DNA of 64,000 nt, taken from NCBI GenBank assembly GCA_004323695.1, contig SCRU01000028.1, positions 1-64,000 on the forward strand, written 5' to 3'. Below the pieces are notes generated by a model, which was not told the origin of the DNA, ran no database searches, and saw only the letters and a program-made list of their open reading frames with translations. Source of the DNA: Burkholderiaceae bacterium (lineage in GTDB: Bacteria; Pseudomonadota; Gammaproteobacteria; Burkholderiales; Burkholderiaceae_C). Made by a program: the position numbers and the translations under genes. Shown in pieces: positions 1-64,000 of this stretch. The stretch's first letter is position 1. Each line of letters opens with the position of its first letter.

Positions 1-645
1 AAAGTCCCCCAGGCAGCCGACCAGGGTGTGCAGGATGGTCGAGCGGTGCGAATACACCACGCCCTTGGGCCGGCCCGTGGTGCCCGAGGTGTAGCACATC
101 GCGACCGGATCGTTCTCGTCGTGCACCGCATAGTCGAACGCATCCGCGTCGGCGCTGGCCAGCAGCGTGTCGTAGTCGGTGAATTGGGCGGGGACGGCAG
201 CGCCGGAGAACGAATAGACGATCACCTTCTCGAACTTGTAGAGGTGCGCGAACTGCTGGTACAGCGGCAGCAACACGTCGTCGATCACCAGGAAGCGGTC
301 CTGCGCGTCGTTCGCGATCCAGCCCAGCTCGGCGGGCGAGAGCCGCAGGTTCAGCGTATGCATGACGCCGCCGGCCGCGGGGATGCCGAAGTAGCACTCC
401 AGGTGCGCATGGTGGTTCCAGCACAGAGTCGCAACGCGATCGCCCTTTTGCAGTCCCAGGCCCCGCAGCGCAGCGCCGAGAGCGCGGGTGCGGCGGACAA
501 AGTCGCCATACGAGTGCCGTGCGAGCGATTTGTCGGGCCGGCGCGAGATGACCTCGCTGCTGGCAAACAGCGTTCCGGCGCGCTCCAGCAGGTGGTTGAG
601 CGACAGCGGCACCTGCATCATTGTGCTTTTCATGGGGGCGGGCAT
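1..645 (-). CDS. AMP-dependent acyl-CoA synthetase, N-terminal part (runs off the window)
   Basis: The minus strand reads open from an ATG at 645 to the window edge, giving 215 residues with no stop. The translation carries the adenylate-forming enzyme P-loop YTSGTTGRPKGVVYSHRS near residue 185, preceded by typical family sequence (SYGDFVRRTRALGAALRGLGLQKGDRVATL, split here only for description as the SYGDF and KGDRVA blocks). Such enzymes activate a fatty or aromatic acid with ATP and load it on CoA. The start at 645 has GGAG 8 bases upstream; a second in-frame ATG at 633 has no such site. The C-terminal half lies outside, so substrate class cannot be judged. It is divergent from the next gene. 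Confidence 0.85.
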   Translation of the reverse strand, partial: MPAPMKSTMMQVPLSLNHLLERAGTLFASSEVISRRPDKSLARHSYGDFVRRTRALGAALRGLGLQKGDRVATLCWNHHAHLECYFGIPAAGGVMHTLNLRLSPAELGWIANDAQDRFLVIDDVLLPLYQQFAHLYKFEKVIVYSFSGAAVPAQFTDYDTLLASADADAFDYAVHDENDPVAMCYTSGTTGRPKGVVYSHRSTILHTLVGCLGDF

Positions 646-729
646 GCGGCAATCTCCGGGGTTCGTGGTTTTGGTCTAATCTACTGCGTGCCGGCGCGCA
701 ATGCCAGCCCAAGAATGCGAAATCACCCC

Positions 730-1323
730 ATGGACGCGCTGAAATCCGAAATCGCTGCTGCTGCTGCCCGTGTAGTGGTGGAGGAGGGGCTGGAATACGG
801 TCCGGCCAAGCGCCGCGCGCTCAAGCAGATGGGGCTGCCGTCGCGCACGCAACTGCCGGGAAACGATGAGGTCGAGCAGGCGGTGCGCGAGTACATCCGG
901 CTGTTCTGCGCCGACACCCAGCCCGCCGAACTGGCCGCGCTGCGCCGCCTCGCGCTGTCCTGGATGGAGCGCATGGCTGCGTTTCGGCCCTATCTGGGCG
1001 GCGCGGTCTGGCACGGCACGGCCACCAGGCTGTCCGATATCTACATCCAGCTGTTTTGCGACGATTCCAAATCGGCGGAAATTGCGCTGATCGATCACAA
1101 GGCCGATTACGAGCCGCGTACCGTCCGGGGGTTTCACGGCGAATCGGTGGAGGCGCTCAGCCTGTCCAGCGTCAGCCGCGAACTGGGCATGGCCATCGGC
1201 GTGCATCTGCTGGTGTATGACCTGGACGACCTGCGCGGCGCGCTCAAGCCGGACGCGCATGGCCGCCCGCCGCGTGGTGACATCGCCGCGGTTCGCCGCC
1301 TCGTTCAGGAGAGCCTGCCGTGA
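730..1323 (+). CDS. Conserved hypothetical protein with a degenerate nucleotidyltransferase-like motif
   Basis: A 197-residue soluble protein; no signal peptide or membrane segment is visible. An in-frame ATG at 715 is an alternative start. Around residues 85-112 the sequence RPYLGGAVWHGTATRLSDIY followed by IQLFCDD resembles the GG/GS...D-x-D signature of minimal nucleotidyltransferases, but the second acidic position is Tyr. The function is therefore not assigned. The stop overlaps the GTG start of the downstream TlpA-like gene, so the two are probably co-transcribed and translationally coupled. The reading frame stays open far upstream over the antisense of the acyl-CoA synthetase, which is not taken as coding. 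Confidence 0.7.
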   Translation: MDALKSEIAAAAARVVVEEGLEYGPAKRRALKQMGLPSRTQLPGNDEVEQAVREYIRLFCADTQPAELAALRRLALSWMERMAAFRPYLGGAVWHGTATRLSDIYIQLFCDDSKSAEIALIDHKADYEPRTVRGFHGESVEALSLSSVSRELGMAIGVHLLVYDLDDLRGALKPDAHGRPPRGDIAAVRRLVQESLP

Positions 1324-1877
1324 ACATGCCTTCGCGGGCTGCTCCGGGTGACTCGCCCCAGAGCCGCCGCCGCGCCTTGTACGCCGGCGTGGCCGCCGTG
1401 GCGGCGCTCGGCGGCGCAGGACTGGCCTGGTGGAAATTCCAGCCGCACGCCCTGACGGTTGCCGATACTGTGCTGTGGGACATGAGCTTTGCCATGCCCG
1501 ATGGCGGCAAGCTGGTCATGCAAAGCCTGCGAGGCAAGCCGTTGCTGGTCAATTTCTGGGCCACGTGGTGCCCGCCCTGCGTGGATGAGATGCCGTTATT
1601 GGACAAGTTTTATCGCGAAAATGTCTCTAACAGCTGGCAAGTGATTGGATTAGCCGTAGATCAGCCAGACCCGGTCAGGCGCTTCCTTCACCGGACCCCG
1701 GTGGGTTATCCGGTTGGCATGGCAGGTCTGGATGGCACAACGCTGGTGCGAACCCTAGGCGATACAGCGGGTGGCTTGCCGTTCAGCGTCGTGTTCAACC
1801 GGGCAGGCGTGTTGGTTCATCGTAAAATTGGCAAACTCGCCCCGCAGGATCTGAGTCGCTGGACTCGGCAATCCTGA
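1320..1877 (+). CDS. TlpA/ResA-family thiol-disulfide oxidoreductase, membrane anchored
   Basis: 185 residues. Residues about 19-38 form one hydrophobic segment after an Arg-rich start (SRRRALYAG), so the thioredoxin domain should sit on the periplasmic side as an anchored protein. The redox motif WATWCPPC gives Cys84 and Cys87, and the cis-Pro region is at GGLPFSVVF. Family members reduce apocytochrome c or other exported thiols; the target here is not shown. GTG 1320 is preferred as start because AGGAG lies 8 bases upstream and the GTG overlaps the previous stop; ATG 1326 is the alternative. The second half (about 1590-1680) uses more A/T-ending codons than its neighbours. Confidence 0.88.
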   Translation: MNMPSRAAPGDSPQSRRRALYAGVAAVAALGGAGLAWWKFQPHALTVADTVLWDMSFAMPDGGKLVMQSLRGKPLLVNFWATWCPPCVDEMPLLDKFYRENVSNSWQVIGLAVDQPDPVRRFLHRTPVGYPVGMAGLDGTTLVRTLGDTAGGLPFSVVFNRAGVLVHRKIGKLAPQDLSRWTRQS

Positions 1878-1973
1878 CCGCTGCTGCGGCGCTGTCGCGT
1901 CGATCCATCGCCGATTCGCCTGAATTGAGCAGTAGTTTGATTCGAGAGAGTTAAAACAAAATAAAAGACAAAC

Positions 1974-2008
1974 GGAGGTATTAGCGTGAATTTAGAGTAA
2001 ATTCACGC
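1974..2008 (+). promoter_or_regulatory. accB leader: strong RBS, four-codon mini-ORF and 10-bp hairpin
   Basis: A strong Shine-Dalgarno GGAGGT (1974-1979) sits 6 bases before GTG AAT TTA GAG TAA (1986-2000), a possible four-codon leader peptide. The same stretch forms a perfect 10-bp inverted repeat, GCGTGAATTT (1984-1993) and AAATTCACGC (1999-2008), with a 5-base loop. No T-run follows, so it is not a standard terminator. A weak sigma70-like pair, TTGATT (1937-1942) and AATAAA (1960-1965) with 17-base spacing, lies just upstream. Regulation of accB through this leader is inference. Confidence 0.45.
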
Positions 2009-2035
2009 CTTCTGTTGACCGTCGTTGGAGACATC

Positions 2036-2491
2036 ATGGATTTACGCAAACTCAAGACTTTGATCGACCTGGTGTCCGATTCAAACGTGTCCGAACTCGA
2101 AATCACCGAGGCCGAAGGCAAGGTCCGCATTGTCAAGGGCGGCATCATGCCGCCACCGGCGCCGGCCATGATGGTTGCGGCACCCGCCGCGGCGCCAGCC
2201 GCGCCGGGTCCGGCGCCCGCGATCCCGGTCGCTGCGCCTGCTGCGGAAGTGCCGGTCGGACATGTCGTCAAGTCGCCCATGGTCGGCACCTTCTACCTGG
2301 CGGCCAGTCCGGGTGCCAAACCTTTTGTCCAGGTCGGCAGCGCCGTGAAAGAGGGCGAAACGATATGCATCATCGAGGCGATGAAAATCCTGAACGAAAT
2401 CGAGGCTGACAAGTCGGGCACCATCAGCCAGATTCTGGGGCAGAACGGCCAGGCTGTTGAATTTGGGCAACCTCTCTTTGTTATTGATTAA
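2036..2491 (+). CDS. accB: Biotin carboxyl carrier protein of acetyl-CoA carboxylase
   Basis: 151 residues. The N-terminal helix region ([13 protein letters not shown]) is typical of AccB, followed by an Ala/Pro-rich flexible linker at about residues 45-75 and a C-terminal biotinyl domain. The biotin attachment motif is EAMKILNE with the modified Lys at 117. AccB carries carboxybiotin between biotin carboxylase and carboxyltransferase in the first step of fatty acid synthesis. GGAG is 5 bases upstream of the ATG; an earlier in-frame GTG/ATG would add only seven atypical residues. accC follows 22 bases later, the usual accBC operon. Confidence 0.96.
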
Positions 2492-2513
2492 ATGAAAAAG
2501 TAAGCGGCCACTC

Positions 2514-3863
2514 ATGTTTAAAAAAATCCTGATTGCGAACCGCGGCGAGATTGCCCTGAGAATCCAGCGCGCGTGCAGCGAAATGGGCATCACGGCCGTG
2601 ATGGTCTATTCGGAGGCGGATCGAGAGGCCAAATACGTGAAACTGGCCGAGGAAGCGGTCTGCATTGGTCCGGCCGCGTCGTCCCTGAGTTATCTGAACA
2701 TGCCGGCGCTGATTTCGGCCGCCGAGGTCACGGATTCCGAAGCCATTCATCCTGGTTACGGGTTCCTGAGCGAGAACGCCGATTTTGCGGAGCGGGTCGA
2801 GAAGAGCGGCTTCCAGTTCATCGGCCCCACGCCCGAGTCGATCCGTCTGATGGGCGACAAGGTGTCGGCCAAGCAGGCCATGATCAAGGCCGGCGTGCCC
2901 TGCGTGCCGGGCTCAGACGGCGAGCTGCCCGATGACCCTGTGCAGGTCCGGCGAATGGCCAAGGCGGTGGGCTACCCGGTCATCATCAAGGCGGCCGGCG
3001 GCGGCGGCGGGCGCGGCATGCGCGTGGTGCACACCGAGGCGGCGCTGATCAATGCGGTGCAGATGACCAAGGCCGAAGCGGGCGCGGCCTTCGGCAATCC
3101 GGCGGTGTACATGGAGAAGTACCTGCAGAATCCGCGCCATGTCGAGATCCAGATCATGGCCGACAAATTCAAGAATGCGGTCTATCTGGGCGAGCGCGAC
3201 TGCTCGATGCAGCGGCGTCATCAGAAGGTGGTTGAAGAAGCACCGGCGCCGGGGATTGCGCGCCGGTTGATCGAGCGCGTGGGCGAGCGGTGCGTGGCCG
3301 CGTGCAAGAAGATCGGCTACCGCGGCGCCGGCACTTTCGAGTTTCTGTACGAGGACGGCGAGTTCTATTTCATCGAGATGAACACGCGCGTCCAGGTCGA
3401 GCACCCCGTGACCGAGTTCATCACGGGCGTGGACATCGTGAAGACCCAGATCATGGTTGCGGCCGGTGAGAAGTTGCCGTTCACGCAGCGCCAGGTCGAG
3501 ATTCGCGGGCACGCGATCGAGTGCCGCATCAACGCCGAAGATCCGTTCAAGTTCACGCCCTCGCCGGGGCGCATCACGACCTGGCACACACCCGGTGGTC
3601 CGGGCGTGCGGGTGGACTCGCACATCTACACCAATTACTTCGTGCCGCCGAACTACGACTCGATGATCGGCAAGCTCATCGTGCACGGCGATACGCGCGA
3701 GCAGGCGCTGGCGCGCATGCGCACGGCGCTGAACGAGACGGTCATCGAAGGCATCCAGAGCAACATCCCGCTGCACCGCGAGTTGATGGTGGATGCGAAG
3801 TTCGTGGCCGGCGGCACGAACATCCACTATCTCGAAGAATGGCTGGCCCAGCACAAGCGCTGA
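2514..3863 (+). CDS. accC: Biotin carboxylase subunit of acetyl-CoA carboxylase
   Basis: 449 residues, the normal length for AccC. It starts [17 protein letters not shown] (the N-terminal biotin carboxylase fold), contains the glycine-rich ATP-grasp loop GGGGRGM near residue 163 and the hallmark [14 protein letters not shown] near residue 287, whose Arg and Glu residues hold ATP and bicarbonate. It carboxylates biotin on AccB using ATP and bicarbonate. It lies directly downstream of accB and 27 bases upstream of prmA. No anomaly is seen. Confidence 0.97.
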
Positions 3864-3890
3864 GCCGATGGTCCGCACGGCGTCGCGCGC

Positions 3891-4799
3891 ATGTTTGAAC
3901 TTGGCCTGATGTGCCCGCAGGACCGGGTCGAGACCTTCAGCGAGGCGCTGGAGGCACTCGACGCGCTGAGTGTGTCGGTGGAAGACTTCGACGCCCAGAC
4001 CGACGCCGAGCAGGCTCTGTTCGGCGAGCCCGGCATGCCGCCGCCCCAGGACGGTTGGCAACGCTCGCGCGTGCTGGCCTTGTTTGCTACAAAATTACTA
4101 GCTGAAGAAGCAGCATCCTTACTGGCTGTGCAGGATTTTTTTGGTGAATGCCGGTTGCTCGGCATCAGCCAGGTGCCGGATCAGGACTGGGTGCGCCTGA
4201 CGCAGTCGCAATTCGCGCCGGTCGAGGTCACGCCCGATTTCTGGATCGTCCCGACCTGGCATGAGCCGCCGGCCCAGGCCCGCACCATCATCCGGCTCGA
4301 TCCGGGGCTGGCCTTCGGCACGGGAACACACCCCACCACGCGCATGTGCCTGCGCTGGATTGCCCGGCATGGCTGCGGCGCTGACCGATCCGGGGCGGAC
4401 AACCCGCTGGGCCGGGTGCTCGACTACGGCTGCGGTTCGGGCATCCTGGCCATTGGCGCTGCCAAATTTGGCGCCATCGACATCGATGCGGTGGACATCG
4501 ATGGCGCGGCGGTCGAATCCACCAGGCTCAATGCCCAGGCGAATGCTGTGCGCTTGCGCGCGGGCCTGCCGGATCAGGCTGCGGGCCGCTACCAGACGGT
4601 GCTGGCGAATATCCTGGCGACGCCGCTCAAGGTGCTGGCCCCGCTGCTGTGCGCGCATGTTTCGGCGGGCGGCTCGCTCGTCATGGCGGGGATTCTGGAG
4701 CGGCAGGCCGATGAGCTCAAGGCGGCCTACGCACCATATGCGCAGTTGGTGGTGGCCGATGCCGAAGACGGCTGGATCCTGATGACCGCCACCCTCTGA
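3891..4799 (+). CDS. prmA: Ribosomal protein L11 methyltransferase
   Basis: 302 residues. The N-terminal substrate-recognition domain is followed by a class I SAM-dependent methyltransferase domain with motif I DYGCGSGILAIGAAKFGA near residue 178 and the NILA(T)PL catalytic-loop motif near residue 239. PrmA trimethylates ribosomal protein L11. The gene follows accC, a common Burkholderiales order. Codons 66-83 (about 4084-4135) are much richer in A and T than the rest and contain a copy of the short repeat described separately, which adds the peptide FATKLLAEEAASLL inside the linker region. Confidence 0.95.
   Translation: MFELGLMCPQDRVETFSEALEALDALSVSVEDFDAQTDAEQALFGEPGMPPPQDGWQRSRVLALFATKLLAEEAASLLAVQDFFGECRLLGISQVPDQDWVRLTQSQFAPVEVTPDFWIVPTWHEPPAQARTIIRLDPGLAFGTGTHPTTRMCLRWIARHGCGADRSGADNPLGRVLDYGCGSGILAIGAAKFGAIDIDAVDIDGAAVESTRLNAQANAVRLRAGLPDQAAGRYQTVLANILATPLKVLAPLLCAHVSAGGSLVMAGILERQADELKAAYAPYAQLVVADAEDGWILMTATL
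4086..4104 (+). repeat. AT-rich short repeat copy inside prmA
   Basis: GCTACAAAATTACTAGCTG: imperfect palindrome of the GCTAx...xTAGC type, embedded in frame in a GC-rich gene. It resembles the other short copies listed at 9581, 32972, 33489, 46498, 48072 and 57061. Confidence 0.5.
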
Positions 4800-4846
4800 A
4801 GAGGCACCGCGCCCGGCACGCGCGGCGCCCCTACAATCGGTTACCC

Positions 4847-5809
4847 ATGAGCCTGATCACACGCTGCCCTGCCTGCGGGACCATGTTCAAGGTCGTCCCC
4901 GACCAGCTCAGGATTTCCGATGGCTGGGTGCGCTGCGGCCAATGCGCCGTGGTTTTCGAGGCGCCGGAGCACTTGCAGCCGGACCCTGCGATGCCGACGC
5001 CGCCAGTGGCAGCCCCGTTCGATGCGGTCGCCGAGCCTGACCCGGTACCGGGGCACGCGCCCGAGCCTGTCTTTGAGCCAGGCGCCGGCCCGGTGGGCGT
5101 GGATCTGTTGCTGGCGGCAACGGAGCCGGACCTGGTGATCGATCCTGGCCGGGACGATGCGGCTCCTTCTCTTGCCCGGTTGGACGATCCGCTGGACTTT
5201 CGACTGGACGAGCCGACCCACGCGTCGGTGAGCGAATTTCTGACAGAGCCGAGCCGGGTCATGCCGCTGGAGCCGGATCCATCCGATGCGCCCGTGCCGC
5301 AGCCCCTGTCATTCGTGCGCCAGGCGCCGCGCGACGCGCCATGGCAGCGGACGGGGATGGTTGCGCTGTGTGCGCTGCTGGTGCTGCTGCTGGGCCTGCA
5401 GTGGGTGCGCCATGAACGCGACCGGATCGCGGCGTTTGCGCCGCGCACCCACGGCTGGCTGCAGGCTCTGTGCGTGCCGCTGCGTTGCACCGTCGCGCCG
5501 CTGCGGCAGATCGAATCCATCGTGGTGGATGGTTCGTCGTTTCGGAAAATCCGGGACGATGTTTATCAGCTCGACATCACCATCAAGAATGCCGCGCCCG
5601 TCCCGCTGGCCATGCCCAGCGTCGAACTGGCGCTGACCGATACGCAGGACCAGCCGGTGCTGCGCCGGGTTCTGTCGCCCACCGATCTGGGCGCCGCGCC
5701 GGTGCTGCCCGCGGGCGCCGAGTGGAGCGGCGCCATTCCCGTGGGCGTGACGGACAGCGCTATTGCGCTTCGGGTCGCCGGATATCGCGTCGTGGCTTTC
5801 TATCCCTGA
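4847..5809 (+). CDS. MJ0042-type zinc-ribbon and DUF3426 membrane protein
   Basis: 320 residues. The first 36 residues form a zinc ribbon with cysteine pairs CPAC (7,10) and CGQC (30,33), the MJ0042 family pattern. A long Pro/Asp/Glu-rich low-complexity stretch (about 40-160) leads to one membrane segment at about 171-189 (MVALCALLVLLLGLQWV), then a DUF3426-type C-terminal domain likely outside the cytoplasm. The function is unknown. A TACAAT at 4832-4837 close to the start could be a -10 element. Position after prmA is typical for this group of bacteria. Confidence 0.85.
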   Translation: MSLITRCPACGTMFKVVPDQLRISDGWVRCGQCAVVFEAPEHLQPDPAMPTPPVAAPFDAVAEPDPVPGHAPEPVFEPGAGPVGVDLLLAATEPDLVIDPGRDDAAPSLARLDDPLDFRLDEPTHASVSEFLTEPSRVMPLEPDPSDAPVPQPLSFVRQAPRDAPWQRTGMVALCALLVLLLGLQWVRHERDRIAAFAPRTHGWLQALCVPLRCTVAPLRQIESIVVDGSSFRKIRDDVYQLDITIKNAAPVPLAMPSVELALTDTQDQPVLRRVLSPTDLGAAPVLPAGAEWSGAIPVGVTDSAIALRVAGYRVVAFYP

Positions 5810-5828
5810 ACTTCTTCATCAAAAATTC

Positions 5829-6731
5829 ATGGCATCGATCATTTGTGGCTCCCTGGCTTTTGACACCATCATGACGTTCGAGGGGCGGTTCGCCGAGCAG
5901 ATCCTGCCCGACCAGTTGCATATTCTCAACGTGTCGTTCCTGGTCCCCACGCTGCGGCGCGATTTTGGCGGCTGCGCCGGCAACATTGCCTACAGCCTGA
6001 AACAGCTGGGCGGCCATCCGCTGCCGATGGCCGCGGTCGGCAGCGATGGCCGGGGCTACATCGAGCGCCTGCAAAGCCTGGGCATTGATACCGGGTTTGT
6101 GCGTGAAATCGGCGACGCCTACACCGCGCAGTGCTACATCACGACCGACCTGGCGAACAACCAGATCACGGCGTTTCATCCTGGCGCCATGCAGCAGGCG
6201 CACCTCACGACCATCACGCCGCGCGCTGATGTGCGCCTGGGCATCATCGCGCCCGATGGCCGGGACGCGATGCTGCAGCACGCCGAGCAGTTCACGGCCG
6301 CTCACATCCCTTTTGTGTTCGACCCGGGCCAGGGCCTGCCCATGTTCGACGGCAAGGAGCTGGCGCATTTCGTCGAACAGGCCAGCTGGATCACCGTGAA
6401 CGACTACGAAGGCAGGATGCTCGGCGAGCGCACCGGCTGGAGCTATGCCGAGCTGTCGCGCCGCGTTCAGGGGCTGATCGTCACGCTGGGTGCCGAGGGC
6501 AGCGAAGTATGGGTGGGCGGCGAAAAGACCGTGGTGCCACCCGTGCAGGCGAGCGCCGTGGTGGACCCGACGGGTTGCGGCGACGCCTATCGCGGAGCGC
6601 TGCTGTACGGGCTGGAGCAGGGCTGGAGCCTGGCGCGGTGCGCCGCGTTGGGAAATCGGATCGGCGCGCTGAAAATTGCCCAGCGTGGTCCCCAGAATTA
6701 CCGGCTGGAGTTGAATCAAATCGGGCTCTAG
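5829..6731 (+). CDS. PfkB-family carbohydrate kinase
   Basis: 300 residues. PfkB family signatures are visible: the N-terminal GG-type block FGGCAGNIAYSLKQLGG and the C-terminal DPTGCGDAYRGALL, with the catalytic base Asp252. The protein aligns best by eye with the adenosine kinase/ribokinase branch; the sugar or nucleoside substrate cannot be fixed. ATG 5829 is chosen because the 22 residues before it in frame overlap the previous gene's end and do not look like the family. The stop codon TAG (6729-6731) coincides with the CTAG where the IS630 remnant begins. Confidence 0.88.
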   Translation: MASIICGSLAFDTIMTFEGRFAEQILPDQLHILNVSFLVPTLRRDFGGCAGNIAYSLKQLGGHPLPMAAVGSDGRGYIERLQSLGIDTGFVREIGDAYTAQCYITTDLANNQITAFHPGAMQQAHLTTITPRADVRLGIIAPDGRDAMLQHAEQFTAAHIPFVFDPGQGLPMFDGKELAHFVEQASWITVNDYEGRMLGERTGWSYAELSRRVQGLIVTLGAEGSEVWVGGEKTVVPPVQASAVVDPTGCGDAYRGALLYGLEQGWSLARCAALGNRIGALKIAQRGPQNYRLELNQIGL

Positions 6732-7128
6732 CGCACCGCAACGTTCAAAAAAGGAAATGTCATTGCAACCATGGAGGTTGCGATGAAGTTGGGCAGAACC
6801 CGCGGCACGCCGCCTTCAACACCAGGACGGGCGAAGTGCCAGGCAGGGCAGCCGCCCGGCACACCTTGCCCCACAAGACCAAATGGGCTCACGAGTTGCT
6901 GGCGACCCACGACGATGTTCACATGCACCTCGCCCCCATCTACTCGTCCTGGATCAACCAGGGGGAGTCGTGGTTTGCCAACATCGAGCACGATGTCATT
7001 GCCCGCGGGGTGTTCACCTGCGTGCCCGACTTGAAGAGGAAACCCCTACGATACCTCCGCAGGTACAGCGAGCTGCCCAGACGAGTGAGGTGGAAGTGCC
7101 GTGATCTTTCATGGCACATCACTCCCTA
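6730..7128 (+). mobile_element. IS630-family element remnant, left copy (broken transposase)
   Basis: Translation in one frame gives the C-terminal end of an IS630-type DDE transposase: HLAPIYSSWINQGESWFANI followed by DVIARGVFTCVPDLKRK and RYSELPRRVRWKCRD, ending at TAG 7127-7129. The N-terminal half and the first two catalytic aspartates are missing and no start is credible. The element edge GCGCACCGCAACGTTCAAAA sits directly after a TA of CTAG, the target type used by IS630 elements. The first 59 bases (6728-6786) match 19285-19343 at 49 of 59 positions. No matching right-hand inverted repeat was found. It is a decayed copy. Confidence 0.8.
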
Positions 7129-7181
7129 GTCAATCATTGCGGCCGTCCAGTCGAGGCGAGGTCGGCCGCGCCGCTGATCGG

Positions 7182-8234
7182 CTACAACTCTTGGCTGCGC
7201 CATCTCCAGTAGCCGCAAGCCGCGAGCCAGGTCGTGAGGAATATCGCGACAATGATGAATCCGAAGTTCTGCAGATCGATCCCTGCGATCCACGCAAGCA
7301 CGCCGGAGCGGCGATGGAGTGCCTGGGCCAGCAGGCCGAGCAAGCCGATGCCGCCAACCAGGAATGCGGCCGTGATCGACAGCAGTGTGACGGTAAAGTT
7401 GTAGTAAAGCCGGCGCGCGGGGCGTGCATGTGCCCACTCGTAAACACGGTTCATCAGAACGCCGTCCAGCGTGTCGAAAAGAGTCATGCCGGCGGTGAAC
7501 AGGATGGGTAACACCAGTACCACATACCAGGGCGCGGTGAGGGCGGCACTGCCGCCAATCACAAAGAGGCTGATTTCGGTGGCGGTATCGAAGCCCAGCC
7601 CGAACAATAAACCCACTGGGTACATCTTCCATGGCTTGTCCACGCGCCGGGCGACCGGAGCCAGGACGCGGTTCAGCAAACCGCGATTTTGCAGATGCTG
7701 CTCCAGCCTGGCTTCACTCCCGGCTCCGGTGTCCGGCTGTCGAAATATGCGACACATCCCGATCAGCGATGCGAGGTTGAGTACCCCGATCAGGAGCAGG
7801 AATCCCCCGGAAATCAACGCTCCCCAGGCGCCCGCCACGGACGAGAGAACCGAATTGCTGTCTATCAACTGGGGCGCCAGTGCATTCAGGCCTGCCGCCA
7901 GCAATGCCACTGCCAGAATGACGACGGTCGAGTGGCCGAGCGCGAACCAGAATCCGACCGAGAACGGGCGCTGCCCGTCCGCAACCAGTTTACGGGTCGT
8001 GTTGTCGATGGCAGCGATGTGGTCGGCATCGAACGCGTGCCGAATGCCCAGCGCGAAGGCGGTGTAAGCCAGTCCCAGACCGAACACTGCGTGATTTCCC
8101 ACGGCGTAGCTTCCCGGCAGCACCACGGCAAAGAAGGTGCCCCATCCCAGCGCCATGAGCAGCGCGACGATGGCGGCCATCAAGAAGATGCTGCGCGTCT
8201 CGGGAGCAGTGAATGCTTTCATTGAATTTTTCAT
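7182..8234 (-). CDS. NiCoT-family high-affinity nickel/cobalt permease
   Basis: 350 residues, polytopic (about eight hydrophobic segments). The family signature RHAFDADHIAAIDN is present, with the His and Asp residues needed for metal uptake, together with LGHSTVV and LLFGLGFDTATEI, further conserved NiCoT motifs. The neighbouring urease genes point to nickel supply for the urease active site. It lies 132 bases downstream of ureG on the same strand, at the outer edge of the island. No cobalamin riboswitch is seen upstream, which agrees with nickel rather than cobalt. HoxN/NixA/UreH are related names; the exact subgroup is not fixed. Confidence 0.9.
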   Translation of the reverse strand: MKNSMKAFTAPETRSIFLMAAIVALLMALGWGTFFAVVLPGSYAVGNHAVFGLGLAYTAFALGIRHAFDADHIAAIDNTTRKLVADGQRPFSVGFWFALGHSTVVILAVALLAAGLNALAPQLIDSNSVLSSVAGAWGALISGGFLLLIGVLNLASLIGMCRIFRQPDTGAGSEARLEQHLQNRGLLNRVLAPVARRVDKPWKMYPVGLLFGLGFDTATEISLFVIGGSAALTAPWYVVLVLPILFTAGMTLFDTLDGVLMNRVYEWAHARPARRLYYNFTVTLLSITAAFLVGGIGLLGLLAQALHRRSGVLAWIAGIDLQNFGFIIVAIFLTTWLAACGYWRWRSQEL

Positions 8235-8366
8235 GAGGATGCACCGGACCGCTGGTCAGCGTCGCGTTGGTGCCCGTTCCGGCCCCGCTGCAGGCCGCAC
8301 CCGCGTCGCCGCGCTGGCTGGACTTGCGTTGATGGGAGACGCCGCTGCCGACGAGGCATGTTCGTT
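8235..8366. other. Gap between ureG and the nickel permease, nothing recognised
   Basis: 132 GC-rich bases. No convincing ORF, terminator or RNA element. Related urease clusters sometimes carry other accessory genes near here, but no translation of this gap supports a remnant. Confidence 0.4.
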
Positions 8367-9023
8367 TTACCCAACATGGAGCATGCCCTTGACCGTGATG
8401 AACGAGATCACGTCGCTCAATCCGGTGCAGGTCTTCAGGTTGGTCATGACAAATGGCCTGACTCCGCCGGCGGTGGTTCGCATGCGGCGCGTGTCAGCTT
8501 CCATCACGTCCAGATTTGCACCCACATAGGGAGCCAAATCTGTTTTGTTGATCACGAAAAGGTCGCTCTTGGTAATCCCGGGACCCCCCTTGCGCGGAAT
8601 TTTTTCACCAGCGGCCACGTCGATCACATAAATCGTCAGGTCGCTCAGTTCGGGGCTGAAGGTGGCGGCCAGATTGTCGCCACCACTTTCCACGAACACG
8701 ATATCGGCATTGGGGAAATCCAGCAGCATCTGGTCGATCGCCGCGAGGTTGATGGAGGCGTCCTCGCGGATGGCGGTGTGGGGGCAGCCTCCCGTTTCGA
8801 CGCCCATGATGCGCTCGGCAGGCAGCGCGCCGCTCACCGTTAGCAGTCGCTGGTCTTCCTTGGTGTAGATGTCATTGGTGATGACGACCAGGTCGTAGCG
8901 GTCGCGCATGGACTTGCACAGCATCTCGAGCAGCGTGGTCTTGCCGGAGCCGACCGGCCCGCCAATGCCCACGCGCAGCGGCGGCAGCTTCTTGGTGCGA
9001 TGGGGGATGTGGTGCAGGTTCAT
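8367..9023 (-). CDS. ureG: Urease accessory GTPase
   Basis: 218 residues. The SIMIBI GTPase P-loop [15 protein letters not shown] is near residue 20, followed by the [10 protein letters not shown] block, the metal-binding [12 protein letters not shown] (Cys-Pro-His) and the base-specifying NKTDL. UreG hydrolyses GTP to drive nickel delivery into apo-urease with UreD and UreF. Its ATG overlaps the ureF stop by 4 bases (ATGA). It is the last gene of the ureABCEFG string on the minus strand. Confidence 0.97.
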
Positions 9024-9724
9024 GATCGGAACAGCCTCGAGTATTGGGTTTCGTGCTGGGAGGACAGGATCGCCAGCATCGGGGAAAACGCCTGGCGCTC
9101 GTTGTCCGTCAGTTGCATGGCGTGGCCTACGGCGCCCGGAATTTCATTCGCCAGTCTGGCCAGAATGCGCTGCCCTGCATTCTGCCCAAGCGGCACGGCC
9201 TTGACGGCGCCCTGCACCATATTCTCGGCCCAACCAAACGCAAACGCGAGCAGGCAATCGCGAACGCTGGCGTGCGTGGCCGAGGCCGCCAATGCGAAGG
9301 TAACGGGGTAGGTTGGCCGCATATGCGCGCAGGCGTCGAGTTGGGGCTGGCTCGCTGTGGCCTGATTGCGCAGCCATTGCAGCAACGACTGTCCCATCTG
9401 CTCGGTCTGCAGCCGCAATTCACTGGTCTCCCGGCTCTGTAGCACCCAGACGTTGAGTGGGGCCAGCAGTGCCAGTTCGCCGCAGCGCCAGGCTGCCACG
9501 GCCTTCGCCACGATGGCCAGATCGCCGCGCGCCAGCGCCACATGGAGCTGATTCGACAACCAGTCGGATGCTTCTGTTTCAGTAGCTATAAAACCAGACT
9601 CCACACTGGCTTCGAGCCCTTCTGAGTAAGAAAACCCGCCAATGGGCAAGGCGGGGGAAGCCAGCCAGATGAGCTGCAGCAGGCTGATCGGCGCCAGGGG
9701 GGCGGCTTCGTCGATGGAACGCAT
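9020..9724 (-). CDS. ureF: Urease accessory protein UreF
   Basis: 234 residues. The conserved N-terminal block [21 protein letters not shown] identifies UreF, which bridges UreG and UreD on apo-urease during nickel insertion. ATG 9724 overlaps the ureE stop by one base; a TTG just before it would add one residue. Codons around 9570-9605 are A/T-rich (peptide FIATETEAS) and hold one short-repeat copy in frame. Overlap with ureE and ureG implies coupled translation. Confidence 0.95.
9581..9600 (+). repeat. AT-rich short repeat copy inside ureF
   Basis: AGTAGCTATAAAACCAGACT on the plus strand, antisense to ureF; shares the TAGCTAT core of the dispersed repeat. The gene remains in frame across it. 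Confidence 0.4.
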
Positions 9725-10221
9725 CAATGGTCGTGGTGCCCGTGTCCGTGCGCGTGTTCGTGGGCGCCGGCGGCATAGGCGCCACCCTCGGGTTCAAACG
9801 CTTCTACGACGGGGGTCACGATCAGGTGCATGGCGCGCAGCAGGTCCGCCAGCACATGGTCGGGTTCGATTTTGAGGTGATCGGGCTGCACCTCGATGGC
9901 CACGTGTCGGTTGCCAAGATGGTAGGCCGCACGGGTCAGATCGAATGCCGCCCCGTGCTCTGCGCACCGGGTGATGCGCAGCACCGGCTGCGCCGCCGCC
10001 ATCACGCGGATCAGCGAACCGTCCTGCGCCACCAGCACGTCACCGCCGCGCACCACGGTTCCGCGCGGCAGGAAGATGGCGAGCGCGCGTCCCAGTGAAT
10101 CGGTCGCATCGAAGCGGCTCCTCTGGCGCACGTCCCAGTCGAGTTCCACGGTCGCGGCGCGCCGGATCAGCGCGGCCGCGAGACCGGCCCCTTTGGGCAT
10201 CAGTTTGGAAGCCTGCAGCAT
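9724..10221 (-). CDS. ureE: Urease nickel metallochaperone UreE
   Basis: 165 residues. An N-terminal peptide-binding domain and a metal-binding domain with the conserved [11 protein letters not shown] block (His near residue 106) are followed by a C-terminal His-rich tail, [12 protein letters not shown], typical of nickel-binding UreE. It stores and passes Ni(II) for urease maturation. It begins right next to the ureC stop and ends overlapping ureF. Confidence 0.96.
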
Positions 10222-11940
10222 CTAGAACAGAAAGTAGCGTTGCGTCATGGGCAGGCTGGTCGCGGGTTCGCAGGTGAGCAACTGGCCGTCGGCCCGCACC
10301 TCATAGGTCTGGGCATTCACCTCCATCGCGGGAGCGTAGTCGTTATGAATCATGTGACGCTTTCCCAGGCCGCGAATGCCCCGCACGGCGCTCAGGGGCT
10401 TGACCAGGCCGAAGCGCTCCTTGATGCCGGCCTGCAGTCCGGCTTGCGACACAAAGGTGAGTGAGGATTTGGCAAGCGCTCCTCCAAAGGCGCCGAACAT
10501 CGGGCGGTAGTGCACTGGTTGCGGCGTGGGAATGGAGCCATTCGGATCGCCCATCGCGGCCATGGCGATCAGCCCACCCTTGAGAATGAGGGCGGGCTTG
10601 ACGCCGAAGAACGCAGGCAACCAGATGACCAGGTCCGCCCATTTGCCGACTTCCACCGAGCCGACTTCGTGCGCGACGCCGTGCGCGATGGCCGGGTTGA
10701 TGGTGAACTTGGCGACATAGCGCCGGACCCGGAAGTTGTCATGGCGCTCGCTGTCCCCTGGCAGCTTGCCGCGCTGCTGCTTCATCTTGTGCGCGGTTTG
10801 CCAGCAGCGCAGGATGACCTCGCCCACCCTTCCCATGGCCTGCGAATCGCTGGAGAACATGCTGATGGCGCCGAGGTCGTGCAACACATCTTCGGCCGCG
10901 ATCGTCTCCTTGCGGATGCGGCTTTCGGCAAACGCCAGATCCTCGGCGATGCCCGGATCGAGGTGGTGGCACACCATCAGCATGTCGACATGCTCATCCA
11001 GCGTGTTGACGGTGTAGGGACGTGTGGGATTGGTGGAGGACGGCAGCACATTGGCCTCGCCCACGACCTTCAAAATGTCGGGCGCGTGGCCGCCGCCCGC
11101 GCCTTCGGTATGAAAGGTGTGGATGGTGCGGCCCTTGAAGGCGGCAATCGTGTCTTCCACAAACCCCGACTCATTCAGCGTATCGGTGTGAATGGCCACC
11201 TGGATGTCGGTAGTTTCGGCCACGCTCAGGCAGTTGTCGATGGCCGCTGGCGTGCTGCCCCAGTCTTCATGCAGCTTCAGGCCGACGGCGCCGGCATCGA
11301 CCTGCTCGTGCAGGGCGCCCGGCAAGCTGGTGTTGCCCTTGCCCAGGAAACCCAGGTTCATCGGAAAGGCATCGGCCGCCTGCAGCATGCGCTCGAGGTT
11401 CCAGGGCCCGGGCGTGCAGGTGGTGGCCAGCGTGCCGGTGGCCGGTCCCGTGCCGCCGCCGATCATGGTGGTCACGCCCGAGGTCAGAGCTTCCTCGATC
11501 TGTTGCGGCGCGATGAAATGGATATGGGTATCGACGCCACCGGCAGTGACGATGCGACCCTCGCAGCTGATGATTTCGGTGCCCGGGCCGATGACGATGT
11601 CCACACCCGGTTGTGTATCGGGATTGCCCGCGTGGCCAATGGCGGCGATGCGCCCCTCTTTCAGGCCGATGTCGGCCTTCACGATGCCCCAATGGTCGAT
11701 GATGAGTGCATTGGTCAGCACCGTATCCATCGCGCCTTCGGCACGCGTTCGCTGGCTCTGGGCCATGCCGTCGCGGATGGTCTTGCCACCGCCGAACTTC
11801 ACTTCCTCACCATAGCCGCCACCGCGCAGGGTGTAGTCCTGCTCGACCTCGACGATCAGGTCCGTGTCCGCGAGACGAACCCGGTCACCCACGGTCGGGC
11901 CAAAGATTTCGGCGTAGGCGCGCCGCCCGATACTGGCCAT
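10222..11940 (-). CDS. ureC: Urease alpha (catalytic) subunit
   Basis: 572 residues, full length. Nickel ligands are visible: HIH at 139-141, the carbamylated lysine in [10 protein letters not shown] (Lys222), the HTDTLNE region and the mobile flap MVCHHLD with its catalytic histidine. UreC hydrolyses urea to ammonia and carbamate in the cytoplasm. ATG 11940 overlaps the ureB stop (TGATGG); a GTG one codon earlier is possible. It lies in the ureA-B-C-E-F-G string. Confidence 0.98.
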
Positions 11941-12269
11941 CACACCGTCTCCGGGGGCGACGCGTCGAGCGCCCCCATGATGTCGCCGCGAAAGCCATAC
12001 ACTTTTCGCGCGCCAGCGTAATCCACCAGTTCCACGGTGCGCTGCTGGCCGGGCTCGAATCGCACGGCGGTGCCGGAGGTGATGTTCAATCGCATGCCGC
12101 GTGCCGCGCCACGGTCAAAGCGCAGCGCCGCATTGGTTTCCTCAAAATGATAGTGCGAGCCCACCTGGATCGGCCGGTCACCGGAGTTTTGCACGACCAA
12201 CGTGACCGTGCGGCGCCCCACGTTCAATGGATGCTCGCCGTCATCGGTGAAAATTTCTCCGGGGTACAT
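11940..12269 (-). CDS. ureB: Urease beta subunit
   Basis: 109 residues starting MYPGEIF, with [18 protein letters not shown] as the family signature. It is a structural subunit of the (alpha-beta-gamma)3 urease. It is separate from ureA, as usual outside Helicobacter. It starts 16 bases after the ureA stop and overlaps ureC. Confidence 0.97.
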
Positions 12270-12285
12270 GAATGAGAACCTCCGT

Positions 12286-12588
12286 TCAGACGATGGGCTG
12301 GTGCACGGTCACCAGTTTGGTGCCATCGGGAAAAGTCGCCTCCACCTGAATGTCGGGAATCATCTCGGCGATACCGTCCATGACGTCGGCGCGCGTCAGC
12401 ACGGTGCGCCCTTCACTCATGAGCTGGGCCACGGTCCTGCCGTCGCGTGCGCCTTCCATGACGGCGGCGGAAATCAGCGCCACCGCCTCCGGATAGTTGA
12501 GCCGCAACCCACGCGCGCGCCGGCGTTCGGCAAGCAGGGCCGCCGTGAAGATCAGTAGCTTGTCTTTTTCGCGGGGCGTCAGTTCCAT
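12286..12588 (-). CDS. ureA: Urease gamma subunit
   Basis: 100 residues, [20 protein letters not shown] onward, the standard size and sequence for the gamma subunit. The frame is open far upstream, but those 67 residues are unlike UreA and would cover the promoter region, so ATG 12588 is used. It is the first gene of the minus-strand urease operon; a sigma54-type promoter at 12630-12644 would give a leader of about 30 bases. Confidence 0.96.
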
Positions 12589-12629
12589 GGTGGAGATGTG
12601 GTCGGTCGGCGATAGCAGTTGATTGTGCA

Positions 12630-12644
12630 GCAACTTGCGTTCCA
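12630..12644 (-). promoter_or_regulatory. Sigma54 (RpoN) type promoter for ureA
   Basis: Minus-strand TGGAACGCAAGTTGC matches TGGCACG-N4-TTGC at 10 of 11 fixed positions, with GG and GC 10 bases apart. The predicted start is near 12618, 30 bases before the ureA ATG. Confidence 0.7.
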
Positions 12645-12696
12645 GCCATACCTGGCATCGCCTGTCGCGGTGACGGCTCCAGCTGCGGATCCCTTC

Positions 12697-12711
12697 GCAC
12701 CGTCGCGGTGC
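12697..12711. promoter_or_regulatory. NtrC-type binding site between the divergent urea operons
   Basis: GCACCGTCGCGGTGC is a perfect GCACC-N5-GGTGC palindrome, the NtrC consensus. Its centre is about 86 bases upstream of the predicted ureA start site and about 106 bases upstream of that of urtA, normal enhancer distances. Confidence 0.6.
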
Positions 12712-12783
12712 TGGGCGCCGCCCGAAACGGTGCGTTTTCGAACCGTCCGGACTGCTGAGCGCCCGCTGGACGGGCATAGGGCC

Positions 12784-12798
12784 TGGCACGGAGTTTGC
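12784..12798 (+). promoter_or_regulatory. Sigma54 (RpoN) promoter for urtA
   Basis: TGGCACGGAGTTTGC matches TGGCACG-N4-TTGC at every fixed position. The predicted start is near 12810, leaving about 43 bases of leader before urtA, whose RBS GGAGAG is at 12840-12845. Confidence 0.8.
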
Positions 12799-12852
12799 GA
12801 TTCATCAATCGATCTGATTGTGGATCGCAACCTATTTCTGGAGAGCCTGAAT

Positions 12853-14097
12853 ATGAACCGACGTGGAAATCTGAAGGCGGTCGCGGCGGCTGCCGTCACC
12901 GCCAGTGGCATGTTTTCTTTCGCACCGAAGGTGTTCGCCGCAGGCAAGGCGCCGATCAAGGTTGGCATCCTGCACTCCCTGTCAGGCACCATGGCCATCT
13001 CGGAAACGGCGCTGAAGGAAGTGGACCTGATGACCATTGCCGAGATCAACGCCGCGGGTGGCGTGGACGGCCATCCGATCGAGCCTGTGGTGGTGGATCC
13101 GGCCTCGAACTGGCCGCTGTTCGCGGAAAAGGCGCGCCAGCTCATCTCGCAGGAAAAGGTGGCTGCGATTTTCGGTTGCTGGACTTCTGTTTCGCGCAAG
13201 TCGGTACTGCCGGTGCTGGACGAACTCAACGCCCTGCTGTTCTACCCGGTGCAGTTCGAAGGCCAGGAAGAAAACAGGCACGTCGTGTACACCGGCGCAG
13301 CCCCCAACCAGCAGGCCATCCCCGCCACCGAATACTTGATGAGCAAGGACGGTGGTGGCGCCAAGCGGTTTTTCCTGCTCGGCACCGACTATGTGTACCC
13401 GCGCACCACCAACGCCATCCTGCGCGGCTTTCTGCACTCCAAGGGCGTGAAGGACAGCGACATCTCCGAGGTCTATACGCCGTTCGGATTCGCCAACTAC
13501 CAGAACATCGTCGCCGACATCAAGAAATTTGCTGCGGCGGGACCGACCTGCGTCATCTCCACCGTGAATGGCGACTCCAACGTGCCTTTCTACAAGGAAC
13601 TGGGCAACCAGGGCATCAAGGCGACCGACATTCCGGTGGTGGGATTTTCCATCGCGGAGCAGGAAATTGCGGGCATGGACATCAAGCCGCTGGTCGGCCA
13701 GCTCACGGCCTGGAACTACTTCCAGTCGCTCAAAAACGGGAACAACTCCAAATTCGTCAAGTCCTGGCAGGATTGGGTGAAAAAGAAGGGCCTGAAGGAC
13801 TACCCCGTGACGGACGATCCGATGGAGGCCTCCTACATCGGCATCCACATGTGGAAGCAGGCGGTGGAAAAGGCCAAGTCCACCAAGACGGATGAAGTCC
13901 GCAAGGCGCTGGTCGGACAGAAGTTCGCTGCTCCCGACGGTTACACCGTCGAGATGCTGGAGAACCAGTACCTGAGCAAGCCGGTAGTCATCGGACAGAT
14001 CAATGGCGACGCCCAGTTCGACGTGGTCTGGAAGTCCCCGGGCCTCGTGCCGGGGGAGGCGTGGAGCCCGTACATCCCGAAGCCGAAGAACGCCTGA
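12853..14097 (+). CDS. urtA: Urea ABC transporter substrate-binding protein
   Basis: 414 residues. An N-terminal signal (MNRRGNLKAVAAAAVTASGM to about residue 30, cleavage after VFA) leads to a type I periplasmic binding protein fold. Sequences such as VGILHSLSGTMAISE, DGHPIEPVVVDPASNW and AAIFGCWTSVSRK are characteristic of UrtA. It captures urea in the periplasm for UrtBCDE. ATG 12853 follows GGAGAG at 8 bases; the longer open frame upstream covers the promoter. It is the first gene of urtABCDE. Confidence 0.95.
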   Translation: MNRRGNLKAVAAAAVTASGMFSFAPKVFAAGKAPIKVGILHSLSGTMAISETALKEVDLMTIAEINAAGGVDGHPIEPVVVDPASNWPLFAEKARQLISQEKVAAIFGCWTSVSRKSVLPVLDELNALLFYPVQFEGQEENRHVVYTGAAPNQQAIPATEYLMSKDGGGAKRFFLLGTDYVYPRTTNAILRGFLHSKGVKDSDISEVYTPFGFANYQNIVADIKKFAAAGPTCVISTVNGDSNVPFYKELGNQGIKATDIPVVGFSIAEQEIAGMDIKPLVGQLTAWNYFQSLKNGNNSKFVKSWQDWVKKKGLKDYPVTDDPMEASYIGIHMWKQAVEKAKSTKTDEVRKALVGQKFAAPDGYTVEMLENQYLSKPVVIGQINGDAQFDVVWKSPGLVPGEAWSPYIPKPKNA

Positions 14098-14134
14098 GTT
14101 TTCGGCACGCACTGGCGGGTGCCCGGTCCGTGCC

Positions 14135-15724
14135 GTGTTTCGTCGCGGACCAGGCAGGGTGTGCCTGCTGCTCGCGCCGCTGGCGCGGGCGCTGAGCCCC
14201 CAAGAGGCGCTGGGCATCGCCCGCGGCAGCGCCGATACCCGTGTGGCGGCGCTGCAAAAGGCAGCCGAGCATCCCGACGCACGGCTGGCCGTCTTCATCA
14301 CGGCGCTGCTCAATGACCGCGTGCAGATCGATGGCAGCAGGGTACAGGTGCGCCAGGGCAACGGCTGGGTCGACCTCGCCACCGGCCAAGTGGTCACCCC
14401 GAGCGAGAACGCGCAGGGTGTGATCAACAACAACTACATCCGCAAGCAGCTCACCGCCGCGCGCGCCGCGCTCGATCTGTTCGACCCCGACCGGCAGGCC
14501 CGGCTCACGGCCGTGCGCGCCTTGCAGAACGACCCGTCTTCGGTCGACCGGCCACTGGTGGAGCAGGCGCTCAAGGCGGAAAAGGACGCGGAGGTGCGTG
14601 AGCATCTTGACCTGTTGCACGCCGCCATACTGTTGATCAGCCCCTCGGCCAGCGAGCGACTGACCGCTGCCAGGACGCTGGCCGCAAGCGACTACCCGGC
14701 GGTGCGCACGCTGCTGCTGTCGCGGCTGGACAAGCCGGGAGGCCAGTACGCCGAGCCCGATGCCGCGGTGCGCGCGCAGATCCGGCAATCGTTGCGTGCC
14801 ATTGATTCCCGCCTCGCGTGGGGCGCACGCGTGGGCACGCTGTTTTCCGGCATCAGCCTGGGCAGTGTCCTGTTGCTGGCCGCGCTGGGGCTGGCCGTCA
14901 CCTACGGGCTGATGGGGGTGATCAACATGGCCCAGGGCGAGTTCATCATGGTCGGGGCCTATGCCACCTACGTGATGCAGAACCTGTTCCAGCGCTATCT
15001 GCCGGGGCTGGAAAGCTACGCACTGGTGGCGGCCGTGCCGTTTTCCTTCATCGTCGCGGGCGGCGTCGGTATGGTGGCGGAGCGCGCCATCATTCGCCGC
15101 CTGTATGGCCGCCCGCTGGAGACCCTGCTGACCACCTGGGGCATCAGCCTGGTGCTGATTCAGCTCATGCGCAGCCTGTTCGGGCCGCAGAACGTGCAGG
15201 TGGACAACCCGCCATGGATGTCGGGGGGGCTGCAACTCATGGCCAATCTCATCCTGCCGTACAACCGCATGGTCATCATCGTCTTCACCGCTTTCGTGTT
15301 GCTGGCGATGTGGTTGCTCATCTCGCGCACGCGCATGGGCCTGTTCGTGCGGGCGGTCACGCAGAACCGGCCCATGGCCTCGTGCGTTGGCGTGCGCACG
15401 CCGCGGATCGACATGCTGGCCTTCGGCCTCGGCACCGGTATTGCCGGGCTCGCGGGCTGCGCGTTGAGCCAGATCGGGAACGTGAGCCCCGAGATGGGGC
15501 AGGGCTACATCGTCGACTGCTTCATGGTGGTGGTGCTCGGCGGCGTGGGCCAGCTCACTGGCACGGTGGCGGCCGCCCTCGGGCTGGGGGTGGCCAACAC
15601 CCTGCTCGAAGGTGTGGCCGGCGCGGTGCTGGCGAAGATTGCCGTGCTGGTGGCCATCATCCTGTTCATCCAGAAGCGCCCGCAGGGCATGTTTGCCCTC
15701 AAGGGCCGCAGCGTGGAGAGCTAG
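14135..15724 (+). CDS. urtB: Urea ABC transporter permease UrtB
   Basis: 529 residues if GTG 14135 is the start. As in other UrtB proteins, a long periplasmic N-terminal region (about residues 20-220, SPQEALGIARGSADTRVAAL onward) precedes a LivH-type membrane domain (about 235-520) with GLMGVINMAQGEFIMVGAYA. The signal sequence is short (VCLLLAPLARA). No good RBS precedes GTG 14135; GTG 14159 is an alternative but would remove the positive residues. It forms the transmembrane pore with UrtC. Confidence 0.88.
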   Translation: MFRRGPGRVCLLLAPLARALSPQEALGIARGSADTRVAALQKAAEHPDARLAVFITALLNDRVQIDGSRVQVRQGNGWVDLATGQVVTPSENAQGVINNNYIRKQLTAARAALDLFDPDRQARLTAVRALQNDPSSVDRPLVEQALKAEKDAEVREHLDLLHAAILLISPSASERLTAARTLAASDYPAVRTLLLSRLDKPGGQYAEPDAAVRAQIRQSLRAIDSRLAWGARVGTLFSGISLGSVLLLAALGLAVTYGLMGVINMAQGEFIMVGAYATYVMQNLFQRYLPGLESYALVAAVPFSFIVAGGVGMVAERAIIRRLYGRPLETLLTTWGISLVLIQLMRSLFGPQNVQVDNPPWMSGGLQLMANLILPYNRMVIIVFTAFVLLAMWLLISRTRMGLFVRAVTQNRPMASCVGVRTPRIDMLAFGLGTGIAGLAGCALSQIGNVSPEMGQGYIVDCFMVVVLGGVGQLTGTVAAALGLGVANTLLEGVAGAVLAKIAVLVAIILFIQKRPQGMFALKGRSVES

Positions 15725-15728
15725 AGCG

Positions 15729-16871
15729 ATGGCTGCCATCATGACCGAATCCGGCGCACGGAGCACGCCGCCCGTGCCGCCAGGGGCGCCGCTGCAGCCC
15801 ACCACCCGGTTCCTGCCCACATGGGGCTGGGTGACGTTGACCGTGTTCCTGCTGCTGGCCTGTGTCGTGGCGCCGGCGCTGGCGCTCGGCGTGCCGCAGA
15901 GCAGCAGTCTGCATCTGTCGCAATACTGGGTTGGCCTGGCCGGCAAGATCCTTTGCTATGGCATCGTCGCACTGGCGATGGATCTGGTGTGGGGTTACGC
16001 CGGCATCCTGTCGCTCGGCCAGGGTCTGTTCTTTGCCTTGGGCGGGTATGCCATGGGCATGTACCTCAACCGCGCCATGACGGCGGCCAGTGGCAACCTG
16101 CCGGACTTCATGCAGTTCATGCAGTGGACACAGTTTCCCTGGTACTGGGCAGGCACCGAACACTTTGCCTATGCCATGTTCCTGGCCCTGTTCGTGCCGG
16201 GGCTGCTCGCCTTCATCTTCGGCTTCTTTGCCTTCCGTTCGCGCATCAAGGGGGTGTATTTTTCCATCATTACCCAGGCGCTGACCTACGCCGCGATGTT
16301 GCTGTTCTTCCGCAATGAAACCGGCTTTGGCGGCAACAACGGGCTGACCAACTTCAATGTGCTGCTCGGCTTTCCGGTAGGGACGGCTGGCATGAGGGTG
16401 GCGCTGTTGGTCGCGACCAGCGTTGCGCTGGCCGGCTGCTTCGTGCTGGCCCGCTGGCTGGTGCTGAGCAAGTTCGGCCGTGTGCTCACCGCCATCCGCG
16501 ACGCCGAAAGCCGGGTCATGTTCTGCGGCTACAACCCCTTGTGGTTCAAGCTCGGGTGCTGGACCATCGCCGCCATGATGTGCGGCCTGGCTGGCGCACT
16601 TTACGCGCCGCAGGTGGGGATCATCAACCCGGGAGAAATGTCCACCTCCAACTCCATCGAAATCGCCATCTGGACGGCCATTGGCGGGCGTGGCACGCTC
16701 GTCGGCCCGGTCGTCGGGGCCGTGTTGGTGAACGTCGCGAAAAGCTGGCTCACGCAAGCCTATCCCGAATTCTGGCTGTACTTTCTGGGCGGACTGTTCA
16801 TTGCGGTGACGCTGTTTTTGCCCGATGGCGTGGCCGGTCTGGTGCGCAAATTCAGGAGGGGTCCGACGTGA
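15729..16871 (+). CDS. urtC: Urea ABC transporter permease UrtC
   Basis: 380 residues, LivM-type permease with about ten hydrophobic segments. Family blocks LVWGYAGILSLGQGLFFALG and TAIGGRGTLVGPVVGAVLVN are present. It pairs with UrtB. ATG 15729 lies 4 bases after the urtB stop; its own stop overlaps the GTG start of urtD. Confidence 0.93.
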   Translation: MAAIMTESGARSTPPVPPGAPLQPTTRFLPTWGWVTLTVFLLLACVVAPALALGVPQSSSLHLSQYWVGLAGKILCYGIVALAMDLVWGYAGILSLGQGLFFALGGYAMGMYLNRAMTAASGNLPDFMQFMQWTQFPWYWAGTEHFAYAMFLALFVPGLLAFIFGFFAFRSRIKGVYFSIITQALTYAAMLLFFRNETGFGGNNGLTNFNVLLGFPVGTAGMRVALLVATSVALAGCFVLARWLVLSKFGRVLTAIRDAESRVMFCGYNPLWFKLGCWTIAAMMCGLAGALYAPQVGIINPGEMSTSNSIEIAIWTAIGGRGTLVGPVVGAVLVNVAKSWLTQAYPEFWLYFLGGLFIAVTLFLPDGVAGLVRKFRRGPT

Positions 16872-17743
16872 CGCCCGACCTGCTTCAGGAAGGCTCGCAG
16901 CGCATGGAGGCCCATGCCCGGCTGGCGCAGCAGGGCCAGACCGAATCGGGTGGCCGCCAGGCGGGCTTCGGACGGGTTGCGCAGCCCGGCGAGGTGGACG
17001 TGACGCACGGCCGCATCCTGTACCTGGAAGACGTGAGCGTGAGCTTCGACGGATTCAAGGCCATCAACCAACTGTCGCTGGACATTGCGCCCGGCGAGTT
17101 GCGCTGCATCATCGGCCCGAATGGCGCCGGCAAAACCACCCTGATGGACATCATCACCGGCAAAACCCGGCCGGACCACGGCACGGTATTTTTTGGCAGT
17201 ACCATCGATCTGTTGCGCTACAGGGAGGCCGAGATCGCCCAGCTCGGTATCGGCCGCAAATTCCAGAAACCGACTGTGTTCGAGCAGTTGACCGTGTTCG
17301 AGAATCTCGAGCTGGCGCTCAAGACACCCCGGGATGTGGTGGCCGCCATGTTCTTCAAACTCGATTCTGCGCAGAGCGACCGGCTGCTCGAAGTGCTCGG
17401 CACGATTCACCTGACCGACTGCGCCTCGCGCATGGCCGGTAATTTGAGCCATGGCCAGAAGCAGTGGCTGGAAATCGGAATGCTGCTGATGCAGTCGCCC
17501 AAGCTGCTGTTGCTCGATGAGCCCGTAGCGGGGATGACCGACGAGGAAACCGAGCGCACGGCGGAATTGTTTCTGTCGCTCAAGGGCAAGCATTCGCTGA
17601 TGGTGGTGGAACACGACATGAGCTTCATCCAGTCCATTTCCGACATCGTGACGGTGCTGTGCGAGGGCTCGGTGCTGGCCCAGGGCACACTGGACCAGGT
17701 GCAGGCCGACGAGCGCGTCATCGAGGTCTACCTGGGGAGGTAA
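16868..17743 (+). CDS. urtD: Urea ABC transporter ATP-binding protein UrtD
   Basis: 291 residues. The ABC domain starts near residue 52 after a family-typical N-terminal extension. Walker A is GPNGAGKTT, the signature region is NLSHGQKQWLEIG and Walker B LLLLDEPVAGM. GTG 16868 overlaps the urtC stop and has AGGAGGGG 7 bases upstream. It drives urea import with UrtE. Confidence 0.94.
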   Translation: MTPDLLQEGSQRMEAHARLAQQGQTESGGRQAGFGRVAQPGEVDVTHGRILYLEDVSVSFDGFKAINQLSLDIAPGELRCIIGPNGAGKTTLMDIITGKTRPDHGTVFFGSTIDLLRYREAEIAQLGIGRKFQKPTVFEQLTVFENLELALKTPRDVVAAMFFKLDSAQSDRLLEVLGTIHLTDCASRMAGNLSHGQKQWLEIGMLLMQSPKLLLLDEPVAGMTDEETERTAELFLSLKGKHSLMVVEHDMSFIQSISDIVTVLCEGSVLAQGTLDQVQADERVIEVYLGR

Positions 17744-17747
17744 TGCG

Positions 17748-18440
17748 ATGCTGAGCGTGAAAAACGTCAACCAGTACTACGGCGGCTCGCACATCCTGCG
17801 TAACGTGAGCCTGGAGGCCCGTCTGGGTGAGGTCACCGTGCTGCTGGGCCGCAATGGGGTGGGCAAGACGACCCTGCTCAGGAGTCTGATGGGGCTGGTG
17901 CCGATCAAGACCGGCAGCATCGAGTTTGACGGCCGGCCAATCCAGAACGCCGCTCCGTATGAGCGCGCGCGCGCCGGCATCGGCTTTGTGCCGCAGGGTC
18001 GTGAAATCTTTGCGCGACTCACGGTGCAGGACAACCTGCGCATGGGGCTGGCGTATCAGCGGGGTAGCACCCCGATCCCCACCGAGCTGTTCGGGCTGTT
18101 TCCGGTCTTGAAGCAAATGATGGGGCGGCGCGGCGGGGACCTGTCGGGCGGACAGCAACAGCAACTGGCGATCGCACGCGCGCTGGCGGCAAGGCCCAAG
18201 CTGCTGATCCTCGACGAACCCACCGAAGGCATCCAGCCCAGCATCATCAAGGAGATCGGCCGCGTCATCCGCATGCTGGCCGATCGTGGCGACATGGCCA
18301 TCCTGCTGGTTGAGCAGTACTACGACTTTGCACGGGAGCTGGCCGACGAGTATCTGGTCATGCAGCGCGGTGAATTCATCGCGCGCGGGCGTGGCAAGGA
18401 CATGGAGGCCGATGGCGTGCGGCAACTGGTCGCTATTTAA
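17748..18440 (+). CDS. urtE: Urea ABC transporter ATP-binding protein UrtE
   Basis: 230 residues, LivF-type ATPase: Walker A GRNGVGKTT, signature LSGGQQQQLAIARAL, Walker B LLILDEPTEGIQPS. The GIQPS after Walker B is characteristic of UrtE. RBS GGGAGG precedes the ATG. Its stop is only 9 bases from the converging ureD stop, with no terminator between them. Confidence 0.95.
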   Translation: MLSVKNVNQYYGGSHILRNVSLEARLGEVTVLLGRNGVGKTTLLRSLMGLVPIKTGSIEFDGRPIQNAAPYERARAGIGFVPQGREIFARLTVQDNLRMGLAYQRGSTPIPTELFGLFPVLKQMMGRRGGDLSGGQQQQLAIARALAARPKLLILDEPTEGIQPSIIKEIGRVIRMLADRGDMAILLVEQYYDFARELADEYLVMQRGEFIARGRGKDMEADGVRQLVAI

Positions 18441-18449
18441 ATACGAGCA

Positions 18450-19280
18450 TTACATCGACCATATACGAGGGTTTTGGGCCGATTTCCCCCACAAATGCGC
18501 ACGCCAGGTGACCCAAATCTGGCGCAGCAAGCCCATCGCCGGCTCGACCAGTGGCGCCAGGGCTCGCACCACCACGACCTGGTTATTCGGACTGGTGGCG
18601 CCGGCGGTGCACTGCAGTTCGTGTGCGCCCAGAACCGCGCGTGCGCCGTCCAGCGCCTGTTGGCGGCGTTCGCGCCCCAACGGGCTGCCCGTCACGAAGA
18701 AGATCGAGGCCAGACAGCGCCGCCCCGCGAGTCCGACCGGCCCATCCAGCAGCTGCCGGTCGGTGGCGCTGATCTGCCCACGTTCCAGCCACACGCCGGG
18801 CAGTTCGATGTGCTGGCGGAAGCTGCCGTGCGCGAACAGCTGGTCAGTGTATGGCAGTCCCAGCGCGGTGACGTCCCATCCGATCATTTCGGCATTCGGC
18901 GCCAGTTCCAGGATCAGGCGGTTTTCCGCGATGCAGCCGTCGTAGCAGAGGGTCTCCAGTGGCAGCCATTCGAGGCGCGCGCCGGCGTCGAGCGTGATGC
19001 GGGTGCGCTGCCCGGCGGCTTCGCCCATGGTTTTGTAAAAGCGCGTGGCCCCGGGCGTAGTAATCAGACCGTGCGCGCCCGGGCCGACCGTGATGCCGAT
19101 ATCGAGCGTGTCGCCGCCGACCAGGCCGCCTGGTGGATGCACCAGCACGTTATGGCAGATCGCATCGCCTTCGGGATACAAGCTTCGCAGGATGCGCAGC
19201 GGGCCATCGTGCTGGAACCGGGCCACGCTTCGATGGGACTCCAGAAGATAGTCGAGTTGCAGTCGGGCGTGCCAAGGCAT
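18450..19280 (-). CDS. ureD: Urease accessory protein UreD
   Basis: 276 residues, MPWHARLQLDYLLE onward, with LRILRSLYPEGDAICHNVLVH and GGDTLDI typical of UreD/UreH. It binds apo-urease and funnels nickel from UreG. ATG 19280 is chosen; the alternative six residues upstream would be encoded by the edge of the IS630 remnant. Unusually, ureD is split from ureA by the whole inverted urt operon and must be expressed from within or beside the IS remnant. Confidence 0.94.
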   Translation of the reverse strand: MPWHARLQLDYLLESHRSVARFQHDGPLRILRSLYPEGDAICHNVLVHPPGGLVGGDTLDIGITVGPGAHGLITTPGATRFYKTMGEAAGQRTRITLDAGARLEWLPLETLCYDGCIAENRLILELAPNAEMIGWDVTALGLPYTDQLFAHGSFRQHIELPGVWLERGQISATDRQLLDGPVGLAGRRCLASIFFVTGSPLGRERRQQALDGARAVLGAHELQCTAGATSPNNQVVVVRALAPLVEPAMGLLRQIWVTWRAHLWGKSAQNPRIWSM

Positions 19281-19285
19281 ACAGC

Positions 19286-19594
19286 TAGCGTACCGCAACG
19301 TTTAAAAAAGGAAGTGTCATAGCAAACGTCGGGGTCGCTATGAGACACAGCTGAGCCCGCGTTGCAGCGCGGTGGTGGTCGGCATCGATGAGAAGACTGC
19401 GATTCAGGCACTGGATCGTCTGGACCCGGGGCTGGCGCTGTTGCAGGGCAAAGCCGCCGCCCGGTACACCTTGCCTCCCAAGACCAAACGGGTTGTCGAG
19501 TTGCTGGCGACCCACGGCGACGTCCACATGCACCTCGCCCCCACCTACTCGTCCTGGATCAACCAGGGGGAGTCGTGGTTTGCCAACATCGAAC
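19286..19594 (+). mobile_element. IS630-family element remnant, right copy (broken transposase)
   Basis: From 19372 the frame reads VVGIDEKTAIQALDRLDPGL, then jumps to GKAAARYTLPPKTKRVVELL and HLAPTYSSWINQGESWFANI, so the middle of the DDE transposase (about 50 residues including an aspartate) and the C-terminal tail after FANIE are deleted. The edge GCGTACCGCAACGTTTAAAA follows a CTAG and matches the left copy, same orientation. The two copies bracket the urea genes. Confidence 0.8.
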
Positions 19595-19615
19595 TTGTTT
19601 TCATGGTGCTTCATC

Positions 19616-19651
19616 CAAACAAAAAGGCCCGATGCCTTGCGGCACCGGGCC
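19616..19651 (-). terminator. Rho-independent terminator of the H1-like gene
   Basis: On the minus strand, arms GGCCCGGTGCC and GGCATCGGGCC (one mismatch) surround a GCAA loop and are followed by TTTTTGTTT. It lies 29 bases after the H1-like stop. Confidence 0.85.
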
Positions 19652-19679
19652 TGGGAAGCGGCAAGCCGCTTTGCACCGT

Positions 19680-20111
19680 TTACGGCTTGCTGGCCGTCGG
19701 AAACGGCCAGGCGGCTTGCGGGTTCAGCGTTGTCTGAGCCGCGGGCGCTACCGCAACAGGGGCTGCTTTCGCAGCGGGTTTTTTCGCTGCTTTCTTCGCA
19801 GCGGGTTTTTTCGCTGCTTTCTTGGCTGCCGCTTTTTTCGCGGGCGCTTTTCTGGCGGCTGCTTTTTTCTTCGCAGGCGCCTTCTTCGCCGCGGCCTTTT
19901 TCTTGGCCGGAGCTTTCTTGGCCGCTACCTTTTTGGCAGGGGCCTTCTTCGCTGCGGCCTTCCTGGCCGGAGCTTTCTTGGCCGCTACCTTTTTGGCAGG
20001 GGCCTTCTTCGCTGCGGCCTTCCTGGCCGGAGCTTTCTTGGCCGCTGCCTTTTTAGCAGGAGCCTTCTTCGCTGCGGCCTTCTTTGCGGCCGGTTTTTTC
20101 GCAGTTGCCAT
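19680..20111 (-). CDS. Histone H1-like DNA-binding protein (Ala/Lys/Pro repeats)
   Basis: 143 residues, of which about the first 115 are [10 protein letters not shown]-type repeats, giving a very basic, unstructured protein like the C-terminal tail of eukaryotic H1 and the bacterial HC1/AlgP group. It likely compacts DNA or tunes transcription. The last 25 residues ([20 protein letters not shown]) are not basic. ATG 20111 has AAGGAGA with 6-base spacing; an adjacent ATG at 20114 is closer to the RBS than normal. The repeats are encoded by tandem DNA copies prone to length change. Confidence 0.88.
19921..20040 (-). repeat. Perfect 60-bp tandem duplication in the H1-like gene
   Basis: Bases 19921-19980 and 19981-20040 are identical, encoding two exact 20-residue Lys/Ala/Pro units; a third, diverged unit follows to about 20090. 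This marks recent slippage or unequal recombination. Confidence 0.9.
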
Positions 20112-20291
20112 CATCTTCTCCTTGATCAAATTGCAAAGAGCACTTCATGTTTGTTGGTTGGCATGAAGCGATCCATGGTGTTGGAACGAGCGTCCAGCAC
20201 CATGAACACGGAAGCGCCAGCAGTCGCCACGCTCTGCGGCGCGATCGACAGACGGTGCAATTCTTGATTTCATTTTTCTTGTCGTGATACT
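20112..20291. other. Upstream region of the H1-like gene
   Basis: 180 bases between the H1-like start and the nrdB stop. It must hold the H1-like promoter, but no clear -35/-10 pair was found; no terminator is evident after nrdB. Confidence 0.35.
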
Positions 20292-21527
20292 TCAATCCCA
20301 GGAAAGCGCGCCGCCCGATTGATACTCGATCACACGGGTTTCAAAGAAGTTGCGCTCCTTCTTGAGGTCGATCATTTCGCTCATCCAGGGGAACGGGTTG
20401 ACCTCGTTCGGGAACAGCTCTTCCAGCCCGATCTGGGTGGCGCGCCGATTCGCGATGTAACGCAGATAGCCCTTGAACATGGAGGCATTCATGCCGAGCA
20501 CGCCGCGCGGCATGGTGTCTTCGGCGTACTGGTATTCGAGCTCGACCGCCTTCATGAACAAAGTGCGGATTTCGGCCTTGAACTCGGCCGTCCACAGCTG
20601 CGGGTTCTCCAGCTTGAGCTGGTTGATCAGGTCGATACCGAAGTTGCAGTGCATCGATTCGTCGCGCAGGATGTATTGGTACTGCTCGGCCGCGCCGGTC
20701 ATCTTGTTCTGCCGACCCAAGGCGAGAATTTGCGTGAAGCCGACATAGAAGAACAATCCTTCCATCAGGCAGGCGAACACGATCAGCGACTTGAGCAGGG
20801 TTCGGTCGGTCTCGGGCGTGCCCGTATGGAAGTCAGGATCCATGATCGCCTCGATGAACGGGATCAGGAACTGGTCCTTGGCGCGAATCGACGGGACTTC
20901 GTTGTAGGCATTGAAGATTTCGCTCTCGTCCAGACCCAGCGACTCCACGATGTATTGGTAGGCGTGGGTGTGAATGGCTTCCTCAAAAGCCTGGCGCAGC
21001 AGGAACTGGCGGCACTCCGGGGCGGTGATGTGGCGATAAGTGCCGAGCACGATGTTGTTGGCCGCCAGCGAGTCCGCGGTAACGAAGAAGCCGAGGTTGC
21101 GCTTGACGATGCGGCGCTCGTCCTCCGTCAGGCCGTTCGGATCCTTCCACAACGCGATGTCGCGCGTCATGTTGATTTCCTGCGGCATCCAGTGATTCGA
21201 GCAGGTCGCCAGGTATTTTTCCCAGGCCCACTTGTATTTGAACGGAACCAGCTGGTTCACGTCGGTCTTGCCGTTGATGATGCGCTTGTCGGACGCGTTG
21301 ACGCGATGGCGTTCACCGCTTGAGGTTGATGCAACCGCGGTCTTGCTTGCGTGCGCAGCTGATGTCGGCAGCGCAGCGCCATCATTCAAGGTGCGCACCG
21401 CGGGCTGCTGGTGAATGTCCGCAGGGGATGAAAAAAGAGGCGGGAGTTCGGCCACGCGGTCGTTTCGCAAACCGCTGTTTGGCATGGCAGGCAATGAGGG
21501 CTTGACTTCTTCGTCCCAGGTCAACAT
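20292..21527 (-). CDS. nrdB: Class Ia ribonucleotide reductase, beta subunit
   Basis: 411 residues. Residues 1-80 are a Ser/Ala-rich extension; the di-iron ferritin-like fold follows. Ligands and radical site are visible: Asp152, Glu183 and His186 in [10 protein letters not shown] with the radical Tyr190, a later Glu in LMEGLFF and Glu/His in [10 protein letters not shown]. The C-terminal tail ends in Tyr-containing [13 protein letters not shown], which binds NrdA. It generates the tyrosyl radical for deoxyribonucleotide synthesis. It lies 119 bases downstream of nrdA. Confidence 0.96.
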
Positions 21528-21646
21528 AGATTTTCCAATGCTCGAATTATGAAAGCAGCCATGTGAAATGCAAAGTGTTCATTCACATCGCCGTCATATT
21601 GTGTTGCTCAATTGCATCGCATTTTCGGGATGCGGCATCCTTGGAT

Positions 21647-24601
21647 TTATTGGCACGACTCGCACGTCGGATCATCGACGCCGCAGAACTGGATGTCGGT
21701 CGCGGGTATCGCGTTCAACTGCGATCGCGCAGCTGCAGCGGCCGCGTCGAGTGCGCTCATGCCGACACTGCCTTTTGCTTCGCCGCTCGAGGACACGGCA
21801 TTCAGGCGACCGGCGGCGACCGTGGATTTCTCGGCGTGGGTCGCGCTCATCGTGCGCAGGTAATAGGTGGTCTTGAGGCCGCGCAGCCACGCGAGCTTGT
21901 AGGTGTCATCGAGCTTTTTCCCGGAAGCGCCGGCCATGTAGATATTCAGCGACTGCGCCTGGTCGATCCACTTCTGGCGCCGCGCCGCGGCTTCCACCAG
22001 CCAGGTGGCCTCGACCTCGAACGCGGTCGAGTACAGCGCCTTGATTTCCTGCGGCACGCGGTCGATCGGGCGCAGTGAGCCATCGAAGTGCTTGAGGTCC
22101 ATGACCATGACGTCATCCCACAGGCTCAGCCGCTTGAGGTCGCGCACCAGGTAGTGGTTGATGACGGTGAATTCACCCGACAGGTTGGACTTGACCGACA
22201 GGTTGCCGAAGCAGGGTTCGATCGAGGCATCCACGCCGATGATGTTGGAGATGGTGGCGGTCGGCGCGATTGCGACGCAATTGGAGTTGCGCATCCCATC
22301 TTGCGCAATCTTCCGGCGCAAGGCCTCCCAGTCCAGGCTCGCCGTGCGGTCCACTTCCACGTAGCCGCCACGCGCCTGCGCCAGCAACTCCAGTGTGTCC
22401 AGCGGCAAAACGCCCTTGTCCCACAACGACCCTTTGTAGCTTGAATACTTGCCGCGCTCCCTCGCCAGTTCGGTGGAAGCCCAGTATGCGTGATAGCAGA
22501 TCGCTTCCATGGATCGATCGGCGAATTCGACCGCGGCCTGGCTGGCGTAGGGGATGCGCAACTCGTACAGGCTGTCCTGGAATCCCATCACGCCCAGGCC
22601 CACCGGACGATGGCGAAGATTGGAGTCGCGCGCCTTCTTGACGGCGTAGTAATTGATGTCGATCACGTTGTCGAGCATGCGCATCGCGGTCACGATGGTT
22701 TTCTTGAGCTTGTCGTGATCCAGCACCTGGGCGCCATCGGTCGCCCCTTCGGGTGACTTCTTCAGATGCTGAAGCAGATTGACCGATCCCAGATTGCACA
22801 CCGCGGTTTCGGTATCGCTGGTATTGAGCGTGATCTCGGTGCACAGGTTGGACGAGTGCACCACGCCGGCATGCTGCTGCGGGTTGCGGACATTGCAGGC
22901 GTCCTTGAACGTGATCCACGGATGGCCGGTCTCGAACAGCATGCTCAGCATCTTGCGCCACAAGTCGGTGGCCTGCACCTTGCGGCAGGGCTTGATCTCG
23001 CCGCGTTCGGCCTTGTCCTCGTAGGCGACATAGGCCTTTTCGAAATCAGCGCCGAACTTGTCGTGCAGATCGGGCACGCTATTGGGCGAGAACAGCGTCC
23101 ATTCACCCTTTTCCATGACGCGGCGCATGAACAGGTCGGGAACCCAGTTCGCGGTGTTCATGTCGTGTGTGCGGCGGCGGTCGTCGCCGGTGTTCTTGCG
23201 CAGCTCCAGAAACTCTTCGATGTCCAGGTGCCACGATTCCAGGTAGGTGCAGACGGCGCCCTTGCGCTTGCCGCCCTGGTTCACGGCCACCGCAGTGTCG
23301 TTGACGACCTTGAGGAACGGCACCACGCCCTGCGATTCGCCGTTCGTGCCCTTGATGTGCGAGCCGAGCGCGCGCACCCGCGTCCAGTCGTTTCCCAGAC
23401 CGCCCGCGAATTTGGACAGCAGCGCGTTTTCCTTGATGGACTCGTAGATGCCGTCCAGGTCGTCCGGCACCGTGGTGAGGTAGCAGGACGAGAGCTGCGA
23501 ACGCAGGGTTCCGCTGTTGAACAGGGTCGGTGTGCTCGACATGAAGTCGAACGAGGACAGCACTTCGTAGAACTCGATGGCGCGCGCCTCGCGGTCGATC
23601 TCATTGAGCGCCAGGCCCATCGCGACGCGCATGAAGAACACCTGCGGCAACTCGATGCGGCTCTTGCGCACATGCAGGAAGTAGCGGTCGTACAGGGTTT
23701 GCAGACCCAGGTAGTCGAACTTCAGGTCGCGGTCCGCCTTGAGTGCTGCACCCAGCTTTTTCAGGTCGAACTGCAGCAGCCGCTCGTCGAGCAGTTCCGC
23801 ATCCACGCCCTTTCGGATCGCCAGCGGAAAGTAGTCCGCATACTGCTGTGCCATCTCGGCCTGCGTGGCCTCCACGCCGAGCACCTCCCGGTTGATGGTG
23901 TGCAACAGCAGGCGCGCCGTGGCGTACGTGTAGTCCGGGTCCTTTTCGATCAGCGTGCGCGCGGCGAGGATCGACGCCTTGTAGACTTCCTCCATCGGGA
24001 CGCCGTCGTACAGGTTGCGCATGGTTTCCGCCACGATCGGGTCCGGCTTGACGTCAGCGCCCAGACCGGCGCAAGCCGATTTGATCAACCCCTCAAGCCG
24101 GTCCAGGTCCAGCGCCACGTGCTGGCCGCCATCGATCACGTGCAACGCGGCCGCCTTGGGCGCCGCCTGGGTCGCCTGCTTGGCACGTTCCTGGGTACGC
24201 CGCTCGCGGTACAGAACATAGGCGCGCGCAATCTCGTGATGTCCGCCGCGCATCAGGCCGAGCTCGACCTGGTCCTGCACGTCTTCAATGTGGAAGGTTC
24301 CGCCTCCCGGGCGCGAGCGCATCATGGCGCGCACCACGCCCTGGGTCAGGCTGTCGACGACTTCGCGCACGCTGGCCGATGCGGCACCCTGCGTGCCATG
24401 CACCGCCAGAAACGCCTTCATCATGGCGACGGCAATCTTGTTCGGCTCGAACGGCACGACCGAACCGTTGCGGCGGATGATCTGGTAGTGCGCCAGCGGG
24501 CTGGACACCACGGAACCCGCGCTGTCGGCGCCCCTGCCGTGGAGTGCGCCCGCGGAGCGGCTGGTGTCTACAGAAGAAGATGAATTCGAAATTGCTTGCA
24601 T
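21647..24601 (-). CDS. nrdA: Class Ia ribonucleotide reductase, alpha subunit
   Basis: 984 residues. A Ser-rich start leads to an ATP-cone (YQIIRRNGSVVPFEPNKIAV, about 39-130), then the ten-stranded barrel with NLCTEI and the C-terminal shuttle cysteines in DPTCESCQ. It reduces ribonucleoside diphosphates with NrdB. The long N-terminus compared with E. coli NrdA (about 760) is usual for the betaproteobacterial form. Expression should respond to NrdR via the two boxes at 24665-24712. Confidence 0.97.
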   Translation of the reverse strand: MQAISNSSSSVDTSRSAGALHGRGADSAGSVVSSPLAHYQIIRRNGSVVPFEPNKIAVAMMKAFLAVHGTQGAASASVREVVDSLTQGVVRAMMRSRPGGGTFHIEDVQDQVELGLMRGGHHEIARAYVLYRERRTQERAKQATQAAPKAAALHVIDGGQHVALDLDRLEGLIKSACAGLGADVKPDPIVAETMRNLYDGVPMEEVYKASILAARTLIEKDPDYTYATARLLLHTINREVLGVEATQAEMAQQYADYFPLAIRKGVDAELLDERLLQFDLKKLGAALKADRDLKFDYLGLQTLYDRYFLHVRKSRIELPQVFFMRVAMGLALNEIDREARAIEFYEVLSSFDFMSSTPTLFNSGTLRSQLSSCYLTTVPDDLDGIYESIKENALLSKFAGGLGNDWTRVRALGSHIKGTNGESQGVVPFLKVVNDTAVAVNQGGKRKGAVCTYLESWHLDIEEFLELRKNTGDDRRRTHDMNTANWVPDLFMRRVMEKGEWTLFSPNSVPDLHDKFGADFEKAYVAYEDKAERGEIKPCRKVQATDLWRKMLSMLFETGHPWITFKDACNVRNPQQHAGVVHSSNLCTEITLNTSDTETAVCNLGSVNLLQHLKKSPEGATDGAQVLDHDKLKKTIVTAMRMLDNVIDINYYAVKKARDSNLRHRPVGLGVMGFQDSLYELRIPYASQAAVEFADRSMEAICYHAYWASTELARERGKYSSYKGSLWDKGVLPLDTLELLAQARGGYVEVDRTASLDWEALRRKIAQDGMRNSNCVAIAPTATISNIIGVDASIEPCFGNLSVKSNLSGEFTVINHYLVRDLKRLSLWDDVMVMDLKHFDGSLRPIDRVPQEIKALYSTAFEVEATWLVEAAARRQKWIDQAQSLNIYMAGASGKKLDDTYKLAWLRGLKTTYYLRTMSATHAEKSTVAAGRLNAVSSSGEAKGSVGMSALDAAAAAARSQLNAIPATDIQFCGVDDPTCESCQ

Positions 24602-24664
24602 TGTTTCCTCGTCTTTCGCAATTTTTTGTGGGGGAGGGAAGTTCCGGGCCGGTGCCCAATGGGA

Positions 24665-24680
24665 ACACTATAGCTAGTGT
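24665..24680. promoter_or_regulatory. NrdR box 1
   Basis: ACACTATAGCTAGTGT, a perfect 16-bp palindrome matching the NrdR box. It covers the -10 of the nrdA promoter. Confidence 0.9.
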
Positions 24681-24695
24681 TCGGCGCCAACTCAA
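24667..24695 (-). promoter_or_regulatory. Sigma70 promoter of nrdA
   Basis: Minus-strand TTGAGT (24695-24690) and TATAGT (24672-24667) with exactly 17 bases between them, about 65 bases upstream of the nrdA ATG. Confidence 0.75.
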
Positions 24696-24696
24696 G

Positions 24697-24712
24697 CCAC
24701 TACAGGTAGTGT
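24697..24712. promoter_or_regulatory. NrdR box 2
   Basis: CCACTACAGGTAGTGT, a near-palindromic NrdR box 32 bp (three helical turns) from box 1, on the upstream side of the -35 element. Confidence 0.85.
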
Positions 24713-24966
24713 ATCGCCGTCGATACCCGCGTTGCGGGTGCGGCTCTGAAAACAGGTGCCGGCAGGGCGGGTCCGGCGAATGTCGCCGGCCGCTGGAGAT
24801 CAGTCCGCGAGGCATTGCCAGAACACGCGCCGTGGCCGTCGATCCAGCAACGACCGGCCTCACGAAGATATTTCCCGTGCCCGGCCGCTCGTGGATTCAC
24901 GATCCGATTCCGGCTGCGTCCTGCCGGGTGTCTTCGGACCGGACTAACGCATGCAGGAAAGCAATT
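24713..24966. other. Region between ampD and the nrdA regulatory site
   Basis: 254 bases without a credible gene. A short hairpin ACCCGC-GTT-GCGGGT lies near 24724-24738 but has no T-run. Nothing else is recognised. Confidence 0.4.
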
Positions 24967-25575
24967 TCAGGCGTTGGCTGGCGGCATGGCGCCATCGGGA
25001 AAACACTGAGTCCGCCAACCCAGCGCGCGTTGCAAAAACCCCCATTGAAAGCCGCTGCCCGGATCGTGCTTGCGCCCCGGCGCGATATGTTCGTGACCGG
25101 CGACATGCGCGACTGGGTAACGTTGCGCCAATGCGGCGCAAAGACTCGCCAGCGTTTCGTATTGGGCCGGCTCAAACGCGCTGCCCTCCAGACCTTCCAG
25201 CTCGATGCCGATCGAGTCGTCGTTGCAGTTGTCGCGACCACGGTAGTGCGAGCGCCCGGCATGCCAGGCGCGTTCGTCGCAACTGACGAACTGCCATAAC
25301 GCGCCATCCCGGCGAATCAGGAAGTGCGCTGACACCTGCATGCCGCGGATCGATTCGAAGTAGGGATGCGCGCTCCAGTCCAGCGTGTTGGTGAAAAGTC
25401 GCAGCACTTCCCCGCCGCCGTAGTGTCCGGGCGGCAGGCTGATCGAGTGCAGCACGATCAGGTCGATCAGCGCACCGGCCGGACGCTCTCCTGCGTTGGG
25501 CGAGCGCAGCATTCGTGCAAACCGGTACCAGCCCTCCTGCCACAAGCCACAGATGGCACGGTTGTCAGGCGGCAT
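24967..25575 (-). CDS. ampD: 1,6-anhydro-N-acetylmuramyl-L-alanine amidase AmpD
   Basis: 202 residues from ATG 25575 (25581 and 25596 are in-frame alternatives inside pilR). Amidase_2 fold: the zinc ligand His in LIVLHSISLPPG, and His/Asp in VAGHEHIAPGRKHDPG. It cleaves the anhydro-muropeptide amide bond during cytoplasmic peptidoglycan recycling. The residues WAMAGR-type block appears as ERAWHAGRSHYRGRDNCND. It overlaps the 3' end of pilR, so it is probably the last gene of that operon. Confidence 0.93.
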   Translation of the reverse strand: MPPDNRAICGLWQEGWYRFARMLRSPNAGERPAGALIDLIVLHSISLPPGHYGGGEVLRLFTNTLDWSAHPYFESIRGMQVSAHFLIRRDGALWQFVSCDERAWHAGRSHYRGRDNCNDDSIGIELEGLEGSAFEPAQYETLASLCAALAQRYPVAHVAGHEHIAPGRKHDPGSGFQWGFLQRALGWRTQCFPDGAMPPANA

Positions 25576-26995
25576 CGTCATGGGTGTCGTCGCCAAACGG
25601 GGTGGTGATGTTCAGGCGGGCGATGCGATAACGGATCTGGCGCAGGTTAAGGCCGAGCCGCGCAGCGGCGGCGGTGCGGTTGAAGCCGGTTTCCGTGAGC
25701 GTCTTGACCAGCACTTCGCGTTCCTGCTGATCCAGATAGCTTTGCAGGTCGCCGGGAGCGGCGGGCGCGCCGACAGCCGCTTGTCCCGGCACGAGATCGA
25801 CCTGCAGCTCGCTGCCGTCGCTCAAGGCCACTGCGCGATGCAGCAGATTTTCGAGCTCGCGCACATTGCCGCTCAGCGGATGTGCTGCCAGTTGTGCCAG
25901 CAGGGTGCTTGAAAGCGCGGGCACCGGCATGTCGGACTCCTGTGCGATCTTTCCGAGCAAGGCTTCGCACAGAGCCGGCAGATCGCCGCGCCGCTCACGC
26001 AGCGGCGGCACCGCGATCTCAATCACGTTGAGGCGGAAAAACAGATCCTGCCGAAAGCGGCCGGCCGCCACGTCGGCGGTCAGATCCCGATGCGTGGCGC
26101 TGACGATGCGCACGTCCACCGCGTCTTCCTGCGTCGAACCCAGCGGACGCACGCTGCGCTCCTGGATGGCGCGCAGCAGTTTGGACTGCATGGCCAGCGG
26201 CAGGTCGCCAATTTCATCCAGAAACAGCGTGCCCTTGCGCGCCGCCTGGAAATAACCATCCCGGTCCTGGGTGGCGCCGGTGTAGGAGCCTTTTTTGGCG
26301 CCGAAGAATTCTGCCTCGAGCAGGTTCTCGGGAATGGCCCCGCAGTTCACCGCGACGAACGGGGCTTGCGCGCGATGGCTGCAGCCGTGGATGGCGCGCG
26401 CCACCAGTTCCTTGCCGGTGCCCGACTCGCCGCGCACCAGCACCGGCGCCATGCTGCGCGCCACCTTGACGATCCGCTGCTTGACCTGGCGCATCGGCTC
26501 GGAGTCACCGACCAGGCGCTGCAGCGATGCCGGCGTGCCGCCCTGTGCATCGGCCGGGCTCGCGGCCCTGGCCGGGCCTGGGGTGCCGCGCCCGCTTTTG
26601 TATATCTGGCCCGTGTCCTGAATGGCGGATGCCACCACCGTACGGAACTGTTTCAGGTCCACAGGCTTGGTGAGGTAGTCGAACGCACCGGCTTTCAGGG
26701 CCTCCACGGCGTTTTCGGCGGAGCCGTAGGCCGTCATGACGATGCAGCGCTCGGCCCGCTGCCTGGCCTGCATATCCGTCAATAGCTCCATGCCCCGGCC
26801 ATCCGGCAGGCGCATGTCCGTGATGACCGCGTCGTAGCGCTTTTCTTCCAGCCAGTGCCGGGCCTCGGCCAGATTCGCCGCGGCGTCCACGTGATAGCCC
26901 TCGCGCGACAGGGTGAGTTCGTACAGGTCGCGCAGGTCGGGTTCGTCGTCGACGACCAGGACCTGCGCCCGGGACTGGGAAGAGCTGGCTGACAT
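25565..26995 (-). CDS. pilR: Sigma54-dependent response regulator, PilR type
   Basis: 476 residues in three domains: receiver (phospho-acceptor Asp60 in [11 protein letters not shown]), AAA+ sigma54-activating domain (Walker A GESGTGKE, the loop GSYTGA in place of the common GAFTGA, Walker [10 protein letters not shown]), and a Fis-type helix-turn-helix ([20 protein letters not shown]). Together with the PilS-like kinase immediately upstream it would control type IV pilin transcription. The Ser-Tyr variant of the GAFTGA loop is close to that of known PilR proteins. Confidence 0.9.
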
Positions 26996-27013
26996 GGCTA
27001 GTCACGCATTGTG

Positions 27014-28711
27014 TCAAATAGGAGGCTTGGCGGAACGGAAAACGACAAAAAACGCGTTGCCTTCACGTTCGCCGCCGCCGTCGCCCCGGCGGGTCCGCTC
27101 ATATCCGATGAGCGCGCCATGGCGTTCGCACAACTCGCGGCAGATGTACAGACCCAAGCCGCTCGAGCGGCTCTCCGAGGAGAAAAAGGGTTCGAACAAA
27201 TGGCGTTCCACGCTAGGCTCGAGCGGCGCGCCATCGCTCCAGACCTCCAGCCGCGCCTGGCCAGGCGCGGGTGAATGGGTCGAGACCTGAAGGGACTCGG
27301 GTACATGGCTGGCGTAGCGAAAGGCATTGTCCAGCAGGTTTACCAAGACCCGGCGCAGATGATCGGCGTCGAAGGCCACTTGCATAGGCGCCGCCTGCAG
27401 CGCCAGTCCGATGGTGCGGCCGCTACTGGCGTGCCGCGCCCAGTCCATGCAGATGTCCTGAACCGCGGCGTCCAGATTCAGCGAGGCAGGCCGGGACGGG
27501 TCGGACTTTTGCTGCGCCCGCGATACATCCAGCACGTCCTCCACGATGCGGGACAGCCGTTGCGCGTTCTGCGCCACCATGAGGCCCAGGCGCCGCTGCG
27601 CCGGCTCGGTCAGGTCCTCGTTGAGCAAGGCATTCGCCTGGGTGATGGCGGCGAGCGGGTTGCGTATCTCGTGCGCGACCGCGGCCGACATGCGCCCCAT
27701 CGCGGCCAGCTTCTCGGTGCGCAGGCGTGCCTCCATCTCGCGCAGATCCTGCAAAAACATCACGCACAGGCTCTCCGCCTCGTCGTCGTGGGTCGCCGTC
27801 AGGCGCGTGCGGGCACGCACCTGGCAGGCGTACAGTCCGGCATGTTCAATGACCAGGTCGGCGATCTGGTCGCCGCGCTGGCGAAAGGTCAGGCGCGCCA
27901 GTTCGGCCACCGCGCGCCAGGCTGGCTTCGAATCGAGAACGAATGGCGCCATTGGTGCCGGGGTGCCGGCGCCGAGCAACCCGCGCGCTGCCGGATTGGC
28001 GGCGCGCACGACGCCCCTGGCATCGGCGACCAGCACGCCATCCGTCAGACTTTCGATCACCAGCTCGTTGACATGGGTCTGGATCCGCACCGCGAGCCCG
28101 CTGCGGCGCGCCCGCAGTTCCTCGCGCACCAGGCGCGTGGCGAGTTGGTGCGTCAAATAGGCGACGATGAACAGGCCGATGCCGGCCAGCCCGGCCTGCA
28201 GGAAATGGGAGGCCATGTCCCCCGTGGCCTGCAACGAGGTCCGCCAAGCGTCCATCAGCAGTATCAGGGTCACACCCGCGGCCGTGCCCAGTGCGAGCAA
28301 AACCGAGCCGAGTACCGATGCCAGCAGCACCGGCAAGGCATACAACGGGGTGTAGTTGATTGCACTGACCTGGGAAAACTGCAGCGCCGTGAACACCAGT
28401 ACATCCACGCCGATGGTGAACACCCATTGGGGATCGAAGTTCTGCCCGGGCCAGCGCGGGCGGGCATAGATCCGCACGGCCAGCGTCACCGCCAGATAGG
28501 CGGCGGACAGCGCCATCAGCCATTTGTGGACCGGTTGACCCAGGCCAACCATAGAGACTTGCAGCAACAGCAGCAGAACGCCGACCGTGACGCGCGCCGT
28601 CATGAAGCCGCGCCACAGCCGCACGATCGCCAGATTCTGCTGCACCGATTTGGCGATGCGCTCGGGCTCGAGCGGGCCGAACCAGGACGCGGCCTCTGGC
28701 GGACGGCTCAT
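27014..28711 (-). CDS. pilS: Membrane sensor histidine kinase, PilS type
   Basis: 565 residues. About six membrane segments occupy residues 40-200, a PAS-like domain follows, then the dimerisation H-box AVAHEIRNPLAAI (His near 347) and the ATPase domain with GLGLYICRELCERHGA. The polytopic sensor is the PilS architecture. It begins right after the stop of the PP0621-like gene and ends 18 bases before pilR. The signal is unknown; in Pseudomonas PilS senses pilin subunits in the membrane. Confidence 0.9.
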   Translation of the reverse strand: MSRPPEAASWFGPLEPERIAKSVQQNLAIVRLWRGFMTARVTVGVLLLLLQVSMVGLGQPVHKWLMALSAAYLAVTLAVRIYARPRWPGQNFDPQWVFTIGVDVLVFTALQFSQVSAINYTPLYALPVLLASVLGSVLLALGTAAGVTLILLMDAWRTSLQATGDMASHFLQAGLAGIGLFIVAYLTHQLATRLVREELRARRSGLAVRIQTHVNELVIESLTDGVLVADARGVVRAANPAARGLLGAGTPAPMAPFVLDSKPAWRAVAELARLTFRQRGDQIADLVIEHAGLYACQVRARTRLTATHDDEAESLCVMFLQDLREMEARLRTEKLAAMGRMSAAVAHEIRNPLAAITQANALLNEDLTEPAQRRLGLMVAQNAQRLSRIVEDVLDVSRAQQKSDPSRPASLNLDAAVQDICMDWARHASSGRTIGLALQAAPMQVAFDADHLRRVLVNLLDNAFRYASHVPESLQVSTHSPAPGQARLEVWSDGAPLEPSVERHLFEPFFSSESRSSGLGLYICRELCERHGALIGYERTRRGDGGGEREGNAFFVVFRSAKPPI

Positions 28712-28945
28712 TCAGTCCTCGGCGCGGCGCCGGTGCTCGGCGCAGCAGTAATAGGCGCCCTGGCGGCCCGCCACCGCGTCGGCTTTGGGCACATGTACGG
28801 CGCAGGCGTTGCAGCGCACCATATCCTGCAGCAGCGGCTGCGACGCGGCGGAACGGGCGGCGTGCCGCTGCGCCTGTTCGGCATCGCGGCGCTGGCGCCA
28901 CCACCAGGCAACGCCCAGCGCGGCCAGCAGAAGGATCAACTTCAT
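28712..28945 (-). CDS. PP0621-like small membrane-anchored zinc-finger-like protein
   Basis: 77 residues: one N-terminal hydrophobic helix (MKLILLLAALGVAWWW) and a compact Cys/His domain CNAC (45,48) and CCAEH (67,68,71), which may bind a metal. Function unknown. Its ATG overlaps the stop of the cytochrome assembly gene (ATGA) and its stop abuts the pilS ATG, so it is coupled to both. This small protein beside pilS is seen in related bacteria. Confidence 0.85.
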   Translation of the reverse strand: MKLILLLAALGVAWWWRQRRDAEQAQRHAARSAASQPLLQDMVRCNACAVHVPKADAVAGRQGAYYCCAEHRRRAED

Positions 28946-29751
28946 GGGGCGCGCCTGAGGATCACTTCGAGCACGAAGCGCGAGCCGACATAGGCCAGCA
29001 GCAGCAGCCCCGAACCCGCATACAAAAAACGGACCGCCGTGCGGCCACGCCAGCCGAAGCGCGCGCGCCCCAACAGCAAGACCGCGAACGTGAGCCATGA
29101 CAGAATGGAAAAAACGGTCTTGCGGTCCCACTGCCAGCCCGGGCCGGTACCGGTCGGACCGTACAGGGCTTCGGCAAACAGCCATCCCGCCAGCAAGGTG
29201 GCCGAGAGCAGGACGAAACCGACCGTGACGAAGCGAAAGGTCAGGCGCTCCAGCATCAGCAGCGGTACACCGGTGTGCGCATCGGTGGCCAGCCGGATCT
29301 GCTTTTCGGCGCGCGTCATGAGCCAGGCATGCAGTACCGCGGTGGCAAACAGGCCATAGGACGCGATGCCGAGGGCCAGATGCAGCGGCAGCCAGGGCGA
29401 GGTGTCGTGCAGCGGCGCGCCCGGAAATGCGAGCGCAAGCAGCACGGCCACGCCTCCCAGCGCTGCCAGCGCCCAGCGCACCGGCAGTTGCGGCAACAGG
29501 CGGCTTTCCACTCCGTAAATGGTCAGGACGAGCCAGGCCGTCATGGACAGTGCCGGTGCAAATCCGAAGTGTGGCGTGCCGGCCAGCAGACCCCAGCCCA
29601 GCACCAGCGCGTGCAACAGCCATCCCAGCACCAGGCTGGCGCGCGCCGCCGCAACCCGCATGCGCGTGGCGGTGGCGGCCGGCACTGCATAGGCAATTGC
29701 CGCCGCCACGCTCAGGACGGCGGGAGCCAGGCTCGCGCTGGGTAAAATCAT
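28942..29751 (-). CDS. Cytochrome c assembly (CcsA/HemX-like) membrane protein
   Basis: 269 residues, about eight hydrophobic segments. The conserved tryptophan/aspartate motif TGPGWQWDRKTVFSILSW, the short WWD-like heme-handling motif, and LHLALGIASYGLF with a conserved His identify the CcsA/YpjD/HemX group. A role in heme delivery or enzyme stability is known for relatives; the exact role is not fixed. ATG 29751 is favoured over an upstream ATG that adds 16 charged residues. It is divergent from ffh. Confidence 0.88.
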   Translation of the reverse strand: MILPSASLAPAVLSVAAAIAYAVPAATATRMRVAAARASLVLGWLLHALVLGWGLLAGTPHFGFAPALSMTAWLVLTIYGVESRLLPQLPVRWALAALGGVAVLLALAFPGAPLHDTSPWLPLHLALGIASYGLFATAVLHAWLMTRAEKQIRLATDAHTGVPLLMLERLTFRFVTVGFVLLSATLLAGWLFAEALYGPTGTGPGWQWDRKTVFSILSWLTFAVLLLGRARFGWRGRTAVRFLYAGSGLLLLAYVGSRFVLEVILRRAP

Positions 29752-29848
29752 GGGGTACAGTTTAGCGGCTCGGTCGTCCTCGACAGACATTCCCGGCATT
29801 CATTCGTCTCCACCACCGGTTGCGCGCCAGGCGCATTGATTCCCTTCC

Positions 29849-31213
29849 ATGGCCTCCGCTCTCACAGACAAACTCTCCCGCCTCGTGAAGGAAATGCGCG
29901 GTCAGGCCCGCATCACCGAGGCGAACGTGCAGGACATGCTGCGCGAGGTGCGCATGGCGCTGCTGGAAGCCGACGTTGCATTGCCGGTCGTGCGCGACTT
30001 TGTGGCGCGTGTCAAGGAAAAGGCGCTCGGTCAGGAGGTGCTGGGCTCGCTCTCACCGGGGCAGGCGCTGGTGGGCATCGTGAACCGGGAACTCTCCCGC
30101 ACCATGGGCGAGGGCATCAGCGACATCAACCTGGCGGCGCAACCGCCGGTCGTGATCCTGATGGCCGGCCTGCAGGGCGCGGGCAAGACCACCACCACCG
30201 CCAAGCTGGCCAGGCACCTGATCGACAAGCGCAAGAAAAAGGTGCTGACGGTTTCGGGCGACGTGTACCGCCCGGCGGCGATCGAGCAGCTCAAGACTGT
30301 CACCGCGCAAGCCGGCGCCGAGTGGTTCCCCAGCACCGCCGAACAAAAGCCGGTCGACATCGCGCGCGCCGCGCTCGATCATGCGAAGCGGCATTTCTTC
30401 GATGTGTTGCTGGTCGACACCGCCGGCCGGCTTGCGATCGACGAAGTGCTGATGCGCGAGATCAGGGAATTGCACGCCGCGCTCGACCCCGTCGAGACGC
30501 TGTTCGTGGTCGACGCCATGCAGGGCCAGGACGCGGTCAACACGGCCCGCGCCTTCAAGGAGGCGTTGCCGCTGACCGGCATCGTGTTGACCAAGCTCGA
30601 CGGCGATTCGCGCGGCGGCGCGGCGCTGTCCGTGCGCCAGATCACCGGCGCGCCGATCAAGTTCGCCGGCACCAGCGAGAAAATCGACGGACTGGAGGTG
30701 TTCGACGCCGAGCGTCATGCCGGGCGCATCTTGGGCATGGGCGACATCGTGGCGCTGGTCGAGCAGGTCACGGCCGGCGTCGATGTCGAGGCCGCGCAAA
30801 AACTCGCGGCCAAGGTCAAGAGCGGCGCTGGTTTCGACCTCAACGATTTCCTGGGACAGCTACAGCAGATGAAGCAGATGGGTGGCCTGTCCAGCCTGCT
30901 CGACAAGTTGCCCGCACAGATGGCCGCCAAGGCCGGCCAGGTCGACATGAACAAGGCCGAGAAAGACATCAAGCGCAAGGAAGGCATCATCCAGAGCATG
31001 ACCCCGCTGGAGCGCCGCAAGCCCGAGTTGATCAAGGCCACGCGCAAGCGCCGCATCGCGGCCGGCGCCGGGGTTCAGGTGCAGGAAGTGAATCGCCTGC
31101 TCAATGAGTTCGAGCAGATGCAGGGCATGATGAAGAAGATGAAGGGCGCCGGCATGATGAAGATGATGAAGCGCATGGGCGGCATGAAGGGCATGCCGAA
31201 GATGCCGTTCTGA
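29849..31213 (+). CDS. ffh: Signal recognition particle protein Ffh
   Basis: 454 residues. N-domain helices, then the SRP GTPase G-domain with P-loop GLQGAGKTTTTAKLA, DTAGRL and TKLDGDSRGG, then the Met-rich M-domain ending MMKMMKRMGGMKGMPKMPF, which binds 4.5S RNA and signal peptides. It targets nascent membrane proteins to FtsY and SecYEG. ATG 29849 gives the normal MASALTDKLSRLV start. Confidence 0.97.
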   Translation: MASALTDKLSRLVKEMRGQARITEANVQDMLREVRMALLEADVALPVVRDFVARVKEKALGQEVLGSLSPGQALVGIVNRELSRTMGEGISDINLAAQPPVVILMAGLQGAGKTTTTAKLARHLIDKRKKKVLTVSGDVYRPAAIEQLKTVTAQAGAEWFPSTAEQKPVDIARAALDHAKRHFFDVLLVDTAGRLAIDEVLMREIRELHAALDPVETLFVVDAMQGQDAVNTARAFKEALPLTGIVLTKLDGDSRGGAALSVRQITGAPIKFAGTSEKIDGLEVFDAERHAGRILGMGDIVALVEQVTAGVDVEAAQKLAAKVKSGAGFDLNDFLGQLQQMKQMGGLSSLLDKLPAQMAAKAGQVDMNKAEKDIKRKEGIIQSMTPLERRKPELIKATRKRRIAAGAGVQVQEVNRLLNEFEQMQGMMKKMKGAGMMKMMKRMGGMKGMPKMPF

Positions 31214-31252
31214 AGATCTGGCACGCGGGGCCCGCGCCCTCGCAGGATCGTG

Positions 31253-31606
31253 CTACTTCTTCCTGCAGTTGCCGTCCGTGAGCACATACCCGTTCTTGCA
31301 CTCGGTCAATATGGCGCCGTGATCGGCGGGGGCCTGGCGCGAACCGGATGACGAATCGGCCGCCGCAGACTGGGCCGGGGCGCCATCACCTTTCAGGTAC
31401 ATGATCTTTCGGGTGCCCAGGTCGCAGGTTCCCACGACCTGGCCTTCGGCTTTCGCGCCCGCATCCACCGTGGCGAGCGTGTAGTGCTGGACGCCGGCGG
31501 TGCGGATCTTCGCGTCGATCTGGGCGCGGATGGCTTCGCAGGTCGTGGCGCCGCCGGCCGAACTGGCCAGCAGCAATACGGCAAAAGCCAGGGCAGGTTT
31601 CAGCAT
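31253..31606 (-). CDS. Secreted DUF1161-family protein
   Basis: 117 residues with a signal peptide ([20 protein letters not shown]). The mature part begins [20 protein letters not shown], followed by [13 protein letters not shown], the DUF1161 pattern with paired cysteines; a second Cys pair lies near the C-terminus (TECKNGY...GNCRKK). Function unknown. Its ATG overlaps the end of miaB by 7 bases, indicating co-transcription. Confidence 0.85.
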
Positions 31607-32952
31607 TCCGCGCCCTGTGCCACGGCTTCCTGCGTCACCACTTCGCCGCGCAGGGTGTAGCTGCGCGTCTCGGTGATCTGCACGTCCACCAGCTGCCCCA
31701 CCAGTCGCGGGTGCCCCGCAAAGTTCACCACGCGGTTGCACTCGGTGCGTCCCATCAGTTCGCCCGCGTCGCGCCTGGAGACGCCTTCGACCAGAATGCG
31801 CTGCACCGTGCCCACGCGGCTTGCGCTGATACGGGCCATGCTGGCATTGATGACTTCCTGCAGATGGTGCAGGCGGCGCAGCTTGACCTCGTGCGGCGTC
31901 TCGTCACTCAGGTTGGCGGCCGGCGTGCCGGGGCGCGGGCTGAAGAGGAAGCTGAAGCTGTTGTCGAAACCGATATCGTCGATCAGCTTCATGAGCTTGC
32001 TGAAGTCCGCATCGGTCTCGCCGGGAAAGCCGACGATGAAATCGCTGGACAGGGCCATGTCGGGGCGGATCGCGCGCAGCTTGCGCACCGTGCTCTTGTA
32101 TTCCATGGCGGTGTAGCCGCGCTTCATCGCCATCAGGATGCGGTCACTGCCGTGCTGCACCGGCAGATGCAGATGGTTCACCAGCTTCGGGACTTTCGCG
32201 TACACGTCGATCAGGCGCTGCGTGAACTCGTTCGGGTGGCTCGTGGTGTAGCGGATGCGCTCGATGCCGGGGATCTCGGCCACGTACTCGATCAGCAGCG
32301 CGAAGTCGGCGATTTCGCTGGTATTGCCCATCGTGCCGCGCCAGGCGTTGACGTTCTGGCCCAGCAGCGTGACTTCCTTCACGCCCTGGTCCGCCAGGCC
32401 AGCCACCTCGACCAGCACGTCGTCCAGCGGGCGCGAGACTTCCTCGCCGCGCGTGTAGGGCACGACGCAGTAGCTGCAGTACTTGGAGCAGCCTTCCATG
32501 ATGCTGACAAAGGCGCTGGCGCCGTCCACGCGCGCGGGCGGCAGGTGGTCGAATTTCTCGATCTCCGGAAAGCTGATGTCGACCTGCGGGCTGTGCTGGC
32601 GCTCGCGTGCGTCCAGCAGCTCGGGCAGGCGGTGCAGGGTCTGAGGGCCGAACACCACGTCCACGTAGGGCGCACGCTCGATGATGGCGGCACCCTCCTG
32701 GCTTGCCACGCAGCCGCCCACGCCGATCTTCACGCCGCGCCGGGCCAGGTGCTTGACGCGGCCCAGATCGGAGAACACTTTCTCCTGCGCCTTCTCGCGC
32801 ACCGAGCAGGTGTTGAACAGGATCAGGTCGGCCTGCTCCACGTCCTGCGTGGCCTCGTAACCCTGCGCCGCATGCAGCACGTCGAGCATCTTGCCCGAGT
32901 CGTACTCGTTCATCTGGCAGCCGAAGGTTTTGATGAAGACTTTTTTGGTCAT
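31600..32952 (-). CDS. miaB: tRNA-2-methylthio-N6-dimethylallyladenosine synthase
   Basis: 450 residues. UPF0004 N-domain with Cys residues in [23 protein letters not shown] and GGCVA (auxiliary cluster), radical-SAM CxxxCxxC in CSKYCSYC, and a C-terminal TRAM domain. It adds methylthio groups to i6A37 of tRNAs reading UNN codons. A repeat-bearing spacer lies upstream (32972-32990). Confidence 0.97.
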
Positions 32953-32971
32953 GCTGGTTTTTTGCGGAAAC

Positions 32972-32990
32972 GCTATCTAATAAGTAGCTA
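32972..32990 (+). repeat. AT-rich short repeat copy upstream of miaB
   Basis: GCTATCTAATAAGTAGCTA, the best intergenic copy of the dispersed palindrome-like repeat, followed by further A/T-rich sequence to about 33025. Confidence 0.55.
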
Positions 32991-33055
32991 CCTATCTAGA
33001 CCTAATAAGGACTTAAGGTCGATTTGGCTTGAAATTTCAGGCTCACCGGCCTGGC

Positions 33056-33535
33056 CTATTGCTGCGGATAGACGGGTAACTTGTCGAATGGCGTCTTGCC
33101 GTCGTCGTGCGGCTCGCTGTTCATCTGGGAGCTGAACACGAAGTTGCGTGCAGGCTGCGCGCTGGAACGCGGCACCTGGGCTTCGGCGGGCGTGAGAATC
33201 CACACCTCGCTGACCAGCCCGGCCGCATCGCGCAGATAGTTGACGGCCAGGTCCTGCCCCACCAGCGCGCCCGACATCAGCATCATGTTGCGCGGCCCGA
33301 AAATCCGCGCGCCCGGCGAAAGCCGGTCGGGGTGCCCGTCGAGCCGGATGATGGGCGGGTTGATCACCATGAACGCGCCGCGCAGGGCGGCATTCGGGAA
33401 ATGGCGCTGCATCATCGGCACCGGCGCGGGCGTCTGTGCCTGCGATGGTGAATGAAAAGCGATGAAAGTCACCACCAGCAGGGCGCTGGTAGCTATCGAA
33501 AAGATAGTTTTTGTCAATCTCGGGCAGCGGTTCAT
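33056..33535 (-). CDS. Exported hypothetical protein
   Basis: 159 residues. A clear signal peptide (MNRCPRLTKTIFSIATSALL to about residue 33, ending SQA) precedes a hydrophilic domain containing PPIIRLDGHPDRLSPGARI and MLMSGALVGQDLAVNYLRD. No family is recognised with certainty. ATG 33535 is used since the residues upstream break the signal pattern. One short-repeat copy lies within the signal-peptide codons. Spacing suggests an independent unit between miaB and the formyltransferase fusion. Confidence 0.75.
   Translation of the reverse strand: MNRCPRLTKTIFSIATSALLVVTFIAFHSPSQAQTPAPVPMMQRHFPNAALRGAFMVINPPIIRLDGHPDRLSPGARIFGPRNMMLMSGALVGQDLAVNYLRDAAGLVSEVWILTPAEAQVPRSSAQPARNFVFSSQMNSEPHDDGKTPFDKLPVYPQQ
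33489..33509 (+). repeat. AT-rich short repeat copy inside a signal-peptide coding region
   Basis: Starts GTAGCTATCGAAAAGATAGT; the minus-strand form ACTATCTTTTCGATAGCTAC is nearly palindromic. It encodes FSIATS of the exported protein's signal peptide. Confidence 0.55.
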
Positions 33536-33606
33536 GGTGTATATCCAGAGGCTGGTTCTACAAGGGGGTGAGACAGCATCGTATGGTAGCGCGCCCCGGA
33601 CCGGGG

Positions 33607-34761
33607 TCACGCTGGTTTAGCCGGCTTATTGTCGAGTGCGACATCCATCATCATCTGGCTGGCCAGCTTTTCCAGCAACTTGCGCAAGGCGTCATCCGCC
33701 AGATTCTCCGGCACGACCAACAAGGCTTGTACCCTGAACAGATGCTGATCGCGTTCCGCCGGGGGCAGGATTTCGGTATGCAAGTCATGGATGCTGACGC
33801 TGCGCTCGGCCAGACTGGCCGACAACTCCCGAATAATTCCCGGGCGGTCCGGCCCGGACAACTCCACTTTCAGCATGCGATTGCCGAATGCCATGGGGGG
33901 CGCATCGGACCTGGCCAACTGAACCTGGAGCCCCTCGGAAGTCAGCCCCTGCAACGCCGCGCTGACCGTGGCAGCGTCTTTGGGCGCCACCTGCAAATGA
34001 ATCGTCCCGGCAAAATGCCCGGCGAAGTGATTCATTCGACTATCCGCCCAGTTGACCAAAGTCCCCTGCACGCAATCCGAGATCTGGCGCACAATGCCCG
34101 GCCGATCGCGTCCGACCACCGTCACAATCAGCGAGGTGGTGAGCGGGTTAGCCTGGGGCTCAAGCGACACGCTGCGCTTGATGATGGGTGCCTTGGTGGC
34201 GAATCGGGAGTCCTGGGTTTTGGCGGGTAATGTGCCATGCTCGGCCGCATGCCTGACCACCTGCCGAATCAGGCGCAAACCCATGTCGGAGAGTTCACGC
34301 TCCCACAGTTCACGTGCACTCTCGCCTTTCAGTACAAAACACCAGTCCTGCGCGGCGATGGCGCCATCGTCCCAGCCCGCATCCAGGTGATAAACAGAGC
34401 CGCCGGCAATGGGGTCGCCCGCGAGCACGGTCCACTCGACTGCCGCGATACCGCGGTGGCGCGGCAGCAACGACGGGTGGTAGCCGATCGCGCCGATGCG
34501 CGCGCGCGCCAGGGCCTCGGGCATGACAAAGGCATGCGTGTGCGCGGCCACGATCAGGTCGCAGTCCTCCTGCAACGCGCTGGCGGGAACCCGGCGTGGG
34601 TTTTCCAGAATGCTCAGGGGTAAACCCAATTGTGTTGCGTTTAGCGCCAATCGGTCGTCTGGCGCATTTGCCACCACCCGAACCACCTCGTGGCCGTCTT
34701 CCAGCAGCTGTTTGAGTACAGTTGCCCCGAAATAACGCGAGCCAATCACGGTACAACGCAT
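33607..34761 (-). CDS. Formyltransferase domain fused to two ACT domains
   Basis: 384 residues. Residues 1-190 form a folate-dependent formyltransferase fold (MRCTVIGSRYFGATVLKQLL, GYHPSLLPRHRGIAAVEWT, DAGWDDGAIAAQDW). Catalytic His and Asp are recognisable, but the Asn of the usual N-x-H-x-SLLP is Gly. Residues about 210-375 hold two ACT-like domains (SLIVTVVGRDRPGIVRQISD and LKVELSGPDRPGIIRELSAS), as in GcvR. PurU has the reverse order with one ACT domain first. GGAGG sits 5-6 bases before ATG 34761. It may deformylate or transfer formyl under amino-acid control; that is inference. Confidence 0.82.
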   Translation of the reverse strand: MRCTVIGSRYFGATVLKQLLEDGHEVVRVVANAPDDRLALNATQLGLPLSILENPRRVPASALQEDCDLIVAAHTHAFVMPEALARARIGAIGYHPSLLPRHRGIAAVEWTVLAGDPIAGGSVYHLDAGWDDGAIAAQDWCFVLKGESARELWERELSDMGLRLIRQVVRHAAEHGTLPAKTQDSRFATKAPIIKRSVSLEPQANPLTTSLIVTVVGRDRPGIVRQISDCVQGTLVNWADSRMNHFAGHFAGTIHLQVAPKDAATVSAALQGLTSEGLQVQLARSDAPPMAFGNRMLKVELSGPDRPGIIRELSASLAERSVSIHDLHTEILPPAERDQHLFRVQALLVVPENLADDALRKLLEKLASQMMMDVALDNKPAKPA

Positions 34762-34854
34762 GAGATCCTCCACTTTGGGTCGGTGGTGCTTGTTCGGACG
34801 TGTCAACAACCAAAGGATTCACCCGCCGAAGGAAATATGTTGTCCCCCGAGGAT

Positions 34855-34887
34855 GAAAAAATAGCCCGTGATCCTTCGATCACGGGC
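34855..34887 (-). terminator. Rho-independent terminator after tRNA-Met
   Basis: Perfect 10-bp arms GCCCGTGATC and GATCACGGGC with a 4-base loop, followed on the minus strand by TATTTTTTC, 6 bases beyond the tRNA CCA. Confidence 0.9.
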
Positions 34888-34893
34888 CAGCAT

Positions 34894-34970
34894 TGGTGGC
34901 GCTTCACGGATTCGAACCGCGGACCTGTGGATTATGATTCCATCGCTCTAACCGACTGAGCTAAAGCGCC
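34894..34970 (-). tRNA. tRNA-Met (anticodon CAT), CCA encoded
   Basis: 77 bases including CCA fold into a full cloverleaf: acceptor GGCGCTT paired with AAGCGCC, U8 A9, D-arm GCTC/GAGC, anticodon loop ATCATAA, T-arm CGCGG/CCGTG-type with TTCGAAT. G1-C72 pairing excludes the initiator. Elongator Met is the likely identity; a lysidine-modified Ile-CAT tRNA is a less likely alternative. Confidence 0.92.
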
Positions 34971-34980
34971 ATAGCCCTCC

Positions 34981-34986
34981 ATTATA
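34981..34986 (-). promoter_or_regulatory. -10 element of the tRNA-Met promoter
   Basis: Minus-strand TATAAT ends 10 bases before the tRNA. No good -35 hexamer is seen at 16-18 bases. Confidence 0.5.
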
Positions 34987-35010
34987 TCGTGCCGGTTACG
35001 CCGCTTTGCG

Positions 35011-35790
35011 CTAGTGGTTCTTGAACACCGGCTTGCGCTTGTTCACGAAGGCGTCCATGCCTTCCTTCTGGTCGGCGGTCGCGAACAGCGCGTGGAACAG
35101 GCGGCGCTCGAACATCACGCCATCCGACAGGCCGCTCTCGAACGCGCGGTTCACGGATTCCTTGGCCGCCATCACGGCGATCTGCGAGAAGTCGCAGATG
35201 GTCAGCGCCGCGCCCAGCGCCTCGTCCATCAGCTTGTCCAGCGTCACCACGCGGCTCACCAGGCCGGCGCGCTCGGCCTCGACTGCGTCCATCATGCGGG
35301 CCGTGAGCGCCATGTCCATCGCCTTCGCCTTGCCGACCGCGCGCGGCAACCGCTGCGTGCCGCCTGCGCCGGGGATGATGCCGAGCTTGATCTCGGGTTG
35401 GCCGAAACGCGCGTTGTCGGCCGCGATGATGAAGTCGCACATCATCGCCAGCTCGCAGCCGCCGCCCAGCGCGAAGCCACTGACCGCGGCGATCACCGGC
35501 TTGCGCACGCTGCGGATGGCTTCCCAGTTGCGCGTGATGTAGTCGCCCTTGTAGACGTCGGCGAAACCATAGGTGGCCATGGCGCCAATGTCGGCGCCGG
35601 CGGCGAAGGCCTTTTCGCTGCCGGTGATGATCATGCAGCCGATCGCCGCGTCGGCGTCGAAGCCCTTGAGGGCATGACCCAGTTCGTCCATCAACTGGTT
35701 GTTCAGCGCGTTGAGCTGTTTCGGGCGGTTCAAGGTGACGATGCCGACCTTGCCGCCTTCGGTGCGGACCGTGATCATTTCGTAGCCCAT
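35011..35790 (-). CDS. Enoyl-CoA hydratase (crotonase family, short chain)
   Basis: 259 residues. Both catalytic glutamates of true hydratases are present ([12 protein letters not shown] and [17 protein letters not shown]) with the oxyanion-hole [14 protein letters not shown]. It hydrates a trans-2-enoyl-CoA. Next to paaG-paaI-paaK and sharing the operator region, it could serve as the phenylacetate-pathway hydratase PaaF, but a general beta-oxidation role is equally possible. GGAG precedes ATG 35790. It is divergent from paaG. Confidence 0.9.
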
Positions 35791-35842
35791 GGGTATCTCC
35801 GGTTTTCTGTTGCAATACACAGACTATAACCAAGGGAAAACA

Positions 35843-35866
35843 TTAACCGACCGACCGGTCGGCTAA
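35843..35866. promoter_or_regulatory. TetR/PaaR-like operator between hydratase and paaG
   Basis: Arms CCGACC (35847-35852) and GGTCGG (35857-35862) with a 4-base spacer, flanked symmetrically by TTA and TAA; the centre also contains the 12-bp palindrome CCGACCGGTCGG. This resembles operators of TetR-family phenylacetyl-CoA sensors. No regulator gene lies in the window. Confidence 0.65.
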
Positions 35867-35892
35867 TGGTAAATTCCAGCCAGGAGACCCGC

Positions 35893-36699
35893 ATGACCGA
35901 ACCTACTACCGTAGCCGCCGTTTTGTACAGCGAGCAGGGTGCCGTTGCCGTCGCCACGCTGAACCGCCCGCAGTCGCTGAACAGTTTCACGCGCCAGATG
36001 CATCGCGACCTGTGGGCCGCGCTGGACCGTGCCGAGGCCAACCCGGCGATCCGCGCACTGGTGATCACGGGGGCCGGGCGCGGCTTTTGCGCGGGTGCGG
36101 ATCTTTCGGAGTTCGACTTTACGCCTGGCCCTGATCTGGTAGCGCGCGCCAACCCCGGCCCGGTGATCGAGCAGGCGTTCAACCCCACGGCGCGGCGCCT
36201 GCAGCGCCTGCGCATGCCCACGATCGCCGCCGTAAACGGGGTCGCGGCGGGCGCTGGCGCCTCGCTGGCAATGGCTTGCGACATTGCGATTGCGGCGCCC
36301 GGCGCGAGCTTCATCCAGGCGTTCAGCAAGATCGGCCTGATTCCCGATGCCGGCGGCAGCTGGTTCCTGGTCGAGCGCCTGGGGCTGGCGCGCGCCATGG
36401 CGCTGGCCCTGACCGGCGACAAGCTGGCGGCCGCGCAAGCCAGGGAATGGGGCCTGATCTGGGATGTGGCGGATGACTGCGTGGCCGCCGCTACGGCGCT
36501 GGCGCAGCGCCTGGCCGCGATGCCGACCAAGGCGCTGGTCGCCACGCGCCTGTTGCTGCGCGAGGCGGGCACGCGCAGCTTCGACGCGCAGCTCGACGCC
36601 GAGCGCGACGCGCAATCCGCGCTAGGGCGCACGCATGACTACATCGAGGGCGTGATCGCGTTTCTGGAAAAGCGCCCGGCACGGTTCAAGGGCGAATGA
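35893..36699 (+). CDS. paaG: Enoyl-CoA hydratase/isomerase, PaaG type
   Basis: 268 residues. Crotonase fold, but the glutamates of true hydratases are replaced (GAGASLAMACDI) while the PaaG-type Asp is kept in KIGLIPDAGGSWFL. PaaG isomerises 1,2-epoxyphenylacetyl-CoA to the oxepin form. CAGGAG is well placed before ATG 35893. The gene overlaps paaI by 4 bases. Confidence 0.88.
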   Translation: MTEPTTVAAVLYSEQGAVAVATLNRPQSLNSFTRQMHRDLWAALDRAEANPAIRALVITGAGRGFCAGADLSEFDFTPGPDLVARANPGPVIEQAFNPTARRLQRLRMPTIAAVNGVAAGAGASLAMACDIAIAAPGASFIQAFSKIGLIPDAGGSWFLVERLGLARAMALALTGDKLAAAQAREWGLIWDVADDCVAAATALAQRLAAMPTKALVATRLLLREAGTRSFDAQLDAERDAQSALGRTHDYIEGVIAFLEKRPARFKGE

Positions 36700-37163
36700 T
36701 GAGCATGTATACCGCCTCTGCCCGTGCGTCCGAACAGGCGCAGGATCTGGCGCGGCGCGTTGGCGCGGCGATGTTCTCGGCCGATGTGGCATCGAAAGAC
36801 ATGATGGGCATGGAGTTGCTGCTGTGCGAGCCCGGCCACGCCGTGATGCGCATGGCGGTACGCCCGCTGCACCTGAACGGCCACCAGATCTGCCATGGCG
36901 GCTTTATCTTCACGCTGGCCGACTCGACGTTCGCGTTCGCCTGCAACAGCCGCAACCAGAACACCGTGGCGTCGGGCTGCAGCATCGAGTTTTTGCAGCC
37001 CGCGCACGCGGGGGACGTGCTCACCTGCGACGGCGTCGAGCAGGTGCTGCGGGGCCGCCACGGCATCTACGACATGCGGGTGAGTAACCAGCACGGCGAG
37101 GTGATTGCGCTGTTTCGCGGCAAGAGCGCGCAGGTCAAGGGTCACGTGATCGAGGAGCCATGA
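36696..37163 (+). CDS. paaI: Hotdog-fold phenylacetyl-CoA thioesterase PaaI
   Basis: 155 residues. The hotdog motif CHGGFIFTLADSTFAFACNS carries the conserved His-Gly-Gly and the acidic catalytic Asp. PaaI releases stalled acyl-CoA intermediates of phenylacetate degradation. Start ATG overlaps the paaG stop (ATGA); its own stop overlaps paaK in the same way. Confidence 0.93.
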   Translation: MMSMYTASARASEQAQDLARRVGAAMFSADVASKDMMGMELLLCEPGHAVMRMAVRPLHLNGHQICHGGFIFTLADSTFAFACNSRNQNTVASGCSIEFLQPAHAGDVLTCDGVEQVLRGRHGIYDMRVSNQHGEVIALFRGKSAQVKGHVIEEP

Positions 37164-38467
37164 TGAAGAACGGCCCATCTTTTCCTTTGGAGGCTATCGA
37201 AAAAGCCAGCATCGACGAGCTGCGCGCACTGCAGCTGAGGCGTCTGCAAGCGACGCTGCACCACGCCTATGCGAATTCACCCGCGTACCGCGCGAAGTTC
37301 GACGCAGCCGGCGTGCATCCCGATGATTGCAGGCAGCTGTCAGACCTGGCGAAGTTCCCGTTCACCACCAAGCACGACCTGCGCGAGCACTACCCGTTCG
37401 GCATGTTCGCGGTGCCGCGTGCGCAGGTGGTGCGCATCCACGCCTCCAGCGGCACCACCGGCAAGCCGACAGTGGTCGGTTACACCGCACGCGACATTGA
37501 CACTTGGGCCACGGTGGTCGCGCGCTCGATCCGTGCTTCCGGCGCGCGTCCGGGCGACATCGTGCATGTGAGCTATGGCTACGGCCTGTTCACTGGTGGT
37601 CTGGGCGCGCATTACGGCGCCGAAAAGCTGGGCCTGACCGTGGTGCCGTTCGGCGGCGGGCAAACCGAGCGACAGATCCAGCTGATCCGCGACTTCCAGC
37701 CCGACATCATCATGGTCACGCCCAGCTACATGCTGGCGATCTGCGAGCAGGTCGAAAGCCTGGGGCTGGATCCGAAGGAGCTCAGCCTGCGCATCGGCAT
37801 CTTCGGCGCCGAACCCTGGACCAACGAAATGCGCCACGCGATCGAGCAACGCATGGCGATCGACGCGGTGGACATCTACGGCCTGTCCGAGGTGATTGGC
37901 CCGGGCGTGGCCAACGAGTGCGTCGAGACCAAGGACGGCCCCACGATCTGGGAGGACCACTTCTATCCCGAGATCATCGACCCCGAGACCGGCGTGGTGC
38001 TGCCCGACGGCCAGCGGGGCGAGCTGGTGTTCACCAGTCTCACGAAGGAGGCGATGCCGGTGATCCGCTACCGCACGCGCGACCTCACGCGCCTCTTGCC
38101 CGGCAGCGCGCGCACCATGCGCCGCATGGAGAAGATCACCGGGCGCAGTGACGACATGATGATCGTGCGCGGCGTGAACGTGTTCCCGACCCAGATCGAG
38201 GAACTGATCCTCAAACGCGCCGAACTGGCGCCGCACTATCAGTGCGTGCTCACGCGCGAAGGCGCGCTGGACACGCTTACCGTGCTGGTCGAGACCCGCT
38301 CCGGCATCACACCCGAAAGCCGGGAAGCGCGTGCCAGCGCTGAACTGCTGCAGCATGAGATCAAGGTGTACGTGGGCAGCAGCGTCGAGATCGAACTGAA
38401 AGCCGAAGGCGGCATCGAGCGCAGCGTGGGCAAGGCCAGGCGGGTGGTCGACAAGCGCCAGCGATGA
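37160..38467 (+). CDS. paaK: Phenylacetate-CoA ligase
   Basis: 435 residues. Adenylate-forming enzyme with P-loop IHASSGTTGKPTVVGYT, the PaaK motif YGLSEVIGPGVANEC and C-terminal GRSDDMMIVRGVNVFPTQIE. It activates phenylacetate with ATP and CoA. The order paaG-paaI-paaK is common in betaproteobacteria; the ring-epoxidising paaABCDE genes are not in the window. No terminator is seen before the converging ABC operon. Confidence 0.94.
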   Translation: MMKNGPSFPLEAIEKASIDELRALQLRRLQATLHHAYANSPAYRAKFDAAGVHPDDCRQLSDLAKFPFTTKHDLREHYPFGMFAVPRAQVVRIHASSGTTGKPTVVGYTARDIDTWATVVARSIRASGARPGDIVHVSYGYGLFTGGLGAHYGAEKLGLTVVPFGGGQTERQIQLIRDFQPDIIMVTPSYMLAICEQVESLGLDPKELSLRIGIFGAEPWTNEMRHAIEQRMAIDAVDIYGLSEVIGPGVANECVETKDGPTIWEDHFYPEIIDPETGVVLPDGQRGELVFTSLTKEAMPVIRYRTRDLTRLLPGSARTMRRMEKITGRSDDMMIVRGVNVFPTQIEELILKRAELAPHYQCVLTREGALDTLTVLVETRSGITPESREARASAELLQHEIKVYVGSSVEIELKAEGGIERSVGKARRVVDKRQR

Positions 38468-38578
38468 AGCCGTCGTCGGGTCGGCACGAGGACCCCCTTG
38501 GGCGCGTCACAGGTTCGCGATACCACGCCTCCGAGGTGCGCCAGCCAGCGGTCGTTTTATCGGCGGCGCCCTCAATGC
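38468..38578. other. Convergent gap after paaK
   Basis: 111 bases between two converging genes. No terminator hairpin or gene is recognised. Confidence 0.4.
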
Positions 38579-40102
38579 TCAATGGACAGCGGCATACATG
38601 ATCTTTTCCTGGGTGGCGTCCTCAGGCTTGAATTCGGCCACGATCTGGCCGCCCCTGGCGACCAGAATTCGGTCCGAGATGTTGAGGATTTCCGGCAGAT
38701 ACGAAGAGATCACTACGACGGCCTTGCCGTCGCGGGCCAGGCCGCGAATTAGCTGGTGAATTTCCGCGATCGAGCCCACATCGACGCCGCGCGTTGGTTC
38801 GTCCAGAATGATCAACCGGGGTTCCTGCACCAGGCTCTTCGCCACCACCACCTTCTGCTGGTTACCGCCGGACAACTCGATGACTTTGCTGTGCCGGTTG
38901 ATCGCGGTGATCCGAGTCTTCTTGACCCACTCGGCACTCACCTCGTCCCTGTGGCGCGTGGAGTAGCCCAGGCGTCGCCGACCGGCCGGCGTGCTGAGCC
39001 AACCCAGATAGATGTTCTCGTCCACATTCATCGTTTCGAAGAAGCCCGCCACCTTACGATCCTCGGTTACGTAGGCGATACCATCCTGGATCGCCTGTGC
39101 CGGGACCCGATAGCGTACCGGGCGGCCATCGAGATAGATGGCGCCACCTTGCAGAAAATTGCGCTTCCGGATGCCGGCAATGACCTGCGCAACTTCGGTG
39201 CGGCCAGAGCCAACCAAACCGGCGATGCCGAGCACTTCTCCGGCGAACACCGAGAATGACATGTTCTTGACCATGGTGCCGGCGATGACGTTCTGCACCC
39301 GCAATAGGGGCTGTCCCGGGGAGCGTTTGCGGTACGTGTCGCTCTCATGACGATCGCTGGTCAGTTGCCGACCGACCATGTAATGCACCAGCTTGTCCCG
39401 GTCGAACTCCGATGCCGGGGCGGTAATCACCTTCTTCGCATCGCGCAACACGGTGATGCGATCGGCCAGGGTCAGTGCTTCTTCCAGTGCGTGCGAGATG
39501 AACACGATGGCCAGGCCACGTCGGCGCAGATCCTCGATCAGCAGGAACAGGTGTTGCATCTCTTCCGGGGTGAGGCTCGCGGTCGGCTCGTCGAAAATGA
39601 TCACCTGCGCCTGGTAGTACACCGCCCGCGCGATCTCCACCATCTGACGCTTGGCAGTGCCCAGGGTGGCAACCACATCATTGGGTTCCACGTTGAAATT
39701 CATCGACTGCAGCAACTGCTGGGCGCTGATATTGAGCGCGCGAAGCCGCGACAGGAATTTCTCCCGGCCCAGATGCACGTTCTGCGCCACGGTCATCGTA
39801 GGTACCAGGCTGTCTTCCTGATACACCATCACGATGCCGCGCCTGAGTGCGTCCGCCGGAGACTTGAAGCGGCAGACTTCACCGTCGAGCCGGATTTCTC
39901 CGCTGGTCAGTTGAACAGCGCCGGCGATGGCCTTGGTCAGTGTGGACTTGCCGGCCCCGTTTTCACCCACTATGGCATGCACCTCGCCAGCGCGCACGGT
40001 GAAATCGACGCCCTGGATCGCAGGCGTGCCGCCGTAGAGCTTGGTGGCCCCCGTCACTTGCAGTCGGGATAACTGATTTGCGGACGAAGTAAGGTTATTC
40101 AT
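38579..40102 (-). CDS. Sugar-type ABC importer ATPase with two ABC domains
   Basis: 507 residues, RbsA/MglA architecture. Domain 1: Walker A GENGAGKST, Walker B IIFDEPTASLTPEE, with a non-standard signature LGTAKRQMVEIARA. Domain 2: degenerate Walker A (GLVGSGRTE), good signature LSGGNQQKVVVAKSL and Walker B LIILDEPTRGVDVG. It would power a CUT2-type importer with the two permeases in this operon. Its ATG overlaps the preceding propeller gene by 8 bases. Confidence 0.93.
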   Translation of the reverse strand: MNNLTSSANQLSRLQVTGATKLYGGTPAIQGVDFTVRAGEVHAIVGENGAGKSTLTKAIAGAVQLTSGEIRLDGEVCRFKSPADALRRGIVMVYQEDSLVPTMTVAQNVHLGREKFLSRLRALNISAQQLLQSMNFNVEPNDVVATLGTAKRQMVEIARAVYYQAQVIIFDEPTASLTPEEMQHLFLLIEDLRRRGLAIVFISHALEEALTLADRITVLRDAKKVITAPASEFDRDKLVHYMVGRQLTSDRHESDTYRKRSPGQPLLRVQNVIAGTMVKNMSFSVFAGEVLGIAGLVGSGRTEVAQVIAGIRKRNFLQGGAIYLDGRPVRYRVPAQAIQDGIAYVTEDRKVAGFFETMNVDENIYLGWLSTPAGRRRLGYSTRHRDEVSAEWVKKTRITAINRHSKVIELSGGNQQKVVVAKSLVQEPRLIILDEPTRGVDVGSIAEIHQLIRGLARDGKAVVVISSYLPEILNISDRILVARGGQIVAEFKPEDATQEKIMYAAVH

Positions 40103-41225
40103 TTGGACCTTCGACCGGCTGCTTCACTGGTGCGGCCAAGAGGCGGTTGCTGCCTCTGGATACGATGAGCAAGCGGCCGTTGATTTCGCGTGCGGCCGTG
40201 ACGCCGTGGCAGTGTCCACCCACGCGACTATGCATGGACTCGGTGACCTCGCCGCTGTTGTCGACCCGAAGTACCAGCCCATACGAGCGGGGCGGCGCCC
40301 AAGCCTTGCGAATGCCGAGTTTTCTTACGCCGCCCATCTGTAGCGGTTCCAGATGCGAGCCAGTAGAAGCCAGCGCCGGACGGATCCACAGTTCCGGGGC
40401 GAGCGAACGCATCATGTCCTGCTTGAACGCCTGGTCGTGCAGAACCATCTCAACGAGTTGGGTGCGCATTGCGAAAACGGCCAACCAGTAACCACCACCG
40501 CCGGCGGCGCTGATGCGCGACGGGTATCCGGGAAGGTTGTCGATCAGGGTTTGCTTCTCGCCCAGAATGCTCCCTTGAATCTGATAGCGGCTCACGCTGT
40601 GGGCCCAGCCTTCCGTGATCACCAGGTGTTGGCCGTCATCGTCCATCAACACGCCATTCGGGAATGCGAGATCGTGACGCCAACATTGCGGGTCATGCCC
40701 CGGGATCCAGTGGCCAAGCAATCCGTTCCGGTTGCACTCCATCAAATCCCGGACCCAGTCAGCGGCATTGTGCCGGGTGCTGCCGATGGTGAAGTACACG
40801 CCCGTGTCGCCGTCCGAGGTCACTGCAGTGATCCCGGTCAACGGGCGGCCATCCAGCGTTGCAGCCGTGTGCAGTGGGCGACCTCGTGCGTCGAGATGAA
40901 CAAGGCCGCCCCCATCAAGCCCCACCACCAGATCGCCATCAGGAAGACGGGCGAAGGCGGAAACCGGCGAATCGAAGGTTGCCACCGACCTGACCTCATT
41001 GTTGCCACCCAAAGCCAGCAAGCGGCGTTCGCTGTTGACCAGCAGACCGTTATTGCCATCGCCAGCAACATCGTCAGGCGCGGACAGGTTGTAATCCAGG
41101 ACTTCGAGCTCATCCAGCCGGCTGTTGGGGAACAGCGCCCCGTCCATGGGCGGAATCGGGTGTTTTGCGCGCTCCCCGTAGAGGATGCCTCGAAGCAATT
41201 CCATTGGTGCGAGCATGCCTGTCAT
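40095..41225 (-). CDS. Strictosidine-synthase/SMP-30-like beta-propeller protein
   Basis: 376 residues. The conserved strictosidine-synthase-like block LIDNLPGYPSRISAAGGGGY and NGVLMDDDGQHLVITEGWAH support a six-bladed propeller of the SMP-30/lactonase superfamily. No signal peptide is seen, so it is likely cytoplasmic. It may open a lactone or hydrolyse an ester of the imported ligand; this is inference. ATG 41225 lies 11 bases after the stop of the permease fusion; ATG 41216 is an alternative. It resembles the C-terminal half of the preceding gene product. Confidence 0.85.
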   Translation of the reverse strand: MTGMLAPMELLRGILYGERAKHPIPPMDGALFPNSRLDELEVLDYNLSAPDDVAGDGNNGLLVNSERRLLALGGNNEVRSVATFDSPVSAFARLPDGDLVVGLDGGGLVHLDARGRPLHTAATLDGRPLTGITAVTSDGDTGVYFTIGSTRHNAADWVRDLMECNRNGLLGHWIPGHDPQCWRHDLAFPNGVLMDDDGQHLVITEGWAHSVSRYQIQGSILGEKQTLIDNLPGYPSRISAAGGGGYWLAVFAMRTQLVEMVLHDQAFKQDMMRSLAPELWIRPALASTGSHLEPLQMGGVRKLGIRKAWAPPRSYGLVLRVDNSGEVTESMHSRVGGHCHGVTAAREINGRLLIVSRGSNRLLAAPVKQPVEGPNE

Positions 41226-41236
41226 TTCCCCATTTG

Positions 41237-43381
41237 TTATGCAGTGTTGCTGCTGCGTTTGCCCCAGTAGCACTCGCTCGACACCCAACTCGGGTCTGCA
41301 CCTTCGAGCTTGACTCGACCGATGCGGTTGTTCTCCAGGCCGCCGAGATACAGATAACCCCGGTCCTCGCGCATCGAGGTCAGCGTGGGATGGGACTCCG
41401 CGGAGGGATCCCAATACGACGTGACCGGCCTGCACGACGCGTCGAGCTTGACGATGCAGCCGTTGTTCACGTTCGGCAGCAACCATTCGTCGGTCGGCAT
41501 GCGCTTGATCATGCGCATGCGAAAGCCAGGGTGGCGCATCGCAATATCCGTGACCGGGGTGCGCATCGCCACGAGCGCCAGCCAGTAACCGCCATCGGAA
41601 GCCCGGTTGATGTTGTCTGGTGACCCAGGAAGGTTGCCGATCACGACCTCGACCCTCCCCTTGTTCGGGCCAGCAACCCAATAGCGCATCAGGCGCATGC
41701 CGAAGGTTTCCGCATACAGCAGCGACTGGTTGTCATGCGCCATGCAGATACCATTGCAAAAGCGGATGTTGTCAACCAGCGTGCGCGTGCGGCGCGTGGC
41801 GGGGTCGTAACACACCAGCCGGCCGCTGCCGCGGCCTTCAAGGCCGTCCACGGGCCAGGTGGCCAGGTCGAAACGGGTGGTCGCTTCGCTGAAATAGATC
41901 TTGCCGTCCGCACCGATGTCCAGATCGTCGGTGAGCTTGAGTCTGGAGTCATCGACCAGCTTGAACCAGCTTCGGTTGGTTTCGTCGGTAAGTTTGAAGA
42001 CTTGACCGTCGGGCTTGACACCGTAGAGCCCCATGCCCGAGACGCAAACGATCAAGTTGTCGTCCTTGTCAAAGGCCAGCCCCAGGGGACGCCCCCCGGT
42101 ATGCGCGAAAACTTCCCGGTGCTCAAAATTCTGGCCGGAAAAACGCACGATCGTGCCCAGGCGGGTGCCTCCGTACAGGCGCCCCTCGCGGTCGAGAATC
42201 ACATCCTCCGGGCCCTCGATCTGGTTCAGGCCAATCGCCTCGGAATGAGTCAGGCGATCATTCATGGCGTAGGGGCTGCCGGTTCCCGCGCGCGTGTCGG
42301 GCAGTGCGCCGTAGTCCACGTAGGTCGGATTGACGTAACTCTTCTGAATCGCCTTGCCGCGGTTCTTCGACCATTTGACGTCGATGCTGATCGCAAGCAA
42401 CAGAATCGCGCCGTTGACCGCCGTTGCCACATCACCGGAATAGCCAAGCTGCGCCAACCCGTTGCTGATGAGGAAGATGATTCCGGTACCGATCAAGGCA
42501 CGGCCGATCGAGCCCTTGCCCCCCGCGAGGCTGACGCCGCCGATCATTACCGCCGCAAGCATTTCGAGTGCGTAGTTCTCGCCGACGTCGGGCCCGGTAC
42601 TGTTCAGGCGCGTGGCGAAAAACACCGCGCCCACGGCGCATGCAAAACCGGAGACGACATACGTCGAAAACAACACTTTCTCGGTACTGATGCCGGCATG
42701 GCGCGCCGATCGCCGGCTGGAGCCGACGGCGATCAGATGCCAGCCGAGCCGTGACCGGCTGAGCAGGATATGGCCGATGACGCCGAGCACGATCAACGCG
42801 CACAGCGTGGAGGGCAGGCCGAGGAAGCCGCCATTGCCGAGCCAGTCCCAGAACTTGCTCGAGGCAGTGGACATGACGATGGCGGGTGAATACCTCTGCG
42901 ACAGAAGATCGTAGATACCCCGGTAGACGATCAGCGTCACAAGAGTGGTCAGAAACGGCCGGGTGCGCAGAAAGCCGATGAAAACGCCGTTCACGGCGCC
43001 CAGCAATGCACCCGCCGCCAGAGTGACCGCGATGGCCAGCGGTACTGGCAATCCGAGCAAGGTGAAACAGGCGAGTGCCACGAAGTTGCACAGGGCGAAC
43101 GTCGAGCCCACACTGAGGTCGATGCCGCCCGACATCAGCGTCAGGGCCATGGCGATGGCGACGAAGCCGAACTCCGAAAAGAATCGGGAGAGGGACTGGG
43201 CGTTGTACACACTGAGGTAGTGCGGCACGATCAGTGCGAAGCCCAGTATCAGCAACACCAGCACGGTAAACGGCACCGCCGGTTCCATCCACGTCTTGGC
43301 AAACAGATCGGCAAAAATCTGCCGCAATGACCACTTGTAACGCAGTCGTTTGGCGTTGACGAGCAGCGCGGACGTGGTCAT
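41237..43381 (-). CDS. RbsC-type permease fused to a strictosidine-synthase-like beta-propeller
   Basis: 714 residues in one uninterrupted frame. Residues 1-345 are a CUT2 permease (MALTLMSGGIDLSVGSTFAL, AVMIGGVSLAGGKGSIGRAL). After a short linker (about 345-385), residues 385-714 form a propeller domain with GPEDVILDREGRLYGGTR, NGICMAHDNQSLLYAETFG and GNLPGSPDNINRASDGGY. By RbsC topology the C-terminus should be cytoplasmic, placing the propeller at the exit of the pore. The frame shows no internal stop or clear second RBS, so the fusion looks genuine. It is the third gene of the operon. Confidence 0.9.
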   Translation of the reverse strand: MTTSALLVNAKRLRYKWSLRQIFADLFAKTWMEPAVPFTVLVLLILGFALIVPHYLSVYNAQSLSRFFSEFGFVAIAMALTLMSGGIDLSVGSTFALCNFVALACFTLLGLPVPLAIAVTLAAGALLGAVNGVFIGFLRTRPFLTTLVTLIVYRGIYDLLSQRYSPAIVMSTASSKFWDWLGNGGFLGLPSTLCALIVLGVIGHILLSRSRLGWHLIAVGSSRRSARHAGISTEKVLFSTYVVSGFACAVGAVFFATRLNSTGPDVGENYALEMLAAVMIGGVSLAGGKGSIGRALIGTGIIFLISNGLAQLGYSGDVATAVNGAILLLAISIDVKWSKNRGKAIQKSYVNPTYVDYGALPDTRAGTGSPYAMNDRLTHSEAIGLNQIEGPEDVILDREGRLYGGTRLGTIVRFSGQNFEHREVFAHTGGRPLGLAFDKDDNLIVCVSGMGLYGVKPDGQVFKLTDETNRSWFKLVDDSRLKLTDDLDIGADGKIYFSEATTRFDLATWPVDGLEGRGSGRLVCYDPATRRTRTLVDNIRFCNGICMAHDNQSLLYAETFGMRLMRYWVAGPNKGRVEVVIGNLPGSPDNINRASDGGYWLALVAMRTPVTDIAMRHPGFRMRMIKRMPTDEWLLPNVNNGCIVKLDASCRPVTSYWDPSAESHPTLTSMREDRGYLYLGGLENNRIGRVKLEGADPSWVSSECYWGKRSSNTA

Positions 43382-43422
43382 CGTCGGAAGGGTCTCATGA
43401 ACCGTGCATCAAGCCAGTCCGA

Positions 43423-44424
43423 TCAGGATTTGGTCTTTCTCACTACGGTGCAGGCGGTCGGCGTGATGTTTTCCTTGGTGTAGCTGACGATCGGGGTGTA
43501 GATCGTGGTGTGAACGTGGCCGGGCTTGATACCGCTTTGCAGCAGAAATTCGGCCAGTGTGATCATTTGGATGGCCTGCTTCTCGGCCTGGTAGCTGAAG
43601 GTCTCATAGAACTTGCCCTCGCGGATGTAGTCGCAGGCCGGCGGTTCTCCGCCACCCGTCGTAAAGACCTTCACCTTGTCTTGCAGGCCGGCCTGTTCGA
43701 CCGCCTGCGCGATGCCCTGGTCCTGACCTGACCACCAACCCATGTACGCGCACAGGTCGGGATTCGCCTGCAGTACTGTGGCCGCCTTGTCGTGGGCAAC
43801 CTTCGAAGTCCAGTTCGCCGCCTGGTCGCTGACGATGTTGATGTCCTTGTGCTGGTCGAACACGGCCTTCGCGCCCTGCATGATGCCCAGGCTGTAGGCG
43901 GAAGTGACCACGCCGTTCATCAGGGCAATCTTGTGGGAGCGCGCGTTGGGGCCGCCGCATGCATTCACGACGGCGGTGGCCATTTTTGTACCGAGTTCCA
44001 CCGGGTCAACCCCCACGAAGGCGGCGCTGGGATATTTGGACCCCATGTTGATCTGGATTACGTAGATGCCAGCCTGGACGGCCTGCTTGAGTACATTGGC
44101 CAGTGACTGTACATCGGGGTTGTGCGCGATGATCACATCCGGATGCTGGGCAATCAGCGAGGTCAGAATCTGCACCTCGCGCTGAGTGTCGAAACCCGGA
44201 TCGTGGGTTGTGAACTTCATCCCCGCGTGCTCGGCGTAGTCCGCCATCGTCTGACCCCAGATGTCGGTCAGCGCCAATCCCGAGGCAACCGGCACATAGG
44301 CGATGGTCTTGCCCTTCAGATCTTTGGTCCATTGCTGGTGATACACGTCGGTCTGCGCGATGCCGATGCACGGTACCAGCGCCAGCGCCAATGCGCCGGC
44401 CAAGCTCCAGAGTTTGACTTTCAT
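43423..44424 (-). CDS. Periplasmic sugar-binding-type protein of the ABC importer
   Basis: 333 residues with signal peptide (MKVKLWSLAGALALALVPCI, cleavage after IAQ). Periplasmic-binding-protein type I fold: GKTIAYVPVASGLALTDIWGQ, DVIIAHNPDVQSLANVLKQA, LCAYMGWWSGQDQGIAQAVEQ. Aromatic residues Trp near the binding region fit a sugar-like ligand, which stays unknown. Strong spacing within the operon ties it to both permeases. Confidence 0.92.
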   Translation of the reverse strand: MKVKLWSLAGALALALVPCIGIAQTDVYHQQWTKDLKGKTIAYVPVASGLALTDIWGQTMADYAEHAGMKFTTHDPGFDTQREVQILTSLIAQHPDVIIAHNPDVQSLANVLKQAVQAGIYVIQINMGSKYPSAAFVGVDPVELGTKMATAVVNACGGPNARSHKIALMNGVVTSAYSLGIMQGAKAVFDQHKDINIVSDQAANWTSKVAHDKAATVLQANPDLCAYMGWWSGQDQGIAQAVEQAGLQDKVKVFTTGGGEPPACDYIREGKFYETFSYQAEKQAIQMITLAEFLLQSGIKPGHVHTTIYTPIVSYTKENITPTACTVVRKTKS

Positions 44425-44480
44425 GAAATGTCTCCTGTTTGAGTTGCAATCCGGCGATGACGACTGGGCGGCCGGGCTGG

Positions 44481-45566
44481 TTATTCGCCCTGGCGGGCGG
44501 TCTCTTCATCTCGCGGATGAAGCCGGTTGTCGAGCACGATGGCGCCTAGCAACACCAAGCCGCGCACGATGTTCTGGATGTCGTTGTTCAGATTCATCAG
44601 GGTCATGCCATTGAGAATCACGCCGATCAGCAATGAGCCGGCAAGCACACAATAGACACTGCCGCGGCCACCCACCAGGCTCACGCCGCCAAGCACGGTG
44701 ACCAGGATGACGTCGAAAATCATCGGGCCTGTAATGATCTGCGCGTCAGCGTCGCCGAGGGATGCCGTGAGCACCAATCCCGCGATGAAGCCGATATCGG
44801 CGCAAAGCACGTACTCGATGATCGTCAAGGGGCGTACCGCCACACCGCTCTCGCGGGCTGCCTGTGGATTGTCGCCATGGGCATAAATCAGCCGGCCGAT
44901 CCGCGTACGGCTGAGGAGCAGGTGTATGAGAAGCGCCATCCCCAGAAACACCAGGATGGGTATCGGGACACCACCGACGACCCCACCCAGGGTACGGAAG
45001 GCGGTAGCCGCTTCTGCCTTGGGAAGGTAGATCCGAAAATCGCCGGAGAAGACGATGATTCGGGCGAGTCCCAGGATCAGAAGGTTTGTTGCCAGTGTCG
45101 CGAACAGCGCCGGGACTTCCACGAATGCGATGACGAAGCCGTTGATCAGGCCGATCAACGTGGTCGTTGCCAGTCCGCCGACAAGCGCCCAGCCCAGTGC
45201 GAAACCGTTGTGCATCATGAGCGCAGCCACTGCGGCACCCACGACCATGGCGGCCACCTGGGAAAGATCCAGGCCACGGCCGATGATCACGACCGCCGCG
45301 CCCAGCGAGAGAATGCCGACAACGGCTACGCTGTTCACCAGCGCGATGGCATTCCCGAGTGTCGCGAAGCCGCGCAGGGTGATCGAGAAGGCGACGATCA
45401 GAAGGATGGCGACTCCGAATACGATCTGCTCTTGAGTCAGTCGGCTCAGCGAGCCGGCGCGCCTGGAGCCCAGAGAGGCCGTTGGAGGAACCGCCACGGA
45501 CTGTTGTGATGCTGCGAAGTGGGATGAGAGCGGAGGATGGCTGCGCTTATTCGACATTTCTTTCAT
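44481..45566 (-). CDS. Sugar-type ABC importer permease (RbsC family)
   Basis: 361 residues, about eight to ten membrane segments. Motif LGAAVVIIGRGLDLSQVAAM and VTVLGGVSLVGGRGSVYCVL mark the CUT2 permease family. It is the first gene of the five-gene operon and lacks a propeller domain, in contrast to its partner at 41237. ATG 45566 or 45557 are possible starts; neither has a strong RBS. Confidence 0.88.
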   Translation of the reverse strand: MKEMSNKRSHPPLSSHFAASQQSVAVPPTASLGSRRAGSLSRLTQEQIVFGVAILLIVAFSITLRGFATLGNAIALVNSVAVVGILSLGAAVVIIGRGLDLSQVAAMVVGAAVAALMMHNGFALGWALVGGLATTTLIGLINGFVIAFVEVPALFATLATNLLILGLARIIVFSGDFRIYLPKAEAATAFRTLGGVVGGVPIPILVFLGMALLIHLLLSRTRIGRLIYAHGDNPQAARESGVAVRPLTIIEYVLCADIGFIAGLVLTASLGDADAQIITGPMIFDVILVTVLGGVSLVGGRGSVYCVLAGSLLIGVILNGMTLMNLNNDIQNIVRGLVLLGAIVLDNRLHPRDEETARQGE

Positions 45567-45668
45567 CGTAAGTGTGCAATCTCCAACCGTCAATAGACAG
45601 GACATCCGGCCATCGGTTCGTTCGCGCCGGCGCCGACCGGGCGCGAATGGACGGTTTGATGCGGCAGG
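45567..45668. other. Upstream region of the ABC operon
   Basis: About 100 bases between the first permease and the DUF3108 stop. It should hold the operon promoter, but no clear elements are seen. Confidence 0.35.
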
Positions 45669-46739
45669 CTATCGCTGCTCGATCCTGTCGGCCATCAGGT
45701 CCATGTAGCTTGCACCGTCCCCCAGGTTCAGCCGGATCCGCACCGGCAGGTACTGCAGGCTCGGCGCAAACCACAACTCCACCGTGATGTCGCCGGGCGC
45801 GCTGTCGGGCGGCAGCGGCTTGATGTGAAAGGCCTGCACCGGGCCCAGCCGCGGGATGTACAGCGACACTTCTTCGGGCACGTCGTAAGTCCACAAACCG
45901 ACGCCGCCCGGGCGCGCCAGCCACCGCTGAAACGGGTGGCCCACCTGCAAACGGGTGTGGCCGGTGCTGAACTGGTAGGCGAGGTCGATGAACTGGCTGA
46001 TGGTGTCCTGCACTCCCGGCGGGCGCGGTACCTGCCGGCCGCTGGGCAGCGTGACGCTGTCCGCGTTCAACAGAATGTCGCGATGTCGCCCGCGCACCAA
46101 CTCTTCGTAGGCGCGCGGCGCGAGGCCGGCCGCGGTGACCCGGCCCTGGCTGGTCATGCTCATACTGAATAGCCAGCCCAGATCGACCTCGATGCGCGCC
46201 TGGTATTCATCGCCCTGGCGCTGCCACAGTACCTGCGCGGTCCCTTTCAGCGCGCCGCGGTAGTAACCGCCCAGCGTGTAGCTGATCCGGGTGTCGGCTG
46301 GCCACGCGTCCAGGTCGTTCGTGCTGCTGGCGGGCGCCCTGGCCGTATCGTCGAGCGGTGTGATGCTGCTGCCGGCCGGCGCGGAGGCGGCGGTGCCGGG
46401 CGCTGACGCTGGCGCCACAGGTGCGCTGACCGCGGCGTCGGGCGCGGACGCAACGGGCTGCGGCGGCGCGACAGGTGCATGGGATGTTTTTTCGACAACT
46501 ATTGATTTCGTAGCTGAGTATTCTTTATTGGCAGGGGTTGCAGCCACTTTTTTCTCCGAAACAGGCGACGGCGGCGCTGTCGGCACGATCTCGCGCGTCA
46601 ACATCGGCGCGGTCATGGGGCGCAGCACCGAGGGTTCCTGCCAGTGATTCGCGAGCCAGGCCAGCACGGCCCAGTGCGCCAGCAGCACGGCCAGCGCCAG
46701 CGCGGCAATGCGGCGGCCTAGTCTTGCGCTGCGAGCCAC
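45669..46739 (-). CDS. DUF3108-domain envelope protein
   Basis: 356 residues from GTG 46739, the only reasonable start close to the N-terminal membrane segment (IAALALAVLLAHWAVLAWL). A long Ala/Pro/Ser linker (about 45-140) leads to a DUF3108 domain (ISYTLGGYYRGALKGTAQVLW to the end), a beta-rich fold predicted in the periplasm. The function is unknown. The GTG lies inside the last codons of the M61 peptidase gene (22-base overlap). The linker has a short-repeat copy in frame. Confidence 0.82.
   Translation of the reverse strand: MARSARLGRRIAALALAVLLAHWAVLAWLANHWQEPSVLRPMTAPMLTREIVPTAPPSPVSEKKVAATPANKEYSATKSIVVEKTSHAPVAPPQPVASAPDAAVSAPVAPASAPGTAASAPAGSSITPLDDTARAPASSTNDLDAWPADTRISYTLGGYYRGALKGTAQVLWQRQGDEYQARIEVDLGWLFSMSMTSQGRVTAAGLAPRAYEELVRGRHRDILLNADSVTLPSGRQVPRPPGVQDTISQFIDLAYQFSTGHTRLQVGHPFQRWLARPGGVGLWTYDVPEEVSLYIPRLGPVQAFHIKPLPPDSAPGDITVELWFAPSLQYLPVRIRLNLGDGASYMDLMADRIEQR
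46498..46517 (+). repeat. AT-rich short repeat copy inside the DUF3108 gene
   Basis: ACTATTGATTTCGTAGCTGA, in the codons of the low-complexity linker (peptide SATKSIVVE); surrounded by A/T-rich codons unlike the rest of the gene. Confidence 0.5.
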
Positions 46740-48484
46740 GGCTGGGCCAGGGCGGCGTCGCGCAGGGCCAGGCGCCACGTGGTGACGGCGGGCGGCAGTG
46801 CCAGCGCGAGGCGCAGCAGGCGTTTGTCGCGCGCGACGAGTACGGTCAGCTTGCGCGCGGCTCCGGCGTACAGCGGCAACTCGTCGAGCTTGCCCATGCG
46901 CCAGCTACTCCGCGACGCCCCGGTTCCGACCTCGATGCCCAGCCATTCGTCGCCTGCGGCCAGACCGGCACGCTCGCCGGCGCCGCCGCGCAGCACGGTC
47001 TTGATATGGATGCCGTTGCCCTCGCTCACGCGCAGGCCCAGCCGCTGTGCCAGCTGGGCCGGCTCCGCGAGCACGGCCACGCCGTGGCGCTCGAGCAAGT
47101 CCTGCAGCGGCAATTCGCGCGTGCCGTGCACCCAGTGCGCGATCTCCTTCGAGAAGGAGCGCCCGCCCAGTTCCTGCAGCACCGCGGCGAAGTCGGCCTC
47201 GGTCATGGGGCCGGCCTGGCAACGCTGCCAAAGCGCCCGCATCACATGGTCGAGTGTGGTCCTGCCTTCGGCGCGCAGCGTCAGGTCGAAGCACAGCGCC
47301 ACCAGCGCGCCCTTGGTGTAGTAGCTCACCGTGGCGTTGGGCGTGTTCTCATCCTGCCGGTAATATTTAACCCAAGCGTCGAAGCTGGCCTGCGCCACCG
47401 ATTGCAGGTGGCGTCCCGGTGTCTGCTGTACCTGATTGATGGTTTTGTTCAACAGGCGCAGGTAGCCGGCATCATCGACCAGGCCAGCGCGGCGCAGCAG
47501 CAGATCGTCGTAGTAGCTGGTGAAACCCTCGAAGAACCACAATAGCTGCGTGTAGTTTTCCTGCGTGTAGTCGTAGCGTGCGAACTCCACCGGGCGCAGG
47601 CGCTTGACGTTCCAGGTGTGGAAATACTCGTGGCTGATCAGGCCCTGCAGCGTGGTATAGCCTTCCGGCGGCTTTTTCTCGCCCAGGCGCGGCAGATCGC
47701 GCCGGTTGCAGATCAGCGCGGTGGCGTTGCGATGCTCGAGTCCGCCGTAGCCGTCGTCCACCGCGTTCAGCATGAACAGGTAATGCTGTTGCGGCGCCCG
47801 GGCCCTGCCGCCCGCGGATCCATGCCAGAGGCGGATTTCGGCCTCGCAGATTTTTTGCGCGTCCGCCAGCAGCCGCTCGAAGTCGAACGAGTGCGGCGCG
47901 CCGGCCACCACGAAGCGGTGCGGCACGCCATGCGCCGTGAAGGTTCCGCTGCGGAACGTGCCCATTTCAACCGGGCAATCCACCAGTTCGTCATAGCTGG
48001 CCGCCAGATACAGGCCGAACCCTTTCTTATCGACTTTTTGCGCTTTTGCCGACGTGGCAATTGACCAGTCCGCTATTTCTTTTGAAGCAACCAGTTCAAG
48101 CCCATGCGGCCGGTCGTCCTGCCCTTCGACCCGCAGGCACAGGCTGGTGCCGTTGAAAAAGCCGCGCTGGGCGTCCAGCCACGCGGTACGCACCGAAGGG
48201 TCCAGCGCGTACACCTCGTAGCTCAGCTCCAGCGGCAGCGTCGGCACGCCGTTGATTTGCCAGCTGCATTTGTCCAACTGTTGCGCCGGCACGGTCTTGC
48301 CGCGCTGGCGCGCCCGCAGGTTCTGCAGGTTTTTCGAGAACTCGCGCACCAGATAGCTGCCGGGTATCCAGACCGGCAGGCTCACGCGCTGCCCGGCGGC
48401 TGGTTCGGCAATAGTGAGGGTGACGCGGTACAGATGGGCGTTCAGGTCCGCCACTTCCACACGATAGTGCAGGGGCGGCGTCAT
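46718..48484 (-). CDS. M61-family glycyl-type aminopeptidase with PDZ domain
   Basis: 588 residues. The zinc motif HEYFH (His285, Glu286, His289) lies in LISHEYFHTWNVKRLRP, followed by EGFTSYYDDLLLRRAG with the third ligand Glu. The C-terminal 100 residues resemble a PDZ domain (GIHIKTVLRGGAGERAGLAAGD). No signal peptide, so likely cytoplasmic. ATG 48484 gives the normal family start; the open frame upstream is antisense-type shadow over dsbC. Confidence 0.9.
   Translation of the reverse strand: MTPPLHYRVEVADLNAHLYRVTLTIAEPAAGQRVSLPVWIPGSYLVREFSKNLQNLRARQRGKTVPAQQLDKCSWQINGVPTLPLELSYEVYALDPSVRTAWLDAQRGFFNGTSLCLRVEGQDDRPHGLELVASKEIADWSIATSAKAQKVDKKGFGLYLAASYDELVDCPVEMGTFRSGTFTAHGVPHRFVVAGAPHSFDFERLLADAQKICEAEIRLWHGSAGGRARAPQQHYLFMLNAVDDGYGGLEHRNATALICNRRDLPRLGEKKPPEGYTTLQGLISHEYFHTWNVKRLRPVEFARYDYTQENYTQLLWFFEGFTSYYDDLLLRRAGLVDDAGYLRLLNKTINQVQQTPGRHLQSVAQASFDAWVKYYRQDENTPNATVSYYTKGALVALCFDLTLRAEGRTTLDHVMRALWQRCQAGPMTEADFAAVLQELGGRSFSKEIAHWVHGTRELPLQDLLERHGVAVLAEPAQLAQRLGLRVSEGNGIHIKTVLRGGAGERAGLAAGDEWLGIEVGTGASRSSWRMGKLDELPLYAGAARKLTVLVARDKRLLRLALALPPAVTTWRLALRDAALAQPWLAAQD
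48072..48092 (+). repeat. Weak AT-rich short repeat copy inside the M61 gene
   Basis: Starts GCTATTTCTTTTGAAGCAAC; shares the GCTAT plus A/T spacer but the right arm is poor. Confidence 0.3.
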
Positions 48485-48516
48485 GGTGCGCGGCTTCAAG
48501 GGGTTGTTGGTGCCGT

Positions 48517-49239
48517 CTATTTGGCGGACGCCAGCAGCTTCTCGACTTGTTCCGTGTCGATGTAGCCGGGCACGCGGGCGCCGTTTGCGAAGAACAGCGT
48601 GGGCGTGCCCGTGATCGCGTGCGCCTGCGCGAACGCCAGGTTGCGCGCGATGGCGGAGGTGTCGCAACTGGCCGCGGGCGGCGCGATGTCGCGCACCATC
48701 AGGTCCTGCCACGCCTTCGCGCGGTCCTTGGCGCACCAGACATTTCTGGATTTTTCCGGGGAATCGTGTCCCAGAATGGGGATCAGGAACATGTGGATCG
48801 TGACGTTGTCGACGCCCTGCAGGTCGCGCTCGAAGTGCTTGCAGTACGGGCAATTGGGGTCCTCGAAGACTGCCATCTGCCGTTTGCCGTTGCCGCGCAC
48901 GATCGTGAACGCGTCCGCCACCGGCAGCCTGGCGAAATCCACGGCGGTCAGCTTCGCGATGCGCTCCTCGGTCAGGTTGCGGCGCGCGCGCGTATCGATC
49001 AGCGAACCCTGAATCAGGAAATTGCCCGATGCATCCGTGTACAGGATGTCCGAGCCGTTCACCCGCAACTCGTACAGGCCCGGCATCGGGGTCTTGCTGA
49101 TTTCGTCGATCTTGGGCATTTGCGGCACCCGCTCGGCCAGGTTCTTGCGGATCACGGCTTCCTGCGCGCCCGCGCCCAGGCAACTCGACAAGGCCGCCAG
49201 CGCCAGCAACGCGGCCAGCAGGGTTCTGAATAATTTCAT
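48517..49239 (-). CDS. dsbC: Periplasmic disulfide isomerase DsbC
   Basis: 240 residues. Signal peptide (MKLFRTLLAALLALAALSSC to about 26), an N-terminal dimerisation domain (VNGSDILYTDASGNFLIQGSLID) and a thioredoxin fold with active site EDPNCPYCKHFE. It reshuffles wrong disulfides in exported proteins. GTG 49245 two codons earlier is an alternative start. It precedes the M61 peptidase by 32 bases. Confidence 0.93.
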   Translation of the reverse strand: MKLFRTLLAALLALAALSSCLGAGAQEAVIRKNLAERVPQMPKIDEISKTPMPGLYELRVNGSDILYTDASGNFLIQGSLIDTRARRNLTEERIAKLTAVDFARLPVADAFTIVRGNGKRQMAVFEDPNCPYCKHFERDLQGVDNVTIHMFLIPILGHDSPEKSRNVWCAKDRAKAWQDLMVRDIAPPAASCDTSAIARNLAFAQAHAITGTPTLFFANGARVPGYIDTEQVEKLLASAK

Positions 49240-49285
49240 GTTCACGATTCCGGTTGTTTTGAATGGCTGGCGCGACCGCGCGGGG

Positions 49286-50404
49286 TCAGCGCAGCCCCAT
49301 GGCCTGGCGGGTCAGCCAGGTCTTGAGCGGCCCGCTGTGATCGAACCCGTTCATGCCCCAGTTGCGCAATCTCTGCAGCGGTCCCGCGGAGGGCGCGAAC
49401 AACTGCTGCAGGCCATCGGTGGCAAGTCCCATGGAAATCACGTCCGCCTTGCGCGCGCGCTCGTAGCGGCGCAGCAGCCGCAGGTCGCCCACGCCGCGCC
49501 AGGACGCGCGCTCGTGCAGCACCCGGGCCAGCTCCGCCACATCGGCCAGGCCCAGATTCAGCCCTTGCCCCGCCAGCGGATGCACGGTGTGGGCGGCGTC
49601 CCCCGCCAGCGCCCAGCCCTGGCCGCCGTGTTGACCCACCCAGCGATTCGCGCGAGCCAGTTGCAGCGGCCACGCGGCGCGCTCGCTGACCAGTTCGAGC
49701 GCGCCCAGGGCCTCGTGGCTGGCGGCGCCCAGCTGCCGCGCGAACTCTTCCGGCCCCAGTGCCAGCAGCGGCGCCGTGCGCTCCTGTGGAACCGACCACA
49801 CCACGGCCACCGCGTTGCCCTGCGCGCCGCCCATCGGCAGGAAGGCCAGAATTTCATTGTGGGCAAACCACTGGCGCGCGATCTGCGCGTGCGGCTTCTC
49901 GCAGCTCAGCCGGGCGGCAATCGCCTGCTGCGGGTACGGGGTCACGTCGAACTCGACGCCGAACTGCGCGCGCGCAGGGCTGGCCCGGCCTTCGCAGACC
50001 ACGGTCAGCGCCGCGCCGGTCGGCGTGTTCACCACCTCGACCAGCGGCTGGTAGCGCACAGCCTCCTGCAGTCGCGCCTCCAGTGCCGGCACATCCACGA
50101 TCCAGGCCAGGGCCGGCGCACCCGCCAGCGCAGCACTGAAGTCGATCTCGCCGCCATCGTCGCCCAGTACCTGCATGGCCTGGACGGCCGTGGCAAAAGC
50201 GTCGTCCGGCCAACTGCGCAGTGATTCGAGCAGCGTGCGGGCCGCGCTGTTGAGTGCATAGGCGCGCACATCGGCGCCCGCCCCGCCCACCGGGGCGGGC
50301 TCGGCCACCAGTGCCACGTGCAGCCCGTCGCGCGCCAGCAGCAGGGCCAGCGTGCGTCCCACCACGCCGGCGCCGCGAACGCACACATCAAAGGGTTGAG
50401 CCAT
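49286..50404 (-). CDS. UbiH/UbiF-family FAD-dependent hydroxylase
   Basis: 372 residues. N-terminal FAD-binding GAGVVGRTLALLLARDG and the second FAD motif GDAAHTVHPLAGQGLNLGLAD are clear. Such enzymes hydroxylate the ubiquinone ring precursor in the membrane-associated Ubi complex; which ring position is served cannot be told from sequence. It begins close to the divergent MOSC gene and is followed by dsbC. Confidence 0.9.
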   Translation of the reverse strand: MAQPFDVCVRGAGVVGRTLALLLARDGLHVALVAEPAPVGGAGADVRAYALNSAARTLLESLRSWPDDAFATAVQAMQVLGDDGGEIDFSAALAGAPALAWIVDVPALEARLQEAVRYQPLVEVVNTPTGAALTVVCEGRASPARAQFGVEFDVTPYPQQAIAARLSCEKPHAQIARQWFAHNEILAFLPMGGAQGNAVAVVWSVPQERTAPLLALGPEEFARQLGAASHEALGALELVSERAAWPLQLARANRWVGQHGGQGWALAGDAAHTVHPLAGQGLNLGLADVAELARVLHERASWRGVGDLRLLRRYERARKADVISMGLATDGLQQLFAPSAGPLQRLRNWGMNGFDHSGPLKTWLTRQAMGLR

Positions 50405-50447
50405 GGCCGCAATTGTAGGAGGGCAGGCACAATCGGCACTTTATGCA

Positions 50448-51335
50448 ATGGAATGCCCCGTGACCTCTTCCAGCCCCGATGTAACGGGCCGCATCGAGCG
50501 GCTGTTTGTCTATCCCATCAAGTCGTGTGCTGGCGTCGAGGTGCAGCAGGCGCTGCTGCAAGAGACCGGACTGGAGTGGGACCGCGCCTGGATGGTGGTG
50601 GACGAGGCGGGCGAATTCGTCACGCAGCGCGTGTTGCCGCGCATGGCGCTGATTCGCCCGCAACTCAGGAGCAACGAGATGGTGCTGCGCGCGCCCGGCA
50701 TGCTGGCGCTGCATGTATCGTTCGACGCGGTGGACCAGCCCGCGCGCGTGCGTGTCTGGAAAGACGACGTGCCCGCCTGGGACATGGGCGCGCTGGCGGC
50801 GCAGTGGTTCAGCGACTTTCTGGGGCAACAACTGCGGCTCGTGCGCTTCGACCCCGACGTGCGGCGCCTGTCCAGTCTGGAATGGACCGGCGGCGTGGAA
50901 GCGCCGGTGCAGTTCAGCGACGCCTTTGCCTTGCTCGTGATCAGCCAGGCGGCACTCGACGACCTGAACACCCGGCTGCAGACGGCCCGGCACGCGCCGG
51001 TCGGCATGGAGCGCTTTCGCCCGAATCTCGTGTTGTCCGGCGTTGATGCGCACGACGAGGATCGCGTGGACCTGTTCGATGTGGCGACCGGCAGGGATGC
51101 GATCCGGCTCAAACCCGTCAAGCCCTGTGTGCGCTGCCCGATTCCGAATGTGGACCCTGCAAGCGGCATTCCCAGCCCCGAGGTCGGCGACACGCTGCAG
51201 GCGTACCGGCAGGACGCGCGCATGAACGGCGGCATCACCTTCGGCATGAATGCCATCGTGCTGGCCGGCGCGGGGCAGGTGCTGCGCGTGGGCCAGCGCG
51301 TTGCGGCGGACTACGTCTTCGACACGCCGGCCTGA
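50448..51335 (+). CDS. MOSC-domain protein with N-terminal beta-barrel
   Basis: 295 residues from ATG 50448 (GTG 50460 is an alternative). The MOSC N-terminal barrel (RIERLFVYPIKSCAGVEVQ) and the MOSC core with the sulfur-carrying cysteine region KPCVRCPIPNVDP are present. Relatives (YcbX, mARC) use molybdenum cofactor to reduce N-hydroxylated compounds. Divergent from the UbiH-type gene; ychF follows 51 bases later. Confidence 0.88.
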   Translation: MECPVTSSSPDVTGRIERLFVYPIKSCAGVEVQQALLQETGLEWDRAWMVVDEAGEFVTQRVLPRMALIRPQLRSNEMVLRAPGMLALHVSFDAVDQPARVRVWKDDVPAWDMGALAAQWFSDFLGQQLRLVRFDPDVRRLSSLEWTGGVEAPVQFSDAFALLVISQAALDDLNTRLQTARHAPVGMERFRPNLVLSGVDAHDEDRVDLFDVATGRDAIRLKPVKPCVRCPIPNVDPASGIPSPEVGDTLQAYRQDARMNGGITFGMNAIVLAGAGQVLRVGQRVAADYVFDTPA

Positions 51336-51386
51336 TGCGCTCACTGGTGTGCCTTACACTGGGCACCCTGTTTTTCGAGGTTCACC

Positions 51387-52481
51387 ATGAGTTTGAAGTG
51401 CGGCATCGTGGGCCTGCCCAATGTCGGTAAATCCACCCTTTTCAACGCGCTGACCAAGGCGCATGTCGCGGCCGAGAACTACCCGTTCTGCACGATCGAA
51501 CCCAGCGTCGGCGTGGTCGAAGTGCCGGACCCGCGGCTCGCGCAGCTGGCCGCGATTGCCAACCCTGAGCGCATCGTGCCGGCGATCGTCGAGTTCGTCG
51601 ACATTGCGGGCCTCGTTGCCGGTGCGAGTCAGGGCGAGGGCCTGGGCAACCAGTTCCTCGCGCACATCCGCGAAACCGATGCGATCGTCAACGTGGTGCG
51701 CTGCTTCGAAGACGACAACGTGATCCACGTCGCGGGCCGGGTCGACCCGGTCGCCGACATCGAGGTGATCCAGACCGAGCTGTGTCTGGCCGACCTGGCC
51801 ACCGTCGAGAAGACGCTGGCGCGCAGCGTGAAGGCGGCCAAGAGCGGCAACGACAAGGAGGCCGCGGCGCTGGTGAAGCTGCTCACCACCGTGCAGGCCG
51901 AACTGAACGAAGGCAAACCGGCGCGCACGCTTGACTTTACGCACGAGGAACAGGCGCTGCTCAAACCCCTGTGCCTGATCACCGCGAAGCCCGCGATGTT
52001 CGTCGGCAACGTCGCCGAAGATGGTTTCGCGGACAACCCGCTGCTGGAGCGCCTGCGTGAAGTGGCGCAGCGCCAGGGCGCGCCGGTGGTCGCGATCTGC
52101 GCGAAGGTGGAGGCGGAACTGGCCGACATGAGCGACGAAGACCGCGCGCTGTTCCTGAATGAACTCGGCGAGCACGAGCCCGGACTGAACCGTCTGATCC
52201 GCGCCGGCTTCAAGCTGCTGGGCCTGCAGACCTACTTCACCGCCGGCCCGAAGGAAGTGCGCGCCTGGACCATCCATATCGGCGACACTGGCCCGCAGGC
52301 CGCCGGCGTGATCCATACCGATTTCGAGCGCGGCTACATCCGCGCGCAGACCATCGCGTTCGACGACTACATTCAATACAAAGGCGAGCAGGGCGCGAAG
52401 GACGCCGGCAAGATGCGAGCCGAGGGCAAGGACTATGTGGTGAAGGACGGAGACGTGATGAACTTTTTGTTCAACGTCTAG
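51387..52481 (+). CDS. ychF: Redox-responsive ATPase/GTPase YchF
   Basis: 364 residues. OBG-family G1 motif [17 protein letters not shown], switch [20 protein letters not shown] and a C-terminal TGS domain. YchF binds ATP and ribosomes and dampens oxidative stress responses. The stop overlaps the converging lyase stop by 4 bases. Standard length. Confidence 0.96.
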
Positions 52482-53935
52482 CGCCGCCCGCCGCGCGCCT
52501 GCCGGCGCTGCACATACCACTGCGCGGCGCGCTCCAGCCAGCGCTGCGCCTGCCCGCGCAGGCCGCCCGGCGGTGGCGGCATCTGGTGCAGGTCGATGTC
52601 GGTGCCGCCGGCCCGGTACATCTGGGCAAACAGGTCGAGCACCTGTTTTCGCACCATGCCACGCAGCGGCAGATGGCTGATGAGGCCGTAGGTGGCGGCG
52701 GTGCCGGTGCGGGCCAGCGCGGGATTCGCGCGCACCGTTTGCACCGCGCCCTGCAGGTCGCGCAGATAGGGCTCCACCACCGGCAAATGGTTCGCAGTGA
52801 TCATCGCGTGCAGGCCGTCGGGGTTCTGCAGGCGGTTGACGTTCCAGCCGCGTGCGTCCATCTGGTCGCCGACCGCATAGATGTTGACCTGCGGATCCGC
52901 CGCGCCGTAGGCGAGCAGCGGGCCGCTGGGGTCGCCCAGCACCTGCAGTCCGTCGATCGCTGCGACGCCTTCGCGCAGCCGGTCGAACGCCTGCATCGTG
53001 CGCCGCGCCAGGTCGCAGTAGCCGTCCTTGCCGAAATGCTGCATCGCAGCCCAGGCTGCCGCGTACGCGCCGCCAGGGCGCGTGCCGAGCAACGCCGGAG
53101 ACGCAAACACCCCGCCCGGCCAGTCCTGATGCACGAACATCTGGTGCTTCAGGTATTCGAGGTTGCGGTACGTGATGGTCGAGGCCCCCTTGGACGCGAA
53201 ACCGTACTTGTGGATGTCGGCCGAAATGCTGGTCACTCCCGGCACGCGGTAGTCCCATGGCGGCAGCGTCCTGCCACCGGCTTCCATGAACGGCAGAATG
53301 AAGCCGCCCACGCAGGCGTCCACATGCAGCGGAATGCCACGTTTGGCCGCGAGGGCCGCCATCGCCTCGATCGGATCGATCGTGCCGTGCGGATAGCCCG
53401 GTGCCGAGCCGAGCACCATCACCGTGTTGCGGTTCAGCAGCCGCGGCAGGCGCGACACGTCGGCGCGCAAATCATCGTCCAGCGCGAGCAGGCGCAGCTT
53501 GACGCCGAAGTACTCCGACGCCTTGAACCAGGCGACGTGCGCCGTGGGGGTCAGCACCATCTCGGGCCGCGTGACGCCGCGCCGGCGCGCCAGGTCGCGG
53601 TAGGTCTTGACCGCCAGCAGGCAGCTTTCGGTCCCGCCCGAAGTGACGACCCCGCACACCTCCGGTGTGCCGTGCAGCATGTCGCCCACGCTGGCGATGA
53701 TGTCGTTTTCCAGCCGCTTCAGGCTTTTGAACGCGGTGGGATTGAGTCCGTTCGCGCTCGAAAACGCCTGATAGGCCTGCCCGAGAAAGGCCTCGTGTTC
53801 TTCATCGAGGTAATACACCAGGCTCCACAGGCGGCCGTGTTTGTAGTCCGGATCGTCGGCCGCGTAGCCGCTCAGTTCGGCCAGCACGTCCTCGCGAGCG
53901 CGTCCATGGGCGGGCAGCGCGGTCTTTGCGTTCAT
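52478..53935 (-). CDS. PLP-dependent lyase, sphingosine-1-phosphate lyase/group II decarboxylase-like
   Basis: 485 residues. PLP features: [32 protein letters not shown] and the Schiff-base lysine in [15 protein letters not shown]. The overall layout and the order of motifs fit bacterial sphingosine-1-phosphate lyase-like proteins better than glutamate decarboxylase, but substrate is not proven. GGAGGAG precedes ATG 53935, which overlaps the DedA gene stop (ATGA). No sphingolipid synthesis genes are seen here. Confidence 0.85.
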
Positions 53936-54543
53936 CTTGGAGCTCCTCCCTTCCTGCGTCGCCGCCACCACCAGACGGCGAGTGCCAGTGCTGCCACCAG
54001 CAGCAGATAGCCCTGCAGGTGGTGCAGCACGTCCAGTATCTGCTGCCAGCGGCCCCCGACGTAACGCACGCCATAAACCAGCAGCGGCAACTCGACCAGC
54101 GCAGCCAGGCCGTCGAACACGACCAGGTGCCGGTAGCGCATGCGCAGCGATCCCGCCGCCAGGAACAGGGCGGTACGGATGCCCGGCATGAACCGCACCG
54201 CGAAGATGTACGCCGGTCCGTAGCGCCGCAGGGTCTGTTGCAGCGCCTGCAGTCGCTCGGGCCGCACGATGCGGGCCATGAACGGCTTTTGCAGCAGGCC
54301 GGCTCCGTAGCGATAGCCCCAGTGGAACACCAGCGCGTCGCCGCCGACGAGGCCCAGCCAGGCGACCGCTATCAGTGGCACCGGATCCATCACGCCCTGC
54401 AAGGTCAGCGCACTGGCGGCCAGCAGCACGATGTCCTCGTTCATCGGCAGTCCCACGCCACAGCCGAACAGCAATGCAAACAGCAGCAGATACGCCGGTC
54501 CGCCCTGCAGTGACTGCAACAGCGGCCAAACAGAGTCCATCAT
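53932..54543 (-). CDS. DedA-family membrane protein
   Basis: 203 residues, several hydrophobic segments. The DedA signature is recognisable: GLPMNEDIVLLAASAL, GGDALVFHWGYRYG and FAVRFMPGIRTALFLAAGSL with the conserved acidic and Arg residues. DedA proteins act in lipid carrier flipping and membrane homeostasis. It is translationally linked to the PLP lyase. Confidence 0.9.
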   Translation of the reverse strand: MMDSVWPLLQSLQGGPAYLLLFALLFGCGVGLPMNEDIVLLAASALTLQGVMDPVPLIAVAWLGLVGGDALVFHWGYRYGAGLLQKPFMARIVRPERLQALQQTLRRYGPAYIFAVRFMPGIRTALFLAAGSLRMRYRHLVVFDGLAALVELPLLVYGVRYVGGRWQQILDVLHHLQGYLLLVAALALAVWWWRRRRKGGAPR

Positions 54544-54595
54544 CGAGTCTCTCCCCCATGAGCTGCGGCACCGTAGCTGGTCTGGGGCACGGGAC

Positions 54596-55078
54596 TCAGA
54601 ACTCGACCCGCCCCGGAAACACCCACACCAGAAGCGCCGTCATCACCAGATAGCGCAGGAACTTGCCGATCGCCATCCAGCCCAGGCAAGGCCAGAAAGG
54701 CATCTTAAGCCAGCCGGCCACCGCGCAAAGCGGGTCGCCGATCACCGGCAGCCAGGACAGCAGGCAGGCCACGGGGCCGAGCTTTTCCAGCCAGTCCAGG
54801 GCTTTCAGATGCGTGCGCGAGTGCCGGTATTTGTCCAGCATCTGGTGCGCGCCATAGCCCATCCACCAGTCGAGCGCGCCGCCCAGCGTGTTGCCCAGGG
54901 TCGCGACCAGCACGGTGGGCCAGTACAGGTCGGGGTTGAGCTTGACCACGCCGAACACCACCGGCTCGGAGCCCAGCGGGATCAGCGTGGCGGAGATGAA
55001 CGACACCAGGAACACCGTGCTCAGGCCGAGCTGCGGCAGCGCCAGCAGTGTGAGCAGTTGTTCGATCCAGGTGGGCAT
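54596..55078 (-). CDS. YqaA-family (DedA-related) membrane protein
   Basis: 160 residues, about four membrane segments. The motif SATLIPLGSEPVVFG and GNTLGGALDWWMGYGAHQML plus LSWLPVIGDPLCAVAGWLKM are those of YqaA. ATG 55078 is preferred over an ATG three codons earlier. Role in membrane lipid or small-molecule transport is inferred only from the DedA superfamily. Confidence 0.9.
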   Translation of the reverse strand: MPTWIEQLLTLLALPQLGLSTVFLVSFISATLIPLGSEPVVFGVVKLNPDLYWPTVLVATLGNTLGGALDWWMGYGAHQMLDKYRHSRTHLKALDWLEKLGPVACLLSWLPVIGDPLCAVAGWLKMPFWPCLGWMAIGKFLRYLVMTALLVWVFPGRVEF

Positions 55079-55201
55079 GAATGCCACGAAGTATAGGGAG
55101 CGCGGCGCGCGCGATTTTCAGGGATGAATTGGCGGGCGACTACAATGGCAACCCCCTGTTTGGTGCCTCTTTTCTTCCGACGCGTCCGCTCTCGATCTGC
55201 C

Positions 55202-56281
55202 ATGAATATCGGTCCCTTCACCCTGGCGAACCATGTGTTCGCCGCCCCGATGGCGGGTGTGACGGATCGGCCGTTCCGCCGGCTTTGCAAACGGCTGGGC
55301 GCGGGCTACGCCGTGAGCGAGATGGTGACGTCGCGCCGCGAGCTGTGGAACACGCTGAAGACCTCGCGCCGGGCCGACCACGCGGGCGAGCCAGGCCCGA
55401 TCGCGGTGCAGATTGCCGGCACCGATGCGCCCATGATGGCCGAGGCCGCGCAGTACAACATCGACCGCGGCGCGCAGATCGTCGACATCAACATGGGTTG
55501 CCCGGCGAAGAAGGTCTGCAACCGATGGGCCGGCTCGGCGCTCATGCAGGATGAAGCGCTGGCCCTGTCTATCGTGCAGGCCGTGGTGGCCGTGTGCGCG
55601 CCGCGCGGCGTGCCGGTGACGCTCAAGATGCGCACCGGCTGGTCCGCGCAGAACAGGAATGCGGTGTCGCTGGCGCGCGCCTTCGAGAGCGCCGGCGTGC
55701 AGATGCTCACGGTGCATGGGCGCACGCGCGAGCAGGGCTACAAGGGGGAGGCCGAATACGAAATCATCGCCGCCGTGAAGGCCGCGGTACGCGTGCCGGT
55801 GGTGGCCAATGGCGACATCACCTCGCCCGAGAAGGCGCGCGCCGTGCTCGCCTGCACGGGGGCCGACGCGATCATGATTGGCCGGGCGGCGCAGGGGCAG
55901 CCGTGGATTTTTCGCGAGATTGCGCACTTCCTCGCGACTGGCGAGCATCTGGCGCCGCCGCTGGTGGCCGAGGTGCGGCGCCTGCTGCTCGAGCATTTGC
56001 AGGACCATTACACGCTGTACGGTGAATTCAGCGGAGTGCGCACCGCGCGCAAGCACATCGGCTGGTACGTGCGCGCGCTGTCCGGCGGCGAAGCGTTTCG
56101 CGCCCGCATGAACCTGCTGGAAAACTGCGAGGCGCAGGCGGCGGCGGTGGCCGACTATTTTGACGAACTGGGGTCGCGCGGTGACCGGCTGTCGCGTGCT
56201 GGGGCCGGTGTGTTGACGACGGGCACGGACGAGGAACAAGAGCGACGAGGGGGACTACGGCATGAGCAAGAAGCACATTGA
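55202..56281 (+). CDS. dusB: tRNA-dihydrouridine synthase B
   Basis: 359 residues. FMN-binding TIM barrel: NHVFAAPMAGVTDRPFRRLC, VDINMGCPAKKVCNR with the catalytic Cys, and NGDITSPEKA. The C-terminal tail after about 335 is hydrophilic and overlaps fis by 20 bases. It reduces uridines in the tRNA D-loop. dusB-fis is the conserved proteobacterial pair. Confidence 0.96.
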   Translation: MNIGPFTLANHVFAAPMAGVTDRPFRRLCKRLGAGYAVSEMVTSRRELWNTLKTSRRADHAGEPGPIAVQIAGTDAPMMAEAAQYNIDRGAQIVDINMGCPAKKVCNRWAGSALMQDEALALSIVQAVVAVCAPRGVPVTLKMRTGWSAQNRNAVSLARAFESAGVQMLTVHGRTREQGYKGEAEYEIIAAVKAAVRVPVVANGDITSPEKARAVLACTGADAIMIGRAAQGQPWIFREIAHFLATGEHLAPPLVAEVRRLLLEHLQDHYTLYGEFSGVRTARKHIGWYVRALSGGEAFRARMNLLENCEAQAAAVADYFDELGSRGDRLSRAGAGVLTTGTDEEQERRGGLRHEQEAH

Positions 56282-56498
56282 AGAGTGCGTGCGCGCCAGT
56301 CTGGAGAGTTACTTCAGGGATCTGCGCGGCACCGAGCCGGGCGGCATGTACGAGATGATGGTCAAGGTGGTGGAGCGCCCGCTGCTGGAAGTGGTGATGA
56401 CCCAGGCCGACCAGAACCAGTCGCGGGCCGCCGAATGGCTGGGGCTGAACCGCAACACGCTGCGCAAGAAGCTCGTAGAACACAAATTGATCAAATGA
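56262..56498 (+). CDS. fis: Nucleoid protein Fis
   Basis: 78 residues, shorter than E. coli Fis (98) but usual for this group. C-terminal helix-turn-helix [21 protein letters not shown]. It bends DNA and activates rRNA and other growth genes. It begins inside dusB and overlaps purH by ATGA. Confidence 0.95.
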
Positions 56499-58123
56499 AT
56501 GCACTGATCTCCGTCTCGGACAAAGCCGGCGTTGTCGAATTCGCGCAGGCCCTGCATGCGCTCGGCATCAATCTGATCTCCACCGGCGGCACCGCCCGCC
56601 TGCTGGCCGACGCCGGCCTGCCGGTCACCGAGGTGGCAACGCTGACCGGTTTTCCCGAAATGCTGGACGGGCGCGTGAAGACGCTGCACCCGAGCGTACA
56701 TGGCGCCCTGCTGGCGCGCCGAGATATTCCGGAGCACATGGCTGCGCTGACAGCACACCGGATCGACACCATCGACTTGCTGGTGGTGAACCTGTACCCG
56801 TTCGAGGCCACGGTGGCCAAGGCGGGCTGCACGCTGGAGGAGGCGATCGAGAACATCGACATCGGTGGTCCGGCCATGGTGCGCTCCGGCGCGAAGAACT
56901 GGAAGGATGTGGCGGTGCTGACCGACGCGGTGCAGTACGCCGGCGTGCTGGACGAACTCAAGGCGCATGGCACGGTCAGCGAGAAGACGAAATTCGCGCT
57001 GTCGGTGGCGGCGTTCAACCGCGTGAGCAATTACGACGCGGCCATCAGCGACTATCTGTCTGCTATTGATTTTGAGGCTGAAAGTGTAGATTCTGTAAAG
57101 GCTAGAGCGCTTTTCCCTTCGCAAAGCAACGGCCGCTTCGTGAAACTGCAGGATCTGCGCTACGGCGAAAACCCGCACCAGCAGGCCGCGTTCTATCGAG
57201 ACCTGTATCCGGCGCCAGGCTCGCTCGTGACGGCGCGGCAACTGCAGGGCAAGGAGCTGAGCTACAACAATATTGCCGACGCCGACGCGGCCTGGGAATG
57301 CGTGAAGGGCTTCGACACGGACGCCGAAGGCGGACTTGCCCGGTCCGCGGCCTGCGTGATCGTGAAGCACGCGAACCCTTGCGGCGCGGCGCTCGGCAAG
57401 GATGCGGCCGAGGCTTATGAAAAGGCCTTCAAGACCGACCCGACTTCGGCCTTCGGCGGCATCATCGCCTTCAATCGTCCGGTGGATCTGGCCACGGCCC
57501 AGGCCATCAGCAAGCAGTTCGTCGAGGTGCTCATGGCACCGGCCTATACGCCCGATGCGCTGGAACTGTTCCAGGCCACGCGCAACCGGCAGAACGTGCG
57601 CCTGCTGGAGATCGCGCTGCCGCCGGGCGGCGCGACCGACTGGGACAACGGCCGCAATGCCGTGGATGTCAAGCGCATTGGGTCGGGCCTGCTCATGCAG
57701 ACCGCGGACAACCACATGCTGTCGCGCGGTGACCTCAAGGTCGTGAGCAAGCTGCAGCCGACGCCGCGGCAACTCGAGGATCTGCTGTTTGCCTGGAAAG
57801 TGGCGAAGTACGTCAAGTCCAATGCGATCGTGTTCTGCAAGGGTGGCATGACCATGGGCGTGGGCGCGGGCCAGATGAGCCGGCTCGATTCGGCGCGCAT
57901 CGCCAGCATCAAGGCGCAGCATGCGGGCCTGTCGCTGCAGGATACGGCGGTTGCGAGCGACGCCTTTTTCCCGTTCCGCGACGGGCTCGACGTGGTGGTT
58001 GACGCGGGCGCGACCTGCGTCATTCAGCCCGGCGGTTCGATGCGCGACCAGGAAGTGATCGCTGCCGCCGACGAGCGCGGCGTGGCCATGGTGTTCAGCG
58101 GCGTGCGCCACTTCCGGCACTGA
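56495..58123 (+). CDS. purH: Bifunctional AICAR formyltransferase/IMP cyclohydrolase
   Basis: 542 residues. N-terminal IMP cyclohydrolase domain ([29 protein letters not shown]) and C-terminal AICAR transformylase domain ([24 protein letters not shown]). It catalyses the last two steps of IMP synthesis. Between the domains (57060-57122) lies an A/T-rich in-frame stretch ([19 protein letters not shown]) with a short-repeat copy, longer than the matching linker in E. coli. Confidence 0.97.
57061..57080 (+). repeat. AT-rich short repeat copy inside purH
   Basis: TGCTATTGATTTTGAGGCTG, start of a 60-base A/T-rich in-frame stretch in the interdomain linker. Confidence 0.45.
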
Positions 58124-58368
58124 GCGACGGGCGCCCGCCGGCTCATGGCGGGGTGTCGGGCTGCGCGCACGCCGTGACCTGCGTTTTCCCATTCTCGGCG
58201 GCCCGCGCCGCGCTACGGGCCCCGGTACAGGCAGACAGCGACTCATCGAAAAAACTGATGATCGTATAACGAAATTTAGCGTTTGCCGCGACCGGCCACG
58301 CGGTCGATACTGCGCCCCATCTGCCATCGTGCGAACCGGCACAGGCAGCGAATCACAGGAGACCCCCC
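58124..58368. other. Gap between purH and the hydro-lyase gene
   Basis: 245 bases. A hairpin CCCGCC/GGCGGG near 58131-58160 lacks a T-run. TATAAC at 58265-58270 could be a -10 for the downstream operon, without a good -35. Confidence 0.35.
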
Positions 58369-59193
58369 GTGTCCGTCGTCCCCCCTCGCGCACCGGCAAC
58401 CGCCGGGCGAGCCTCGCTGATGAGCGCCCGTGAAGTGCGCCAGGAGATCCGCGCCGGCCGCTGGCGCGACCATACCAGCGGGCTCGCTCCGCTCAACGTG
58501 CAGGGCAACGTGGTGATCCTGCCGGCCAGCCTGGCGTCCGACTTCCTGCGGTTTTGCCAACGCAACCCCAAGCCGTGCCCGCTGCTGGGCGTGTCCGAAC
58601 CTGGCGACCCGATGTTGCCGACCCTGGGCGCCGACATCGACATCCGCAGCGACGTGCCGCGCTATCGTGTCTGGCGTAACGGCGAACTGGCCGATGAACC
58701 GGCGGATATTGCGGCGTTGTGGCAGGGCGACCTGGTGACTTTCGTACTCGGTTGCTCGTTCTCGTTCGAGCATGCGCTGATCGAAGCCGGGATCGAACTG
58801 CGCCACGTGCGCCAGGGAAGGAACGTGGCGATGTACCGCACGAATATTCCGACTGCGCCGGCCGGGCCGTTTCACGGCCCGCTGGTGGTGTCGATGCGCC
58901 CCATGAAAGCCGCCGATGCGATTCGCGCGGTGCAGATCACTGCGCGCGTGTCGGCGGTGCACGGTGCGCCGGTGCACCTGGGCGATCCCGCGCTGATTGG
59001 CATCACCGACATTGCCCGTCCCGATTTCGGCGACCCGGTGGCCATCGAACCCGACGAGCTGCCGGTGTTCTGGGCGTGCGGTGTCACGCCGCAGGCCGTG
59101 GTGATGGCGGCGCGTCCCGGGTTCTGCATCACGCATGCACCTGGGTACATGCTCGTCACGGATTGGCTCAACCGTGACCTTCCGTTCACCTGA
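58369..59193 (+). CDS. Putative hydro-lyase (DUF1445/UPF0317 family)
   Basis: 274 residues, cytoplasmic. Recognisable blocks: [38 protein letters not shown] and the C-terminal [14 protein letters not shown]. Members are often next to 5-oxoprolinase genes; related proteins have D-glutamate cyclase activity. GTG 58369 has AGGAGA 6-8 bases upstream. It heads a row of same-strand genes including a Liv-type importer and, at the end of the window, pxpB. Confidence 0.87.
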
Positions 59194-59263
59194 TGCCCTG
59201 GAGACCGTCACTGGGCAGAAGGCTCCGAGAGCCGGCATTACCAATTTTTACAGGAGACTCAGA

Positions 59264-60514
59264 ATGAAAAAGCTGTTCGCAATCTTGATCTCGTGCCTTG
59301 GGATCGCGCTGACGTCCAACGCGTCGGCCCAGGACAAGGTCATCAAGATAGGAGCCATCTATCCGCTCAGCGGTGCGTTGGCCTCCACCGGCATTCAATT
59401 GAAACATGCCATCGAGCTCGGGGAGGACATCGTCAACCAGGATCATCCGGAACTGAAGGGCATACCGCTGGCGGCTGGCGCGGGCCTGCCCCGTCTGGGA
59501 GGCGCCAAAATCCAGGTCATCTTTGCCGACTCGCAGGGCAATCCCAGCGTGGGGCAGGCCGAGGCGCAGCGCCTGATCGATCATGAGCATGTGGTGGCGC
59601 TGATCGGCGCCTATCAGTCGGACGTCACCAAGACCACCAGCCGGATCGCCGAGCAGCGCGAAATTCCGTACATGAACCCGGAGTCCAGCAGCCCCCAGCT
59701 CACGGAGCAGGGCTACAAGTGGTTCTTTCGCACCACGCCGAACGATGAGACCTTCATCCACAACATGATGCAATTTCTGGACGGCGTGAAAACCTTGCCG
59801 ACCAAGAAAATTGCCGTGGTTTACGAAAATACGGACTTTGGCGTCAACACCGACAAGGCGGTCAAAAAATTCGCGGCGCAGTCGGGCCGCACAGTAGTCG
59901 CCGACATCGCCTATTCGGCGGGCTCGCCATCGCTGAACGCGGAAACCCAGAAGCTGGCCGCCGCGAAGCCGGATGTCGCCATATTTGCCAGCTACACATC
60001 GGACGCCATGCTGTTCGTACGCACCATGCGCCAGATGAAATACGCGCCGCCGATTTTCCTGGCGAACGATGCGGGTTTCATCGACCCGCGCTTCATCTCC
60101 GAGGTGGGCCCGCAGGTGCAGGGTGTCCTGACGCGCGACGTGTGGTCGAATGATCTGTACACCATCAAGCCGGTGATCAAGCAGCTCAACGACATGTTCA
60201 AACCGCGATCGGGCGGCAATGACCTGAATGGCAACAGCGCGCGGTCGCTGCAAGGCATTCTGACGCTGGCCGACGCCATCAACCGGGCTGGCTCCACCAG
60301 TCCCGATGCCATTCGCAAGGCGCTGGCGGCGACCGACCTGACTGCGGACCAGATCATCATGCCCTGGGCGGGCGTCAAGTTCGACAGCAAGGGACAGAAC
60401 CTGGAAGGGCAGGGCCTGATCCTGCAATTGGTTGGAAAGGACTACCAAACCGTGTGGCCCACGCGCTACAAGAAGATGGACAACCTGCCCACGCTTCCGT
60501 TCACCTGGAAGTGA
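59264..60514 (+). CDS. Branched-chain-amino-acid-type ABC substrate-binding protein
   Basis: 416 residues with signal peptide (MKKLFAILISCLGIALTSNA, cleavage after ASA). LivJ/K fold: VIKIGAIYPLSGALASTGIQ, VVALIGAYQSDVTKTTSRIA, YENTDFGVNTDKAVKKFA. Liv-type binding proteins take many amides and acids, so the ligand must come from context; 5-oxoproline is suggested. CAGGAG precedes ATG 59264. Confidence 0.92.
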   Translation: MKKLFAILISCLGIALTSNASAQDKVIKIGAIYPLSGALASTGIQLKHAIELGEDIVNQDHPELKGIPLAAGAGLPRLGGAKIQVIFADSQGNPSVGQAEAQRLIDHEHVVALIGAYQSDVTKTTSRIAEQREIPYMNPESSSPQLTEQGYKWFFRTTPNDETFIHNMMQFLDGVKTLPTKKIAVVYENTDFGVNTDKAVKKFAAQSGRTVVADIAYSAGSPSLNAETQKLAAAKPDVAIFASYTSDAMLFVRTMRQMKYAPPIFLANDAGFIDPRFISEVGPQVQGVLTRDVWSNDLYTIKPVIKQLNDMFKPRSGGNDLNGNSARSLQGILTLADAINRAGSTSPDAIRKALAATDLTADQIIMPWAGVKFDSKGQNLEGQGLILQLVGKDYQTVWPTRYKKMDNLPTLPFTWK

Positions 60515-60559
60515 CCGGCCCCCAGACGCACGTCCAACCGCGCCAGCCAGGAGAGCAAA

Positions 60560-61411
60560 GTGTTCGAGGCACTCGCCACGGGTTTACTCAACGGTTTGAT
60601 CTATGCGCTGATTGCGGTCGGTCTGGCCTTGATCTGGGGAATCACCGACGTGATCAATTTCGCGCACGGCGAGTTCCTGATGCTGGGCATGTACGCGGCC
60701 TACTGGCTGTTCACCCTCGGACATCTTGATCCGACACTCTCGGCGCCACTGGTGGCCTGCGCGCTGGGGTTCGTCGGGTTTCTTTCCTACGCGCTGATCA
60801 TCCGGCCATTGCAACGCGCGCCGGCGATGATCGTGATCCTGGCGACCTTTGGCCTGGGGCTGGTGCTGCGTCAGCTGGCCTTCATCTTTTTTTCGCCAGA
60901 CTACCGAAATCTGCCGGACACCTGGTTGTCGGGCAGCGTCAGCGCCGCAGGCGTTTCGTTCGGGTTGCCCCAGGTCGCGACCGGGGTGGTTTCCCTGGTG
61001 GTGATCGTGCTGCTGTTCGTGCTGGTGTATCGCACGCGCTGGGGCCAGGCATTGCAGGCGGTGGCGGAAGATCGACAGGCCGCTTCTTTCATGGGCATTG
61101 CCGCCGATCGCATCAATGCCCAGGTCTGGATTCTGGGCAGCGCGGCGGTCGGCCTGGCCGGCGCGCTGCTCACCACCTTCTTCTACGTGTTTCCCTCCGT
61201 CGGCAGTGTGTTTGGGCTGATGGCTTTCGTCGCCGTCGCCATGGGCGGATTCGGATCCTTGCCCGGCGCCTTTATCTCCGGCGTCCTGATTGGCGTCATC
61301 GAGGCGATGACCGGCTACTGGCTGGAGCCTGCCTACAAGACGGTGAGCATTTTCCTGATCTTCCTGCTGGTGCTGTGGTATCGGCCGCGTGGCCTCTTCG
61401 GGCGTTGGTGA
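60560..61411 (+). CDS. Liv-type ABC permease (LivH)
   Basis: 283 residues, about eight membrane segments. LivH motifs: ITDVINFAHGEFLMLGMYAA and VAVAMGGFGSLPGAFISGVL. GTG 60560 follows AGGAGAG. It pairs with the LivM-type permease that starts directly after it. Confidence 0.92.
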   Translation: MFEALATGLLNGLIYALIAVGLALIWGITDVINFAHGEFLMLGMYAAYWLFTLGHLDPTLSAPLVACALGFVGFLSYALIIRPLQRAPAMIVILATFGLGLVLRQLAFIFFSPDYRNLPDTWLSGSVSAAGVSFGLPQVATGVVSLVVIVLLFVLVYRTRWGQALQAVAEDRQAASFMGIAADRINAQVWILGSAAVGLAGALLTTFFYVFPSVGSVFGLMAFVAVAMGGFGSLPGAFISGVLIGVIEAMTGYWLEPAYKTVSIFLIFLLVLWYRPRGLFGRW

Positions 61412-61412
61412 A

Positions 61413-62417
61413 ATGCAAAATCAAAATACACCGACGCGCCTGCAGGCAACCTGGGCCCGCACCGCCGGTCTCCATGGGGCCGCGCGCTGGCTCGTAGCGA
61501 TCGTGGCCGGACTGGTGCTGTTTCCATTGCTGGTGACCGATCCGTTTTCGCAGCAAGTCGTCGTCATGACGCTGATGTTCGGCGCGCTGGGCGCCGCATG
61601 GAACCTCGTGGGGGGCTTTCTCGGCCGGGTTTCGTTCGGGCATGCGGTATTTCTGGGGGTTGGCGCCTATGCCACGCTGCTGCTGCTGAACGTGCTGCAC
61701 CTGAGCCCCTGGTTTGGCATTCCACTGGGGGGCGTCGTCGCGGCGGCCGTGGCCTTCATCGTCGGCAAGCCCACGTTGCGATTGACGGGGCACTATTTTG
61801 CGATGGCGACGATTGCCTTGCTGGCCGTGGCCCAGTTGCTGGTGGTCAACTGGAGCTGGGCCGGCGGCGCTTCCGGCATCGAAGCCCCGATCGCGAACAA
61901 TGCCTGGCTGCTGCTGTTCCGTTCCAAGGCGCCGTACTACTGGCTTGCATTGGGGCTGGCCGTGCTGACGTTCTGGGCCACCGCCCGGCTGGCGCGGTCG
62001 AAGACGGGGTACTACTGGCGCGCGATCAATGGCGACGAGGCGGCGGCACGCAGCCTGGGCGTGCCCGCGGAACGCTACAAGATGCGTGCTTTTGTGGTAT
62101 CCGCGGCGCTGACCGGAATGTGGGGCGGGTTCTATGCCATCTATATCGGCTTCATCGATCCTGATTCGGCGTTCAATCTGACGCTGTCCATCCAGATCGT
62201 GCTGGTGGCGATTCTTGGCGGCGTCGGCACGATTGCCGGCCCCTGGCTGGGGGCCGCGCTGCTGATCCCTTTTGCGCAGGGCATGCGCGTCGCGATGGGA
62301 AGTTCCGGCCAGGGCATCGATCTGCTGCTCTATGGGCTGGCGATCATTCTTGTGAGCCTGTTCCTGCCGAAAGGCCTGATGACGTTGAGGTGGCGCCGTG
62401 GCTCTTCTGGAGGTTAA
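61413..62417 (+). CDS. Liv-type ABC permease (LivM)
   Basis: 334 residues with LGAAWNLVGGFLGRVSFGHA and VAILGGVGTIAGPWLGAALL, typical LivM blocks. ATG 61413 starts one base after the LivH stop. The 3' end overlaps the ATPase gene by 20 bases. Confidence 0.92.
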   Translation: MQNQNTPTRLQATWARTAGLHGAARWLVAIVAGLVLFPLLVTDPFSQQVVVMTLMFGALGAAWNLVGGFLGRVSFGHAVFLGVGAYATLLLLNVLHLSPWFGIPLGGVVAAAVAFIVGKPTLRLTGHYFAMATIALLAVAQLLVVNWSWAGGASGIEAPIANNAWLLLFRSKAPYYWLALGLAVLTFWATARLARSKTGYYWRAINGDEAAARSLGVPAERYKMRAFVVSAALTGMWGGFYAIYIGFIDPDSAFNLTLSIQIVLVAILGGVGTIAGPWLGAALLIPFAQGMRVAMGSSGQGIDLLLYGLAIILVSLFLPKGLMTLRWRRGSSGG

Positions 62418-63120
62418 AAACCTGACCAAGCGATTTGGCGGCCTGATCGCGAATCGCGACATCAGCCTGCAAGTCGATGCGGGCGAAATCGTCGCCATCA
62501 TCGGCCCCAACGGCGCGGGCAAGAGCACGCTGTTCAATGGCCTGGCGGGGCACCATGCGCCGACGTCCGGCAGCGTGACGTTCGATGGCGCCGAGCTGGT
62601 CGGCCTGACGCCGGAAGCAGTCGCCGCCGCCGGACTGATGCGCACTTATCAGATTCCGCGCAGTTTTGCAGCGATGTCCGTGCTGGAAAACGTGATGATC
62701 GGTGCGCTGCTGCGTCACCCCACGCTGGGCGGGGCGCGCGCCGCGGCGCAGCAGGTGCTGGATGCCGTCGGCTTGGGCGAGCGCGGTGCGATGCTGGCGG
62801 GGGCGCTGAACGTCGCGGGGCAAAAGCGCGTCGAGCTGGCGCGCGCGCTGGCGGCGTCCCCCAAATTGTTGCTGCTCGACGAAGTGGCTGGCGGGCTCAA
62901 TCCCGGTGAAGCGCTCGAGCTGGCGGAAATATTGCGCGCGATTCATGCCAGGGGCGTGACGCTGGTGATTGTCGAGCATGTGCTGGAAGTCGTGATGCAA
63001 CTGGCGCACCGCGTCCTGGTGCTGAACTTCGGGCAACTCATCGCATCGGGCACACCGCGGGACATCGTCCGGAACCCGGAAGTGATCGAAGCCTATCTGG
63101 GGAGAAAATACCGTGCTTGA
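62398..63120 (+). CDS. Liv-type ABC ATPase (LivG) with an atypical signature motif
   Basis: 240 residues. Walker A GPNGAGKST and Walker B LLLLDEVAGGLNP are normal. The signature reads LNVAGQKRVELARAL instead of LS-x-GQ-type, an unusual insertion-like change at the helical domain, yet Gly-Gln and the following helix are kept. GTG 62398 starts inside the LivM gene; its end overlaps the LivF gene. Confidence 0.9.
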   Translation: MALLEVKNLTKRFGGLIANRDISLQVDAGEIVAIIGPNGAGKSTLFNGLAGHHAPTSGSVTFDGAELVGLTPEAVAAAGLMRTYQIPRSFAAMSVLENVMIGALLRHPTLGGARAAAQQVLDAVGLGERGAMLAGALNVAGQKRVELARALAASPKLLLLDEVAGGLNPGEALELAEILRAIHARGVTLVIVEHVLEVVMQLAHRVLVLNFGQLIASGTPRDIVRNPEVIEAYLGRKYRA

Positions 63121-63832
63121 AGGCGCGTTGCTCAAGGTCAACGGACTGCACGTGAGCTACGGCGGCGTGCAGGCGGTGCGGGGCGTTTCGCTGGAAGTGC
63201 GGGCGGGCGAAATTACGGCGCTGCTGGGCGCCAACGGTGCGGGTAAATCGAGCACGCTGCTGTCCATTGTCGGCGCCGTGCGGCCGAAAGCCGGCTCCGT
63301 CATGTTCGATGGGCGCGACATTACCGGACTCACCCCCGACGCGCTGGTGCGGCGCGGCATTGGATTGATTCCCGAAGGGGGGCGCGTGTTTGCGCGACAG
63401 TCCGTCCTGCAGAACCTGCGGCTGGGCGCCTATGTCGTCGCCGGCGCCGGGGTTCAGCGCCAGCGCCTGGACCAGGTGTTTGCGTTGTTCCCGCGCCTCG
63501 CCGAACGGCGCACCCAGGTGGCCGGCACGCTGTCGGGGGGCGAGCGGCAAATGCTGGCGATCGGGCGCGCGCTCATGAGCGGCCCGCGGCTGCTGCTGGT
63601 GGACGAGCCCAGTCTGGGCCTGTCTCCGCTGTTGGTGGAGACGGTGTTCGATACGCTTGCCGACCTGAACCGGCACGGCATATCCATCTTGCTGGTCGAG
63701 CAGAACATGGCACAGGCACTCGAAGTGGCCACCCGTGCCTACGTGATGCAAAGCGGTGCGATTGCCCTGCAGGGCAGCGCGGCGGAAATCAGCTCATCGG
63801 ACGAGGTCAGGCGAGCTTATCTTGGGCTGTGA
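63113..63832 (+). CDS. Liv-type ABC ATPase (LivF)
   Basis: 239 residues. Walker A GANGAGKSS, signature LSGGERQMLAIGRAL, Walker B LLLVDEPSLGLSP. The first bases overlap the LivG gene by 8. It completes the five-part importer. Confidence 0.94.
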   Translation: MLEGALLKVNGLHVSYGGVQAVRGVSLEVRAGEITALLGANGAGKSSTLLSIVGAVRPKAGSVMFDGRDITGLTPDALVRRGIGLIPEGGRVFARQSVLQNLRLGAYVVAGAGVQRQRLDQVFALFPRLAERRTQVAGTLSGGERQMLAIGRALMSGPRLLLVDEPSLGLSPLLVETVFDTLADLNRHGISILLVEQNMAQALEVATRAYVMQSGAIALQGSAAEISSSDEVRRAYLGL

Positions 63833-63835
63833 GCC

Positions 63836-64000
63836 ATGGCCGGGCAACACGGGATGAATGACGCCGCGCCATCGGCGCTGCCGCAGGCGCGCCTGCTGTG
63901 GCTGGGCGACTGCGCGCTCACGTTGGAGTTCGGCAGTGTGGCCGATCCAGGGATCCACGCGCGCGTGCTCGGCTTCGCGCAAGCGCTCGAGGCGCGCGCC
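63836..64000 (+). CDS. pxpB: 5-oxoprolinase subunit B (PxpB/KipI-like), N-terminal part
   Basis: ATG 63836 opens a frame of 55 codons to the window edge. Residues 18-55 (RLLWLGDCALTLEFGSVADP then GIHARVLGFAQALE) match the start of PxpB/KipI/allophanate-hydrolase-subunit-1 proteins. PxpB with PxpA and PxpC cleaves 5-oxoproline to glutamate using ATP. The start lies 3 bases after the LivF stop, so it is in the same operon. ATG 63854 is an alternative start. Confidence 0.72.
   Translation, partial: MAGQHGMNDAAPSALPQARLLWLGDCALTLEFGSVADPGIHARVLGFAQALEARA

Follow-up and report, generated by a model that had tools for sequence, protein, structure and literature searches.

Divergent urease and urea transport operons of a Burkholderiaceae bacterium flank a probable two-site NtrC/sigma-54 control region

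We analysed a stretch of 64,000 nucleotides (contig SCRU01000028.1, hereafter the window) from the assembly GCA_004323695.1 of a Burkholderiaceae bacterium, in which a gap of 264 bp separates ureA (start 12588, minus strand) from the divergently oriented urtA (start 12853, plus strand). The ureA gene (12286..12588), encoding the urease gamma subunit (NCBIfam NF009712, 175.6 bits, cut-off 123), leads ureABCEFG on the minus strand. Its partners ureB (11940-12269) and ureC (10222-11943) were identified with NCBIfam models, and ureE (9724-10221), ureF (9020-9727) and ureG (8367-9023; CobW/HypB/UreG domain) with Pfam; in the list of open reading frames (ORFs), the five genes from ureB to ureG (8367..12269) almost abut on that one strand. 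On the plus strand, urtA (12853..14097), for the urea-binding protein of an ABC transporter (TIGR03407, 533.3 bits, cut-off 492.75), is followed by urtB, urtC, urtD and urtE (14003..18440; TIGR03409, TIGR03408, TIGR03411 and TIGR03410, each above its cut-off). The respective ORFs span 14003-15724, 15612-16871, 16541-17743 and 17748-18440, and the first three of these ORF starts overlap the preceding gene and look too early as gene starts. The NCBIfam, TIGR and Pfam assignments, ureABCEFG to the left and urtABCDE to the right, bear out the original prediction of a urease operon and a urea transport operon at either edge of the gap.

The ureD gene (18450-19298, minus strand) is separate from ureABC and convergent with urtE. 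One copy of a 163-nt transposase-like repeat starts about 140 bp before the ureD start; the two copies of this direct repeat (87% identical; 6837-6999 and 19442-19604) flank the entire nickel transporter-ure-urt-ureD block. We take their translations to resemble remnants of an IS630-type transposase, and these translations gave no Pfam match at 0.001. Further along, an alanine/lysine-rich protein built of repeats with a 15-base step, presumably histone-like, is encoded at 19680-20129 on the minus strand.

The two outward-facing sigma-54 boxes claimed in the original prediction, each with the GG-N10-GC arrangement, are base-exact: TGGAACGCAAGTTGC lies at 12630..12644 on the minus strand, toward ureA, and TGGCACGGAGTTTGC at 12784..12798 on the plus strand, toward urtA. 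Against the sigma-54 consensus TGGCACG-N4-TTGCW (12 informative positions), both score 11/12, a value reached on the relevant strand by none of 500 dinucleotide shuffles of the gap. With transcription starts placed 12 bases downstream of the C in the -12 GC, the predicted ureA start falls at 12618 (minus strand), 30 bases before the ATG, and the predicted urtA start at 12810 (plus strand). The pattern TGGNACGN4TTGC occurs seven times in the 3.81 Mb genome, as against 11 occurrences of the reversed control pattern, and two of the seven lie inside the 264-bp gap, facing outward; a single match therefore means little, and it is the pair that is informative. When up to three mismatches are allowed, the window has no excess of the sigma-54 pattern over shuffles (333 versus 340.57). 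A sigma-70-like promoter, the alternative for the gap, was sought in 12550-12900 and none was found, with just 0.2 expected by chance.

Between the boxes, a palindrome of the form GCACC-N5-GGTGC, GCACCGTCGCGGTGC (spacer GTCGC), lies exactly where it had been predicted, at 12697..12711, and is the first predicted NtrC site (site 1). Its description as perfect holds for GCACC-N5-GGTGC; of the 17-mer NtrC consensus of Escherichia coli, TGCACCAnnnTGGTGCA, given in a passage of PMC8743547, site 1 matches 10 of the 14 specified bases and lacks the inner A and T. None of 500 dinucleotide shuffles of the gap produced a 10/10 palindrome. The genomic count of perfect palindromes (32, compared with five for the control pattern) was discarded as evidence. 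Of the 31 other copies, 30 are without a sigma-54 box scoring at least 10/12 in the 350 bp around them; the exception is the palindrome of glnA.

The original prediction had a single NtrC site shared by the two promoters. Site 1 stands, and a second, weaker conserved site had been missed: the probable site 2 at 12719..12733 (CGCCC and GGTGC around GAAAC) scores 7/10, with a poor left half (2/5) and one strong half-site, GAAACGGTGC (12724-12733), all ten columns of which are invariant in the five genus genomes compared below. Site 1 is centred 86 bp from the predicted start of ureA and 106 bp from that of urtA, as originally proposed and correct given the rule by which the starts were placed; for the centre of site 2, these distances are 108 and 84 bp. 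An NtrC enhancer dyad usually lies about 80-200 bp from the transcription start, a range that holds the 10/10 dyad at both of its distances, and NtrC oligomer assembly takes at least two dimer sites. Judging from the sequence, the enhancer probably comprises two NtrC sites 22 bp apart, not one.

The search for related loci covered 60 genomes, our own included, 31 of which have ureA. Among the seven members of the genus, five, again including our own, carry ureA with a close urtA; neither was found in G001 or in G003, whose genome is 89% complete. The four congeners that carry the pair share the divergent layout, with gaps of 263-265 bp that are 55-64% identical to that of the window, and 120 of the 264 gap columns are invariant across the five genomes. 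A first multiple alignment of the window with the Thiomonas-type and two other gaps was useless since gap lengths differ, and motifs were then scored gap by gap. Within the genus, the palindrome arms are invariant (10/10) and only one of the five spacer bases is, the other four varying; 14 of 15 columns are invariant in the ureA-side box and 12 of 15 in the urtA-side box. Among all 15-base stretches in the gap, the best conserved (12622-12638, 15/15) overlap the ureA-side box. Conservation alone is no proof of promoter function, because a block of the urtA leader (12811-12827) is conserved equally well (14/15), on a par with the boxes. This leader, CGATCTGATTGTGGATCG (12810..12827, plus strand, from the predicted urtA start), holds an inverted repeat, CGATC-TGATTGTG-GATCG, that is kept in the genus with one outer C changed to T in G004. 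A short stem-loop in the urtA mRNA suggested itself and was rejected: the sequence is conserved, yet the fold is no better than that of shuffles (z -0.13 and -0.17).

Spacing is conserved as well. The predicted starts are 192 bp apart in the window and 193 bp apart in the four congeners; across the five genomes, the ureA start is separated by 86 bp from site 1 and by 108 bp from site 2, the corresponding distances for the urtA start are 106-107 and 84-85 bp, and the two sites are a constant 22 bp apart. In 5/5 genomes the pair of sites is centred between the predicted starts with an offset of 0.5-1 bp; three of these genomes (G002, G005 and G006) are mutually close, so that the five do not represent five independent lines.

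The genome encodes the proteins that such a region would require, namely RpoN (PF00309, 72 bits, cut-off 23.8) and NtrC (TIGR01818, 621.9 bits, cut-off 558.6), with ntrC following the palindrome of the glnA promoter by 3.4 kb on the same contig. Four further matches to the NtrC model (282-374 bits) are other sigma-54-type activators; NtrC is hence the likely activator and another of these a possible one. The window itself encodes, at 25565-28711 (minus strand), a response regulator of the sigma-54 type next to a membrane sensor kinase, which we take to be a PilR/PilS-like pair. Its NtrC-like regulator (25565-26995) was rejected as NtrC, scoring 376.7 bits, below the cut-off of 558.6.

Similar pairings of site and box occur at other nitrogen promoters of this genome. 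The glnA promoter contains the palindrome GCACCGAAATGGTGC and the sigma-54 box TGGCACGAAAGCTGC; like the urea gap, it combines tandem GCACC-N5-GGTGC-like sites with a -24/-12 box, but it is one-directional and its sites are further upstream. In six of the seven genus genomes, three glnA sites (7-10/10), two or three of them scoring 8-10/10, are spaced 24-27 bp apart, compared with the two sites of the urea gap; the seventh genome offers only 136 bases upstream of glnA. The promoter of porin-glnK-amtB has GCACTGCAACGGTGC (9/10) and TGGCATGGTCCGTGC (10/12), amtB having been identified by Pfam and the porin and glnK genes by eye. A perfect palindrome 0.6 kb before amtB (C59:47709) was set aside, as by eye it falls inside the end of the porin-like gene; the actual amtB-side site is likely the one upstream of porin. 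Another perfect palindrome (C22:13678) was likewise dismissed, being within an ORF with no nitrogen gene recognised by eye next to it.

These observations bear on two alternatives. One is that the motifs are chance matches in a GC-rich gap conserved for some other reason, as might be suspected from a sigma-54 pattern that is not enriched genome-wide (7 versus 11) and from palindromes as common as 32 in this genome. We regard this as highly improbable: each score was reached by 0/500 shuffles, the palindrome arms are invariant while the spacer changes, the spacing is constant in the genus, and glnA and glnK-amtB show a similar pairing. The other accepts that both promoters depend on sigma-54 and NtrC and has each draw mainly on a separate site, ureA on site 1 and urtA on site 2, or else has competing loops serve one promoter at a time. 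In that case there would be no genuine sharing of the enhancer, and the two operons could respond out of step. The presence of a near site for each promoter, 86 bp from the ureA start and 84 bp from that of urtA, favours this arrangement, but site 2 is weak alone (7/10) and the 22-bp spacing resembles that of the tandem glnA sites (24-27 bp), which suggests one cooperative enhancer; on balance we find separate use of the sites rather unlikely.

The comparison was extended beyond the genus with urtA loci, of which the best 80 among at least 596 were kept and 78 were usable; L071 and L073, matches without a urtA start, were left out of the upstream count. Among these best-matching loci, 71/78 have a sigma-54 box of at least 10/12 on the coding strand in the 300 bp upstream of urtA and 2/78 have one on the other strand, while an NtrC-like site of at least 9/10 occurs upstream of urtA in 31/78, against 1/78 for the reversed control. 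Sigma-54 control of urtA thus looks widespread in these beta- and gammaproteobacteria, as far as such motifs can indicate. In addition, 16 divergent ureA/urtA gaps, three of them near-identical, were scored (the window, six loci from the urtA search and nine from the ureA search). The urtA-side box scores 11-12/12 in all 16. On the ureA side, the box scores at least 10/12 in eight gaps, 9 in seven and 8 in one, and a score of 9 was reached by 42-82 of 500 shuffles; the eight include L046, where the box is just 13 bases from the ureA ATG. A perfect palindrome is present in 6/16 gaps, five of the six from this genus, and in the remaining 10 the best NtrC-like site was matched by 24-404 of 500 shuffles (24-282 for the four Thiomonas-type gaps). 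Given the weaker ureA-side boxes and a palindrome in only 6/16 gaps, we are less sure of the ureA promoter and of the exact enhancer outside the genus.

This contrast raises the alternative that the working sigma-54 promoter serves urtA only, the ureA-side box being conserved but minor and ureA relying mainly on another promoter or on basal expression. The prevalence of urtA-side boxes, in 71/78 upstream regions among the best 80 of at least 596 loci and at 11-12/12 in 16/16 gaps, agrees with such a division, as do the weaker ureA-side boxes outside the genus and the fact that a different regulator, OmpR, has been studied for Yersinia urease (PMC7156557). Yet within the genus it is the ureA-side box (14/15) that the best conserved stretches (12622-12638, 15/15) overlap, this box keeps a fixed distance from the NtrC sites, and the search of 12550-12900 left no sigma-70-like promoter to take its place, making a urtA-only promoter, in our estimate, distinctly improbable. 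Urease maturation also requires ureD. A sigma-54 box of at least 10/12 was absent from the 500 bp upstream of this gene, both in the window and in the four congeners (best 7-9); ureD is outside the proposed nitrogen-control unit.

A comparison of ten loci revealed a mosaic history of the transport operon. The Ure proteins of the window are closest to those of the genus (UreA 95-97%), with one Rhodoferax locus tying with the genus in UreG at 89% for one congener. UrtA is only 68-70% identical to its genus counterparts, as opposed to 84-86% to those of Thiomonas sp. FB-6 and three metagenome genomes grouping with FB-6, and UrtB and UrtC have the same Thiomonas-type affinity. UrtD is again of the genus type (86-90% versus 68-71%), as is UrtE (82-85% versus 72-75%). 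Sliding identity places one switch point at about 12900-12950, within the signal-peptide region of urtA, and the other at about 16700-16750, at the end of urtC. In trees of the 34 of 78 loci having both proteins, UrtA joins the Thiomonas set with support of 100/100, and UrtD joins the genus and L046 with 100/98. By this sequence evidence, urtABC (about 12900-16750) is a Thiomonas-type replacement behind a native control region, ureABCEFG, the gap, urtD and urtE being of the genus type. An assembly artefact is a possible source of the urtABC tract, considering that the genome is in 203 contigs with an estimated contamination of 3.5%.

Both nitrogen control of urea genes by NtrC and sigma-54 and divergent sigma-54 promoter pairs are already known. 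In a Burkholderia cenocepacia ntrC mutant, ureA, ureC, urtB and urtD are down by 4.2-5.9 log2 units (PMC5491218); a sigma-54 promoter upstream of urtA has been reported in Herbaspirillum seropedicae and NtrC/sigma-54 control proposed (a passage of PMC3093359); and a Paraburkholderia phymatum rpoN mutant provides an experimental link between sigma-54 and growth on urea (PMC5748707). B. cenocepacia H111 and H. seropedicae have the same urt/ure genes and the same predicted regulators as the locus described here. In the available description of H. seropedicae, however, urt is upstream of the ure cluster, and the locus numbering in the B. cenocepacia source suggests one urt-ure run, unlike the divergent operons of the window, where ureA has its own sigma-54 box. 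Predicted NtrC targets in Proteobacteria include ureABC and urtABCDEF; for these genes the relevant part of PMC5343134 lists Alteromonadales, Oceanospirillales, Rhizobiales and Rhodobacterales and does not name betaproteobacteria.

Divergent sigma-54 promoter pairs comparable to the one described here are found in the enteric hyc/hyp (activator FhlA) and zraP/zraSR (activator ZraR) systems. In the table of PMC3844500, a box at 2999639-2999622, whose row name is not visible, and the hypA box at 2999753-2999770 face apart with 114 bp between them; the same source cites Lutz et al. 1990 for divergent NtrA-dependent promoters of the hyc/hyp cluster and gives both zraP and zraSR as ZraR/sigma-54 targets. 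The zraP/zraSR pair is divergent around one RpoN-bound gap (in a passage of PMC8743547). These systems involve other genes and activators (responding to formate and zinc), and the likeness noted here is that of the promoters. We noticed no paper on a divergent ureA/urtA sigma-54 pair in our literature search, an absence that is no proof.

The sequence elements are present, conserved and at fixed spacing in the genus, rpoN and ntrC are encoded, and glnA and glnK-amtB have similar promoters. The footprint, the regulator genes and this shared promoter anatomy support the originally predicted NtrC/sigma-54 control of both divergent operons, and we consider it likely that a two-site NtrC enhancer in the gap activates both under nitrogen limitation. 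Our confidence is slightly reduced by the other sigma-54 activators of the genome, by the urtA leader block that equals the boxes in conservation, and by the missing sigma-54 box of ureD. NtrC and sigma-54 act by an established general mechanism. Applied here, it would make the 264-bp gap a bidirectional control region responsive to nitrogen: when nitrogen is limiting, phosphorylated NtrC would occupy the two mid-gap sites (12697-12711 and 12719-12733), form an ATPase oligomer and, through DNA looping, open sigma-54 RNA polymerase at the two divergent -24/-12 promoters. Transcription of ureABCEFG would then be fired leftward from about 12618 and that of urtABCDE rightward from about 12810, such that urea uptake and hydrolysis would be induced jointly. 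In this scheme, we infer NtrC binding, the transcription starts, the reliance of both promoters on one enhancer and the nitrogen response.

Tentatively, and with less than even confidence, we go further and suggest that the gap is a near mirror-symmetric enhancer, in which two NtrC dimers centred within 1 bp between the promoters would place one site near each promoter, at about 85 bp, and the other farther off, at about 107 bp. This geometry may have been selected to match the output of transporter and urease, and would have proved robust, staying native through the exchange of urtABC for Thiomonas-type copies.

The prediction that urea uptake and urease are co-induced when nitrogen is short is only a modest surprise, such co-induction being established in relatives. 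What the locus would offer is a compact and testable example of two operons in one pathway sharing a single NtrC enhancer, with spacing held to about 1 base among the genus members that have the gap, and of a regulatory region that appears to have been retained through the replacement, from another lineage, of some of the operon genes behind it.
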